In this document: piece by piece, positions 1 to 64,000 of the stretch
How the letters are laid out: every line of letters begins with the position of its first letter
Position numbering within the stretch: the stretch's first letter is position 1
Assembly: GCA_030770425.1 (NCBI GenBank)
Contig: JASJFT010000007.1
Location: forward strand, 438,245 to 502,244
Source: Darksidea phi
Taxonomy: Eukaryota; Ascomycota; Dothideomycetes; Pleosporales; Lentitheciaceae
Length of the DNA: 64,000 nt
Direction: 5' to 3'
Notes under the pieces: model-generated
Told to the model about the DNA's origin: nothing
Databases searched by the model: none
What the model saw: the letters and a program-made list of their open reading frames with translations, nothing else
Made by a program: the position numbers and the translations under genes

Positions 1-4
1 AATC

Positions 5-487
5 ATGGACAAGGTTGCAGAGGTTGGGAAGGAGAAGCGGGCAGAGGATAGTGTCGCTTCTATGGCCGAGCGAGATATCTTCGTGCAGGACGATGAGCGT
101 ATGGGAATCCACGAGTGGCGTGAGTTTGGCAGGAATTTGCTCATGCTGCAGAAGGCCAACCCGGCTATTGCTATCCCGAAGAACGTTCTCTTCCCCGGCC
201 GTGTGATCCCCATGGACAACATAAAGCACAGGCAATCGGGCTCCACGCAATCTGTCGAATACTACAACCCTCGCCGCGACTTGCAGCGCTATGCTAAGTT
301 AGAGGTGAAGGTGGTTGATGGTAGAGTTGTGGTTGAGGACAAGTTAGATGGCAAGATCGTTGAGCGGCACGGCCTCATGAATCATCATGAAGGCGTCACC
401 GACCAAGAGTGTGCGACCGAAGGCAAAGAAGATAACGGCGATGCCGATGAGGGTTGCTCGCGCAAACCTCGTCGAGACGAGACTTAA
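5..487 (+). CDS. Hypothetical protein, probably the 3' part of a gene
   Basis: The frame is open from the left edge to a TAA at 485-487 and encodes about 160 residues. I do not recognise a family. The protein is highly charged: the central part has a run around IPKNVLFPGRVIP, followed by a short beta-rich stretch (LEVKVVDGRVVVEDK), and the tail is acidic then basic. No signal peptide or membrane segment is visible. Because the reading frame opens almost at the window edge, the ATG at 5 may be internal and the real start, or an upstream exon, may lie outside the window. Confidence that it is coding is moderate; the function is unknown. Confidence 0.45.
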   Translation: MDKVAEVGKEKRAEDSVASMAERDIFVQDDERMGIHEWREFGRNLLMLQKANPAIAIPKNVLFPGRVIPMDNIKHRQSGSTQSVEYYNPRRDLQRYAKLEVKVVDGRVVVEDKLDGKIVERHGLMNHHEGVTDQECATEGKEDNGDADEGCSRKPRRDET

Positions 488-1267
488 GGAAATTGGATGA
501 GGTGAGATGCTTTGTGGCTCACAGAGTTTGGCTTTGCTGATATTGAAACAGGTGCATCATCTCCTTCGTCTCCTGAAAGGGCGGGTTAGCGTCTGGTATG
601 ACTGTGGGCCGGGTTTCCGTAATATTCATGTTCGGCAGAGTATCCTCCCATTCAGGGAAGCGTCAATGGTAGGCATAGAAGGTGTGTTCAAAATATCTCC
701 GTGGTTGTACTCTTTGGGGCTGTTCCACGACGTTGGAGGATTTCTCGGTATTGGCGATGGAATGGTAGTTTGTTCACGGACCACAAGGCTTCCTTTCCAT
801 ATCCTAGGTAGCATTGATATGCACCCCACGTTGGAGCTGAAAAAAATTCTTGAGAGTTGAGCGTAGGAGGTAGTACGAGTCTCGTGATCGCCCTGGCAAC
901 ATCGTATTGGTCGTGGCTGTTGCAAAGACAGGAGCAGGAACGCAATGTGAGCACATTTAACAATATGGGAACAATGTCGGATGAAGTGGACGATTCTAGA
1001 GAATAGCATTACTATGTTCACTGATGTATTGAGATGACAAGGTGGAGGTCGTAATGGCAAGCAAAAGAGTGACAGGGAAAGGAACGATGAGGACGAAGGA
1101 GATATTACGGTAGGCGCGATGTGCCAACCCCGCAACCCCCCACAAATAAACTTCGCTCTTGGCCTTCGACTCCCCACTACAGAAAGTATTATTGCTCAGT
1201 TGTCTCTCTCCATTACTCATTCCAGTTCTCCTTGCAGCCACTGAGTGGAAAATTCAAGTACAACATC
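488..1267. other. Intergenic region, no gene seen
   Basis: This stretch separates the left-edge gene from the arginine methyltransferase gene. The open frames on both strands lack recognisable protein features and conflict with each other. The last ~100 bases are CT-rich (TCTCTCTCCATTACTCATTCC around 1203-1223), as expected for a promoter and 5' leader of the downstream gene. Confidence 0.5.
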
Positions 1268-2835
1268 ATGTCCGACAGCGACTCTGACACCGCGAGCTCG
1301 GTCGGCGACATCATTGAAGAAGCGAGCGAGTCCGATACGACCAGCTTCAAGTGTCTATTCTGCGAACAACAATGGAGCCGCGTGCCAGATATGCTGCCAC
1401 ACTGCCGATCAGAGCATGGCTTTGACGTGGAGAGCACCATTAAAAATATGGGACCAGGTTCGTGATCTCACCTTTCCTGTTTCGTATACTGACACGTGAT
1501 GCAGACACCGATGAGCTGGACATCATCAAATTGATCAACTATCTTCGAGCTGAATCGGAGAAAAATGTAGATCCAAAGACTATCAAGGTGGATTCAAACA
1601 CAGTAGCCGACGACAAATACCTTCAGCCTACACTACCTGACGATGCTCTGCTCTTCGAATTAGGGGACCTTATGCCTGACCAGGACTCAAAAGCTGTGGA
1701 CTTTGACGAATACGAAACTGCTTTACACGAGAGAGTAGGGCAGGATGTCGAGAAAATCTCGCTAGAGAATGACCGCGACACGAGCTACTTTGAATCATAC
1801 AAAGGCGCCGGCATACATCGCGAGATGATCGAGGACAGTGTACGCACACAGGGATACCGCGACTTCATTGAGAAGCACTCCGAGCTATTCGCCGGCAAGG
1901 TTGTGCTGGATGTTGGATGTGGCACCGGTATTCTGTCCCTATTTTGCGCAAGAGCAGGCGCAAAGAAGGTTTTTGCGGTCGACAACTCGGACATTGCTAT
2001 GCGCGCGAAAGAGATAGTGCTGAGAAACGGATACCAGGATAAGATCGAGGTCATACAAGGTAAGGTGGAAGACTTCCACACGCAGCGTCTGATTGGGAAA
2101 CAGAAGGTTGATATCATCATCTCCGAGTGGATGGGTTACGGACTCCTTTTCGAAGGCATGCTGGACTCCGTTCTTCGCGCGCGAGATCTTTGCTTGAAGG
2201 AGGACGGAATCATGGTTCCATCACACTGCACGCTACGGATAGCTCCTGTCTCCGACAAAGACTGGATAGCGGAGAGTAAAGGCGAGAAGTTCTGGAATAA
2301 TGTTCACGGCTTCGACTTCTCGCCCATGGTACCTGGCGGCGCACTCACCGATCGCGAAATTGGCGTGTTTGATGTCCCAGAGAAGGCGCTCGGCGGCGAG
2401 CCAAGCACATTCTACCAGCTAGACCTGAAGCACATCCAGATACAAGAGCTAGACTTCAGCGTGCCCTTCTCGACGAAGCTCAGCGCCGGCGCCAAATCAA
2501 TAGACGCCTTCGCGATTTGGTTCGACACGTTCTTCCTTCCCCCGGGTCAGTCTCAAGACGCGATGTCGATAGATGTAGCGAACTGGAGCAGAAATGGTGA
2601 ACCTGGACTGGGCTTTTCGACTGGTCCATACTCTACTCCGACGCATTGGCATCAAGCGGTGTTGTTGCTAGACGAAGAGGCCCGTAAGAAGGAATTCCAA
2701 GGAAGCACACTGAAAGGCACAGTGATGTACAAGAAGGCGAGAAGGGATGTTAGAGGTGTGGATGTGACGGTTAGTTGGGAAGTTGATGGCTCGCAGGGAC
2801 CGGTGTCGGGTAGTATCAAGCGGACAATGGCATGA
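1268..2835 (+). CDS. Protein arginine N-methyltransferase, PRMT3 type
   Basis: Two exons, 1268-1457 and 1505-2835, with a 47-nt GT-AG intron, give about 506 residues. The acidic N-terminus leads into a C2H2 zinc finger (CLFC ... HCRSEH, residues ~37-60), the mark of PRMT3 proteins, which use it to bind ribosomal protein S2. The catalytic core follows: SAM-binding motif I VLDVGCGTGILS, the double-E loop around SEWMGYGLLFEGML, and the THW loop THWHQ near the C-terminus. The expected reaction is SAM-dependent mono- and asymmetric dimethylation of arginine, acting on ribosome-associated substrates in the cytosol. The start was chosen because MSDSDSD precedes the zinc finger directly; in-frame codons upstream look like 5' leader. 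Splice joining at G|AC restores the frame exactly. Confidence 0.93.
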
Positions 2836-3323
2836 TCGAGAAAGCGAGGGCATACTGAGACACTAGGATTGATTGATGGAAATCTTAAAATGATAACCCA
2901 CGCATACTTTTCCCGATCACCTTGAATTGAGCTGGCATGGCTGGTTCTCTAAAATCTGTTGACTGTGCTGGTCTACTCGAGGGTCAAAGATAGCAATGTG
3001 GGAGGAAAAAGCAAGTGTAGTATTGGCGCAAAGATAAGGCTGGTATGGCGGTGTATGTGTATGCAGCAACAGCAGTTCATCCGCCGTCCATTACTTGAGC
3101 CTGCCATGGATCTCCACTTTACATACGGTATATTTCCCAAGAACTAAGCGAGGAAGCACTGACGTACACGTGGTGGACCGTGCGCAGCTGCATCTCACAT
3201 GCCCGATTCCGACCGCGGAACCATAACGACGTCCGCTTTTGAAGGTCTTCCTGTCTAGATCAACATTCGGTTCACCCGACGGACAATGTTTGACCGATAG
3301 CGGCTCCATCACGTCCAACTCCT
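2836..3323. other. Intergenic region between PRMT3 and RAV1 genes
   Basis: No coding sequence is supported here. It should hold the methyltransferase 3' end and the promoter of the downstream RAV1 gene. I see no clear TATA box. Confidence 0.4.
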
Positions 3324-6300
3324 ATGCGCGACATCCTCCCCGGACGGCCGCAGGCGAAGCTGCAAGCTGTCACTCATGGACAGTGGGAGGGCCAGCAGAT
3401 AATCGTACTACTACATCCTACAAGCGCATGTGAAGGAGCTTATAGTAGTGTTAGGCCTACATCTCCGGTAATGCGCTTGTTATTCTCGACTCGCCGAACC
3501 ACGTCCTCCAAACAACCTACATCAATGAAGAATCCGAGCTCGAAGCTATCGCGCTCGACGAGAACACGGGCAAGATCGCTGTCTGTTCCACGCGCCACAT
3601 ATACACATACCAGCCATACGGGCAGGATGAGCGCGCTGTCAAGGTGGGAGAGCTATGGAAGGTCCAGAGGAGTCGCTGACGCGCGCAGTGGTCGCTCCAG
3701 GGCAGCATGTCCCTGCCGAACCCGGACGATTCGATAACGACGTTGTCATGGGGCATGCCTGATGAACTGTTGGCAGGAAGTGCGGCTCTCACGCTATTCA
3801 CTACACATGGCGCGACGGAACAGATATGGACAAAAGCGCTCGCGAACCCCGTCAAGTTTGCCCATTTCTCGCCAGATGCAGAGCTGATCGCTTCGACGGG
3901 CAAGTACGACAGACTGCTGAAGATATGGAGGCGGCTGGCGTTTGGCTCCGAGGACCAGCACTTTGACTACTACTACCTTCCACACCCAACCGTCATCACG
4001 GGTGTGCATTGGCGGCAGCCGTTCCACCGAGAACAGACGATGGAGAACGTATTGTACACTATATGTGCGGACTACAAGGTGCGAATATGGGCAGTCGGCG
4101 AGCCTCACGGCGTGAACGGACTGGTATTATGGGCGGAGGTCGACCTCATGACTTCGATCCAGCCACGGTCGCTGGACCAGCAGTCGCAGAAGAGATATGC
4201 ATTCTTTATTGATGGGAAATACTTTACGCATGCGGCGGAACGAGCAGTACAGGAAGCTACGGCGGCGGAGAAGGATCAGGTCGCACTAAACCACCTCATT
4301 GAGGTTGCGAATCGTAACCCGGAGATATGCGTTGTGTTGGATGACCGCGGGAACATGTCAGCGTGGGGATTTGAGAACATCGGCGCGAAGGTCAAGAAGG
4401 TGACCGATGTGTTTAATATCGCGCATGTGGAAGGATTGCATTTACACTTTGCCAAGGGTGCCAACGATCTCCAGGATAATGTTCAGTTATACGCTTTCTG
4501 TCACGATAAGACAGGCTCGATGTTCACAATACTGTCACACCACTTTGACGGACGGTTAGAGTGGCTGCAGGCGCGGATGGACTATTTCTTCGACCCTTCG
4601 CCCTCACAGCCCAAACGGATTGATCGCAAAGCTACTTGGACAGGACATTCGCATGCTATCAAGAAGGTTAACCGCTCCGCGAGTGGAAGAGCTTTAGTGT
4701 CTAGAACCGTGACGGATGAGTGCATAGTATGGGTCCAGCGACCAACCGATCATGGTATGACGCTCCACCGACATAGCACCGTCAAGGTTACAGAGCACAT
4801 ACATCGAACCTCGATGTTACATGAAGGAGATTTCGTTGTCTTTCTACATCACGAGCACATTGCACTCTGGGACACGCGGGGTCCGATGGCGGTAGAGGTG
4901 GCACGTCTTGCATACAAACTGCAGGGTAAGCCGTTGTGCCTACTCGTTATACCAGAAACGCAACCAGGTGGCCGACTAGTGCACATTGCAACGATAAGCT
5001 CGGAGATGAAGAGCATTTGCTGGGAAGTCACACTGCCATGGCTCGAAAGAGATCCGGTTACAGGCCGCAAACTTTCTACCATCGCGCCCTACACCAACGG
5101 GTACACGAATGGGCACTCAGATATTGGCATTGAAGAATTTTCAACGTTCAGTCTAGGCTCTGGAGATGATCTGGCTTTCGTGCTACCTGTTGACCCTGCG
5201 GGTTCTGCACCGGTTATATCAGGCTTTCTCGACACATTTGCTCGCGACATTGCAATCTCATACACAAAGTCCGGCGTCATCAAGTCGTGGACAGCAAGGG
5301 TGGATGTGGAGCATCGCAAGTTGGAATGGCTACAGACGTCGACGGTTGAGACTAGCATACCAAAGCCTTCGCTGGCTAGCGGCACTTCGATACGAAAGGC
5401 TGCCTTGGTCGATGCCGAGAAGACGACACTGACGATCTGGAACACTCGGAGCGCGCAGCTCGAGTACGAAGAGAAGTTCGAGGGGAATGGCATTATTCAA
5501 GATCTGGATTGGTCGTCTACGCCGGATAACCAGTCTATCCTCGCAGTCGGTTTTCCACATCGCGTGGTAATATACGCCCAACTTCGATACGACTATCTCA
5601 ATGCTGGACCATCGTGGGTCGCGATTAGAGATGTTCGTATCCGAGATATCACCCCACATCCCATCGGTGACTCAGTCTGGTTAGGCAGCGGTAATCTCGT
5701 CATTGGTGCCGGCAACCAGCTGTTCATTCAGGATGAGAATGTGGAGGTATCTGATGGATTATTCCCAAGCTTGCGGATGATATCTCGCAAGACAGCATCT
5801 GTTGATATCTTCACTATGGTTAGCAGGTTGAACGGACCGCTACCTGTGTACCATCCCCAGATGCTGTCGCAATGTGTGCTAGCTGGAAAGCTGCCGCTTG
5901 TTCAGCGTATCCTGATACGACTGTATCAGAAGTTGAAATTTTATACTGAAGGTGATGAGCTAGAGTCTTTGTTAGGTTTCTCGCCCGAGGACTTTACGGA
6001 AAATGTTGAGGTAGTTTATTCGGTTGTGCAGCGCAAAATAGTGCTAATAGCGTGCAGGGTCAGATGACAGCGTCCCGGAAGGAGCTGCATTCCTCTTATG
6101 CTGACTTCTCTGACGACGGTGAGCCCGAGACTGTGACGGAAAAAGTCGCAGCTTCTCTCAACGAACTAGTTCAGACCAAGCAGATACCTCTCTTATCAAG
6201 CCGCGAACAGTTTCGTCTCGCTGATATCATCGAGTGTGTTGGCATGGTGGAAAAGCATCGCCGCTCGATCGATGACACCGCTGGACGTTTCCTCCTCTTC

Positions 6301-7687
6301 TTCCGACAATATGTTTTGAATAACACCCAGCAAGAGCCCATATCGTGGCGGGAGATTACTTGGGCATTCCACTCACAGAGCCAAGATATTCTTGTAGATC
6401 TAGTGTCCCGGCATTTCAACGGGAAAATGCTATGGCAGCATGCAAAGGAGTGTGGGCTGTTCATGTGGATGACGGACATCACTGCTCTAGTAAGTATACT
6501 GTATTGACCGGCAAATGTGGAACTAATGTCGCCAGCGCGTCCAATTCGAGGTCATCGCCCGAAACGAATACACCAGAACTGAAGAAAAGAATCCGGTCGA
6601 CTGCTCCCTCTACTACCTCGCCCTGCGCAAAAAGCCCGTTCTCGTCGGCCTCTGGCGGATCGCTACCTGGAGTCGCGAACAGGCCGCCACCCATCGTCTC
6701 CTCACCAACAATTTCAACGAAGAAAGATGGAAGACGGCTGCTCTTAAGAATGCTTATGCTTTAATGGGCAAGAGGAGGTTTGAGTATGCCGCTGCATTCT
6801 TTCTGTTGGCGGATCATCTCCAGGATGCAGTCACCGTGCTGCATAACCAATTGGGAGATACGCAGCTTGCAGTTGCGGTGGCAAGAGTATATGGGGGGGA
6901 TGATTCGCCTATATTGCTAAACTTCTTGAAAGAGAAGATCCTTCCACAAGCTGCCCGCGAAGGTAACCGCTGGCTTGCCACTTGGGCATTCTGGATGCTC
7001 AACAGACGTGACAAGGCCGTACGGTGCCTGGTCACGCCGCTATCGACGCTGCTTAGTCCGCCCGAGACGCCCAACTTCAAAAGCAAGAGCTATCTTGTAG
7101 ATGATCCTGCACTCATCGTGCTATACAAGCAACTCCGCGAGAAAAGCTTACAAACGCTGAGGGGTGCGACGATGGTGGGTATGCGCGAAGAGTGGGATTT
7201 TGTGCTGCATACTGCAAGTCTTTACGAGCGCATGGGCTGCGACTTGCTAGCTCTCGATCTCGGTGAGACACTCCTCCTATTTAATGTATGGGTAGTGTGC
7301 TAACGTGTACAAGTCAAAACATGGGAATTCCTCACACCCCCACCACCTATCAAACACAAAAACCTCCCCGGTAGCAACCGCCCACCTCTCAGTCCAGCCT
7401 TCCCTCAAACATCCTCCCACGCCAATCAAGCTTCCACAGACTTCGACTTCGATCCCCGCAAACTTCTTCGTCGCCGTTCCTCCCTCGTCGTGGCAGATTT
7501 ACCTATGAGAGAGCATCTTAGCAATTCGCTTGCGGCGAGCAAGGGCAGTCTGGCTGAGGCATCGAGTGAGAGTGAAGAAGAGGAAGGGGATGGGAAGAAA
7601 GACGATGTAGCGGAGAAGAAGAAACCACCTCCGACGCAGTTCCAAGAACCCGAGGCTAGTAGCTTGCTAGACGCTTTTGGGTTTTAG
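3324..7687 (+). CDS. RAV1: RAVE complex subunit Rav1 (V-ATPase assembly)
   Basis: Six exons (3324-3404, 3455-3643, 3689-6010, 6058-6489, 6536-7262, 7314-7687) give about 1374 residues; all five introns are 45-51 nt with GT-AG ends, and every junction keeps frame. The N-terminus MRDILPGRPQAKLQ is typical of fungal Rav1. A WD-repeat region follows (for example FSPDAELIASTGKYDRLLKIW), then the Rav1p C-terminal domain (YYLALRKKPVLVGLWRIA, GKRRFEYAAAFFLLAD). Rav1 with Rav2 and Skp1 reassembles the V1 and V0 sectors of the vacuolar proton pump after glucose restoration. The C-terminus is acidic and lysine-rich and ends SLLDAFGF. The first intron has the weak donor GTACTA, so that junction is the least certain. 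Confidence 0.92.
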
Positions 7688-7899
7688 TTGGGAGGGATAC
7701 TTTCGATGTATGTCTATGGGGATTGAGCCGTTTGTACCTAGTACGGGATGGAGTGTATTATAAGCATAGCTGTGGCGTTTGAGTGCTTTTGTTGTTTTGT
7801 GTGGTGCATGTGAGAGAGTAGGACCATAGCAAGTGGGAGTTAGTAGAACATCGACCATCGGGATCTTTCTTCTCGCCGAGTATGCCTCGATAGTCTCAT
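7688..7899. other. 3' flank of RAV1
   Basis: Short non-coding stretch between the RAV1 stop codon and the most distal recognisable part of the minus-strand module array. No gene is supported. Confidence 0.4.
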
Positions 7900-8280
7900 A
7901 ATTGGCTTAACTTGAATCATCTCTCATGTAGTGCTTGGAAGCGTGGTTATCGTGCTCATCACCGCGCGAGGTCGATTCACCGGCTTTGGGCTCTGCCTTG
8001 CCTCCTTCCTCCAGAAACTCACGTCTCCATAAACTTGTGCTGCACCTCTTTTAGAGCTGCTGCAGCAACGCCAACACGCTACATTGGATGGAGCTCTTCC
8101 ATTTTAGAGAGTAGCGCATATACCGAAGTATGGAGAAGAGGGATGTGGACGTGGGAAGGGAGGGCTTTATAGTTGCGGTCTGACGCTCAGGCCGTCTACA
8201 TGTACACATCATATCACGGCTTTAGGTCACCCGTCGTCCCACCTATTTCAGGCGCGAATAGTGACGGTACTCAGCATCAT
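7900..8280 (-). repeat. Tandem module M1 of the TATA/CTAAAA array
   Basis: Read on the minus strand, this module has a dyad-like element at 8280-8261 (ATGATG, spacer, CGTCAC), a TATAAA box at 8171-8166, a CT-rich stretch, and two CTAAAA motifs at about 8110-8100 and 8056-8046. The spacings (about 95 bp from element to TATA, 60 and 115 bp from TATA to the two CTAAAA motifs) match the other modules. After the first CTAAAA it has GTGTTGGCGTTGCTGC, close to the matching stretch in the plus-strand modules. No conserved protein frame is present. Outer boundary is approximate. Confidence 0.7.
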
Positions 8281-8650
8281 CCCTGCGTTTGCGCAATCAC
8301 TCGTTTTACTCTCATTCCATGCATTATTCCCAAAAGCAAGCCAAACAACAAAACATCAGCCTCCATCCTGGCACATAACGGATACCTCTCGGTGCGATCA
8401 CAACGCAGGCCCTTACGCCTACATTCGGAGCGTAGCCAAAATTTTAGACAATAGCAATGCTCATAGACTGGACGATTCTTGGATTTAGAGACTGCCACGC
8501 ATAGTGGCGTGTAGGAAAAGAAGGCTGGGGAGAGAGTATTTGCACTTTCTATCGCTGGATTATGGTATGTTTTCATAAGGCTTGGGTTTCAGAGTAGTTT
8601 GAAGTGTATGTTGACGATCACTACTACTCTTCGCCGTGTGCATCCATGAC
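8281..8650 (-). repeat. Tandem module M2 of the TATA/CTAAAA array
   Basis: Minus-strand module with a degenerate TATA (GCAAATAC at 8543-8536), a CT-rich tract, CTACACGCCAC in the start region, TCTAAATCC near 8486, and TCTAAAATTTTGG at about 8450-8438. A short ATG-TAA reading frame (MSIAIV) sits just before the second CTAAAA. The upstream ATCA/TGAT element is poorly preserved here. Spacing to the neighbouring modules is about 350-370 bp. Confidence 0.65.
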
Positions 8651-9003
8651 TAACAGGAAGGCGTTGAAATCTGATAGACAAGCTATGAGCTTCTTGTCTG
8701 TCTAACCTCGAAGAACCACCAGCAACCATGTATTGAAACGTATGTAAGTTTTTGTATGACAACAGGTGCTCATGAGATGGAACCCCACACGATTTTCACG
8801 GGCCCATGAGTGCGCTCCTGGGTCTTTTTTAGGTAAGCCTAGGAAGGGTGCGGTGTGGAAAGTAGCAACGAGAACGAGTAGGGGTATTTATACCTATAGC
8901 TATCGGTCTTATGCCATCTGCATTCGCAAGCCAAAGCATATGTTCAGGTACTCTTTGTTTCTAGTCTATATGTCTGCAGACAAGTGATGATGTATAGCAT
9001 CAC
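8651..9003 (-). repeat. Tandem module M3 of the TATA/CTAAAA array
   Basis: Minus-strand module with an upstream dyad GTGATGctataCATCATCAC (9003-8984), a strong TATAAATA at 8892-8885 about 96 bp downstream, a CT-rich tract, CACACCGCAC in the start region, CCTAAAAAAG at 8833-8824, and an ATGGGCCCG followed by GAAAATCG where other copies have the second CTAAAA. CTACACCGCAC in plus-strand module P6 is nearly identical to its start region. Confidence 0.75.
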
Positions 9004-9395
9004 TACCGATCGTCCTCCCGCGAACGGTCTAATCCTAGGATAAACCAGTTACGCATCGCTACCTCCGCATTGAAAGACTAACCCTATGATGAGTATATAG
9101 GTGCTTGCCCAACATCGTAGTAGCACGACAAAACAGACGCAGGCACTCACATACCGCGCCGCTCTAGCATTTTAGAGTGAACCAAATCCCATGGGATTGG
9201 ACCTTTTATCATTTAATAACCGCTTATTGAGAGAGTGATGTAGAAAGAAAGAATATCAAGAGATAGTGGGAGTATTTATGCGTCCAGCCATCAGTTCCGA
9301 ACGAGATCTTATTGCCACTGAAAGCAAGACTTTGTAAACTCCATCAATTGATCGTTTGCTTCCAGGAAAGATAGTGATGCATACCTCCATCATCA
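9004..9395 (-). repeat. Tandem module M4 of the TATA/CTAAAA array
   Basis: Minus-strand module with an upstream element GATGATGgaggtatGCATCAC (9393-9373), ATAAATA at 9279-9273, a CT-rich tract ending CTACATCAC, then CCCATGGGATTTGG and TCTAAAATGC at about 9178-9169. The upstream element closely matches plus-strand module P1, including the following CTATCTTTCC versus CTATTCC. A possible, much weaker fifth copy with TATAAAT at 9715-9709 lies further upstream, but I cannot align the rest of it. Confidence 0.72.
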
Positions 9396-10512
9396 TATCT
9401 CTTACTAACTCCACTCCGAAACCCCTACCCTCTCTATGCTGATAAATAGTTCTCTAGTAATTTAAAGATTTTATACCATATTTATCGAACGAGTAGCAGC
9501 CATCGCGTCGTCATACTCGCGGAATAATCCAAAAAGGTGATACAGAAAGGCATTTCGTCCCGAATACGTTGAAATGCAAGAAAGGTTGTTAGTTGTAGTT
9601 ATTACGCACTTCACGGCATGAATGCGAGGGCAACAGCCCGAGCCTCATGAAAGAGGGCGTGGCGCGTGCTGGAAATTTGAAGTAATATATTAGTTTATTA
9701 TACCATAGATTTATATTACTCACACTGGTCAAAACATGACCGCAACATCGACGCCACCTAGCAGTCAAATCTCTAGGTCATCTACTAAGCTGTCTTCTCG
9801 TGGTCATGGTTATGGGCAACTTGGGCGTGGAGGTAATGGACCTAGGGAGAATATAGAGTTCATGATATGAGTAGTAGGATCAAAGAGTAGAAAGAATACG
9901 ATATTCGTCCAAAAACTCCAACTCCCTTTCTCTCATTTTACCTATTACCGAAATCCACCAACGCAACACAACTACTCAGAAGCTTTAATATCAACAAACA
10001 CAGCTACACCACCAATTTAGTACAAACCTATCGGATCAAGGTGTGAGGGTGAAGAGGAGACATTAACAGTTAGCCAGGACCTATTTTTCCTCACGGTTTG
10101 GAAACTTCCCACTAAACAGCATCGTGATTTTCCGCATGCATCATGACAGCAAAACAAAGTATGACATTGGAAGTAGCTACAAGAGCGGAGGTGGGCTATA
10201 CTCATATCCATCATTTCACCATTTAAAAGCCTTTCATTGACAGCCTAACACCTTCCCATCCTATCTCACATGCAACGCCCAACATACTAATAGCGAGTCT
10301 CATCATATCGTCGCAGCATCCGAAAATGGCCAAAATCGGCCCAGCGAGTGACTGGTATCAGATCCAGAGAAGAACAGAACCAAGATTCTCAATGCCACAC
10401 CAATCCACTATGTTCCCCAGAAGCGGAAAGTTGATCTCAGAGAGCGTAGAAACCAACGGGACCAAGACGCCGAATCCACCGTTCCATGCAGTCGTATAGC
10501 GGTGCGAAGTCA
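9396..10512. other. Gene-free stretch between the M array and YAP1
   Basis: No protein-coding gene is supported. The 9.4-9.75 kb part is AT-rich and may contain a decayed further module (TATAAAT, minus strand, 9715-9709). The 9.9-10.5 kb part lies downstream of the YAP1 stop codon and probably includes its 3' UTR. I found no tRNA-like A or B boxes. Confidence 0.4.
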
Positions 10513-12398
10513 TCACCGCGGATCTTGCGGCAAACGCTTAAGGGCGGCCTCAACATCCTTGTGGTCAACAACAACGCCACTCTCTGAACAGCGAGCCTTG
10601 GCGCGGAGCTCTGAGCACAAGTTGTCGATATCGATGGTGCCGTCTTTGAAGTCGGGACGGTTGGCAAGCTTATCCCTGCTGGTAGTTAGCATCGGTATTG
10701 TAGAAGGACGTAAATACACTAACCATATCTTATGGCAGTTGAGCATCTGCGATACGTCCTCACCTGGAACCACCTCCTCGTCGCCATCTTGTAGGCGCTC
10801 AATTTCCTCGAGTGGGTTCGGCTTCTGCACCGCCGGCGTATCGCCAAAGTGGAATGGGCTGCCAAAGTCCGTAATCGGGAAGGCGTCGTTGAAGAAGCCA
10901 TTGGTAAAGTCGCCATCGCCGACGATGGCGGCTTGCGAGTCGCGGTAGTCTCCGAAAAGAGCTGGGTCGAACTGGCCACCGTTCTGATTGGCGAAAAAGT
11001 CGAGGCCGGTGAAGTCGGCAGCAGGAGTCTTTGCGGGTCCTGCAGGAGGGGATCTCGTGTCAGACGATGACATGGCGCGGGGGATAGGGTTGCGAGGGTT
11101 TCCGCAGGCCATGTTAAGCTTCTCGCAGAAGGTAATCTCACCTTCCGAATTTCCATGACACACATAGCCTTCGGCGATAGTATCCGCATTGCCGGGCGAG
11201 TTATGGCTTGGCTCAGGCGACGTATCGCACGACGAATTCTGACCACCGACCGAGGTAGATGATGCTGAGGGCGAGTCGGAGTGCGTGGACGAGCTGCTGT
11301 TGAATGTGAATACACGGTTCGGGGCGTTTGCCGAGTCAGTGGATGAGGCATTGCTGTTGGCAAACCCATTGACGCTGCCAGAACGCTGCGCGCCGCTCGT
11401 CGCCGGGCTGGCCCCATTTTTGTCGGGAGAAGCGGCAGTTGAGCTAGCACTCTGGGTCTTGGGGCTCGTGCCCGTACCAGTGCTTGAAATCGAAGCGCTC
11501 TTGTTCTTTGAAAGGGGTCCATTATCGAGAATGTGTGCTCCTGGAAGTCCGCCGAAGCGTGGGAAGTCAAACTGGAAGTTGCTGACATTGGGTCCGCCAC
11601 TATTCAGCAGCGAACTGAAGCCTCCGACGATGGGAGGCGAGCGGCTTACACCGGTGCTGTTAAGCGATAGGCGCTTGCGATACTCGCGCAATTCCACTTG
11701 GAGTCGCTGCACCTGAGCGCGTAGAAGGCCGTTTTCGTGGTTTGTGGCGTCAGATGCCTTCTCTAGCTCAGCGACTTTGGTCTCGAGGTCTTTCAAATGC
11801 TTCTCTTTCCGCTCTCTGAACGCTCGCTGCGCCGCTCGATTTTGCGCTTTTCGTTTCTGCAGATGGATTAGCATCGATCCTCGGCAGGAACTGCAGATAG
11901 ACATACTGTTGTCGGTTCTGATGTTAGTGGCTTTCTACCAGGCTTCTTCGCCTGCTTATCTTCTCCTTCTCTTCGCTTACCACCACCCTCGGCCTCGTCT
12001 TCAGCGTCATCTGGGCTCTTGCGCTTCTCTTGGGACTCGCCTGGGGAATCACCAGGCAGGTCCCCAATCATGGCGTCGCCATTGTCGGCACCGTCGAAGT
12101 CAAAGTTTGTCTCGCCGTCGAGATAGTCGGCGAAGGGACTCTCTTCGACACCGTTGTTGAACGCGGTCACTGGTGTGGCTTGCTGCGGAGAGGTGAAGGC
12201 GTAAGGGTCGATATTGTCGACTGAGAACGGAAACTGCTGGCCATTCGCCGGGTGCCTGTTATCGTCCAAGCCGGATGCGAAGATATCGTTGGTATTCTGG
12301 GTGTTCGAGGACAGCGCTGCGAGTAGCAGGTCCTGCTGGTTGGGGTCGAGGTAGAAGGACGCGCCGTTCTGGAAGTCGTTTGTCGACGTTCCAGCCAT
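10513..12398 (-). CDS. YAP1: AP-1-like bZIP factor, redox sensor (Yap1 type)
   Basis: Three exons (12398-11907, 11856-10724, 10675-10513) with 50- and 48-nt introns encode about 595 residues. Residues ~155-220 are the bZIP: NRAAQRAFRERK basic region preceded by KPGRKPLTSEPTTKRKAQ, then a leucine zipper. The PAP1 region follows. The n-CRD has cysteines in YVCHGN, TFCEKL and MACGN; the c-CRD has MLNCHKIW, NLCSEL and KARCSE. In this family, peroxide makes disulfides between the two cysteine regions that mask the nuclear export signal, so the factor accumulates in the nucleus and induces antioxidant genes. The first intron falls immediately before the bZIP (TT|KRK) and the last splits the Trp codon of the c-CRD. 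A 1.5-kb divergent upstream region separates it from the SPF30 gene. Confidence 0.94.
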
Positions 12399-13894
12399 AG
12401 CGAAGTCGGTGCGGGGTTTCGAGGGACAAGGTCAATCGCGGATAGGAAGACGGATGGGTTCAAGGGAGCGGTGACGCGGTAGGTATTTGTCGACAAGGCT
12501 TCGGCTCGCTCTTCCCTTGGTGGGGAGGCTCGACTCGATGGCGGGGAGTGCTGGAGGGTGGGGTTAGTCGCAATCAATCGACCGCTGGTGCGGTGTTGCC
12601 ACCTAGCGGCGCAATCGCGAGCGTTCAACTATGGGACAGGCGGTAGGTATGACGATTGGGTAGCGCAAGGCCGCCCTCGGTGTGCGCGTCGGATCGAAGC
12701 GGACGGACGGATTTGAGACGATAGGGCTCGGCGTACCTTTCCGTCGACGAAACGCGATACCGGAGAAGGCGGGGGTGCAATCGAGACGCGGGTCTCTGAC
12801 GTATGGGGGTTTTCACAAGTCTGAGGCAAGGAGATGGAGGAGGCAAGGCCTAAGACGAGCGCAAAATGCGCGATACGAAGCCTGGGCTGTACGGACTAGC
12901 AGGTGACCAGGTCAAGTCTGGAGGCTGGAGGGTAGGGGAAACGGGCGAAGACGTCGGAGCCAAGGCTGCAGAGGGCGCGCAAAAGCGGCGCGATGATCTT
13001 CTAGGGTGAAGGCGAATGTCTAGGGACGCTGATAGGCTGCGCGTGCAGGCAATCGAGCAGTTCGAGAGCAGGCGTGGGAAAGACGCATGCTGCATCGCTT
13101 TGTGACTCTTCCTTTCGCTTATCAATCAGCCGCGTTAGAGCAGCGAGCAGGGCCAAATGGGGCATGGCGGGGTAAGACAGGAACACCGACGAATGCCATC
13201 GAACTGAGCCGCACGCCTGATCCAGGGCTTGGTTCAGGTACGTACTGTGTGTGGCAGGCATTGCTGATGAGGAGAGCGATGTGCCCAGTTGTCCGCTCCA
13301 TCTTTATGGACCCGCATCGTGTTCTGGACAAGAAATGTTAGAAGCAGCAAACGCAATGTCGATGCGAGAGATACGGAACGGGGATACGGTAATTAGCTAC
13401 CCCGAGCAAGGCTGAACTCGAAACACTTTGCTCGCGTATGCTTCCACACTTGGTAAGAGAGGCGGGCTAGAACTCGACTGCTCGATGCGACCGCAGCTAG
13501 GTGGATGATGGCGTAAGAAACCCCTCGATAATCATGACAGATACGGTAATTATGCACACCCGTACCACACCTTCAGACCTGCAAATACCCCTGATTGGGG
13601 GCCCGATTGTGGGCCGGTAGAATTGATATGATCATAGAGGATCCACGAAAAAGGAAAAACGGTGGCGGAGGGAGACGGTGAGAGTGAAAAGGTTCCAGAT
13701 CGACGGTTGTGGGTTGTGTGGATCTACATCTGCCCGCCAAGACTCGCGCACGAGAAAGGCACGCTCACGTGACTGGTCGCTGCCTCGCGCTAGTGCTGGC
13801 CGCTATCGACTTTCCCGCGCCGCAACTTCCCAACGCGCCCCGACAACTCACCCCGCTTCACAACCACACACGACCGCGTCGCGCACACATCGCA
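12399..13894. other. Divergent promoter region, YAP1 / SPF30-like gene
   Basis: About 1.5 kb between two divergent start codons. Open frames on both strands are numerous because the stretch is GC-rich, but none has recognisable protein features and they overlap each other on opposite strands. It probably contains long 5' leaders for both genes. No repeat modules of the flanking arrays are seen here. Confidence 0.45.
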
Positions 13895-14948
13895 ATGGCC
13901 GAGGAAGTCCAGCAGATCAAAAACCAGATCTGGCACACCAAGCAAAAGATCGAGGCTCTAGAGTTCGAACGCAATGACTATCTGGAGCAGGTAAGGCTAC
14001 CCCGGACCCGCAGCTCGAATGCAACTAACAATTGCGTCCTAGATCAAAGTGACGCAAGATGTGCTTGAAGCTGCTCCCGACAATGCTGAAGTTCGCGCAG
14101 TACAGGCCGAGCTGCAGGAGGGACTTGCTGAGAAGAATGCGGCTCTTGAGCCCCTCCTTGACCATCTTGCTACCCTCGAGGCCAAGCTCCCGACGGCGCC
14201 CGTCCCAGTCGTCCCCAAGTTCGACCCCGAGAAGCATCCGCTGCTGAAGAAGGCAATGGACAAGACAGAGGTCGCGAAGCCGGTCGTCTTGAACACGGGC
14301 GATATCTGTGAGGCGGTATGGTCTCAAGATAAGCTCTGGTACAGGGCTAAAATTCTGTCCATCCTCGGATCCGCTTCTTCGCCCAAGTACCATGTGCGCT
14401 TCCTTGACTATGACACGACCGTGACGGTTGACCGCGACGCCGTGCGTCCTCTTCAGAGCAAGCGGAAGCGCGAAGCCGAGGCCACTCCGGCATCGGCAGC
14501 CAACCCTTCGTCGCAGATCATTCCCGTCACCTCTACCCCACACATCATCTCCGGACCTGTCAGCGTCAATCCGAATGCGCAAGTGGCGAAGAAAGATGCC
14601 GAGTCGGAGACCATGGAGCCAAAGAAGCGCCACAAGATTCCGAATCAGAAGGCTCTCGAGAAGGGTGTCAACAACTGGAAGAACTGGAACAGCAAGGGCG
14701 TTGGCAAGAAGCTGGCTCAGAAGGAGTCCATGTTCCGCTCTGGCACTACGGTTAATAGCAGAGGTGAGATTTCTCGTATTGGAGCAACACCAGAAACCGG
14801 CTAACTATCCACAGTCGGCTTCACCGGCTCTGGCGCTGGCATGACCGAGACTCACAAGCGCGTGCGCCACAACAAGAACGCTGAGGCTGAGGCTGAGGCT
14901 AACGGTGAAGTTGGCGGAAGCGTCCCAAAGAAGCGCAGCCGCTTTTGA
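13895..14948 (+). CDS. Tudor-domain splicing factor, SPF30/SMNDC1-like
   Basis: Three exons (13895-13990, 14043-14763, 14815-14948) with 52- and 51-nt introns encode about 316 residues. The N-terminus is a charged coiled coil (IKNQIWHTKQKIEALEFE). The Tudor domain spans roughly residues 100-150 (CEAVWSQDKLWYRAKI ... VRFLDYDTTVTV) with the aromatic residues expected to bind symmetrically dimethylated arginine on Sm proteins. A basic region (KRKREAEA; KKRHKIPNQKALEKG) and a C-terminal TGSGAGMT stretch complete the SPF30 layout. The protein acts in nuclear spliceosome assembly. The start ATG lies directly before the coiled coil, and the third exon is needed to reach the conserved basic end KKRSRF. 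Confidence 0.9.
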
Positions 14949-15737
14949 GCGGCATACTTCAGCGAGTGAGTAGAAAACCTTTTGAATGAACGTTGCTAAC
15001 CTAATAGTTGACTGACAATCTGTCTCTCAGGACGAACGAGCGACGACTTCGATTGTACACACATTTTGCATGTTCGGCGTTATGACTTTGCATCGGTATG
15101 GCAATCACTCATTTTCGTCATTGGAGCCTTCCCCACTAAGCATCAATGCTGGAATAGGAACGGCGCTTGATACCCAGTCTCTTCGCAAATTTGGTTGGAC
15201 TGCTGGATAGGGCGTCATGTACTTGCATGAGGTAAGCCACATTATCTGCATTTTGCGAACCTGTCCATGGGCTGCCCCATGGACTTTTCCCATCCTTGCC
15301 TGGATCTGCCATTGTCGGTATATGGGAAGAGGCTTCGAACGATATTGCACGCCGATGGACCGTGCTGTCTGGGAAAGGAACAGGGCTGCTTAGACAAGTA
15401 GCTTGAATACAGGAATTCAGATATCCAACTGATCAAATACGTTACTTCATCGTGATGTGTTGCATGGCGCCTTAGAATGTATACTCGAAGCTCAGCTTCC
15501 CAACACGTTCGTGCATGTTTGCTGCCATGTCCAAGGTAAAGTGAGGCAAGGACCTAGCGGAGCTTTGTCTGCCCCGCCAATCATGCACTGACCTCTCCCG
15601 CCCGCGCTCGGAACTCGAGCTTCAACCTCGCGTCCGCCACGACTCGCATCTCGATGCGCCTCGAGACATGACGCGACCGACCGAGGCACGCCGGAGCCGC
15701 TCGTCGCAAGTTGCGAACCGGTGAACGCATCTTCATC
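14949..15737. other. Intergenic region before PAN2
   Basis: No gene is supported between the SPF30-like stop codon and the PAN2 start. The open frames are short, overlap on both strands and show no family features. Confidence 0.4.
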
Positions 15738-18700
15738 ATGGAGGCCGATTGGGACGAGGTGAAGCCCCCTGCGCCGCCCACAACGCCTAGCCCTCGTCGC
15801 CTTGGGGTACGGTATATGCTAGAGAAAGGAAGAAGCTAAATGCCCCCGTAGCTTGCGATTGTCCAGCTCCCTCCGCCTGGCCCACATCATCCCACCACAC
15901 AGGTAGCCACTTTCGCTTTCGACACGTCTCAGGAACTGCTGTGGACCGGCAACGACTATGTGAGTATGTCTGGGTTGGCAGCATGGGAGGCATTTGTGTT
16001 GATGCGCTTGTAGGGCCGAGTCACGTCATTTTATGGTCCCACGCTCGAACGTTACACGTCGTACCGCGGCCATGCCCCCTCGGAAGGCGCCGTCAAGCAG
16101 CTACTATTCACCGACAAAGGCATCCTCTCCGTGTCGAAGCAAAGCGTCCACTACTCCTTGCGCAGAGGACTAGCACAATGGCATTTGACGTACGTTGGGG
16201 AGCCGTACTGTGTGATGAGGTGTGAGCGGGTGCTGATTGAAAGGCTAGGAGCGCCGACTTCAAAGAACTCCGCTGCATGAACTTCACCTCGAAGGGGACC
16301 CGAGAGATCTTGGTGGCGGGATGTCAGGACAAAATGTTCAAGGTCGACGTGGAGAAGGGCGCGATTATAGACACCGTGAGCACGTCTGGCGAGACATATT
16401 GGATGCCCTACTGACCCGATTCAGCTCGACACCGAAGCTCAATACACCCTCATGAAACGGGCTGGACAGTATCTCTGCGCCGCAACCAAAAATGGCGGAA
16501 TACACATCCTCGACTCGGGCTCCTTAACTGTCATCAAAGTGTTCGATGGGCATACCGGCAGCATCAGTGACATGGATGCGAAGGGCGACTTTCTAGCGAC
16601 CTGCGGCTGGTCCCCGAGGCAGCAGTTCGGTTTCATGCTCGATCCGTTCACGAATGTCTTTTCGCTAAAGACCTTGAAACAACTGCCGCCGATCCCATTT
16701 CACACGGGCGCTGCCTTCGTACGAATGCACCCGCGCATGTCGACGACAGCTATCATTGCTTCACAGAACGGCCAGATGCAGGTCATTGATCTAATGAACC
16801 CCGATTCAGCCAATCTGCGACAAATCAACCTGTTCGACTCGTATCTGACGGGATTCGAAATGGCTCCCTCGGGGGAAGCTTTTTCGCTGGCTGATTCCAA
16901 CTGCCATATTCACCTGTGGGGATCCCCGGCGAAGATTCACTTTCCCGAGTACAGCAACCCGACCGAGTTTGCAGATGCTGTCATACCACCACCAGCCATG
17001 GATTGGTCATTGGATACGTAAGTGGCAACAAATCCAGGTTTGATCAAGATTAACCCGCATAGACCTTTGAACACTGTGGGGATGCCCTTCTACAAAGAGC
17101 ATCTGCTGTCGGGCTGGCCAAGCCACATGATCTTTGAGGTCGGCGCGCCACCCCCTAAGATTGATAGCACGATTCTAAACAGTATGACCCGAACCGAAAT
17201 TGGCTTCTATGCGAAGAATCCCAGAACGAAGCGAAGATACCAGGTCGAAGATACGCGACAGGCTGACAGGGCTAATGACTCTTTGTCGGCACCGAAGTTC
17301 TTGAGCGAGAAAGCGCGTGCGGCACAGTCCTTGAGCGAGTCGGACGTGAAAACAGCGGAGACTATGGAGACTCTGACTGACATGCATCTCGACGATGTGA
17401 CCAGGAAAGACGTGCCAGCTATGTATGGTAATGTGGAGATCAAGTACAGCAAATTCGGTGTCGACGACTTTGACTTTGCGTAAGTGAAGATAGTCTACTC
17501 AACACCAACCCTAACTTGCGTCAGGTACTACAATCAGACGCAGTACTCCGGATTGGAAACACACATCACAAACTCATACGCCAATTCGCTACTGCAGCTC
17601 TTCCGCTTTACCCCCTTGATCCGTAACTTGGCGTTACGCCATACCGCCTCACCCTGCCTCTTCGAATCCTGTCTTCTATGCGAACTTGGCTTCCTCATAG
17701 ACATGCTCGAGAAAGCCGCTGGACTCAACTGCCAAGCGTCGAACTTTTTGAAGACATTCAGCGGCCTGTCCAACGCCGTATCGCTCAATCTGTTAGAAGA
17801 ATTTGCGCCTAATGTCGCTCTTACTACAATGATACAAGCGTTCAATCGCTTTCTGCTCGAGAAAGTGTCGGAAGAGTTCCGTCAGATGCTCCCAAGTCAC
17901 AGTGGCCCCTCCTTGATGGATAAGGTTCTGGAAACGCAAGCGCGAGCTAGCATGCGATGCGCCCAATGCGCGAACGAAACCATCAGAGGTGGAAGAACAT
18001 TCGTCAATGAGCTTGTATACCCGGCGAAACATGTGATGAAGAACTCGAGAGTGCCACGCCCAACTTTCTCCCAGATCCTCAAAGCTAGTGTAGAGCGACA
18101 AGATCAGACTAGGGGCTGGTGTAACAAGTGCAATCGCTACCAGCAGATGGTACAACGAAAGACTATTCAGTCCGTTCCTGGTGTCCTCGTTCTCAACGCA
18201 GCCATCCAGAGCCATGAAGCGAAGCTACTTTGGTCGATACCGAACTGGCTTCCTCAGGAAATTGGGATCATAGTAGATCAAGGCCAATTCTACTGCTTTG
18301 AAGGGCAAGACCTCAAGCTGCACCTACAGCGTGGCGTGTTTGATATCATGGTCTACGAGCTTGTAGGAGTTGTGGCGGATATCAACAGTGGCGAACATCA
18401 GAAGCCGCATTTAGTGGCGACTATCAACACAGCCCCGTCTAGCCGAGAGGCGGTTGGCGAAGACAAGTGGTATCTCTTCAATGACTTCTTGGTTCGATCA
18501 ATACCGAAAGAAGAGGCTCTTCGGTTCGAGCCCAGCTGGAAACTCCCTTCAGTACTCTCCTTCCAGGCGAAGTCTGCCAGGCACAAGATCGACGACTCAT
18601 GGAAGGATAACCTCGATACATCTATTCTGTATCGGTGGTGGTCGTCTAATCCTGCGCCGCCAAATGACAAATTCAGGCTTCTAGAGTCGAACTCTGAAGC

Positions 18701-19472
18701 GCCGCGCCCGGGATATCCGGTAGCTATTGATGCGGAATTTATCCGACTGCAGTCGGAAGAGATTGAGATAAAGGCCGATGGCACGCGCGAGACCATCCGT
18801 CCAGACAGAAAAGGGCTTGCCCGTGTCTCCGTCTGTCGCGGCGAAGGAGAGCATGCTGGATTACCTTTCATCGATGACTACATTGCCGTCACCGAACATG
18901 TAGTCGACTACCTCACCGCCTGGTCCGGCATCTCACCCGGCGACCTCAATCGCGAAACCTCACATCACGCCCTCGTCTCGCTCAAGCACGCCTATAAAAA
19001 GCTATGGCTATTACTCAACTTGGGCTGCGTCTTCGTCGGTCACTCCCTCGCCAACGACTTCCGCACCATCAACATCCACGTCCCCAGAAAGCAAGTCGTC
19101 GACACAGTAGACCTCTTCTTCAAACCCTCCCTTCACCGCAAACTCAACCTCAAATTCCTCGCCTGGTGCGTCCTCAGAGAGTCAATTCAAGAAGACACGC
19201 ACGACAGCATCGAAGACGCTACAACGGCACTTAAACTTTGGCGCAAGTATGAAGAGTTCATGGATGCGGGCGTGCTCGAACAGATGCTTGATGATATCTA
19301 TGCTACGGGCAGTCAATACAGGTTTCGCGCGCCGGGCAGTGCGAATGGGAAGGAGAGGGCTGGTGAGAGGGATACACCGGAGCCGGGGAGTGCGGAGAAG
19401 GCGGGGGTTTTGACGACGCCGAGGAAGGGTGGGACGTTTGGGAGGGTGGGGTTTAGGAGTCCGATGAGATGA
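15738..19472 (+). CDS. PAN2: PAN2 deadenylase catalytic subunit
   Basis: Seven exons: 15738-15806, 15852 (or 15867)-15959, 16014-16189, 16249-16375, 16425-17017, 17063-17479, 17525-19472. The product is about 1145 residues (1140 with the later acceptor). The N-terminal WD region includes ELLWTGNDY; a catalytically inactive ubiquitin-hydrolase-like domain follows (NSYANSLLQLFRF; zinc-type cysteines CAQC and CNKC). The C-terminal DEDDh exonuclease has AIDAEFIRL (D, E), HSLANDFRTIN (D) and HDSIEDATTALKLW (H, D). With Pan3 it trims poly(A) tails bound by Pab1 in the cytoplasm. The start MEADWDEV is the family start. The first intron has two in-frame AG acceptors 15 nt apart. All other junctions keep frame without ambiguity. 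Confidence 0.94.
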
Positions 19473-19620
19473 GGATGGAGCGCTTAATATGTCATTCGTA
19501 GGGGCTTAGAATGGGGTGGGTTAGGGTATGGAGGTATGAGCGTTTTGTTCTTAATCACTTTATGGTTTTTGTTTTGCTGATTGATGTATTGTTGGAAGCA
19601 TCGAGGGGGTTCCGTTTAGT

Positions 19621-20109
19621 GATGATGTTAGACATCATCACCGCTATTCCACAGTACAGCTCGCTTCTCAGACTGCTCTTTCGCCGACAAGTCCGTGCGA
19701 TACGGTAGGATATAAATGCCCCTCTCTCACACCTTTTTCCTTTCCTTCCCTTCACACTACACTGCGTTACTGCAATACTTCTCGCTCTTAACTAAAAATC
19801 ATGGGACCGTGTCCATGGAGTTGTGCTTTTCTTTCTAAAGTTCAACCAATTCTTTGGCATGTTGCGTTGGCGTGTGGGAACAGTGGGGCGAGGGTGGACT
19901 AAAATAGCATATGCACGGAAACATGGGCTTTTTGCTTGGGGGAGGAAAGACATGGTAGTATGCCTGGGCTTGGGTCAGGTTGTTCAAGATGATGGTATTT
20001 GAGATGATGGGGGAGGAGGAGGATGTTATATGGATGGAGAGCACATCGACGGAGCTGTGGGATCATGCTGAGGTCGAGAAGTGGCGGCGATGGCGGTGGC
20101 GGCGGTAGT
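19621..20109 (+). repeat. Tandem module P1 of the TATA/CTAAAA array
   Basis: Perfect dyad GATGATGttaGACATCATC at 19621-19639, then ACCGCTATTCC, TATAAAT at 19711-19717, a long CT-rich tract, CACTACAC at 19755-19762, ACTAAAAATC near 19792, an ATGGGACCG, and TTTCTAAAG at about 19833-19840. A short frame starting at 19801 could encode about 33 residues, but it is not conserved in the other modules. This is the first of six plus-strand copies beginning about 150 bp after the PAN2 stop codon. Confidence 0.78.
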
Positions 20110-20514
20110 GTTGATGCTCATTATCAACACCACGCCTCCTTCGCTCATCTATTCGCAGCGTATATCCAGTGTAGTGAACGACCGTGCATCACTCCAAGCC
20201 TCCTATAAATTCTTCTCATTTCTTCCTTTGCGTGTTTTTCACACTACACCATGCTGTACTATTGACATTTACAGCGACTCTCTAAAACGAGGTGGGAATT
20301 GGCAAATGGTGTGTCCCTTGTTCTAAAATGCCGAACCACAGCAAGATATGTTGGTGTTGCTGGAGTGTGGGACTCACTAAAACGAGTCCGTAACAGGCCT
20401 ATGGGTTTGTGGTGTGCGTGGAAGCTCTTGGAGTACCTGGATAGACGTCATGAAGGGAGGAGGGGTAAACCATGAGCAAGGGTATCTGGAGTGTTTGCAG
20501 GAGCCAAGAAGGTG
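20110..20514 (+). repeat. Tandem module P2 of the TATA/CTAAAA array
   Basis: Dyad GTTGATgctcattATCAAC at 20110-20128 followed by ACCACGCCTCC, TATAAAT at 20204-20210, CT-rich tract, CACTACAC at 20242-20249, TCTAAAACGAGG at 20281 and TTCTAAAAT at 20321-20329. Downstream it carries TATGTTGGTGTTGCTGG, shared with P4. Only a very short reading frame (MVCPLF) precedes the second CTAAAA. Confidence 0.78.
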
Positions 20515-20878
20515 GTGTAGATCATCACTGCGTCTCCTATGTTAAGATGCACCGGCGAGACCTTTCCTTTCTACACCCCAGAAATCCTGAGTACGAGACC
20601 TATACTCATTAGAGCTTGATTTGCTTCGGCTATAGCTATCTCCCCGCTTGTTAGACTTTCTTCTGCACAGTGCGTCAAAACTTCCTTGTATTAAAAGATA
20701 CGGTGGAACACAAGATATGGGCGCTTTTTCTAAAACTAGCGAGATAGATTGGTGTTTCAGCGTATGGCTGCGTTCCTGGGTATAATTTGTTTGTGATAGA
20801 GCACTGATTTTCTTAGAAATTCGCCTGAAGGGTTATGCTGGAAGTAAGGAGAGCATGAGCCAAGGCGATGCTGGTGTG
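20515..20878 (+). repeat. Tandem module P3 of the TATA/CTAAAA array
   Basis: Upstream element ATCATCACTGCGTCTCC at 20521, a degenerate TATA (TATAGCTAT near 20631), CTGCACAGTGCG in the start region, TTAAAAGATAC, then ATGGGCGCTTTTTCTAAAAC with the second motif at 20729-20737. It is the most degraded copy in the TATA region but retains the spacing. Confidence 0.68.
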
Positions 20879-21274
20879 CATTGTCACTGCGACTCTGAGG
20901 TTGATATGCATCATCAATCCTTTTAGACGTGGTCACTATAGGCCGTAGAGGGTATACATTTGACTAATCGGACTTGCCAGCTCTACGTATAAATATCCCC
21001 CCCTTTCGGAGCTCTTCTACTGCACACTACCTCGAAGGCCGTTTTTTTGAAAAGAAAACCAAGGAAGCAAACCGATGGGCTTGCGCTTTCTAAAATTTTA
21101 CAGCGAACCAGACTATGTTGGTGCGTTGCTTGTTCCGTAGGGATAAAAACAAGCCTTGGACGGTGACAATGGGTCGTTGGAGGGGTGTAAATGCGAATCG
21201 CACCAGCCAATGGGATGTGTTCGGTCTTGAGCGGAAATGCATGTGGGTATCGAAGGAATATAAAGGGAGTGGTG
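20879..21274 (+). repeat. Tandem module P4 of the TATA/CTAAAA array
   Basis: Upstream element TGTCACTGCGACTC at 20882, a TGATATGCATCATCA partial dyad, TATAAATA at 20988-20995, pyrimidine tract, CACTACC at 21025, a purine-rich AAAAGAAAACC in place of the first CTAAAA, and ATGGGCTTGCGCTTTCTAAAAT ending near 21096 (20-residue scale only). It shares ACTATGTTGGTGCGTTGC with P2. Confidence 0.75.
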
Positions 21275-21656
21275 TTCATCATCACTGCCACTCGTGGTGG
21301 CTTCGAGGGTGTAACAAGGGTCTTCATACTGTACTAGTTCCGAATGTGGGATCTTCAGTGTTCATAGCGCTGAATTATGCATATATAAACCCATAATCCT
21401 CCTCCCTCTGTCTCTCCTCTGCACTACACTTACACTGATCGTAACTAAAATCATTGTGGAAGATTCAGATGGGATTGTTGCCTGTGCTTTTCTAAAATTC
21501 AATGACAAAAGACGGCCATGCTGGCGTGTGGTTGCCTCCGGGAGTGTACAAAAGCCGATTTCAAAACCAACTATGTGCCTGTGGAGTATCTGGAATCTTG
21601 GACTAGGGGAGTGAAATATACATGAGTAGAGCTAATCTGTCAACGTAGCAATTATG
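21275..21656 (+). repeat. Tandem module P5 of the TATA/CTAAAA array
   Basis: Upstream element CATCATCACTGCCACTC at 21278, TATATAAA at 21382-21389, CT-rich tract, CACTACAC at 21422-21429, ACTAAAATC near 21443, ATGGGATTGTTGCC, and TTCTAAAATTC at 21490. The spacing from TATA to the two CTAAAA motifs is about 61 and 108 bp. The reading frame after ATG stops within nine codons at the second CTAAAA. Confidence 0.78.
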
Positions 21657-22000
21657 CGGATCACCACTACAAAAGGATGGATATGAGCTTTCTCAGATCT
21701 TCATGTTCGTTTCAAATGCTTGAATCGCTGAGATTGACGTTGTCAGCGGTGAGGATGTGTATAAATATCCTTCCCCCTCTCAATCTATTTCTCTTCTACA
21801 CCGCACGCTTCGCGAGTCTTGACTAAAATGTTGACAGACCCGTACATGGGATTGTTGTTGTTCTTCCCTAAAACTGCAGTGATTGGGCGTGTACCGTTGC
21901 CGCGGAACCTGTTTCTGATTAGGGTAAAAGGTCGAAGTTAGATCCGGGACCTTATGAGTGTGTTTCAAAGTGAACAGAGGTCGACGCAGCTATTATCTAT
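21657..22000 (+). repeat. Tandem module P6 of the TATA/CTAAAA array
   Basis: Upstream element GATCACCACTAC near 21659, TATAAATA at 21760-21767, CT-rich tract, CTACACCGCAC at 21797-21807, ACTAAAATG near 21823, ATGGGATTGTTGTTG and CCTAAAAC at 21867. This is the last recognisable plus-strand copy; the following sequence changes to an unrelated AT-rich stretch and then repeat copy 1. Confidence 0.75.
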
Positions 22001-22048
22001 TCTATAGCTCTAAATATGTACCCCTTAGTATATATCCTATTTAGCTTG

Positions 22049-22285
22049 CAGGCAATTTTTATACCATGGGCGATAGTGTGGGTGTACTAACTCATCGCTA
22101 CTGCTGTTGGTCTCTCAACCGCCTCAATGTTCGACTTTCGAAACATCACCTCGTCGGTATCTCACGATCGGCAATACTGTGTACAGCTCTACAGCTCTAT
22201 TATTGTGTATAAGGTGTAGGTATAGCACCTCTACTGTGTTTCGTGCGGACCTTACAAAAGAGACCTTCACTATGCAAATCCAAAA
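22049..22285 (+). repeat. Dispersed repeat, copy 1
   Basis: About 235 bp that match, with small indels, the reverse complement of 26934-27198 and the plus strand of 39333-39513. Shared blocks include GGCAATTTTTATA, CTGTTGGTCTC, CTACAGCTCTATTAT, AGCACCTCTACTGT, CGTGCGGACCTT and ATGCAAATCC. It directly precedes an A9C10-type homopolymer tract. The family could be a MITE or solo LTR remnant; the ends are not defined well enough to say which. Confidence 0.75.
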
Positions 22286-22432
22286 AAAAACCCCCCCCCC
22301 TCCCCTAACTAGCTGATACTTAGATTAATACCTAAGAAATTCCCTGTGTATTTAAACGATCTACGGCGGAAGGCGAGTCAGCGGGGTTTAGTTTACGGGT
22401 AGGCAAAAGCCACTACCATGTGTACCCATGAG

Positions 22433-24638
22433 CTAGGGATTGGATGGAGCACTCACATTGTCCTCCGGGCAGCAGTATCTGAGACCATGTGCAAAGGGAT
22501 TTCCTGGTTCAGGATGTACAAGGGTTGGTGTGTAGCTGGTGTTTGGGCGCATGTTGATGTGGTTCGGTGGGGGATAATCTGCCGGGTTGTACGGGGGATA
22601 GTGTGCATAAGGATTTCCTGGTTCGAAGTGTACAAGGGGTGGGGTCCATATTCTAGGAGATAATCTGCCGGGTTGCACGGTGGTGTATATGGGGGAGGGC
22701 CCATATTCTAGGAGATAATTCGGGTTGCACGGGGGATATTGTGCATCTACGGGCTGGGTTGGGGGTGGGGGAAAGTAGTTTGTCTCTGGGAAGTAGCGAG
22801 CGTCTGCGCCGACGGGGGCAGTGGGAGGAGGGCTTAGGCTTCGGTATTGCCGCCTTCGATTTTGTTCTGGGCGTAATGTGGGACTCAATGAGCGCGCTCG
22901 TTGTTCCTGATAAGCTAAGTCTCTGGCGTCAGCGGCCGTCTTCTGCCTGATCTGCTCAGAACTCTGCAGGATCCGACCATTACCCAGCAAAGCCTGCCAG
23001 TATCTGGGGTCATCTGCACCGCATGCCAAATGGTTCAACCAATCTTGAGGTGAATAGCTCTCATCAAGCGATTTAATTCTGACGATAGTAATTTCGTCAG
23101 TGCGGATGAGCACCTTTACCGCATCTCCAGCGTTCTCACCGAAGAGTCGCGTCGCCAGAGCCACCGATTTTCTATACAATTCATCCGCATCATCATGGTC
23201 TTTGATGGCCTGAGCCTGTTTCGCCAGTAGCACTAAAGTTTTGATGTTCATCATAGCTTGCTGAGAATCTGCAATCCCGTGAGGCTCTGGGACGGTTCTT
23301 CCAGGCGGCTTTTGAGGCAAGCGCTCCCCATACACTTGACAGCGCGCGAATATAGGCTCTGTCGGATATGGGATGAATTTTATACCGCGCTCAGTGTCAC
23401 GTGCAAACCTATCGGATGCAAATCTGTTCTGTATCAAGGTGATACAAAGCCATTGGCCCAGCGTGACACATTCAAAATATAGACACGCCAGGAATTTGCC
23501 ACCGAAAAGATGCAGAAGAGGCAGGCAAAGGTGGATGCCGCGAGCACTGACAGCGGGTGGATTCGTCCCATGTTCGAAGTCGCCATACTTGCGACCTCTA
23601 CCGTCGGCGGACATCAGAGCCGCTTTAAGTTGGTGGTCCGGGATACGATGGAGATCTGAGTAATTCCACTTCATTCCGTACAATCGCTTGAATTCGTCAG
23701 GATTGCGCGCAAACATTGAGCTAAAAGCGTTGTCATTGGCTCGTTGGAGACGAGACCGATCGGAGTTTCCACCAAGGAGAACACTCTTGCAGGACGCTAC
23801 GGCGACAGGATTCTCATCGTATCCCTGACCGGGCCAAGCGAAGATTGTGTAGTCTTCTACACTTTGTAGAACATGTTCTTGAAGCCGGAGGAAGGCTCGC
23901 TCGCCTTCTCCGTAAAGGAGCGGCATGTTGACCTCGAAGATACCAAAGAGGCAGTAAGCTTTATCCTCTACTCTCGTGGTCTGTCTTTCTGCGGCCCATG
24001 ACATCTTTTCCGCGACATTGAAGTGAAAGAGTGGTTCGCCTACTAAAGCGCGAGAGTTGATTCCCGTGACTGCACTAATCTCGTCCCGAAGCTGCGATCG
24101 TGAGCCGAATGATTCCCAGTTCGCTGCATAAAATTCAACAACAGGAGGGGCTAGGAGTTCCTGGAGGGTCCAACCACGAGTGAACCACCGACTGTGTTTG
24201 AAACGACGTTTCACGTCGAAAAGGTCGCCCCAATTTGGATCTCTAACAGTGTTTGCGCAAGGTATATCTGACAGGTAGGCGTAACAGATGGTCGAGCCCT
24301 GATACCAAGCATACATTGAATTGATCGCCTCTGATAGCTCTGCGCTACTAGTCTTGTCGATACTGCAAACTCTTAGTATTGAAAATCACAGACCGGAGTC
24401 AGACCCACCAGCAAGTATCAATCCAAGCGTAACGGAAGCCATCGTCTCGCGCTTGCTTGCAGCAAGCTACTACTTTCTTGAATCCTTGCTTATTCTCTAA
24501 ATATGATTCATCATTATCTCTTAAGTCTTGAAACGTAACCTCTTCACCTTCCCATGTATGCGATAGGGTTGCATAGTGGTTGGATAATGCATCATGAAAG
24601 TACTCGAGCTGAAGTGTCGTCGTGTTGACCAACCACAT
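22433..24638 (-). CDS. HET-domain (heterokaryon incompatibility) protein
   Basis: Two exons (24638-24409 and 24362-22433) separated by a 46-nt intron encode about 719 residues. The start MWLVNTTTLQLEYF and the blocks YATLSHTW, WIDTCCIDKTSSAELSEAIN (spanning the splice), SRWFTRGWTLQELLAP and DKAYCLFGIF..MPLLYGEGERAF define the HET domain. HET proteins trigger allorecognition cell death or defence in filamentous fungi. A helical stretch near residue 490 (LAKQAQAIKDHDDADELYRKS) resembles a TPR/MIT hairpin. The last ~150 residues are proline- and tyrosine-rich and made of imperfect repeats. The gene lies between inverted copies of a dispersed repeat, in the most repeat-rich part of the window. 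Confidence 0.9.
22497..22750 (-). repeat. Minisatellite-like repeats in the HET C-terminus
   Basis: Two or three imperfect copies of the blocks GGATTTCCTGGTTC..GTACAAGGG and GATAATCTGCCGGGTTG(T/C)ACGG lie within the coding region, producing repeated P/Y/N-rich peptide such as PPYNPADY and EPGNP. Copy number is likely to vary between strains. Confidence 0.7.
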
Positions 24639-25861
24639 GACTGGCGTCCTTCCATTGACAAACGTGAAGTCAGAAGACTGCGGGCTAGCTATTCAAACAT
24701 GGAGACGGGCTCAAAACTTACCTTTGCTATACCTCTGTTGGGGAAAATAACCTTGATAGAAAACCAGGGGTCCCAACAGGCCCCAGCTCCCTCTTCAGCA
24801 AGTCGTCTACCTAGTTTCGGTTATCGCAAGAGTCGAAGCTGCTTATAGTGCACAGCTAAGGTGTTTGAGAGAATATTAGAGCAGTAAAAAGGCTGGTCCA
24901 GAGTGGCCGAGAGCTAAAGGGGAGGGAGTTTACGGATTACCGTTTCTCTCAGCTGACGCGATTAGGATTTATATTCGCTAAGCCCTGAGCCCCAAAACCT
25001 GATTGGGCCTAGAACTTGATCACCCTACCAAAACGTGTCGCTGTTATTCGACGTACACATCTTTTACGGGTTCCGGGTAAGGGCCGATAGTGTGTTACTC
25101 GACGTTGGTTTCAGGTAGGTCAAGGTGAAGTCAACGAATTCTATTGCTAGAATAACTACTAAAAAAGATCTAATGATACGAGTTAAGTATGGGTGATTAA
25201 CTACGAAAGATAGAAATGAAGATAGAAGAGACCTTCCGCGCCTTTACACCCTTCGTCTGGAGCCGTGCTCTGTTTCCTAGGATATGGATCATCCAGATCA
25301 TTGTCACGTGATGTTGGATCACTGACTAAGCTGTGGCTGGCGTCCCCAGCCACTCTGGAGTGCCCCCCTCATCGCCTCGTGGCTCTAGGGTCGTAACAGT
25401 CACTATCTAAAAAGACACTATAACGATCAACTACGCTTTTTAACACAGATACCTATAAGTAGGCTATATAACTAGATATTAGTAATCTTAGTTCTAGTAT
25501 TTGTAAGAGCTAGTATACTATCACTAGGGCGTATAATATTCTATTAGGTTTGACCTCCGCCTCAACTCCGTTTAGAAAACAAGCCGGGAACTTAGGATGG
25601 GCCACAAACTTAGCAGAGGTGCTCATATGCCTCTTGCCAAAAGGCACTTAGAGCCTGTGAACTTCAGGGTTCTCTGATGTTCGTTAAATTTCCGATGCCT
25701 GACCAAAATTCGCGAGAAGCCAATCGTAGGAGCAATTCAACCATGGTTACAATGCTACACATATATAAGTCCCGCCCCATTCAAAAACAACACACTCGTT
25801 GTATCATCATTACCACCAAAACTACTACAGCTATTAAATACACCACTCGATATTATCCACT
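24639..25861. other. AT-rich gene-free stretch with DUF3669 gene promoter
   Basis: No intact gene is supported. The segment around 25130-25560 is AT-rich with many TA dinucleotides and no open frame, which fits an old RIP-degraded repeat. A promoter-like TATATAA lies at 25762-25768, about 95 bp before the DUF3669 start codon, followed by a C-rich tract and CAACACACTC. Confidence 0.45.
25762..25768 (+). promoter_or_regulatory. TATA box upstream of DUF3669 gene
   Basis: TATATAA followed by a C-rich tract (CCCGCCCC) and a CAACACACTC start-like region. The arrangement resembles that of the array modules at 19.6-22.0 kb, so it may simply be the usual layout of strong promoters in this fungus. Confidence 0.5.
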
Positions 25862-26854
25862 ATGCTCAGTTCCAACGTCCAATACCGTTGTATCGGAAAG
25901 GGCTTTTGCGGCAGTATTTGGACTCTTGAAGGCAGCCAGGACGACGTATGCACCGCCATAAAGCGCGAAGACGGCGGGCCCGGCCGATCAGTCACAAACG
26001 ACTACAACATGCATCTCCGAGTTCTCCAAAGCGCACTTCAACATCCTCCCTCGATGCCTCTCTCGATACCGCAATGCCACAAGCTGATCCAACCAACCGA
26101 TGCCTGGTGGCAACTGAGCCTACATCAATTCCCCGCTGGCTACTCCGCTTGCAGGGCACTCATCTCGGAGCGCATCCCAAAGGTACCAAGGCGGATTAGC
26201 GACAAAATCGTGGATCTCTTCTGCGCTGGCAACGCTCCGCTGTCTGATTTTGTGAAAAGTAACGCCGACGATGATGCCTGCTTGATTCGGCCATATTTGG
26301 GACGGCGTCGTCGCCACCGACAAGAGGCGACAAGTACATCGCGCTTCCAACGCTTCAGCCTCCGGAACGTGCCCCTCCATATCAACCAGATGGAAGCGCT
26401 CGGTCTGGACGCCAGTTCCTACGCCGAGACCATGGCAGACGCTCTCGCGCTGATGCATTGGGGTGCCCGAATCGACGCGAATGACGTCGAGTTCGTGCTG
26501 GCGCCTCCGCGAGGAGTTGAGCCTCCACTTTCATCCGTCTTTCAATCGGAATACTTGGGCATTCACTGCATGTGGATCCTCGACTTCGACTGTTGTCGAC
26601 CACTCTCCATGGATGAGGCAGGTATCGAGCAAGCCTGCGTGGCGTTTTTCAGAAACGATCCATTTTACCCGAGGCCGGGGAGTGGAGAAGCCGCTGATGA
26701 GGAGCTATGGAAGGTGTTCAGGCAGAGGTTTTTGGCGGCTAGTCGGGGAATTTTGGGAGAGGCGAGTGAGGATGGGTGGAATCTCGTGGACAAGTTGGTG
26801 GAGAGGATTGAGGAGGAGGGACGGTTGAGAATGAGGAGGAGAAAGGAGGAGTGA
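25862..26854 (+). CDS. DUF3669 domain protein
   Basis: A single exon encodes 330 residues. The N-terminal IGKGFCGSIW and AIKREDGGPGRS ND blocks, and the C-terminal HCMWILDFDCCRPLSMD and AFFRNDPFYPRP blocks, are the signature of DUF3669 proteins, a lineage-specific family of filamentous ascomycetes distantly resembling protein kinases. The glycine-rich start (GKGFCGS) and AIK recall a kinase P-loop and lysine, but I see no HRD or DFG motif, so activity is doubtful. The function of the family is not established. The 3' flank contains a (TTC)n(ATC)n microsatellite and repeat copy 2 in inverted orientation. Confidence 0.82.
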   Translation: MLSSNVQYRCIGKGFCGSIWTLEGSQDDVCTAIKREDGGPGRSVTNDYNMHLRVLQSALQHPPSMPLSIPQCHKLIQPTDAWWQLSLHQFPAGYSACRALISERIPKVPRRISDKIVDLFCAGNAPLSDFVKSNADDDACLIRPYLGRRRRHRQEATSTSRFQRFSLRNVPLHINQMEALGLDASSYAETMADALALMHWGARIDANDVEFVLAPPRGVEPPLSSVFQSEYLGIHCMWILDFDCCRPLSMDEAGIEQACVAFFRNDPFYPRPGSGEAADEELWKVFRQRFLAASRGILGEASEDGWNLVDKLVERIEEEGRLRMRRRKEE

Positions 26855-26889
26855 GCTTCTGTAGAGCATATGTTTTATTAGCAAAAAGG

Positions 26890-26929
26890 TTTCTTCTTCT
26901 TCTTCTTCATCATCATCATCATCATCATA
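26890..26929. repeat. (TTC)n(ATC)n microsatellite
   Basis: About six TTC units followed by about six ATC units directly downstream of the DUF3669 gene. Confidence 0.9.
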
Positions 26930-26933
26930 TTTG

Positions 26934-27198
26934 ATTTGGATTTGCATAGTGGGAGTCTCTTCAGAAGGTCCGCACGAAACACAGTAGGAGTTTGTATACA
27001 GTAGAGGTGCTATACCCACACCTTATACACGATAATAGAGCTGTAGAGCTGTACACAGTACGATGAGGTAATATTTCGAACATTGAGGCGCTGGACGAGA
27101 AATGACATGTGATGCCGAACCACAGAGCGTTGGGAGACCAACAGCGGTAGCGAGGAGTTAGCGCACCAACACCACCTATAGTATAAAAATTGCCCGCG
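26934..27198 (-). repeat. Dispersed repeat, copy 2 (inverted relative to copy 1)
   Basis: On the minus strand this reads as the same element as 22049-22285, including GGCAATTTTTATA, CGCTGTTGGTCTCCCAAC, CTACAGCTCTATTAT, AGCACCTCTACTGTAT, TCCTACTGTGTTTCG and ATGCAAATCCAAAT. It is slightly longer than copy 1. Copies 1 and 2 enclose a 5-kb segment with the HET and DUF3669 genes. Confidence 0.78.
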
Positions 27199-27218
27199 AT
27201 GATACCAGCATCCCACTC

Positions 27219-27288
27219 ATATCCATCTCTTATCCTCAGCCAGCTTCCTCACTATATCCATCTCTTATCCTCAGCCAGCTTCCTTACA
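27219..27288. repeat. Two tandem 35-bp repeats
   Basis: ATATCCATCTCTTATCCTCA plus 15 more bases occurs twice in direct succession (27219-27253 and 27254-27288), differing only at the end. It lies immediately upstream of the TAG-interrupted frame and may be part of its former promoter or leader. Confidence 0.85.
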
Positions 27289-27306
27289 TCAACACCCACC
27301 AACCAC

Positions 27307-27909
27307 ATGTCTTCACTAACGATCGTTCGCCTAGTCCTTCGGCAGGACTTTTAGCAGGAGGAACTAGAGCGAAATAGGCTATTCGAGTACAGCGCTCTAA
27401 ACCTTTTAAATATCGCGGCGGAGCATCCCCGGTGCTACAAGCGGGAGGTGCTGTCGACAGGGCTCCTCGATTACAACAACCGTTAGTACAAAACCAACTA
27501 TACGTTGGATATATTCGAGGGAACGAGCGGCAATAGGATTCTCGTATAGCTGTTGGCAGTTGCCTATATTATGTTCCTGTCCGAGGCCCTACATGACGAG
27601 GATAGGCGTTTCGTCTAGAGGTAGCTGTACCGTCTGCGCAGGCTAGAGGAAAAGCTTGTACAGGGAGGATCGTTGTAGAAGGAGGAATCGGCCTTCTTGG
27701 CACGCTATAGAGGGAGCGAATACCTAACGTAGAAGATAGAGCTAGTGTCCATAGTAGATACGATACGAACGATGGCGTAGGGGATCGAATACGGAGGAAC
27801 CGGTAGGAATAGGCAGGACGGAGGACGATGGGGATACCTGGCTAGGGAGGGTAGGGGGTTCGGCGTTGTCGGCGCGTTTAACTGTCTGCATGTATCATTA
27901 GTAAATTAG
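27307..27909 (+). pseudogene. Reading frame with eight internal TAG stops, probably RIP-inactivated
   Basis: From ATG 27307 one frame runs 200 codons to a terminal TAG at 27907. It contains eight internal stops (27352, 27484, 27547, 27616, 27622, 27676, 27730, 27778), every one TAG and none TAA or TGA. The peptide between stops looks like ordinary protein (for example LLNIAAEHPRCYKREVLS, LAVAYIMFLSEALHDEDRRF, YRLRRLEEKL). Each TAG can be read as a former CAG (Gln), the product of C-to-T change at CpA, which is the preferred RIP target. I do not recognise the protein family. Its position beside a dispersed repeat and the tandem 35-bp duplication fits a former repeated element. Confidence 0.7.
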
Positions 27910-28235
27910 GAGCTGTCATTGTCCTGTAGTTGCTGCCTGTGCTGTTGCGTGAGATGTCGAAACATTGAAACACAATGAGGTGATTAGAATCACGAAAAAC
28001 ACAGCCAGCCCAGGAGCCAACGTGACGTCACGCCGGGTAGTGGCCCAAGCTCCTGGGGGAGGGGCATCATCATCATATAGTGATTTAAGTTCTCTTTAAT
28101 CCTTCTACTATCTTTTCTTTCCAATCCTTTTTCTTTTACTACTTTATTTATAGTTAAGACTTGGCTACCAATCTAAGTAGTTTATTTAATATACTAACGC
28201 TACCTTTACTAGTAGAACTTCTCGTCGATTATCCC
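27910..28235. other. Gene-free stretch before the MFS gene
   Basis: AT-rich, with no supported gene. The part near 28080-28200 is strongly AT-rich and may be 3' flank of the transporter gene plus repeat debris. Confidence 0.4.
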
Positions 28236-30033
28236 CTAATTCCGGGTCTTACTCATAGATTCCAAATGTACTACCTCGTCGAGTTTCTCTGTCGCAACAT
28301 TCTCATCAAGGTGCACCGTTACAAAAGAGTCTCCAAATACCTCATTGATCTCCTCGAGAGACTTTCCCATCGTCTCCGGAACGAAAAGGTACACTGCAGC
28401 CGCGGTGACAAGATTCATGACAAGAAAGAAAATGTAATATCTCCACTTCACATTCGTAAGCGCGGTAGGTGACGCCTGCGCTAAAATGACCTGGATGACG
28501 AAAGACCAGAACGTTGCGATGGCACCGCCCGTCGCGCGAATCTGCGTCGGGAAAATCTCAGTGCAGTAGACTGGGGCGCCCGAATTCCAGCTAATGGAGA
28601 ATATGATATCGAAGAGAAGTAAGAAGAATATTCCGAAGGCATTGGCGACCTTGTTGGGGCCGCCTCCAAATACTGCGACGAAGATCATGACGATTGCGAT
28701 ATCGAGACCCATACCTAGAGAGCCCCAAATTAACATGGTACGACGCTTAACACGGTCGATGATGAACGCCAGGCAGAATAAGTTGGACAACGGTCCTAGG
28801 ATCCCCCACACTCCCGCCAGTGCCAGGACGGTCGCACCCTGTACGCCAAGGGATTTGTACATGATCGTCTGGTAGTAATTGATAGCGGAGATGCCGCATA
28901 TTTGCTGGCCTATCTGGATCCCACATCCGAGAATCAGGCGCTTCCGATATGAGGATTTCCGAAGGATGCCCAGCAGCGAGGACTCCTCATTCTCCTTTTC
29001 CCACACGATCTGATCGCGCATTTGGATGTATTCTTTCTTGACGTAGTCTTCTTGACCTTTCTTGCGAAGCTTCTTCATGAGCTCATAGGCTTGTTCTGTC
29101 TTGCCAGACTCGATGAGAAAGCGGGGAGACTCAGGCAGGAAGTAGGTGCCGACAAGAAGAATGATGGCCCAGAGGATCTGAAGGCCGACTGGGAACCTAT
29201 ACTGTATCGGCACGTGTTAGTTACCGAGCGTTATGCTCTTGGTGCGTGCCGCTCACAGTGAATTGCCCTTTTGCGTAATACACAGCAAAGCCAATCCAGT
29301 TGGACACAGCATAGCCGGTGCCAATGAATTGAGCGTGCAGACCGACGATACTCCCTCTACAAATTGACAGAATCTCAATCAGTACATGTAAATGACATAC
29401 AAGGCTGGAATGATCAGTGATGGTACCTACCGGTGCTCTGGAGGAGCGAGCTCAGACTGATACTGAGGAATGGCGAAGTAGATGATGCCGATAGCTAGTC
29501 CCGCGATCAGGCGGCCGGCAATCAGCATCCCAATTTCCTGCGCAGCTGTTTGGAGAGTACACCCAATGATGGCGACAATGGCACCAATTTGCATCGTGCC
29601 TTTGCGGCCAGCCCAGTTTCCGATTGGCCATGAAAGCAAGCAGCCGATTGCTCCTCCCGCCGTATACTGGACGATATGTTAGCTACAGCGAACAACCCAC
29701 TCATTTGACTTTGACTCACTGTCGAGATGATAGCACCGAGGACAGCTGTGGAAGGATGAAAGAACGTGGCAAAGTACTCCTGAGCCTGGGCTGTACCGAA
29801 GATACCTGCCACCGAGATTGTTGGTTACATGAAAGCAAGCGATGTAGCCAATGCCTGGAGGGAGCTTACCCGAATCATAGCCCCAGAGCAGAGAACCTAT
29901 GCCAACGAAAATAGCTTGGACGTATCGTTAGGACTGATTTACGAAGGGAATTTCAAGAAGCCAACGTACCGCAAAAGTAGTTGTACCCAGTCGCATGCTC
30001 CGAGATGATTCGATGGCGAGCCATGGCCGTCAT
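28236..30033 (-). CDS. MFS sugar transporter
   Basis: Six exons (30033-29970, 29914-29870, 29805-29720, 29666-29431, 29356-29257, 29201-28236) with 53-74-nt introns encode about 498 residues. Family signatures are GYDSGIFG in TM1, the NWAGRKG loop after TM2, PESPRFLIESGK in the central loop, QQICGISAINYY in TM7 and VPETMGKSLEEINEVFG at the C-terminus, all typical of hexose/oligosaccharide porters of the plasma membrane. The closest style is fungal lactose-permease-like or hexose-transporter proteins. It is transcribed divergently from an alpha-galactosidase, which points to galactoside substrates. The ATG before TAMARHRIIS was chosen as the first in-frame start that leads directly into the conserved N-terminus; a longer start is possible. 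Confidence 0.9.
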
Positions 30034-30493
30034 GTCCAGCGGCAGGGTGAGGCTAGGGCGAGTGCCTTGCAGGCTCGAAAAGCTTGCATGATGTTCGAGA
30101 AACATACTATATATGCCACGACGTTCTAGTCCGGAACAAACCATCCGTAGGCCAGGAAGATCATCGGTTCAAACGTCTCATTGTAGTGGTGGGAATACTC
30201 CTACGAAGATTAGCTAGCGGCGGCTAGATCAATGCGTTCTCCTATGGGGTCTAGAGTCTAAGGATAGTTGCGGGGAAGGTACGTCGCGGAATTTAACCCT
30301 ATATTCTACCGGCTATCTAACCGGCTATTAATCCGCCAATAGATCATTTTCTGGCAACTAGATGCGATCCTATGCATTTAATGAATTGGTACGATCTTAA
30401 AGGTTCCGATGAATGCCGATGTTTCCGGAGAAGCGATTGTAGTATCAGGGCCCGTCCGCCTGGCTCGCTGGGTCAACATCTCCGACCAGCAAC
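30034..30493. promoter_or_regulatory. Divergent promoter, MFS transporter / GH36 genes
   Basis: A 460-bp region between two divergent start codons. It is the only upstream sequence available to both genes and so probably coordinates transporter and hydrolase. I cannot assign specific operator sites; the AT-rich middle around 30290-30350 contains direct CCGGCTA(T/A) repeats (CTACCGGCTATCTAACCGGCT) that could be binding sites. Confidence 0.5.
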
Positions 30494-32632
30494 ATGTCTA
30501 ATCTTAGTGGCAAACTGGTCATCAATTGGCAGACTGACGCACTTAATATCTGCGTTACACTCGATGAAAACGGTGCACCTTGCGTGGAATACCTCCAGGC
30601 TCGTGGGACGACGCCGCCAAAATCTGTTTCGCCACACTTTGCAACCGCCAAAACGCCTTTGAACGGCGTTCGTGTGGCTGGACAGGGTCACAGTGTCCAT
30701 AAGACTGCTAAGTCGTTGGTGGGTGGCGTCCTGTCCGCACGACTGCGTTATGTTAGTCATGTGGCAGGCAAGAATGAGACGTCTAGGACGTTGGAAGTCG
30801 TTTCACACGACGGGGTCACTGGACTGGAGGTAACGCATCACTTCGAAGTCTTCAACAGTACGACAGCTCTCCGTAGTTGGGCGGCGGTCAGGAACATTTC
30901 GCACACTGTGCAGACTCTGAACCAAGTCTCTTCGCTTACACTGGGCGGCTTGACAACGGGCATAGCGGAATGGTGTAACGAGTATACGGTGCTTACCGCT
31001 AATAACACCTGGTTTAGGGAGGCACAATGGCAAGAGAGGAGTCTACCTGACGTGGGAATTGACGAGGTTGGCGTTCATGGTTTGAACCAGGGCCACAGGG
31101 CAACCATGGCTAGCTTCTCCCTCTCCAACCGCGGCTCGCTCTCCACAGAGACGCATCTCCCCATGGGAGCCCTAAAGCACAAGCACAACCTCGACACATG
31201 GCTGTGGCAGATCGAACCCAAAGGGTCTTGGCGATGGGAGATCGGCGACTGGCAAGACGGCATCTATCTGGCGGCCGGCGGACCAACGCTTGTGGACCAC
31301 GCATGGCAAGTCGATCTCGCTCCAGGAGAATCCTTCACCAGCGTGCCGGTTGCAGTTTGTCACGTCGCTGGGGGTCTCGACACCGCTTTTGCCGCCATGA
31401 CTCAATATCGCCGCCACATTGTACGGCCGCATTTAGATCACAGCCGTCTCCCGATTATCTTCAACGACTACATGAACTGCTTAATGGGAGATCCAGATGA
31501 GCACAAGATCCAAAGCCTGCTGCAGCCGGCCGCGCAGTGTGGAGCAGAATACTACGTCATAGACGCCGGCTGGTATGCAGATGATGGCGACTGGTGGGAG
31601 GACGTCGGTATGTGGGAACCATCGAGCAAACGCTTTCCGTCTGGATTCAAAACATTGCTCCGCGCTATCCGTGATCGAGGCCTCATTCCCGGCGTTTGGC
31701 TTGAGCCCGAAGTGATAGGCGTGCGAAGCGTCGCTGCCAACCAGTTGCCCGAGGCGGCATTCTTTCAGGAGCGCCGGCGACGTGTCGAAGAGCGAGGTCG
31801 ATTCCAGCTCGACTTCACGCATCCCGCTGCTCGTGAGCGCCTACACGGCGTAGTGGCCCGACTCGTGCAGGAATGTGGAGTCGGGTATTTCAAATTTGAT
31901 TACAACATCAACGTGGTGGCAGGTAGCGATGCGCATGCGGGCCTCAGCACTGGTGCTGCACACATGGCACACCAGAGTGCATACCTGGCATGGGTAGACG
32001 AGGTTCTTTCACGCCATCCAGGACTAGTGATCGAGAATTGCTCCAGCGGCGGGCAGCGGATGGACTACAGCATGTTGTCAGTGCACACGCTGCAATCAAC
32101 AAGCGACCAGCAAGACCCGCTGCTCTACGCATCAATTGCAGCCGCCGCCCCTACAGCAGTAATTCCTGAGCAGAGTGCCTCTTGGTCATACCCTAAGCGC
32201 GAGTGGAGCGACGAAAAGAACGCATTCACGGTTGTCAGCTCGCTCTTAGGCCGTGTCCATTTAAGTGGTCGCCTCGACGCCTTGCAACCGCAGCAGTTGG
32301 AACTAGTGCGCGAAGGCATGCAAGTGTATTGTAGCGTCCGCCAGCAATTGCTACAAGCGCAGCCGTTCTGGCCTCTAGGACTGCCAGCATGGCATGATGA
32401 CTGGATTGCGTTGGGCATGTCAACGGCGGATGGGAATGCTTTGTTGGCGGTGTGGCGGCGGGCGGGCGCGACGTCTTGCCAATTGCCTTTGCTGGGAAAG
32501 GGCCATCTCCAACGCGCCAGTGTACTTTATCCGGCAGGATTCGAGACGCAACTGCATCTCGTTGGCGGAGTGCTACGGATTCGTTTACCTGATGTTCCTT
32601 GCGCACGTCTCCTACAGTTGAAAGCATTATAG
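30494..32632 (+). CDS. GH36 alpha-galactosidase, intronless
   Basis: A single exon encodes 712 residues. Family GH36 features are the N-terminal beta-sandwich, WQDGIYLAAGG-like stretch, NDYMNCLMGDP at the start of the barrel, YYVIDAGWYADDGDWW, WLEPEVIG, the nucleophile segment FKFDYN and the acid/base segment STSDQQDP. The enzyme should hydrolyse terminal alpha-1,6-galactosyl units of raffinose, melibiose or galactomannan oligosaccharides. No signal peptide is visible, so it should act inside the cell on imported sugar, in line with the divergent MFS transporter. Almost every multi-domain gene around it has introns; this one has none, and the cytosolic GH36 type is common in bacteria, so horizontal acquisition is possible. 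Confidence 0.92.
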   Translation: MSNLSGKLVINWQTDALNICVTLDENGAPCVEYLQARGTTPPKSVSPHFATAKTPLNGVRVAGQGHSVHKTAKSLVGGVLSARLRYVSHVAGKNETSRTLEVVSHDGVTGLEVTHHFEVFNSTTALRSWAAVRNISHTVQTLNQVSSLTLGGLTTGIAEWCNEYTVLTANNTWFREAQWQERSLPDVGIDEVGVHGLNQGHRATMASFSLSNRGSLSTETHLPMGALKHKHNLDTWLWQIEPKGSWRWEIGDWQDGIYLAAGGPTLVDHAWQVDLAPGESFTSVPVAVCHVAGGLDTAFAAMTQYRRHIVRPHLDHSRLPIIFNDYMNCLMGDPDEHKIQSLLQPAAQCGAEYYVIDAGWYADDGDWWEDVGMWEPSSKRFPSGFKTLLRAIRDRGLIPGVWLEPEVIGVRSVAANQLPEAAFFQERRRRVEERGRFQLDFTHPAARERLHGVVARLVQECGVGYFKFDYNINVVAGSDAHAGLSTGAAHMAHQSAYLAWVDEVLSRHPGLVIENCSSGGQRMDYSMLSVHTLQSTSDQQDPLLYASIAAAAPTAVIPEQSASWSYPKREWSDEKNAFTVVSSLLGRVHLSGRLDALQPQQLELVREGMQVYCSVRQQLLQAQPFWPLGLPAWHDDWIALGMSTADGNALLAVWRRAGATSCQLPLLGKGHLQRASVLYPAGFETQLHLVGGVLRIRLPDVPCARLLQLKAL

Positions 32633-33492
32633 AGGTAGATGATAGATAGTCGTGAGATATGAGGTATAAGGCCCATCTACTTAGCCGGTCGTCACTAGTA
32701 TGCTCGTAGCGCAAGATACGTAGGTGTTATACATCTATTCCACTGCTAAAATTAATCTCCTATTAAATGATGGATGTTATATTTGGTAGGTAGAAGTACT
32801 CATAAATTTATCTTGAATGAAAAAAGAATACTAATTGAATCAAAGAAACTAAAAAGCACCATTGTATATGAAATATAATAGGAGTTTTTGCTGTATTGCA
32901 TTAAACACTACGGGCGACGAAAAGAACACAGTTTGGAATCGAAGAGCAAAACGTTGAGAGACTCGAACAGTGGTAACAGACGTCAATGATGATAGTACGA
33001 AACGCGTGTGGCAAGGTATGCCGAATTTTGACTGTCGAGACTGTATGCAATATGCCTTTAAGTATATTACTTTTATTCCAAGGAGATTCATAGTACTATA
33101 GCTACGATTAACTAAATGTAATGCATGGTACCCAGAATCGACCATCATGTACGAAAACGAATTATACATAATTATTTCTTTAGATAGCAATACCAAATCC
33201 GCCGTTATCCTCGTCAGACTTATTCGCTGCGGTTTTTGATTCCAGGAAAAAGGAGCTCGGGCGCTTATTGCCAGGCCCCTTCTGGCTCGGCCTCAAACAG
33301 CATTGCTTCCAGCATCGACTTCAATCCCACACAAATGCCGAAGCTGCAGCGGCAGGCTCATACTCGTCGTTGTGATCGAACCGCCCTACTCCACCCCACG
33401 ACTGTCTCACATCGGGGAAGCAAGACAGGGGACAAGCGCACGCAGGGGACTACACAGATTAGTACGGAATTTCAGGTGGGAAAGGAAGTTAC
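32633..33492. other. Gene-free AT-rich stretch
   Basis: The GH36 3' flank followed by AT-rich sequence. Open frames here are short and unremarkable. Confidence 0.4.
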
Positions 33493-34905
33493 TTACAGAT
33501 CTCGCTCCGGTACATTCAAAATGGAGGTTAGAGCTTGATTGTAATCGAAGCCGTGACTGCGCTTCTCATCCGGCGGCAGTTTTCGTTCGGCATACTCGGT
33601 ACTGAGGATGTGTGCCCATTTGCACTTCGTTACTTTCTTGATGCATCCACGGAGATGCACGTTTGGTATGTGCTTGATGAACGGGAATGCGAAGGTTAAG
33701 ACCCAATCGATGAGCGTCTTCCAGCAGGCATGCGATACCGAAATCCAGCGACGGCCGTCCCAATGACTTTTAATATCGAGTTTACCCCAAGGATATTGGT
33801 ATGGAGTGGGAAAATCCAGGGTCAAATCGACTAATGTATCGATTCCCTGCAGCAGCTCACCACGGCCGTGCCTGCTGTGCTTGGGTTCGATAGAGATAGT
33901 GGGGTGATCCCACACGCCGAAAAGGTCGAAATACTCCCGGATTGAGAAGTCGAGGTGCACCTTCGAAAGCCAATTCCGGGCGGTTGGTGGGTTACTGCAA
34001 AGAATTACGTCAATCAAGATGGAAGCCGAGGCGAAGAATTTGGGCGTGCCAACCCATCCCGCCACCAAAGCTTCATCACGGAGTTGTTTGCTAACACGAA
34101 ACACTGCGTAGTTCGGGCGAGGGACTCTCTCATACCGCTTCCGGCTATCGTATTGACTGGTCCACCCCTGAGAGCGGTACTCCTTCGTCCATGGATTGTT
34201 ACACTCTGTAGATCCCAAGACAACGACGGAACGGCCGGTTCCTTGCGAAGTTTGGATATGCAGGCGGATGTCGGTACCCAAGGCATGCCGAAGAACCTGA
34301 ATTCGAAGCTCTTCGGGTAGTTTCCAGAAGGGGAAGAACTTTCCAACCTTCTCCCTCTTCTTCCACCACTTCTACTGCGCTTCCAAATCAGTGACTCCTG
34401 GGTGTCCGTATTTCGCCCAGGTTGTCAACCACTCTTTGACCGGAAGCCACTTTCCCCCTATCCGAACAAGGATACGATCGGGCGAGAGGACGCCCTTGTC
34501 ATCCCGATTTGCGACAGAGACGGGAACCGCGCGGGGAAATTCTTCGTCTGCCTTCCTGGACGCCTACATTTTCACATCAATGCCTGCATTCTTCTTGTAT
34601 CGAGGCCAGATCGGCGGCGACAGTGTGAGATTTCGTACTTTGATTGCGAGAGTGGCAATGCGTATGTGCTCCGTCTCGAGTTCCCGGGTGACATCTTTGA
34701 TGCCGTCGAGTACTGGATCGACCTGGCATGTTGAGCCAATGAACTTGTACTTGTAGACTCTATGGGTCGTATTGAGCTTGTCCTTGGGTGGGGGGCACAT
34801 GCCCAATACGAGCTTCTGCTGCTATTCGGCCCATTTGATACGAGTATCCAGGTAAGGCGTGTCGGAAATTTGAAAGAGATTGCAAAGAGGGAGTTTTGGT
34901 AAAGA
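33493..34905 (-). pseudogene. Interrupted gene with three in-frame TAG stops (F-box/2EXR-like)
   Basis: One minus-strand frame from about 34905 to the TAA ending at 33493 stays open apart from stops at 34824, 34566 and 34374, all TAG. The peptide is coherent across them: DTRIKWAE*QQK, NAGIDVKM*ASRKADEE, TDLEAQ*KWWKKREK. Downstream, FWKLPEELRIQVLRHAL resembles the F-box-like or 2EXR N-terminal motif of expanded fungal families, followed by a 260-residue open region with WDGRRWISVSHACW. Each TAG fits CAG changed to TAG. The alternative is that one or more TAGs belong to intron acceptors, since each ends in AG; I see no matching donors as convincing as those of the intact genes. The open 3' part (34281-33493) could still be annotated as a gene by software. 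Confidence 0.6.
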
Positions 34906-36152
34906 AAAATTTGTAAACCCTAGCGATGAGTAGAATTAATGCTCGCTCGAGTGTTTTCAGAGTGTAATTTAAGCGCAGGTAGGCGTTGGCACGGTTGATG
35001 GATAACTTCTCTCAGCGTTAAATGTTCCGATGGCTCTATGTTATTAACGAACTGTGGGAAGGCGAAGGTACTAAGCAGAGTTTTATGGATAGCAGGTATA
35101 AGTTGTTGTTCACGCGACAAGGAGTCGCGGGCGGGTCCCAAGTTGATGCTTTTGGCTCTAGACTAAGAGACTTTTTGTATTAATTTATATATGTCAAGGG
35201 TCCTTTCCCATGGATAGCCAAATCATCTTGGGTCTGGATAGCTGCTGAAAGGTGAAAATATTGTATGTGCTCAACATCTTTCTCTCATCACGGTTACACG
35301 TTGTTGAAATGGGGCCAGCATTATGTGATGCAAGTAATACAAAGGAACCGCCTCACTAGCGGAGAATAGATTGACTTAATACTAACCATCCGCGGCAGCT
35401 TTTATCTTTCGGACCTACATTCCAAGTTGAAGTATACTTGGTAAGAAAAAATGGCATTGTTACGCGTGCTAGCCAGCCAAAGTTATCCATGGATCGTGAA
35501 GCTCTTGGAGAGCCACACATGAAACCAACAAAAACGCTACTCTTTGAATAATATCCCAGTAGCTAAAATGCATTTAAATATCGACGCAACACCGGTACTC
35601 GGCTACTCTTTACCCAGGAACAAATCACAACGTAACGGTGTATAATATTTACGTTAAGCCTAGGGCTGGCACATGTCGTTCTTAATCTAGGTAGTTTGCA
35701 AGAGAGTAGCCCGTCAAAATCTTCAACGTTGGATCTTTCTAGCACGCTTAGTCATGGACTCGTGCTAAGTATCTCGACTTCAGAATCTCCTACATTAACT
35801 GAGTGTATGATAGATCGATTGGCTCCGTCGCCGGCGAGCGACAGGAGCCTGGGAATGCCTGGGTAATTCAGTCCGGCCTCGGCAGGGGTATAGTCGTGAG
35901 GTGGAAGAGGAGGAAGACTTTGGCCTGGCCATTGTGGATTGGATGGTTGTGTGAGGTTGAGGAGGAAGGAAGAAGAATCTGTCTGCTGAGCAATTTCTGT
36001 CTTTTTGACTCCGTGGGCATCTTGCTGGTACGCTACTTTGGCGAACCGCAGAGCTCCGGACGAGAGAGGATTCAGAGATTATCAAGCAACAGTTCTTTGC
36101 GACAACTAATCGTATGTAAGAACAGCCTAATTTCAGTGACATCCAGATCATC
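34906..36152. other. Gene-free stretch
   Basis: No gene is supported. The plus-strand frame at 35803-36597 is antisense to the last exon of the DUF6536 gene and lacks family features, so it is treated as a shadow. AT content is high around 35150-35700. Confidence 0.45.
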
Positions 36153-38570
36153 TCATGCATATACTTTTCCGACAATTGGCCTCTTCACTGAACGAGAAGA
36201 AAAAGAGCAATGGCCAACGGTATCATCGTTGTCGCCCCCTCCACCTATCGAGCCCCATTTCACCCTACCAAGAGCGACTCCAATCTCATCGGGATCAGGA
36301 TGGCACGCAGCACTTATGACCCAGCTGCAAGAACCCGCGAAGGGCACATGCGCCTCAAATGTCCTGAAACCCAAAAAGATAGTTATCAGCGACAGTAGAA
36401 CCAAGACCCCTCCCAGGGCAAGCAGCGCCGAGCTTGAGAACCCACAGGCGGCTACGGAAGATGCCATGTCCAACGCACCATTACGATCCCTACGATCGAA
36501 GCGGACAACGAACAGCATCTGCGAGGCCAGCCAGTGGAGAAGGCCGCTTAGAGAATTAAGCGGTATGCCGATCTTCAGGGGAAGTTGGAGGAAGTAGGTC
36601 TCGCGCTGCTGTCCTTGGGGCTTTGTGACGCGCAGTCCTTTCCTACGGGTGCCGAACTGGTTCCACTCGTATGCGAGCGCCATGCTGGTGAACATGTTGT
36701 TGTAGTAGAGGTAGATGACGGAGAGGAGTAATTGGGGAGAGTTGGCGATAAACGCCAGACGTGAGGTGGTGTTCCCGTCGAACTTCATTTGGCCAACGGT
36801 AAATCGTAAAGGCGATGCGGTTGCCCAAGGGCTCGCAGGATTGCCCATAGTAACAGAAGGTATCAGAAGCATGAGGAGGAGAAGAATGAACCCCCTACCG
36901 ATAATGGGTCAGCCTCTGGATGGATTTCCTTGCCAGTTGTGAATTACAAAAATGAAAGGAGCACACGCTTGCGCCTGCTAATTGCCGACCCATAGTTGTG
37001 GGTTCGTTGCTCCCAGATTCCTTCGCATCGTCTGTCCCATTTGGCAGCGCGGCCATCCTCTTCCCGCACCAATGTGCGCTTGAGGCGTCCAGTTTTCCAG
37101 AAGTATTCGGACTTCGAATAGGTGCAGTAGCCGCGCGTCGATTCGTCTGGTGTATCGAGAAAAGCCGCAGTAGCATCGCCCACTGTGACTAGAGGCGTAT
37201 TTTTGTCCATAGGGATTCCAAAAAGCATAAATACGAGACAAGCAACCTTGACAGTATTACATATAACCACTATCAGCAGGAACGGTAAGCTCATTTGGAC
37301 ATGGGACTCTATCGCAGGGTAAGCAAAAGCCCCCATTATATGTATCTCAAATTCGAAAAGCGGAGATTGCGTAGTCCAGTTTTCATAAAGATATTTTGCT
37401 GGAGTCCACCCTCCTTGACCAATATTTGGGGCCCAATAGGCCGATGTATTAGAGTAGATTGGCTCGGCCAGCGGTAAATCGATGACAGGGAGGCTGAAAT
37501 TGTGAACGCCTTGGCTGTCAGCAGCGAATTGGGAATATTGAAGGCGACTCTGGTTAAAAAACAAGACTACATCACCATGCTCAGAGACGTAGTCTTGACT
37601 ATACGTGCTTATTATTTCCGATACATTGAGTAAAGTGAGGTTAGAATTCTTTGTGGACACGGTTGCATTCATGGCATGCCACTCGGGCGTACCATACACC
37701 ACGAAGTCTGTGGTGTAGCTGCTGCCAGTGACTACCTGGAACACACTGGCGTTATAGCTGATTATTGTCAGCACTTCAGAAGTGAAGAGAGGCAGGTGTT
37801 TACATGCAAGAGGTGGAGAGGTACGGATGACAGAGCAAGTGCGGACCAAAGGATCTTCCTCCTTAGAGATATCGAACTAATGTTTCGGATACTGAGGATT
37901 CCAATGTCTAGAAATCGTCCTTGACGGTGCGCGACTTCGCATTCGTCGCGTGTAGGCGCCGAGAGTACTTGCATAGCATAATTGCTTGCGCTCAAAAGCA
38001 TGGTGCTAAGCATGTTGATCAAGACGTGGAGAATCGTGCTAAGCCGGGTGATCCGGGTTGCGCTGCCCGAAAAGATTGTCGCGATTCCTTGGTCGTACCC
38101 GGATCCAGAAAGGGCCCCAATAATGATGAATGTGCAATTCGCGAGGAGCACAGCTGTGCCAATGATTGAGCCCACCATGATCCCCCATTGCCAGCCATAG
38201 AACCGGCTCTGTCGCTTCCATGTATCCACCGCATTGAATGGTCTGCTGAGAATAGATTGGATGCGTGCCAGAACATGCTTTGTACGCTGGCGATGCACAC
38301 TCTTCGAACTGAGGGATGACGACAGAGAACTTGTACGGAGCAGCCCTGACACTAAATCTGAAGGCTCGGGCTCTGCGTCTTGGGCGATGCTCGATGCGGA
38401 TTCGGATCCGGATTCGGATCTAGAGGTACTAAAAGAAATAATGAGCTTCAAGTGAGACAGGCGTCTAAGCAGTCGTACATCTCGAGGTTTTCCAGCTCAA
38501 CGTTCTGATACCCATGCTCAGAGTCATGAGTAGATGACCACGCTGACTTGCCTGTTTCTGCCGACTCCAT
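36153..38570 (-). CDS. DUF6536 multi-pass membrane protein
   Basis: Four exons (38570-38479, 38428-37808, 37757-36948, 36894-36153) encode about 754 residues. The DUF6536 core is clear: WQWGIMVGSIIGTAVLLANCTF, INMLSTMLLSASNYAMQVL, CEVAHRQGRFLDIGILS and LWSALALSSVPLHL. Later segments include PLVTVGDATAAFLDTPDE, ANSPQLLLSVIYLYYNNMFTSM, and a C-terminal pair of hydrophobic helices. Family members are fungal-specific plasma or endomembrane proteins of unknown function. Introns 1 and 3 are canonical. Intron 2 (37758-37807) has no usable GT donor; a GC donor (TT|GCATGT) with the CAG acceptor restores LHLFYNASVF, the family sequence. Confidence 0.88.
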
Positions 38571-40213
38571 GGCGGGAGGTGACGGCAACAGGTACGGTGA
38601 GATTTGGTCGTAACCGCCGACTGTTGAAATTGTCGAATGGAAAAAGCACGCTAGAAGGCAGTGGAGAGAGAGAGTTTCATTTTAGCGTCTCTATACCCCA
38701 GGGCTAAGCTGACGCGCTAGAGGTGGCGAAGCTAATGCGCAAGAGGTGGCGTGGCTGTGTACGCCGCTACTATCGAGAGCGAGTAGGCAGAGTCCTGTGG
38801 TGTCGAGAGTGGTTGGCTCTCCGCCGTGCTTGGTCGACATTGTTTCCTCTACGCTGTGGTCTGTAGCTGCGCTTGCTTGAACGTGGAGGAAGGGAATGAG
38901 GTTTACTACCAGCCTTCAGACGCCGCCGCACTATCTGAAGTGGGCAGCGAGCAGGCTGAAGGCAGTTGTAAGCAGAAGAGCAGCATGTCTGCAGCACGGG
39001 CTGGGGCTGAGAGCTGATGGTGGTGGGTGCTGGCCAGCCGTAGCCAGGAGGTTGGCGGGGGGAAGCGCCGGAAATAATGAGCGGTTAAATTAACCGCTCA
39101 AACGTGGTGATGTCCCCGACATCTGTATTTCCGCATCTCGCAGAACCAGGAAAAAACACACACTTACAAGGATTAGTGTTTGGCTGGCCCGCTGAGTACG
39201 GAGCAGTAAATTGACCCGTTCCGTCTCACATTGTTGAGGTTGGTCTGGATCCTGTACATTACCACTCTTGGGGCTGTCAACGTTCTGCCTCAACTCTGCG
39301 GCTCGGCAGCATCTGTCATTGCTCGTCGCCTGCCAATGTTCGAAACATCACCCCATCGGTCTTGAACATCCCTTACGATCGATAATACTGTTTACGTCTC
39401 TACAGCTCTATTATTATGTATGAAGTGTGGGTAGAGCACCTCTACTGTGTACAACTCCTACTATATTCCGTGCGGGCCTTACAAAAGGGAGACCCCCACT
39501 ATGAAAATCCAAACAAATTTTCGAAGATTGACCCTACTACTGCGGCTCCGATTGGCTTCGAAGTCTTTGAAATGTTTGAAAGATTAGCATGACCCGGCAA
39601 TAGGGCAATAATCTCGTTCCCCAGTTCTTGCAGGAGGCTGGCCAGCGATGGGGCCGGATTTAGAGACATTCTGACTGTTGAACTTGTGATATGCGGCTCG
39701 TAAGTTGAACAGAGTACACATCAACAATTTCCGCCCGATTCATCCTTTGCGCCAAGGCAAAGAAGCCAGGTAACGCGTTTCACGCACACCAATATAAACG
39801 ATCAACCGGCCTCCCCCTTTAATATTGTAGGGAAGGTGCCTTGGTGATAGTAAGACTTGGTACATCAGGCTTCTTTATATGAAGCTTTACATAGGGGTAT
39901 GTCATAGACCCATCAGCAATTATTATAAGTTTGAGCACCGTTGAGTCTAGGAATGAAGGACGTATTGAATACAAGCCAGCGGTACTGAGATAGGGTTATT
40001 CCAACCTACCCAAATTTTAATGTACTCAGGAAGAAGTCAATACTAAGCTGATTCCCAAGTCGTTAGGAAGTCCTAAATTCATGATACAAATACTTCCAGA
40101 ATAAATTTTCAAGCGTCCAACTCGATTGAGATACAATGTAGCTTTTTGTTTGCAATATCGGATACTCACACCCCTCTGGCTAAGCTTTGTCGGTTTTGAC
40201 CGCCACATTAGGC
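38571..40213. other. Gene-free stretch holding repeat copy 3
   Basis: No gene is supported between the DUF6536 and CorA-like genes. The proximal part (38571-39300) should contain the DUF6536 promoter. A copy of the dispersed repeat occupies 39333-39513. The rest is AT-rich. Confidence 0.45.
39333..39513 (+). repeat. Dispersed repeat, copy 3 (shorter)
   Basis: Matches copies 1 and 2 over about 180 bp, with CAATGTTCGAAACATCACC, CTACAGCTCTATTAT, AGCACCTCTACTGTGTACAA, CTCCTACTATATTCCGTGCG and ATCCAAACAAAT. It lacks the GGCAATTTTTATA end present in the other copies and shows several C-to-T differences (TCCTACTATATTC versus TCCTACTGTGTTTC). Confidence 0.75.
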
Positions 40214-43200
40214 TCACACGAGCAACTGCGAATCTGCACTTTCTCTCTTCCGCGAAAATGCAAAGCGTCTCTGCAACCCCCTTCGTCCGTCCCTAATTCT
40301 TGCTCGAAACGAGTTTTGACCGGTAGAAGTTGATGTCGTTGTCTGCTTTGACGAGTCCTCACGAAGTTGATGTAACGCTTTCGTAGCCACGTCGTATAGT
40401 ATTCCGCCCCGGTACGCGATGAAGACAGCGAAGCCAACAATACCCGCAGTGACTGGTACAGCAATAGCCCAGAAAAAGGCCTGCTTGTGCTCGGTATTGC
40501 GGATATCGGCAATGTTCATGCCAAAGAAGCTTGTGACGAACGAGCTAGATATATTTAGCACATGACTGGATGATTCGCCGTACAGTACCCCAACACGAGT
40601 CTGGAAACGCGCTACAAACTATTCCTAGCGCAAGTACCCATAGCCTCGTGTTCAAACAATGCAAAGAGCATTCAACTCACAGGGGTAGGAAGATTGTCGT
40701 AATCATGGTAAATACCATAATCGCCTTGCCGTTGTCTTCTTCAAGAATTTCCACGCTTTCTTTCAGTTGTTCTCTCAGTGTTCGAGCCCAATTATCCAGC
40801 GCATCTATCTCAGCAGCTTGCGTGCGAAGTGACCGGTATCCTAGCTTGAGGCACTTCCTTTCAGCCAAGAAAGTTTGGACCCTGTCACTAGCAGTAGGTC
40901 CGGAGAAGTTTGGGTCCAACACTTTGATGAAGCTCTCGTACGTTTGCTGTTGCCAGTCATTTACCCACTTGATGACAGTCAACTCATCTTGGAGTGCGTG
41001 GATATCCAGGAGCAATCTTTTCCGAGGGAAGCGGTGGACTTGGTATTTCTATGACGAGGGTCAGTCACATGTTGGTCCACAGATTAGATAGTCGCTTCAC
41101 CGTGACGGAATTTGGGTCACTTACCAACTTCGATGTATACTCTCGGTACACTCCATTGATATCCAGTTCTGAATCTGGCAATACTTGCCTCTTCTGTAAA
41201 TTCTGACATATCAAAGCAATCAGAAATTCCGGCCCCGCGGGTGCCATGTTGACTACGGCCGTTTCCGAGTCTGAAAGTGCAAAAGCCTTCTGCGCTTCGG
41301 TCATAGCTTGCTGAGCGGCTTTGCCTTGCTTGACGAGGTCGAATAGGGCAAATCGTACATTCTGAGCCTCTTGTCGATACCTAAGTAGAACGGAAAGGTC
41401 AGATAGGTTGTGGATTTCATCTTTGATCTCAACAAATGTGATAGCCACCTGAACAATGAATAAGGCCGTTTCTTCAAAGCACCTGACTAAGTGCGTAGGT
41501 AATGACAAACACTCTGCTCTCTGCGCTCGATCACGTGCTACTGACACATGAGTCTTCTTTGCACCATCGCTCAGGAGCTCTAGAGAGGCAAGACAACTGC
41601 GAAGCAAAATCAGCTGTCGCTCATGCCTCATCTCCCGGCGGAGTTGGTCGACAGTGCATATCCAGCCGTAATACCGGAAGACATCTTTTCGGGACTGATG
41701 TTGCGCTTGATTATTTCGGGTAACGTTATGATGTTTTTTGAGATGATCCATTGCCTTTCTAATAGAGCGGTACGTGTATGCAGACCGACAACTTGCGCAG
41801 TATTCAACGCTAATGGATCCTTTTTCAGCTGAGTTACCGAGAATGTCCTTTTCGTGGGGGCGTATAATATAATACCCTTGAAGAAACTCTTTTGCTTCTT
41901 CAAGCATTGAATGGATGGTCTGTATTCAATTAGCATGATGTAGAGTGTAATTGCTATTACAAGTTGACAATAAGTGAGTCAAAATTGATTCATTAGCTTG
42001 GTTAGCGATTCGGCCCTAGATTGAAAGTGCGACGCAAAGGAGGGCCGTGAAAGTCTTGAAATGGAGCTTACCTGTAAGATGGTCCAGAGAGCTCCCCACA
42101 TCTTCCTCACCAACCGATGTTCGCATGCAGGAAATACGAATAGAGCAACATACGCTTCGACTTCCTGGACCATCTTGCTCATCGCTGTGGACATGTCAAC
42201 CATTTGACGTTTGAGAACAGCGGTAGAGATAGACTTGATTGCTGTCTCTGATGATTCCAATGTGAATTCAGACCCGATAGTGGAATGGCGAAAGGCGAAC
42301 TCGAAGCTAGTGTGTAGCTTTTCGAAGGGATGCTCATTGCCACCAGCTTGGGAGATTGCTGTGAAATCTGTAGCTGTTTTTTCCAATTCTTGAAAGCCTA
42401 TTTCTTCAATTAACCTGTACCAGTTCTTTTCACGCACAAAGATGCTTCGCTCAATGTCTTCCAGAATGGTGAACAGATGCTCCATTTGAAGACGCTGGGC
42501 GTGATAATCCTCTTTTGCGGCTTCCTCGACGGTAGTGGGCGCTTTATCAAGTGGCGAGTAACCCCAGAGTAGGAAGGGTAATCTCAAGGTAGCATTTTCA
42601 GGTTGATTCTCGTGCTGAGATGTTCCTTGCTCGTACGATTGAAGAGAACTCAACTTAGGCTCCTCGAAACGTCCAATCATACGAACCACAGCCTCGACGG
42701 CATCTACAATGCATTGCATTGCTTCTTTGAATGATTGGTACTCTAAGTGGTTGGCTTTCACCAATGCGTCCCTGTGGGCATAGTGGATCTCTTTGTTATA
42801 TGCTTCCAGCTGTTCCAGAGCTTCGAGAAGTTTTGCAGTGGGTACTTGGCTATCCAGTCGTTGTATCAATTTGAAGCAAGGCTCAGTAGTTGTGGTATCC
42901 ATCCCGTTTGCGAGAGCCAACGCTTCTTTAAGACCGCAGATCAAGTCGGTGAAATATGCCGGCACTTCCCCTGGGTCTACCAATAGCATGAAGTTTTCAA
43001 AAAATCCCTTCTCACGGTTGTCAAATCTGCTATCCAATGTCGTTCTGAATGCAACCCGTATATTGTTACGGGACAAAGCGGCGGTAGTGGTAGGCGGAGG
43101 TCTTGGCGTACCATGCAAGCCGCTATGAGATGCTTCGAGTTGATGTAGATCTGGCCGAGAGTCCTGTACAAAGGTCTCGCGATGATTATGATGATCAAAA

Positions 43201-45199
43201 GACCCTGGAGTCTGCGGGACTACGTTGCATACCTCGGGAATATGCTGGGGGACGGTCTCATCAAATCTAACTATGGAATCACTGTCTGGTGCGGGCCGGT
43301 TTGTATCACTGTCTCCAGGAGATGCGTTTTGGAGGCTTTTGCGTGCGGGAAGCGTGGAAGCTAACTCATGTCCGAGCTCGTCTGCCAATGTGTTGCCTGG
43401 CGTTATCATTTCCCCTCTTAAGTCACTTAGATTACATTCTGAGCAAGTGAGCAGGTACTCTGATGCACTGTTAGTTTTTGTTGTCTTAAGGAATGCGATT
43501 TTCCTTACTAGATCCAATAACAACAAACCACAAGTGAGGAACATACATGTTGCCATTTAGAGACTTTCGCGACCCTGTGCAGAATGTAGGAGAGCATTCG
43601 CGGCTCATAGTTGGCTCATGGGGATACAAGGTCTGCAGCATGGTCCAGAGTGGGTATCCTTGGTCGGAAACGTTATTTCGGATTATATGCCGGAATGCCA
43701 GGTAGGGAAAGCAGATAAACGTAACTGAGAGGCCGGATTCGCTCAAACCTGTTGCCGTAGTGCCTTTGCACTGTAAGACGGTCCCTGGCTCGATACGATA
43801 TCCGCTAAAGAACTTGGTACGATATGTAGTTCTAATACGGTCGAAGAGCTTTAGAATCAGATACTTCATCTCATCGCGAAGTCCTGGAGCATTGACAGCA
43901 AAGTCCTGCATGCAATTAGTTCGTCAAAGCCAAATAAGGTAATTCTGTAATCTTTGGACCTCACCTCAAACTCTCGGAGATCCATATCGTCTCTCTGCAG
44001 ATGTCTGGGCTTATCAGTACTGCATTGTACAACTATCAATTTTACCATCAAATGACTTACAGCCACTTATACTGACACTTCTCTTTACCTTCCTTCCTCG
44101 CCGGGTTGTGAGAATACGACAATTTCATTGCGAATTGTCCATCGCGGTTTTTGAATTGCTTCGAATCAGTGATATTGCAGATATGTACCAGCGGGGCCAT
44201 GTTTAGACCATGATGAACGGGCCATTGCCTCTGTAGAGCTTCCAGTAGCCTTGAGTGAAGGGCTGTATAAGTACGACGTACCGGAACAACGAAGGCTAGT
44301 CCGTTCTGCTCCGTAAGACGATGTTGGGCGTCCCTTTCTTTTTGATCAGGAACCTGTTGCATTGCTTGGAGAGCTGGGGGATAAGTGGATGGCCAATTAT
44401 CGGAGCGATATTGCACAAAGCTAGAAGCAGTTGTCTGGTTGTTGTGTCTGCGCTCCTGTGCTTTTGGACTTCTAATGTACTGTGAGGATGCGCGGGATGC
44501 GGCAATGGGAGGTTGGTCCCTGCCAATGGAATTCTCACGCTGGTCATCTCCGGAAGGGCATTTTTTGTTTTCTGCTGTGGGATGTGTGGCCGAAATAGAT
44601 TCGTCGCTTGCATTCGGGGGTAGTTGATCATTGATCCTTTGGTCTCCGGTGCCGCCGCCATAGCTCCAGCTCGAGTCATTATCAGAGACGTATTCATCCC
44701 GCAATCTGTCGTTGTATAATGGGACGGCCGAGAGAGTGTCAGTCGTTACACTTTCTTCCACAAGGTTTGATTCAGTAGCTGCTTCTGTTGCCTTTCCTTT
44801 GCCTTTCATTCGAGAGTTTGGCTTGGCATGGGGGGTTTGATCACCCTCGTGTTTGAACATGTTCCCTTCAATTTTAGCGCTGGCCATAGGTTCTTTCTGG
44901 GATATGCTAGCAGAAACGTAGTCGTACGGATCGTATACCCGCTGCCCAATACGGTCGTTTGGGTCTGGCGTAGGGTGAGCGCTAACATCGTTATCAGAAC
45001 CTGCGTTAGAAGACATCGATTCCGTCTCAATATTCGACTGTGCCGTTAACGGCTGAGGTTTGGGGGTGCGGGGCATGAACAGACGGAGCCTTGCATTGCA
45101 ATTTTTAGGGCAGACGAGGGGATTAGCCAAGCAACCTATATGCACGATTACGTGAGAAGAAGTCATATTAGCTATATATGTAATATAATTTTGTGCCAT
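40214..45199 (-). CDS. CorA-like membrane protein, large
   Basis: Seven exons (45199-44061, 44004-43965, 43905-43509, 43459-42072, 41919-41125, 41048-40681, 40544-40214) encode up to about 1485 residues. The long Ser/Pro/Asn-rich N-terminus is probably disordered and the start codon is uncertain (45199, or a later in-frame ATG). WLHLQRDDMDLREFE and VTFICFPYLAFRH belong to the conserved fungal N-terminal module of this family. The C-terminus has a coiled-coil stretch, then TTIFLPLSFVTSFFGMN and FFWAIAVPVTAGIVGF, the two membrane helices with the GMN signature of CorA-type magnesium channels. Role as a true Mg channel is unproven for such large fungal members. Introns of 152, 76 and 136 nt are long for this window. 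Confidence 0.85.
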
Positions 45200-45365
45200 G
45201 AGAGCAAGTCAAAATCGGAAGGGGATTATTCTATGAGCGTAGTCTATCTCTCTTCCCTCCTGGTACATAAGACAAACAGCCAAGAAAACTCAAACCCAGC
45301 CTAGTATAATCTATCCTTCCACACCCACCCACCGTCGAACCCCCAACACCCAAAAAGAGAAAACA
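45200..45365. promoter_or_regulatory. Short divergent promoter, CorA-like / glyoxalase-like genes
   Basis: Only about 165 bp separate the two start codons if the upstream-most CorA-like ATG is used. A later CorA-like start would lengthen it. The glyoxalase side has a C-rich tract just before its ATG. Confidence 0.4.
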
Positions 45366-46271
45366 ATGTCCCAACCCACCCTCGACCATCTAATCCTCTT
45401 CCTTCCCCCCTCCCCAACAATCAATAATGCCCCCCTCATCCCCTCCTTCTTCACCAAAAACTTCACAATAACCCCCGGCGGCACCCACGCAGACAATCTA
45501 ACAGCCAACGAGCTCATCATCCTAGCAGACGGCTGCTACATCGAATTGATCTGCTTCCTGTCCTCTCCCAATCCCGCATCTACCGCCGCCGCAGATGCAA
45601 TCGCAGATGCAACCGCACAGGTAACCGCAATCCAAAACCACTGGTGGGGTCCTTCCCCCCACCGTAAAGGCTGGACAGACTGGTGCCTGACCACCCCCTC
45701 AACAACCCCTCCATCCACGCACCCCTCCACACACGCACCCCCCATTGCCGGCGCGCGGAAGCGCCCAGACGGTCTCCAAGTAAAATGGACCGTTACCTTC
45801 CCTTCCGGCGAAAACGGCGGGCAAAAAAGTAGAGGAAAAGTGCCGTTTTACTGCCACGACGTCACGCCGCGCGCGTACCGCGTTCCTATTACGGACACTT
45901 CGACGCGGCATGCGTGTGGTGCGGTGGGGGTGCAGCAACTCTCTGTTATCGTTGACGGTCGGGATGCGCTTGAGGAAATGAGGGGGGTTTATGCGATGTT
46001 ATTTGGGAGGGAGGGGGTTGTTGGTGAGGGTGGGGATGAGGTGCACTTTGAGGTTGGGAGGGTGCAGGGGGTGCAGGGGGTGGACGGTGGGGCTAGGGTT
46101 TTGCTGAGGTTGGCTAGGGATGAGGGTGAGAGGGAGAAGGTTGGGGAGAGGGGGTTTTGGTTTGGAGATGTTGTGCTTGCGGCGAAGGCGGAGGGAGAAA
46201 GGGAGGTTGGGAAGAGGGAGAGGATTGATGGGGAGGACGATGTGGGAGGATTGTGGGTGGAGTACGTTTGA
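45366..46271 (+). CDS. Glyoxalase-like domain protein
   Basis: A single exon of 301 residues. The start region LDHLILFLPP followed by TITPGGTHADNLTANELIILADGCYIELICF is the conserved N-terminal half of the fungal glyoxalase-like (Glyoxalase_3, VOC superfamily) family. WWGPSPHRKGWTDWCLTT and VPFYCHDVTPRAYRVP continue it. VOC proteins usually bind a divalent metal and act on small substrates; the substrate here is unknown. The C-terminal third is charged and low in complexity (GEREKVGERG). The coding strand is C-rich in the first 500 bases and G-rich in the last 300, an abrupt skew change within one frame. Confidence 0.85.
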   Translation: MSQPTLDHLILFLPPSPTINNAPLIPSFFTKNFTITPGGTHADNLTANELIILADGCYIELICFLSSPNPASTAAADAIADATAQVTAIQNHWWGPSPHRKGWTDWCLTTPSTTPPSTHPSTHAPPIAGARKRPDGLQVKWTVTFPSGENGGQKSRGKVPFYCHDVTPRAYRVPITDTSTRHACGAVGVQQLSVIVDGRDALEEMRGVYAMLFGREGVVGEGGDEVHFEVGRVQGVQGVDGGARVLLRLARDEGEREKVGERGFWFGDVVLAAKAEGEREVGKRERIDGEDDVGGLWVEYV

Positions 46272-46493
46272 TATGGCTATATTTGTACAAAGTTCCCCAC
46301 AATGGCGTCGAAACTGTTCGTCGCAAGCCCTCATCGACTATTTATAAATACAACTCGTTCATCGTCGGTCCTACATCGAGTACTCATACAACATCGTATG
46401 CATCCAACACAGATATTCGGATCCTGTAAATCACCACTTAATGAAGCTTACTCCGTCCCCTTCAGCGCCTCAATATCATCGATCTATACCACA

Positions 46494-48107
46494 TTAGCAC
46501 GTCATCTTTCCCACTATCCTTCGATAACTTACCTCCTTAACCGCCTCGGTCGTCAGCACAAACGGCCCATCATCGTCCACACAAACACTATCCTCAATCC
46601 TCATGCCAATTCCCCTCGCCCATGCAGGCCATCTCTCATCGTCCGGAACATAAATCCCCGGCTCAACTGTAATACACATGCCTTGTTCAAACGGGCGATT
46701 CCTTGGCAAACCGGGACTGTCGTGTACGTCGAGGCCAACATAGTGGCCGACGTGGTGCGGGAACAGGGTCTGGATGGCATCGCTAGACATGTCGAAGCCG
46801 AGATCTGCAAGGCCGTCTGTGAGGGTGCGGGAGGCGATTTTGTGCAGTTTGTCGAGGGAGAGTGTCGAGGAGGCGGAGCAGAGGGAGACGCAGCTTCGTT
46901 GGACGTTAAGGAGGGTTTTATAAAGGTCTTTTTGCGCGGGGCTGAAGGTGCCATTTACGGGCCATGTGCGCGATATGTCTGTTATGTAGCCACCGTATTC
47001 CGCGCCCGCGTCTACTAGGACGAGTTCGTCGGGCTTGAGCTGCATGTCGTTCGTGACGTAGTGGATCGTGTTCGCGTTGATGCCGCCTGCGACGACTGGG
47101 ACATATGCCGGGCCATCGCAGCCATCTTGCTTGAACCAGTAGTCCAGGAAGGAGTCGAGATCCTTCTCTGTGGTAAAGGTTTGGCGCATGGCGTCTGTAA
47201 TGGCTCGACCAGAGTGTTGCCCAACTTTCCGCATGTTTCTTATTTCCGCCTCGCTCTTGATCACCCGCAGCTCGTTCAAAAAAGGTCGAAGGGGCTTGAT
47301 GCTCGCTTTCGAGTCCCGGAAAACGTTCATTATGCCGCCTGTCCTCGCGGGTTCGGCACCAGAGAGATATCGTGACAGGATGTTCCTCGATACCATATTG
47401 TTCGGCAGATCCGTGTACACTTCCTTCGCTCGTTTTATCACCTCTGGCAATATCTTGGGGAGCTCGTTCACGTCGCCTGGTGTGTCCGCGTTGAAGACAT
47501 CCTCGGCCGCCTGCACGCCCGACCGCGCGCCTTCCCAGAGCTCGGCTTGTGAGTCTTTCGGCCGCACGTAGAGATGGAAGTTGTGTTCGTTGTCGTCGAT
47601 CTTTTCTAATCATCGTCAATGCGCGTCTCGGATGGGGTGGCGTGAGGCGTACCTATTATCGCAAGCGCATTGGGTTCGTTGAATCCTGCTCCGTTCAGCT
47701 CCTATAACAATCCGTAGTCGCAATTGATATACCGGTCAGGTAGAAAAAGTCAGGATCCTGGTGGAACTTGTAGAATACAGCTCCAGAGCGGTACTTGACA
47801 TCGGAAGCAGCAAGGATAGCGATCGAGTTCGGCGGGAGAGCTTTGGCGAGCTTGACGCGTCGGTCGTAGTATTCTTGCGCGGTGATGCCGGGTGTAACTA
47901 CGCCGTGTCAATACATTATAAGACGCGTAGGGGTCATGTAGTCCTACTTTCACCGGCTTGTAGCAGATGCGGATGCGTCTCATGGAGCGGCTGCCCGAAT
48001 CGCAATTCGGCTGCCGACACGCTCAGTGGCCTCCTCGCACGCATGGAGGGAACACCGCGCCATCGCGACCGCGCGAAGGGTCTAAGTAATCGGGAAGAAG
48101 AAGCCAT
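46494..48107 (-). CDS. ICP55: Mitochondrial intermediate-cleaving aminopeptidase ICP55
   Basis: Four exons (48107-47954, 47897-47733, 47685-47653, 47605-46494) encode about 487 residues; the three introns are 56, 47 and 47 nt. The N-terminus MASSSRLLRPFARSRWRGV is Arg/Ser-rich, as in a mitochondrial presequence. HETHPHLL, PGITAQEYYDRR and DVKYRSGAVFYKFHQDPDFFYLTG are conserved in ICP55. The M24 metal site is visible: D and D in VDAGAEYGGYITDISRTW, H in HHVGHYVGLDVHD, E in TVEPGIY and E in RIEDSV. In yeast, Icp55 removes one residue after MPP cleavage and stabilises matrix proteins. It is divergent from a SIRT5-type sirtuin over a 292-bp shared region. Confidence 0.93.
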
Positions 48108-48399
48108 GATACTACACGTATGGAATGGAAGCAAGCTCAAGCCGTGCCCATGCGCGGAAGAGGATCCCTTCCTTATCGATTGCGCAGGGAAAGGTAACAG
48201 TTCCCCGTAGCCACCCTGACGTCGTGGCACCGCACACTCAGCACCGTCACCGTACCCCCGCTTCCTTACCCCTGCTTCGTTCCTGCTGCCTAATGAAGAG
48301 CACATACATGACTACTCTACCGCAGCCACGCTCCCCGGCCTCGACTCAAACCCTCGACGTTACGCCACGGCCGCCCGTCTCGCACGCTTCTCCCGCGCA
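48108..48399. promoter_or_regulatory. Divergent promoter, ICP55 / sirtuin genes
   Basis: A 292-bp shared region between two start codons for proteins that probably both work in mitochondria. No TATA box is evident. Confidence 0.45.
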
Positions 48400-49406
48400 A
48401 TGGCCACGACCGCCCGACCCAGCGTAGTCCCGCAGCAAGACCTCGAGAGCTTCCAGGAGCATCTGAACAAGTCGACGAGGATACTAGCTCTGGTAGGAGC
48501 TGGTCTGTCTGCTTCTTCGGGCCTACCCACGTTTAGAGGAGCGGGTGGTTTGTGGCGGACTCACGATGCTACGCAATTAGCTACACCCGAGGCCTGGGCG
48601 CGGGATCCAGGGCTGGTCTGGCAGTTTTACAACTATAGACGGCACATGGCGCTCAAAGCGAAGCCCAATCCCGCTCACTATGCGCTCGCCGAGCTGGCCA
48701 GGCAGAAGAAGGACTTCATCACGTTGAGCCAGAACGTCGACGGTATGCAACCCACCCCCACCTTACCTCCCATCACTGACACGACTACCCACCAGGCCTC
48801 TCCCCACGCGCCAGACACCCCGAAGACCAGCTCAAGCTCCTTCACGGCTCCCTCTTCGACGTCAAATGCTCGGACTTCTTCTGCAACTACCAAGAATCAG
48901 CCAATTACACCGACCCCATCGTCCCCGCCCTTGCCATCCCCACTGACGAGTCAGACCCCACGACCACCACTGCCCTTACACAACGCGAACTCGACGTCTC
49001 CGATGTAAACGTCGACCTCCCTGAACTCGACCTCAGTCACCTTCCCAAGTGCCCAAAATGCACGCGCGGACTACTTAGACCTGGTGTGGTATGGTTCGGC
49101 GAGCGATTACCTGAGAAGGTCATGGAGGATATCGAACATTGGATGAAGGTACCCGAGAAGATTGATCTCATTATGGTGATCGGGACGAGTGCAACAGTGT
49201 ATCCCGCCGCGGGCTATGTAGACTATGCGAGGGCCAAAGGGGCGCGGGTCGCCATCGTCAACATGGACAAGAAGGACGTGCCGGCTAGTGGGCTGAACAA
49301 GGGCGACTGGTTCTTTGAGGGCGATGCGGCGCAGATTATGCCTGAGATTCTTAAGAGCGTTATTGGCGAGTTGAAGGAGATGCCTGATGCTGCGGCGGGG
49401 TCATGA
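48400..49406 (+). CDS. SIRT5-type NAD-dependent protein deacylase
   Basis: Two exons (48400-48742, 48796-49406) with a 53-nt intron encode about 317 residues. Rossmann-fold NAD motifs are GAGLSASSGLPTFRG and LSQNVDG; the catalytic histidine is in LLHGSLFD. Zinc ligands are CSDFFC and CPKC. The FYNYRR stretch carries the Y-x-x-R arrangement that in human SIRT5 selects malonyl-, succinyl- and glutaryl-lysine over acetyl-lysine. The later blocks PGVVWFGERLP and VIGTSATVYPAAGY are typical of the class. The intron falls between NVDG and LSPRAR, and the frame is restored exactly. A mitochondrial presequence is not obvious at this start, so localisation is open. Confidence 0.92.
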
Positions 49407-49659
49407 TGGCCAGTGACGGAACGAATAGCGGGGAGTTCATTGGTTTCGGCTAAATTGGGTTCTGAAAGATCTTGTACAAGAAACTCGACGATAATGGTAC
49501 AGGACTCGGTAATACTAGCATGCCCAAATAGTCTGATATACATTAGCGCTATGCTACATAGTTGTTTCGCGATATGTCATCCATAGGTATTACGCATGCG
49601 TCCAAGAACACACTCCCTACCCCAAACGCCTAGCAATGCACACACTACGCACACAGCCA

Positions 49660-51320
49660 TCAATACCTCCTCTTAATACTAGGCTTAACCCAATGCGGTC
49701 CATCCTCACACCTATGCTGATGCTTATACCTCCTAATCTTATCAATATCCCACCCAGTCGTAAACGACGCATGCACCCCCTCAAACACGCCATGCTTCCC
49801 CTTATCCGGAACCTTACGATGACCCAGACGAATTGAGCGAGACATGTGACAGTGCTGCCCATGGAACGTCCACTGATAACACGCCGTCTCCTCCTCGCAC
49901 GCCTCCGCGCAGGCATGAAGATCCGTATGCGCGCCATGATGATCCGGCGGCGCGAAGCCATCCCAGTCCGCAGCATCCCAGTCAAGCCGGCGTGTAAGTC
50001 GACCCAAGTTGGTGAAATCGATTAGATCGGCGTATAGTAGGGCGCGTTTTGAGCGATCTCTCTTCATTTCCCACTGCCACAGCTTTTCCATTTCCGCGGG
50101 CGGCGTCTTGTGCAGACCGATGACGGGCTCGCACCAGTATCTCTTGCCGCTGCCAAAGGGCGTGCCGGCGAGGCTGTGCGGGTTGAACATGGGCCAAAGG
50201 CCTGAGAGGGAGACGGCTGCTTTGTCGTGGAGGGCCCAGCCTAGGATGCTGTCGCCGCAGCAGTCGGTGCGGATGTCTTGCTTGTATTCCTCTGAGAGGC
50301 GGGGGCCTTTGATGCCGAGGGAGTTCTTTTGCCGGTCTACGAGGCGATGTGCGGCGGCGTGAGAGAGGATGTAGCCGGGGCCGTTGTAGGCGTACCAGAT
50401 GGGGTCTTTTGAATCCGGGGGTTTGCGACCGGGAGACGGTGAGCCGAAGTAGTAGGGCAGCGTGTGGTCGTAGTTTTCTAGGAGGCGGAACACGTTGTCC
50501 CAGAATATGTAAGTGTCTAGTCCGAGGAAGATGAACCATTCCGCAGCCGGTCTTTGCTCGACTGCGTATTCAACGCCAGGTAGAAACTTGTACTTGTCGA
50601 CTTTCCACACTTCATGACTCTGTTCGAGGTGTTTTCCGGAAGACTTCTTTTGCGTATCGTAGATGGCATAGTCGTCTTCTTTCAGATACGTTTCTGCCGG
50701 AAGCGAGGCGAGAACATCGATAGCTTGATGGTTCGAATCGCCGTACGTATAATTCTTATCCGAGACGACGAGCAAATTATCAATGCATCTGACTACACTG
50801 GCCAGCTGCGCTTTCGTTCGCCTCGGATCATCTGCTACACTAACCTGCAACACGACCTGGATCTTCCTCAACAGCTCCTTTGGAAAATTGTCGCATCCCA
50901 CCTCTTCCTCCCCACTCTTCTCATACGCCCTGAACCTTGTCGGCGTGTCCCAATGCCACCAATCCTTCCCTTTCTTGTCCTGTGCCTCGAGCCCATGCGG
51001 CGTTGTCGGGTACGGCTCGGGATGGAATGACTTTGGTGGGAAGACGATAGCTGGTAGTGCCTTAAACGTGTGTCGGTTGAAGAGGAAGTGGTATTCGAGA
51101 ATAGCGAGGAACGACACTGCGATACATAGAAAGAATGTCCAGCGACGTAGGTCAGAGACCTAGAGGTGGAGTGTAAAGTTAGTAATGCCATAATAAAGGT
51201 GTATCGGTAGCCATTATCTCTTGTAGTAGCGTTGGGGTGTTGCGATAGATGACGCAATTTTGCACATCTGGCTCGGACTGCAGAGTTACCTACAGCAATA
51301 CGACGCGGTCGGACGAGCAT
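49660..51320 (-). CDS. Type II membrane glycosyltransferase, GT31-like, with Apple-like tail
   Basis: Two exons (51320-51294, 51159-49660) encode about 508 residues. Nine residues (MLVRPRRIA) precede a 134-nt intron; the second exon opens with VSDLRRWTFFLCIAVSFLAI, a single N-terminal membrane anchor. The luminal domain has AAEWFIFLGLDTYIFWDN, where the LDTYI stretch is the DxD-like metal/nucleotide-sugar site, and GPGYILSHAAA, both typical of fungal GT31-like (beta-galactosyltransferase-type) proteins. The C-terminal DLHACAEACEEETACYQW and HCHMSRSIRLG resemble a PAN/Apple module. It probably works in Golgi glycosylation; the exact acceptor is unknown. The unusually long first intron is the least certain part. 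Confidence 0.85.
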
Positions 51321-53500
51321 CGTGATTCGCCGAATTCAGAGGGAAAGATAGGCACGTCGCCCGGTCATGTCATGTTGAAAGGTATAGACGAAGTCCTCAG
51401 TTTTCCCCCTCCCATGAAGTTGAGAAGAGAAACCAAGAATATGTGGCGCAATTGAGGACAGTGCTATGACGCGTCGTTAGTGTATACTTTTGACCCACCG
51501 TGCATGTCGTCTTTCTGCGCTAGGGAATGCTAGCCGTCGCGGCGCGACAGATAGACCAATGGTATGGCTAGCATAGCCGATCTCCCGACTTTGCGTTGAG
51601 GACGATCATTCCGAAGGACCCATCCCGCAGGATATGAGGAGTACCGAGATAGAAGCGGGAGGGAATGTGGGGATTCGTAACCAAGGTAGAGATTATTGAA
51701 CGTTTGTGGATGCTAAAATCCCTGTTGGGACTGACAGACCTACAACCACGAAAAGAAAAAAAAGACGATATGAACCCTATTAATTATAGAGTAAGGATGA
51801 GCAAAGAAAAGGTCGTAGGGTCCATCGGGGAGAAGGAGATTCGTCGTTCGAAATCGAAACGGAGATTTGAACGAATCGGCTCTGGTACCTGAGCTGGGTC
51901 GTATTGGTTCCCAAATGTATCAATCTTCCGTGGTTATACGTGAAGGCGATGTGAGAAATACGGACGCTACTCAGATGTCGGATCAAGGTGGTCAACAAGA
52001 GACCTACTACTAGCAGAGGCGCAGCCGACAGGATCGAAGCACACCGCCACTGAGTAAAGGGGAATAAAAGGGAGTGATACTATATCCCTCCTTGTATATT
52101 AAATGGAAGAGACATCTAGAGGCTAAAAGCTAGGAAGGCGGAGACATCAATTATGCAGATAGAAGGGAGTTAGCCTACTAAGTCAATAAAGTCGTGGCAT
52201 GAAACGCGCGATCGATCATCCACCAGAAACAGAGAACTGTTGACAAGGAATGCGAGCACATTTGCTAACGGTTTGAAGCAGGCCGCCACCTCATCGTCTT
52301 CTCATACGTGAACAAATCTGGGTTAGCACGTCTAATACAGCTTCAACGACGGCTTATCAGCGTTGTCTAATGCCACGCTCAGGCTGCCTAGTAACTTCTT
52401 TACACAGTACCGCTCAAGCGAAAGAGGTGAGGGGTCAAATCTCTCAGTTGCCGCATCAGCAGCATAGAAAGCACATCTTACGCGCTCCACTTCCCCCAAT
52501 AAACCGACAAACACCTCAGGACAAACAACAAAGCCGTACAAAATCTTAGAGGTGCATTTGGACTACTTAGCTCCATTTTAAGCGAAATGTGACTCGAGTA
52601 CGACGATAAATTCGACTACTGTATCGTCCAGCACGACTTCTCTGTTCACTAGCTTGATGACAAATATCCCATCACTGCGACAAAAAGAGAACGCGACACA
52701 CAGTAGAAGAATACATATACCTTATATTATAGTAAGATTGTAAACAGTGTGGGCTACTGACATGCTCTCTAGCGCCAGTGCGATGGTTAGGATAAGGGCA
52801 CTCGTCGCATCGCTAGAAAGCAAATTAGATCTGCCGGGGAGCTGCTTCATAAGATTACTGTGATGATTAAGGTGCTAAGAGGAAAGAAGATGTACTTGAA
52901 GAGTGTATGCGGATATCGACGAAGATAGAGAAGAGAGGAGCTATTAACGGAACGCATGATGAAATGTGACAGAACAGGTACGAAAATACGGCGCACTGTG
53001 GTTGGTGGTGAAAGTTGCATCCTTCATTCCATGCGAAGAAGATTTAGGGTGCGGAGGAAGTGGTGGCTGAGTTCATTCTGGATAGTATGATGAGGAGTGA
53101 GGATGTTAAGAGTTGTGGTACTGGGAAGTTACCGTCAAGGTTGGTTTGCAGTGAGGCGTCTAGCAGATTAGACTAATCATTTACAGAGAAGAGGGAGGGC
53201 GGATGAGATCAATATCGTCGTCTGTTTGCATTTGGAGGCTTGATTCTGAGATCCTGAATTGAGAGGGCCAGAGCTCCATTACCGACGGAGAAATCAGAGG
53301 TGTATTTTCCGCGTCGATGACATTAAGGCGGCCTCACGCAATGCTGAAATAGTTCTGTGGTCTTGAATCCTGCCGGTAGATGCGACTATAATTCCCGTCT
53401 GTGCTGGGATGAGTCAGCCCAAGCGGCGCGTCAGAATATAAGCCAGAAGCTCCCCGCAAGCTTGTAGCTACCCACAGCTCACGTACATGATCGCATAGCG
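51321..53500. other. Gene-poor stretch of about 2.2 kb
   Basis: No supported gene, no tRNA-like boxes, and no convincing copy of the TATA/CTAAAA module. Small frames occur on both strands but lack recognisable features. AT content is moderate to high. Confidence 0.45.
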
Positions 53501-53515
53501 ACCCTTACTAACCTC

Positions 53516-54087
53516 GTGCAAATAGTCTCCGACGTCCGCAGCTGCGATTTCCCTGTAACCCTCTCGCGAAGCGGCTCCTACGCTCAATGCTGCGGCACTT
53601 CTGACGTGTGCAATTCCTTCACCTCGTGCTCCGCCAAACACCGTCTTCGCCGAATCAGCGACCGTATCGTGCGACAATGCTCTTTGCAATACGGAAGTGA
53701 TTGTTTCTACAACGGGTGCGCAAGGTGGGGCTTCGTTTTTGGGCTGCTGGGCGACGAGCTTGGGAACGGGAGCATTCATACTGTTGCAGGATATCGGCAG
53801 CGGTAAGGGCTGATAGGTTAGACATGGAGAATTTGGATAGGAAGTGCTGACTGGATTGTAACTCAATTGGTATGCCTACACTCACTGTATCACAGTCTAG
53901 CTCGAACAGTAGCAGTAAAGAGTCAACGGATACGGCGAATTCGCGCTTCGGCACTACTACTGAATCATCGTCACCGACGAGTTCTGGAAAGTCCGCTCCA
54001 ACATATAAGGGTAACGGTGCGACTCCAGCCTTGCAGCCATTGTCGGGGATTGTAGAACTGATAGCAGGGTTCCTTGCCCTCTTATAA
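53516..54087 (+). pseudogene. Relic of a Ser/Thr-rich cell-surface protein gene
   Basis: One frame (SYAQCCGTSDVCNSFTSC) and the next frame (TVFAESATVSCDNALCNTEV, GASFLGCWATSLGTGAF) both read as parts of the same cysteine-containing extracellular domain found in many fungal membrane-anchored surface proteins. The switch between them falls within a few bases near 53640, as expected after a single-base insertion, or a sequencing error. A later frame from 53872 encodes a Ser/Thr-rich stretch ending in a hydrophobic tail (IVELIAGFLALL), like a GPI or membrane anchor, probably joined through an intron with donor GTAAGG near 53802. No convincing N-terminus or signal peptide is seen, so the copy is likely truncated. 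Confidence 0.5.
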
Positions 54088-54193
54088 TAATTTGCCTGTG
54101 GTAGTGTTTTGTTCAAAATTCAAGTGAATTCACTAAACTCTAATTGCAATATAGGCTCTACTAACAGCCCGCTATTATTTATAACCATGTTAA

Positions 54194-54985
54194 TCAGTTT
54201 TCCCGCTCTTTCGCCATCTTGACCATCATATGAAAAGACTCCTGCCTCGACTTCTCAAACTTTTCGAACACTTGCTCCACAAACCCGATTGGAATCTGCT
54301 CCTCTCCAGTCACAAGTTTCGCCCATGATTTCTCAGTAAACTCATCCAGCGGCATGCCAATCTGGCGTCCGTTTTTGATGTCCGGCTGGTGCTTTTCATC
54401 ATGAAGCTCGGTCTGCACAGCTGGAGGAAAGATCTCGATGACCTTGATGTTGCCAGGCCCGTCTTTGAGCTGTTCACGCAAGGCAAGGATGAAGTGATGT
54501 AGAGCGGCTTTCGTGGCGGAGTAGTTGAGACGAGCAACAAGAGGGACTAGCGCAAGTCCGGAGGAGGTATAAATGAGCGCAGTCTCCTGTTGCTTCTGCA
54601 GAACCGGAATTAAGGCCTTCGTAAGGTGAATATATGCGATGTAATTCGTTGTGACTTCCAAGTCTAGGGTGGATAGGTCCACTGTTTCAGGCTTGGAAAA
54701 GTCGAAGCCTCGCTGGATGCCAGAGTTGATGATAGCGCTGTCCAGGTCCGGGTGCTTGCTAGCGACGTCGTCGACGAATTTCGGTATCCGGTCAAGCTCT
54801 GTGATGTCGAAAACGATGGGATCGACATTACTTTTGCCGTGCTTCTCCACGAAGGCATCAAGCTTCTCTTTTCGCCGGCCAACGATGATGGCTTTCTTCC
54901 CGTCGGCTACGACTTTCTCTGCGTATGCGAGGCCGATGCCTGAGGTAGCACCGATGATGAGTACTTTGTTATATTTGAGCGTCAT
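54194..54985 (-). CDS. Short-chain dehydrogenase/reductase
   Basis: A single exon of 263 residues. The Rossmann start VLIIGATSGIGLAYAEKV gives the TGxxxGxG-type nucleotide site; the catalytic pair is YSATK, with a Ser in IYTSSGLALVP. GRRKEKLD after beta-2 suggests NADP(H) preference. Family members of this short-chain group (DltE-like) act on varied carbonyl or alcohol substrates, so the substrate cannot be predicted. The ATG at 54985 was chosen because it immediately precedes the Rossmann fold; the longer in-frame extension to 55144 looks like leader sequence. The neighbouring genes are a Zn2Cys6 factor and an NmrA-like protein. Confidence 0.88.
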   Translation of the reverse strand: MTLKYNKVLIIGATSGIGLAYAEKVVADGKKAIIVGRRKEKLDAFVEKHGKSNVDPIVFDITELDRIPKFVDDVASKHPDLDSAIINSGIQRGFDFSKPETVDLSTLDLEVTTNYIAYIHLTKALIPVLQKQQETALIYTSSGLALVPLVARLNYSATKAALHHFILALREQLKDGPGNIKVIEIFPPAVQTELHDEKHQPDIKNGRQIGMPLDEFTEKSWAKLVTGEEQIPIGFVEQVFEKFEKSRQESFHMMVKMAKEREN

Positions 54986-55541
54986 AGTTAGTGGCGGTGT
55001 GATGAACGCTTTCTTAATTCCTACTCTTGTCGGCTGGGAGTATAGATATATGTGCACTTTGAGCCTCATTGGCGGCATTATTACGAAATCCGGGCCGCAA
55101 CGCCAAGGTGCGGAACACTGCCACGTGACTGCGTAAGCCTCCATAGGTTGGCTCGCATCGACGAATGGAATGTACTTGCGCTTGCGAAAATGAGTAAGAC
55201 AGTGTAGCTATCGGAGCTGAGAGGATGCCCTATCTCCGAATGCACACAGCATCGTTCGCGTTCTGATATGGGGTTACCATGACGTTGGTGGAGCTGGCCC
55301 GAACCGACACCGGCAGTTGCATTCAGACATGTCGGGATCGAAAAGTGTAAAAAGGAATTAGAACCAGCCGGTCATATTATTTTTCTACATACATGTGTAG
55401 TCTTTAATGTTTACCTCTTAGGGTACAGGTGTGCTCGTCCTGCATGATGAGCGCTATTCAAAGGAGCTTAGCGTTGCTGACTTCCACATGTGGGCGGCTT
55501 TTCGTCCCTCCACCGAACACCGCCTTTTTTGCACATCACAA
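54986..55541. promoter_or_regulatory. Divergent region, SDR / Zn2Cys6 factor
   Basis: About 560 bp between the SDR start and the transcription-factor start. The factor may regulate the SDR from here, but no pair of CGG triplets at fixed spacing stands out to me. Confidence 0.35.
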
Positions 55542-57367
55542 ATGAACGGCAACAGTCCCCTATCACTGGCACAGCGAACCTGCTCGCAATGTAAGGCAAG
55601 CAAGAAGAAATGTGACAAGCTCCTTCCTAAATGCAACCGGTGCCTGAGGTACTTTAATGGTTTCTTTCCATCCGACCTTCACCCGTTGCTGCAGTACACT
55701 AAACTCGAGCAGGCTCTTAATGAACTGCACATATTCTGAGCCCGAGACACAGAATGGATCCGATCTTGGGCTTGAAACTGGAGGCTCTCTTCTCGATGAA
55801 GTTTTTCGACGTCTTGAGAAGATCGAAGGCCATATTTTCACCACCAACGCTACCAGAGAAGAATATCCGCCGTGGGAAAGACTTGCTGCTATGCGAGCGA
55901 AGCAACCAGCTCTGACAGATTCAAATTCCGAAAGCTGGCCCTTCAACTCGGATTCCTTGAAACCAAATAACATGCGCCTCTCTCTTTACAGCAGCGTGTT
56001 GCGGGCTTTAAAAGAACACGATATTACTACCGAAGCTATTGCTCACGCGTACTTTAAGCATACCCACAAGTGGCTCCCCATGATTGCGCAAATCAAGTTC
56101 GACAAGCAGCACGCGCTTTTCAAAACAATGGAATCAGACAACAATTTCCTCCTTCAGATATCGGCAATGCATCTGCTGGTTACCCCGTATGCCGAGCATC
56201 CTCCGGCCGCTTCTCTTGAAGAGTCCTCATGGTACATGGCGTGCAAGTCCTTCTTTGCACACTATGTCGCTCTTGGTGAGCCAAGCATTGAACTGATACA
56301 GGCTGGCATCCTTATTGCTCTGTTCGAGTACCTTCAATGCGTCGGAGATCGAGCGTTGATTACACTTGGTATTTGTGCTAGACTGGGATACATGCTAGAG
56401 CTGGATGAAGTGTTCGCTATGCAATCGAACTATAATCCGGGAGAGATGAGTATAGAGCACGAAGAAGCAGTGTTGACGTATTGGGGGCTTGGTATGCTGG
56501 ATCGGTAAGAGACTTTGTGGCCGAACATGATACGATCTACTATGTTACAACCGGTCAAGCGTTTCTGACAATTCTTCAGATACTTCAACATGCCTCCATT
56601 AGTCATTCCGAAGCAGCCAAGCATTCAGTATCAACCACTCAAGGATACTTTCAACAATAGTGGCTGTGGCTTTCGTGGTCCGCCAACGACTGGATTCAAA
56701 ACCATCGACTCAGATATGCTCGACTACACCCTCATGGAGGTCGAAGCATCTCATAAGCTGCGACGTGCTCATACGTTCATCCGCGACAATCGCCATCAGA
56801 CTGCGGCGTCCATCTCCGACGGCGTACGGCAATTATTACAAGAATTTCAGGAGAGCCTAATGAGATTGAAAATAAGATTGCAACAAAATGGCTCATGGGC
56901 TGGCATCGTCGTAAGCCTTAGGTAAGATGACCTAAATGTACCAGCCCGCACATTCGTAACTTTGTCTCTAGCGCCGGACTCCAGCTCCAGTGTTTCTTTG
57001 TCGAGAAGCAAGGTTTCCTAGATCAAGATACCATGCAGTCTCTTCATTCCTACGTTCAACAAATTAGGGACGTCGTTGGACAATGTCGAGTCGTCAACGG
57101 CTTCATGGAAAACTATATGGAGGGGATTCAACCGACATGGAGCTCGATCCCATATCAGGCAATGCACGCCTATAAGATGGTACGCTCTGCGGATAAGCAA
57201 CGCACACTACCGGAAATCGACTTAAGCGTGTGCCTAGAAGCGATGCAGATGATGGCACAGCGATATAAGCATGCAGGTAAGCAAATGCATTGTTATATTT
57301 ATCTTCCATCATTCTCTCCTAACGAACCGTTACAGCAAAATGTCTGCAGCTCCTCGAGCTATCATGA
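55542..57367 (+). CDS. Zn2Cys6 transcription factor
   Basis: Five exons (55542-55648, 55713-56504, 56580-56921, 56972-57276, 57336-57367) encode about 525 residues. The zinc cluster is CSQCKASKKKC..KCNRC, with the sixth cysteine (LLMNC) supplied by exon 2, so the first intron interrupts the DNA-binding domain. A fungal_trans-type helical domain follows (FKHTHKWLPMIAQ, ALITLGICARLGYMLEL, EEAVLTYWGLGMLDR). The protein should bind CGG-containing sites in the nucleus. The start at 55542 places the zinc cluster near residue 13; an upstream in-frame ATG at 55431 would add 37 residues. The last exon is only 32 nt and its stop lies 15 bp from the convergent NmrA-like stop. Confidence 0.87.
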
Positions 57368-57382
57368 GCAACCAGCAAGCAA

Positions 57383-58443
57383 TCAGGCTTCCTCGTTAAT
57401 CTTCTTCCATGCCTCTTGCAGACCAAGCGGCTTGATATTGGGGAATAGGTCGTTCAAGGAGGTGCCATCCTTGTATACAAACTGCCCTTCTTCCATCCAT
57501 ATCCCAAACTGTGCATAAAGCCCCTGCACCATCGGCTTCGCAACCTCCTTTCCACCAAACATATCGTAGGTCTTCTGGTGCGCTGGTAGTTCCGTGATCT
57601 CGCGCTTCTGTAATTTTTCCATAGTGTCATACACCACATCGAACTTGGCGCCTTTTCCCTTCTCAATTATAGCGAGAATTTCATTCCACGTCTTAGTATC
57701 GCCTGAGATGCGGTAATCCTGCTCCCACCTGTCTAGGCTCTGGAGCGCGGCAACGTATTTGCCGATATCGTGCGAATATGTCAACGTGATAGGCACATTC
57801 CCGGACCCGGGGATACCCGCTTTGTTTGCCTCGACATCGACAACGATGGCGAACGTCCTATTGTACGTTGGCAGCCCTGGGGCGTAGTACTCCATGAACA
57901 TGCCGGGGTAGATGGCCGTCCATTCGAGATCCGTCTTCTTTAGCTCGTCCATGATCTGGAATCGCATGGCGGCGAACGGGAAAAGCGGGACATGTCTTTG
58001 GGACGTCAGTTCGAATGACAGGCCCTTAGGATACATTTGGAACTGCTTACTCGAGCTTGTACACCACGGCGCTCCACACGTTCGGAATGTAGCGTCGAGT
58101 CACGCTGGAGCGTGCCGCTGCATGCAACAAGTTCATCTCAGGAGTTATGTCCATTTGCGAGTTGAGCGTGGTGATCACGGTGGCGATTTTGTTTTCTTCA
58201 AGCAACTTAACGAGCGCGTCCGGGTCAGAGTAATCGGCGGCAAGGACGCGGACACCGGTGGCTTCTTTGAGCTCCGGGCTCGCCTATCGGCAATGTTAGA
58301 ACACGTCTGTAAGGATGCAAGGGATAGGAACGAACTTTGCGAGCGAGAATGATAACTTCATAGCGCCCAGTATCTTTCAAGCCGTCGACGATAGTGCGGC
58401 CGAGGCCAGCGGAGCCACCTGCGACTGCGATGACGGTAGACAT
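57383..58443 (-). CDS. NmrA-like family protein
   Basis: Three exons (58443-58336, 58283-58051, 57995-57383) with 52- and 55-nt introns encode about 317 residues. The N-terminus VIAVAGGSAGLGRTIVDGL is the NAD(P)-binding motif of the NmrA/isoflavone-reductase-like group; ITPEMNLLHAAARSSVTRRYIP and AIYPGMFMEYYAPGLP follow. NmrA itself is a redox-sensing repressor of nitrogen catabolism through AreA, but most members are reductases or have unknown roles, so this one cannot be called a regulator. It converges on the Zn2Cys6 gene with 15 bp between stop codons and lies upstream of a secreted amidase gene. Confidence 0.9.
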
Positions 58444-58966
58444 GGTATTATGAGTCGAATAGCCTCTCGAAGGTTATGTATGGTTCTGTTGTATTGTTGG
58501 AGTGTCGGGGTAGGCGATGGTGATGAGCTGGAGCGTAGGATAGACATAGTGGTCCCTAACCTACCCTTTTATTCACCCCCTCGGACCGAATGCTCGTCCG
58601 CATTTCCTCCCCTGCATTGTGCATTCGTATGAGAAACCTCTAGTAAGTTGCTGTATTTGTAATAGTAGGAAGCTTTTGGTGCGGACGAATTGTGCTGATG
58701 AAAGCGCATTTGTGAGCGGGCGGGTCGGGCGGCCGCTGCAACCGCCCGCTGACCATCAAGCCGAACCACACGCAGGAAGCAGGTACATTGGAACATTTCT
58801 CCACAGCGCAGCAAATAAAATGCTTTTTTGAATGACGAAAAGAGACTTGCAAGCGCATGTTTATGCGCAAAATGTCAATAATTGCTATGGTTCATTTCAT
58901 TTCCTATCCGGAAGTTTTTCGTCCATGCGTGCATGCAGTGCTCCTATTCTTGCTCTATGCATCCCA
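58444..58966. other. NmrA-like promoter and amidase 3' flank
   Basis: No gene supported. It should contain the NmrA-like promoter on its left end. Confidence 0.4.
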
Positions 58967-60907
58967 TCATGCGCCAACATCCCTTCTAAACAATATCTCC
59001 CCACCCGTAACCCCACTCCTTCCCGCTCGTGCCACCTTCAAGATGCCCGCCTCATATAAATCCGCTATCAACGACAAAATCATCCCATCGCATCCCTTCG
59101 CCGCCATAAAGTCCACAGCCACGGGCAAATACTCCACATGCCCCGTAACCGTCGAGTTATACGGCGCCTCGCCAATAGGCACCACATAGTCCGGCGTCTC
59201 AGATAAGCCTGAGATGCTGGTGGTGGTAAAGCCTATGGGCGGTTTGGGCTCTAGGAGATACACATTGCGGTAGTCGGGTGTGGCGCCGCCACTAGTACGA
59301 ACGTACATGAGAAGCGAGTCGGAGCAGGTCCTTTCGTCGGCGACGAGTACGGTGCTGTTGAACCAGGACATGAACATTGTCTTGTTGGCCATGGCGCGGT
59401 CCAGTGTTTCCATCGTGTTGTCGCCCCAGCCCCAGCGTACGAGCGGAACGGGATCGACAAAAGGACGCCTCCCGTCGTGTTTGGTGGCGTAGTCAGCGTA
59501 GAAGGGGTCCCGGACAAGGGGAGTTTGCTCTTGACTGATTAGAACGGGATATGTGAGGTTGAGAAGTGATTCTAGAGTTTCGGATGATACGTTGGATGCA
59601 ATCCACGCTGTAGATGTGTTGAATGTTGTGACGTTAGCGTTCAGGAAGGATGTCACGTTCGCGAGGAAGTCTATCAAAAGAGCGTGGGCGACGGTGCTGG
59701 GGACGGTGGGCCAGCTGATCGTTTTGATGGCAGAGGGGTAACTGGAGCTGAATGTGATGTTTTCTTTGTACATGGCTTTTGCTGCGGCTTTTAGGATGAG
59801 TGGGTCTCGGGAGAGCAGGCCTGGGGTGTCGAGAGTAGGGCTCAGAGGCATGGTGTGCTCCAGTCCTACGAGTCCATGAGACGGACGGTTACCGTAGATA
59901 CCTTGGGCCTGGGCTGGATTGCGGACGGAACCACCCGTATCAGAGCCGAGTGTGATATCCAACCATTCGTACGCCGCCGCACCAGCGGCTCCTCCCGAAG
60001 AACTCGACAACGTATCTTGGTATCCATCTCCACGCGGATTGAACGGCTCATGATAATCCACCCAATCCGCCGTCGCACTCTCTCCGTTAGCGAACTGACT
60101 GGTAATCGTCTTCCCCACAACAATGGCCCCAGCATCAATCAAATTCTGCACAGGCGTCGCCGTCGCATTGGCAGGCGGATATAACCAGTACCACGCCCTG
60201 TTACCATTGGAAGTGCGCAGACCTTTGATGTCGTAGATGTCTTTGATGCCGATGCGGATACCTGCGAGAGGTTTCTCGGGTGTCTTTTGGTAGTAAAGTC
60301 GAGAAGGTACAGCGATGGCGAGGTTCTGGCCAACGATCCCGGCGGGAAGGACTGTGTAGGTGTCAGGGGAGGTGGCGATAGCAGATTCCGTGAAGGCGCC
60401 GTGGGTGTCGGAGTAGAGGCGCCATGCTTCGTAGACGAAACCTGTGGCACTGAGGAAGTAGGGTCCGGGGGGAAGAGCTGCTGACCCTGTGAGAATGGTG
60501 CTGGTGATGTTGCGGATTTGGATGGAAGAGGTGTAGGTTTGCTTTGCTTTGGGCATGTATAGCACTGCAACATTTAGTGAACGCTCCGATGTTTCGACCA
60601 GAGCTGACATACGCTCTAAAAAGCCCTCTTGGAACACATCGTCCACTTCCAGATATTTCGTTGTTATCGATGTAACCTCTGCAACGCTATTTCCCGTACC
60701 ATTCAAAACTGTGAGAGGCACAAAGATTACATCATCAAATAAGATCTTGGACTCTCCAATCGCAATCGTCGCAACCACCTTCGGAGGAAGGAAGTACGCC
60801 ACATTGCCCAACTCCACCGTAAACCCCGTCGAAGATATAGCTGCACTTACAGTAGAGCAACACACAAGCGCCACATGCAGAAGGCTTCGGAGACTGATTC
60901 TGAACAT
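58967..60907 (-). CDS. Secreted amidase (amidase signature family)
   Basis: A single exon of 646 residues. The first ~22 residues ([22 protein letters not shown]) are a signal peptide. The amidase signature core is present: catalytic Lys in [13 protein letters not shown], cis-Ser in [11 protein letters not shown], and nucleophile Ser in [14 protein letters not shown]. The region before the core (residues ~25-190) is a fungal N-terminal extension. Many NxS/T sequons (for example NVTSF, NVSS, NLTY) fit a secreted glycoprotein. The reaction is hydrolysis of an amide; the substrate is unknown. No intron is needed to keep the frame. Confidence 0.9.
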
Positions 60908-61719
60908 CTTGCAGCAAAGTGACGAAGTGGTGGTCGCATTTTGAAAGCCAGGTTGAAGTATTTGTACTACCGAGATTTACTTCGGTAGCGTGGTGGTTCA
61001 AGCAAATTACAAGGATATGGAAGACGCTACTTCTTTTCTTCGCTAGATGCTCCGTCGTTCTTGGGCTGGGGTAAGGTTGGAGTGGGAACACGCGGGCTGC
61101 ATCCTTCTGATAGGCCATGGTATCAGATTTTGACAGCAAGAACACAGTCATTGGGCGCCATGAGTCAGAATGTGCCACTGCAGAAAGAAGCACAGCACGA
61201 AGCCAAGATGGTCCTTCCTAGAGCCAATAAGGCTGGGGAGAGGTTCCCTTCAAAAGATGCTAATTCGCCCAGACATCGCAGTAGGTCACAATAGTGTGCC
61301 TGTGGCATTGAGAGGCTAGGTATCGTAGCGAAAGTATGGATGGGGAACTTCTTATCTTGCTGTCAAGGTAGGCCGAAGGAGTTGTCAGCACGCGATAGGA
61401 CTAGTACCCTGCTAGCTTAGTCTCCGAGTCGATCTATCACGCACCCACTCCCAGATATTCGACATGCATATTAGGCATTCTTTGTATAGCAGAGTATACT
61501 CCACTGCAAGGAAATTATTGATTTTCTATGGTCGTAGCGTATCCCAAGGCTGGGGTATTGTTCTAACGTCCCAAATCGCGGGGCTCTGCCACGAAGGTTG
61601 ACTCCGGCCCGGTGAACAAGCCGGCTACGGAGACACGCTTAGGGGGGCCGCTTTCTTTCGTCCGAACCTCCTTCAGAAGCTGTTAGCAACGTCATCCTAT
61701 TCTGTGGCCTCTATCTCTT
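60908..61719. other. Amidase promoter and gene-free stretch
   Basis: No gene supported. A run of small open frames on both strands is unremarkable. Confidence 0.4.
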
Positions 61720-62339
61720 CTATTGCCCCTTCTTTACTTTGCTCCCGCTCCCCTTCCCAACACCCATCCCATACTTATATATCAAGCTCCCACCTAGGTA
61801 CGCGGCGAAAACGCTGGCTGGTATGAACCCCGCACTAAGCACAACATTCGTCGTGCTGGGTGTGAAGGCTGCCTCGTTCCTCCTCGACCACCAGTTGTAT
61901 GCTGCTCCGAAGACAGTGAAGTCATTGATGAGGGCGTGCAAGACGCCGGTTTGTGCCTTCTTGGAGCTGAAGCCGTCCCGCTGTATTACAGGCATGAGTT
62001 CCATCGCACCCGTGATGATGGCCGGGATGGCAGTTACGAGCGTGAGGATCGTCGAGTAGTAAGAGAGAGTTGGGAGGAGAGAGGGGGGGACCTGGATGTC
62101 GAATGTTTTGACTAGTAGTGTTAGTTGATTCGTGATTGAGAGGGGGTACACACAAGCTGATGCGACAATGCCGGCTGTCGCAGGCGAGATTGAAGCAAGA
62201 TAGAGAACATCGAGACCGCCGGTCAATAAGGTGAATGTGATGGGGAAATGGACCGTCGCTGGGTGCTTGGGATGGCTACTGTTGTTGTCAACATCATACT
62301 TCGTGTATGTATACGGGATGTGGAGGCTTACGCTGCCAT
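61720..62339 (-). CDS. DUF2231 membrane protein
   Basis: The first exon is only 8 nt (62339-62332, ATG GCA GC), spliced over a 53-nt intron to 62278-61720, giving about 188 residues. The product starts MAASHPKHPATVHFPITFTLL, the DUF2231 signature. Four membrane segments follow (for example LPTLSYYSTILTLVTAIPAI and VVLSAGFIPASVFAAYLGG). The C-terminus is basic. The segment 62112-62153 has GTGTGT, CTAAC and CTAG in the right order for a 42-nt intron; removing it keeps the frame and gives 174 residues ending the previous helix with AFKTFDI, which suits the family better. Function of DUF2231 proteins is unknown. Confidence 0.83.
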
Positions 62340-62628
62340 TGCGAACAGATGAGTTTCTCGGGGTTTCTTTGAGATTAAAGGAGTTGTTGTGTGGGTCGTT
62401 GATGATTGAGGAGAAATTGAGCCTTCAAAATATGTTGACATGCGGAGAGCCGACGGGTGCAAAAGGCAACCAATCATGTCTCGCGTAATGATCAGCTCCG
62501 AAGTGTGGCTTGAGCTATCCAAATAAGGTTAGCCCCGCACAGCCACCCAGTCCTGGCTGTGATTTGCTGCGTGCCTGAATCTTCCTCAGCTTCGTCAGCT
62601 TTGCTCGCCATGTATTGCATCAAACACG

Positions 62629-64000
62629 ATGCCGGAATTTCCCAAAGGTTCAACGCCGGTGCAAGTTGATTGGCATGCGGACCAGTACTGGCGGAACCGC
62701 CGCCTGTCGCCGGCTCAGCTTCAGGTGCACGACATACGCCTCGAAGATTCGGGATGGAAAACCGAAGATGGGATGCTGGAGATGCGCGAGATCTTAACAT
62801 CGACGCTTTTGCCCGCATTGGAGCAAAGAGATAACCTGGCTAGCAAAATACCCTTCGATGAGGTGGCGCACAACAAGAACGAGCAGGTGCATTTGAGGAC
62901 GCTTGCTAACGAGTATGGCTGGATGAACTGTTTGCGGAGCAAGGGCGTCCAGCAGAAACTCTCTGATCCCCAGGACATGAAAAAGTGCAGATGGATCCAC
63001 ATCTCAAGCAAGTTCCCAGATTACCTTTCTGGGTGTTTGCTTGCGCTTTCGGACTGGGGTAAAAGCCCCGGAGACACAGTGGCTGCTCTTCACCAGCTGG
63101 AGCATTGCATCTACCAGCAAGAGCGCTTTTCGAAGCACGGTAGATACTTCGCGCCGTTCTTCCAGTACCTTCTCGACGGACACAAAGATGCGAAGGAAGC
63201 GAAAGCTGGGCCAATGCTTCTGAGTGTTCCGTTTCTAGACTGGTCAGTGGAGGGCAAGCCGCCGCCATTGAGATTCCACATCGACCCGAGAGAAGGGTAT
63301 CAGTCAAGTAATAGCTCTTCGCATCTTTTGAGGTCGGTCTTACAGCATTTTTATCGTCTCGAGGATACGACAGACCGCGAGTCGCAGCAGGTGTTTACGA
63401 AGCACAAGCCGTGGCTGACGGATCGCGGCTTGGACCTAAAGGTGCGGCGTTGGTATGGTCAATATCCGACCAGTTTGAACGTGGATGAGCTTTGGTTACT
63501 TGTAGTTGACTCTCGCCACGTAGTCACCTTCTCCAGCAACCAGTCCTGGAAGTCCCGATGGCCACCATTGCAACTTTCCGCTCGAATCATGGAGATATCC
63601 TTCCGCGGCATTCGTAACGCTTATATTAACGCGTTGAGCGAGCAGGACTACACCTCGTCCACTCATGTAATAACAGCCTTGAGCGGCGCATTGGGCATGC
63701 TTCACCGAAGCTTTTGGACCGACATTACCCTCTGCCTCTCTGACCGCTACGCCAGTTACCTTAGCCACCTTCAATACCGACTGCACCGTAGCCCCAGTAC
63801 CAAGCTCGTTATGGACCTCCTCCAAGTCCAAGAAGAACTGAACATAATAATACAAATTATGGAGCAACAGACCGAGCTCGTCAGCAGGCTGCAAGACACG
63901 TTGAACACGACGCGCAATCGCGGAGGATCGGACAGCTCGACGCACTACCGCCATGAAGTTGGATCGATACCGCGGTCCAACATAGCAACTCACAGGCAGC
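62629..64000 (+). CDS. CorA-like membrane protein, N-terminal part (runs off edge)
   Basis: The frame is open from ATG 62629 to the window end (457 codons) with no stop. RWIHISSKFPDYL, HFYRLEDTTDRESQQV, VDELWLLVVDSRHVVTFSSNQ and SWKSRWPPLQL are the conserved blocks of the fungal CorA-like family, which precede a coiled coil (LVMDLLQVQEELNIIIQIM) and two C-terminal membrane helices lying beyond this window. No intron is needed in the visible part. It is a second member of the same broad family as the gene at 40.2-45.2 kb, but the two are very different in sequence. Confidence 0.82.
   Translation, partial: MPEFPKGSTPVQVDWHADQYWRNRRLSPAQLQVHDIRLEDSGWKTEDGMLEMREILTSTLLPALEQRDNLASKIPFDEVAHNKNEQVHLRTLANEYGWMNCLRSKGVQQKLSDPQDMKKCRWIHISSKFPDYLSGCLLALSDWGKSPGDTVAALHQLEHCIYQQERFSKHGRYFAPFFQYLLDGHKDAKEAKAGPMLLSVPFLDWSVEGKPPPLRFHIDPREGYQSSNSSSHLLRSVLQHFYRLEDTTDRESQQVFTKHKPWLTDRGLDLKVRRWYGQYPTSLNVDELWLLVVDSRHVVTFSSNQSWKSRWPPLQLSARIMEISFRGIRNAYINALSEQDYTSSTHVITALSGALGMLHRSFWTDITLCLSDRYASYLSHLQYRLHRSPSTKLVMDLLQVQEELNIIIQIMEQQTELVSRLQDTLNTTRNRGGSDSSTHYRHEVGSIPRSNIATHRQ

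Follow-up and report, generated by a model that had tools for sequence, protein, structure and literature searches.

Dispersed tandem arrays of promoter-like, non-coding units with an iterated CTAAAA-N(17-20)-ATG element in Darksidea phi

The 64,000-nucleotide stretch of Darksidea phi DNA analyzed here (the window; C445:438245-502244 in a 51.35 Mb assembly of 477 contigs) contains two tandem arrays belonging to a dispersed genome-wide family, similar arrays being found on at least 11 other contigs (at least 12 in all). The conserved core of this family is a bipartite element, CTAAAA-N(17-20)-ATG, which is iterated inside the units and was missed in a preliminary description of one of the arrays. 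That description had proposed selection on a transcription unit or regulatory element. Its conserved, non-coding, promoter-like architecture is now strongly supported by cross-detection between arrays, by a spacing rule and by the lack of a common reading frame. A family of small Pol II non-coding RNA (ncRNA) genes appears to be the best reading, as judged from the layout of TATA box, pyrimidine tract and CACAC sequence.

The array described at the outset lies at 19621-22000 on the plus strand and comprises six diverged units, whose lengths (489, 400, 360, 395, 390 and 345 bp) agree with the 345-490 bp given earlier. The array and its neighbors are as follows.

17484-19472 (+): 3' part of PAN2, the gene upstream of the plus-strand array
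19621-20109 (+): unit U1; TATA at 19711, CACTACAC at 19755, elements at 19792-19817 and 19899-19925
20110-20509 (+): unit U2; TATA at 20204, CACTACAC at 20242, elements at 20282-20308, 20323-20350 and 20377-20403
20510-20869 (+): unit U3; degenerate TATAGC at 20631, TTAAAA then ATGGG, CTAAAA at 20730 without an ATG at 17-20 nt; no exact element
20870-21264 (+): unit U4; TATA at 20988, element at 21090-21117
21265-21654 (+): unit U5; TATA at 21382/21384, CACTACAC at 21422, elements at 21445-21471 and 21492-21520
21655-21999 (+): unit U6; TATA at 21760, CTACACCGCAC, element at 21823-21848; extra CTAAAA at 21868 without an ATG at 17-20 nt
22433-24316 (-): gene converging on the plus-strand array from the right; weak TPR_12 match below the cut-off, HET-like by eye

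The six units are genuinely similar, with a mean z of 5.05 over the 15 pairwise local alignments (100 dinucleotide shuffles per unit pair, units cut at the upstream element), and these alignments cover most of each unit. Three pairs are weak, namely U2-U6 (z 1.2, 10 of 100 shuffles as good), U1-U3 (2.2, 3 of 100) and U3-U6 (2.4, 2 of 100); the remaining 12 were reached by none of their 100 shuffles. The TATA boxes listed above, including the degenerate one, stand where they had been placed in the preliminary description, as do the pyrimidine tracts and CACAC-type sequences. Other features proved looser than claimed. The presumed CACTACAC-type start is exact in only three of the six units, and so is the upstream element ATCATCAC (19634, 20521 and 21278), which is weak across the family: ATCATC on either strand occurs in 12 of 35 upstream stretches and in 6 of 35 downstream control stretches. 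The first CTAAAA-type box, 60-81 nt past TATA, is present in five of six units (four exact, TTAAAA in U3) and missing from U4; the second, 99-119 nt past TATA, is also present in five, U1 having CTAAAG slightly farther on. A third such box in U1 and U2 had been overlooked. The check for excess conservation at the TATA, start and CTAAAA positions did not overturn the claim. It was equally right that the units have no reading frame in common; no start-codon context is kept either. Just past the array, positions 22281-22301 hold an A run followed by a C run, and short diverged repeats of 26-44 nt (D1, D3, D4, D7) are found at 22488-22746, within the 3' end of the 22433-24316 (-) gene.

A series of CTAAAA on the minus strand from 9175 to 7687 revealed four further units, also overlooked in the first reading.

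7990-9420 (-): second tandem array, whole; between a PAP1/YAP1-type bZIP gene (-, from 10513) and the RAV1 gene (+, to about 7303)
9167-9280 (-): core of unit M1; model match, element at 9150-9175
8747-8894 (-): core of unit M2; element at 8805-8832, best non-self match of the plus units-only model (E 1.9e-6)
8439-8544 (-): core of unit M3; element at 8422-8447
8082-8172 (-): core of unit M4; elements at 8082-8107 and 8028-8054

This second array stands directly behind the bZIP gene (10513-12398) and converges on RAV1. A model built from the six plus-strand units only, with which 201 kb were scanned, detected all four minus-strand units (E of 1.9e-6, 0.024, 0.17 and 0.68); apart from these, its non-self hits with an E of 5 or less were confined to an element inside U2 and two positions in locus L007. 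Conversely, a model of the four minus-strand units detected five of the six plus-strand units (E from 4.9e-4 to 0.46), missed U3 and gave no other match. With each array recognized by the model of the other, the architecture is seen to extend beyond local tandem duplication.

A model of all ten units, run over 137 kb of the flanking contig, gave two matches, L002:3759 and L007:2304, both with an E of 0.0012. Genome-wide, a first unit pattern had six matches (one in the reversed control), of which two are in the window array, two on contig C469 and two were dropped; L016 and L017 were dropped because the model detected nothing there. On C469, L020 is a clear array and L021 one weaker unit. The latter (L021:1500-1604) stands alone, without a clear array, downstream of an open frame (691-1323) that by eye has the look of a small secreted protein. 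A further unit pattern, containing the ATG, yielded 24 matches (13 in the reversed control), several of them in AT-rich sequence, and a TATAAA-CTAAAA-CTAAAA pattern yielded 176 (12 in the reversed control), a figure left unused as a count because most of the 100 matches listed sit in AT-rich repeats. Such repeats, RIP-mutated in appearance by eye, occur on many contigs and inflate naive pattern counts. Ten more loci, pyrimidine-rich past TATA, were chosen by eye, seven from the 24-match pattern and three from the listed TATAAA-CTAAAA-CTAAAA matches; each has at least two sense-strand elements. Sixteen loci were kept: the two window arrays, L002, L007, L020, L021 and L024-L033. A separate small tandem repeat was seen at C172:42371-44114, with six similar CTAAAA...TTTGAATGG matches, four of them spaced 30 nt. 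A megablast search for plasmid DNA gave no match.

The arrays have a spacing rule in common. The plus- and minus-strand arrays of the window contain 9 and 5 elements against shuffle means of 0.053 and 0.042 (1000 shuffles per array, with a maximum of 2 elements in any), while outside the arrays there is one element in 58.8 kb of window and two in 117 kb of flank (3 in 176 kb). In the first five arrays, an ATG stands 17-20 nt downstream of 22 of the 30 CTAAAA (at 17 nt in 7, 18 in 7, 19 in 5 and 20 in 3), as compared with 3 of 47 background CTAAAA outside arrays. In the ten further loci, 50 of 63 sense CTAAAA fit this spacing (17 nt, 8; 18 nt, 21; 19 nt, 19; 20 nt, 2), a count in which nine of the 63 had been selected by the ATG-containing pattern, and which becomes 42 of 54 by our own count when those nine are left out; none of the six antisense CTAAAA fits. 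The three loci chosen without ATG in the pattern have 12 of 17 CTAAAA at the proper distance. An ATG at 17-20 nt is missing from 8 of the 30 CTAAAA in the first five arrays and from 13 of the 63 in the ten later loci. Over the whole genome, CTAAAA-N-ATGG has 295 occurrences with N17-20, whereas the control spacings N12-15 and N22-25 have 199 and 189. This is an excess near 100, or about 7 standard deviations by our own Poisson reckoning, and the same patterns read backwards (372, 355 and 349) show no comparable peak. The distance from the ATG to the next box varies widely, whereas the length of the spacer does not. As 40 of 72 collected elements read ATGG, some 180 elements may exist genome-wide; with 72 elements coming from 15 loci, our own estimate would be roughly 35-40 arrays.

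CTAAAA is the most enriched hexamer of the first five arrays (30 against 1.08 expected, 28-fold) and TATAAA the third (16 against 1.03). The region from +8 to +42 after TATA has a C+T content of 0.70-0.94 in 17 units, and CAC follows 33-57 nt past TATA in 16 of them, M4 being the exception; the order TATA, pyrimidine tract, initiator is that of a Pol II transcription unit. CTAAAA is strongly biased toward the TATA strand, with 11 sense and 1 antisense in the plus-strand array, 5 and 0 in the minus-strand array and 63 and 6 in the ten other loci. This strict bias disfavors an array of DNA enhancers.

The composition of the element was profiled over the 72 elements from 15 loci, in which both boxes are fixed by selection. 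The base before the CTAAAA box is T or A, and A is enriched at -10 to -5 of the ATG (0.46 at -8). C or T stands at -1 in 72%, and G or T directly after the ATG in 91%; the next 15 nt or so are poor in A and rich in G/T. The spacers are enriched in A, and the inner spacer positions displayed hold little sequence information. Among one-mismatch variants of the box, changes are tolerated at positions 1, 2 and 6 and hardly at 3-5 (ATAAAA 5, GTAAAA 6, CTATAA none), this count covering single-letter variants only and so leaving TATAAA, two changes from CTAAAA, outside it. The CTAAAA box is predicted to be mostly unpaired (0.76), the value for comparison (0.52) being an all-position shuffle average not matched for composition; spacer and tail, at 0.47 and 0.42 against 0.52 for shuffles, are not especially unpaired.

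Several known classes of genes were considered. Small protein-coding genes are rejected on three counts. Where another box follows within 80 nt of an element (20 cases), the TAA of that box is distributed 7/6/7 over the three frames and shows no frame link; the numbers of codons from ATG to stop are alike across frames (medians of 22, 17 and 21); and a purine does not dominate at -3 of the ATG (A 0.21, G 0.26, 72 elements), which gives no start-codon context. C/D or H/ACA snoRNAs are rejected for lack of a conserved fold: RNAalifold, applied to the part of 10 units between TATA and the second box, returned no pairs, U1, U4 and U5 fold no better than shuffles, and the 72 elements have a mean folding z of -0.39. 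Nor was a hairpin across the ATG found (duplex energy of -7.29 against -7.12, sd 0.26, for shuffled partners). Rfam 15 gave no match at gathering score in the whole window, only two matches at E up to 5 in the plus-strand array, both far below gathering scores, and no match in 54 kb from 13 array loci. ARAGORN found no tRNA gene in the window, which argues against tRNA-type Pol III genes.

Our leading explanation, to which we give tentative assent at a little under an even chance, is a dispersed family of short Pol II ncRNA genes whose repeated bipartite element is read by a protein. Most units would have their own core promoter, made up of TATA, about 30 nt of pyrimidine-rich sequence and a CACAC-type start about 40 nt past TATA, and the element would sit at about +20 from this presumed start. 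The order of TATA, pyrimidines, CACAC and element, together with the one-strand rule, favors transcribed units carrying the element in RNA. The RNA of each unit would be untranslated and would usually contain one to three exact copies of CUAAAA-N(17-20)-AUGKNG, each having a spacer rich in A and a tail rich in G/U and poor in A; the RNA would have no consensus fold. Since neither fold nor frame is kept, a protein reader of the RNA is favored: both halves might be recognized by a single RNA-binding protein or by RNA-binding domains in a fixed pair, and the RNA could serve as a scaffold or sponge with many binding sites. The strictness of the 17-20 nt distance, with a spacer of variable sequence, also fits the geometry of a DNA-level core promoter or of a 3'-end processing site.

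The location of the arrays bears on the second of these. All eight arrays of which both flanks were read, among the 16 loci, occupy tail-to-tail gaps between genes (the two window arrays, L007, C469, C23, C46, C412 and C94, with flanks read as long open frames and the right flank of C94 weak). L027 may be an exception, as its array is followed on the same strand by a 342-aa open frame without a Pfam match. The neighbors include PAN2, whose best named relatives are from Pleosporales (e.g. Kalmusia sp. and Massarina eburnea at 87% identity), the PAP1/YAP1-type bZIP gene, RAV1, a DnaJ gene, an ankyrin gene, a C2H2 zinc-finger gene, an AMP-binding enzyme, a phosphatase/hydrolase frame and kinases; several flanking frames have no Pfam match. 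The PAN2 relatives point to a pleosporalean fungus, probably one of the Massarineae. In the strongest rival explanation, each CTAAAA-N18-YATGKNG would be a strong cleavage/polyadenylation or early termination site, with an A-rich hexamer lying some 24 nt ahead of the YA at which cleavage would occur and a G/U-rich downstream element, and a promoter followed by terminators would insulate tail-to-tail genes from read-through. It ranks first among the rivals because the composition profile fits (A-rich spacer, pyrimidine at -1, A-poor G/T-rich tail) and the position of the arrays between tail-to-tail genes would explain what it is for. We nevertheless consider it unlikely. The element is not a general 3'-end signal, since the 176 kb outside arrays contain only three copies and just 3 of 47 background CTAAAA have an ATG at the right distance; moreover, cleavage sites do not usually have a near-invariant ATG.

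Less likely again is an array of core promoters acting at the DNA level, in which CTAAAA would be TATA-like and the A of the ATG the start site, each element starting its own small RNA. The near-fixed, strand-specific distance would suit it, and the pyrimidine at -1 with an A at -8 is reminiscent of yeast start sites. However, the tolerance of the box, among single-letter variants, does not look TATA-like, with positions 3-5 hardly varying, no CTATAA and ATAAAA no commoner than GTAAAA, and a true TATA is already present upstream in most units.

A bolder form of the ncRNA reading, which we regard as doubtful, would make the arrays a guide-like RNA system or a genome-wide scaffold: tail-to-tail Pol II arrays in which CUAAAA and AUGKNG frame differing 17-20 nt segments, with a dedicated protein loading these segments or reading well over a hundred copies. 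As for precursors of guide or small RNAs whose framed segment pairs with a target, the variable sequence of near-constant length between constant boxes would be expected, but the spacers are A-enriched and their matches outside arrays (up to 3 mismatches, 176 kb) number 17 of 72 on the same strand and 10 of 72 on the opposite one, against 15.1 and 15.0 for dinucleotide shuffles, which is no excess. When single letters were shuffled instead, a rougher count (25 against 12 on the same strand and 17 against 12 on the opposite one) leaned slightly towards an excess. We hold this guide reading improbable. That the units are decayed duplicates without present function, their spacing kept by descent alone, would agree with their being homologous and diverged; it is very improbable given that the two boxes and the distance between them are retained in arrays on at least 12 contigs, amid spacers, linkers and flanks that hold little information. 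Least probable of all are tandem small ORFs or uORFs starting at the ATG: in 11 of 17 units the first ATG beyond +45 does fall 80-90 nt past TATA, but the frame, stop and -3 results above speak against translation.

Taken together, a rigid two-box rule on at least 12 contigs and the lack of an Rfam match point to an undescribed reader acting at the level of RNA or transcription, and the position of all eight resolved arrays between converging genes bears on what happens at facing gene ends.

In the literature searched, which largely excludes subscription papers where an earlier account may exist, no matching description of such families was found, nor did searches for the motif bring up a matching binding protein. 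C/D and H/ACA snoRNAs likewise place short boxes around variable sequence, but their boxes differ from CTAAAA/ATG and the arrays are without consensus fold or Rfam match. Yeast-type poly(A) sites consist of an A-rich element, YA and G/U-rich downstream sequence, an order that the array element shows; unlike them, it is nearly confined to arrays and has a strict ATG and spacing. Dictyostelium class I RNAs come from small, dispersed ncRNA genes that have a promoter layout in common and carry short conserved boxes, a description that suits the present units as well, whereas the arrays have iterated elements in place of paired conserved ends or a fold. The C. elegans 21U-RNA (piRNA) loci with their Ruby motif likewise consist of clustered small Pol II units that have a motif upstream of each; here, in contrast, the motif is of unrelated sequence, repeats inside a TATA-driven unit and is not known to go with a small RNA. 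In fission yeast, the Mmi1-binding meiRNA with its DSR is an ncRNA in which a hexamer is repeated many times as a protein-binding sponge, and the array units too carry a repeated hexamer in a predicted ncRNA. The DSR repeat UNAAAC itself was tried and rejected, since the top hexamer is CTAAAA; TAAAAC (14 against 0.96) fits U-N-AAAC but is rivaled by TAAAAT (17 against 1.24), and TTAAAC, TCAAAC and TGAAAC fall outside the top 45 enriched hexamers of the five arrays. In place of UNAAAC, the Darksidea family has CUAAAA with an AUGKNG partner at a near-fixed distance, set in promoter-bearing tandem units at many loci.
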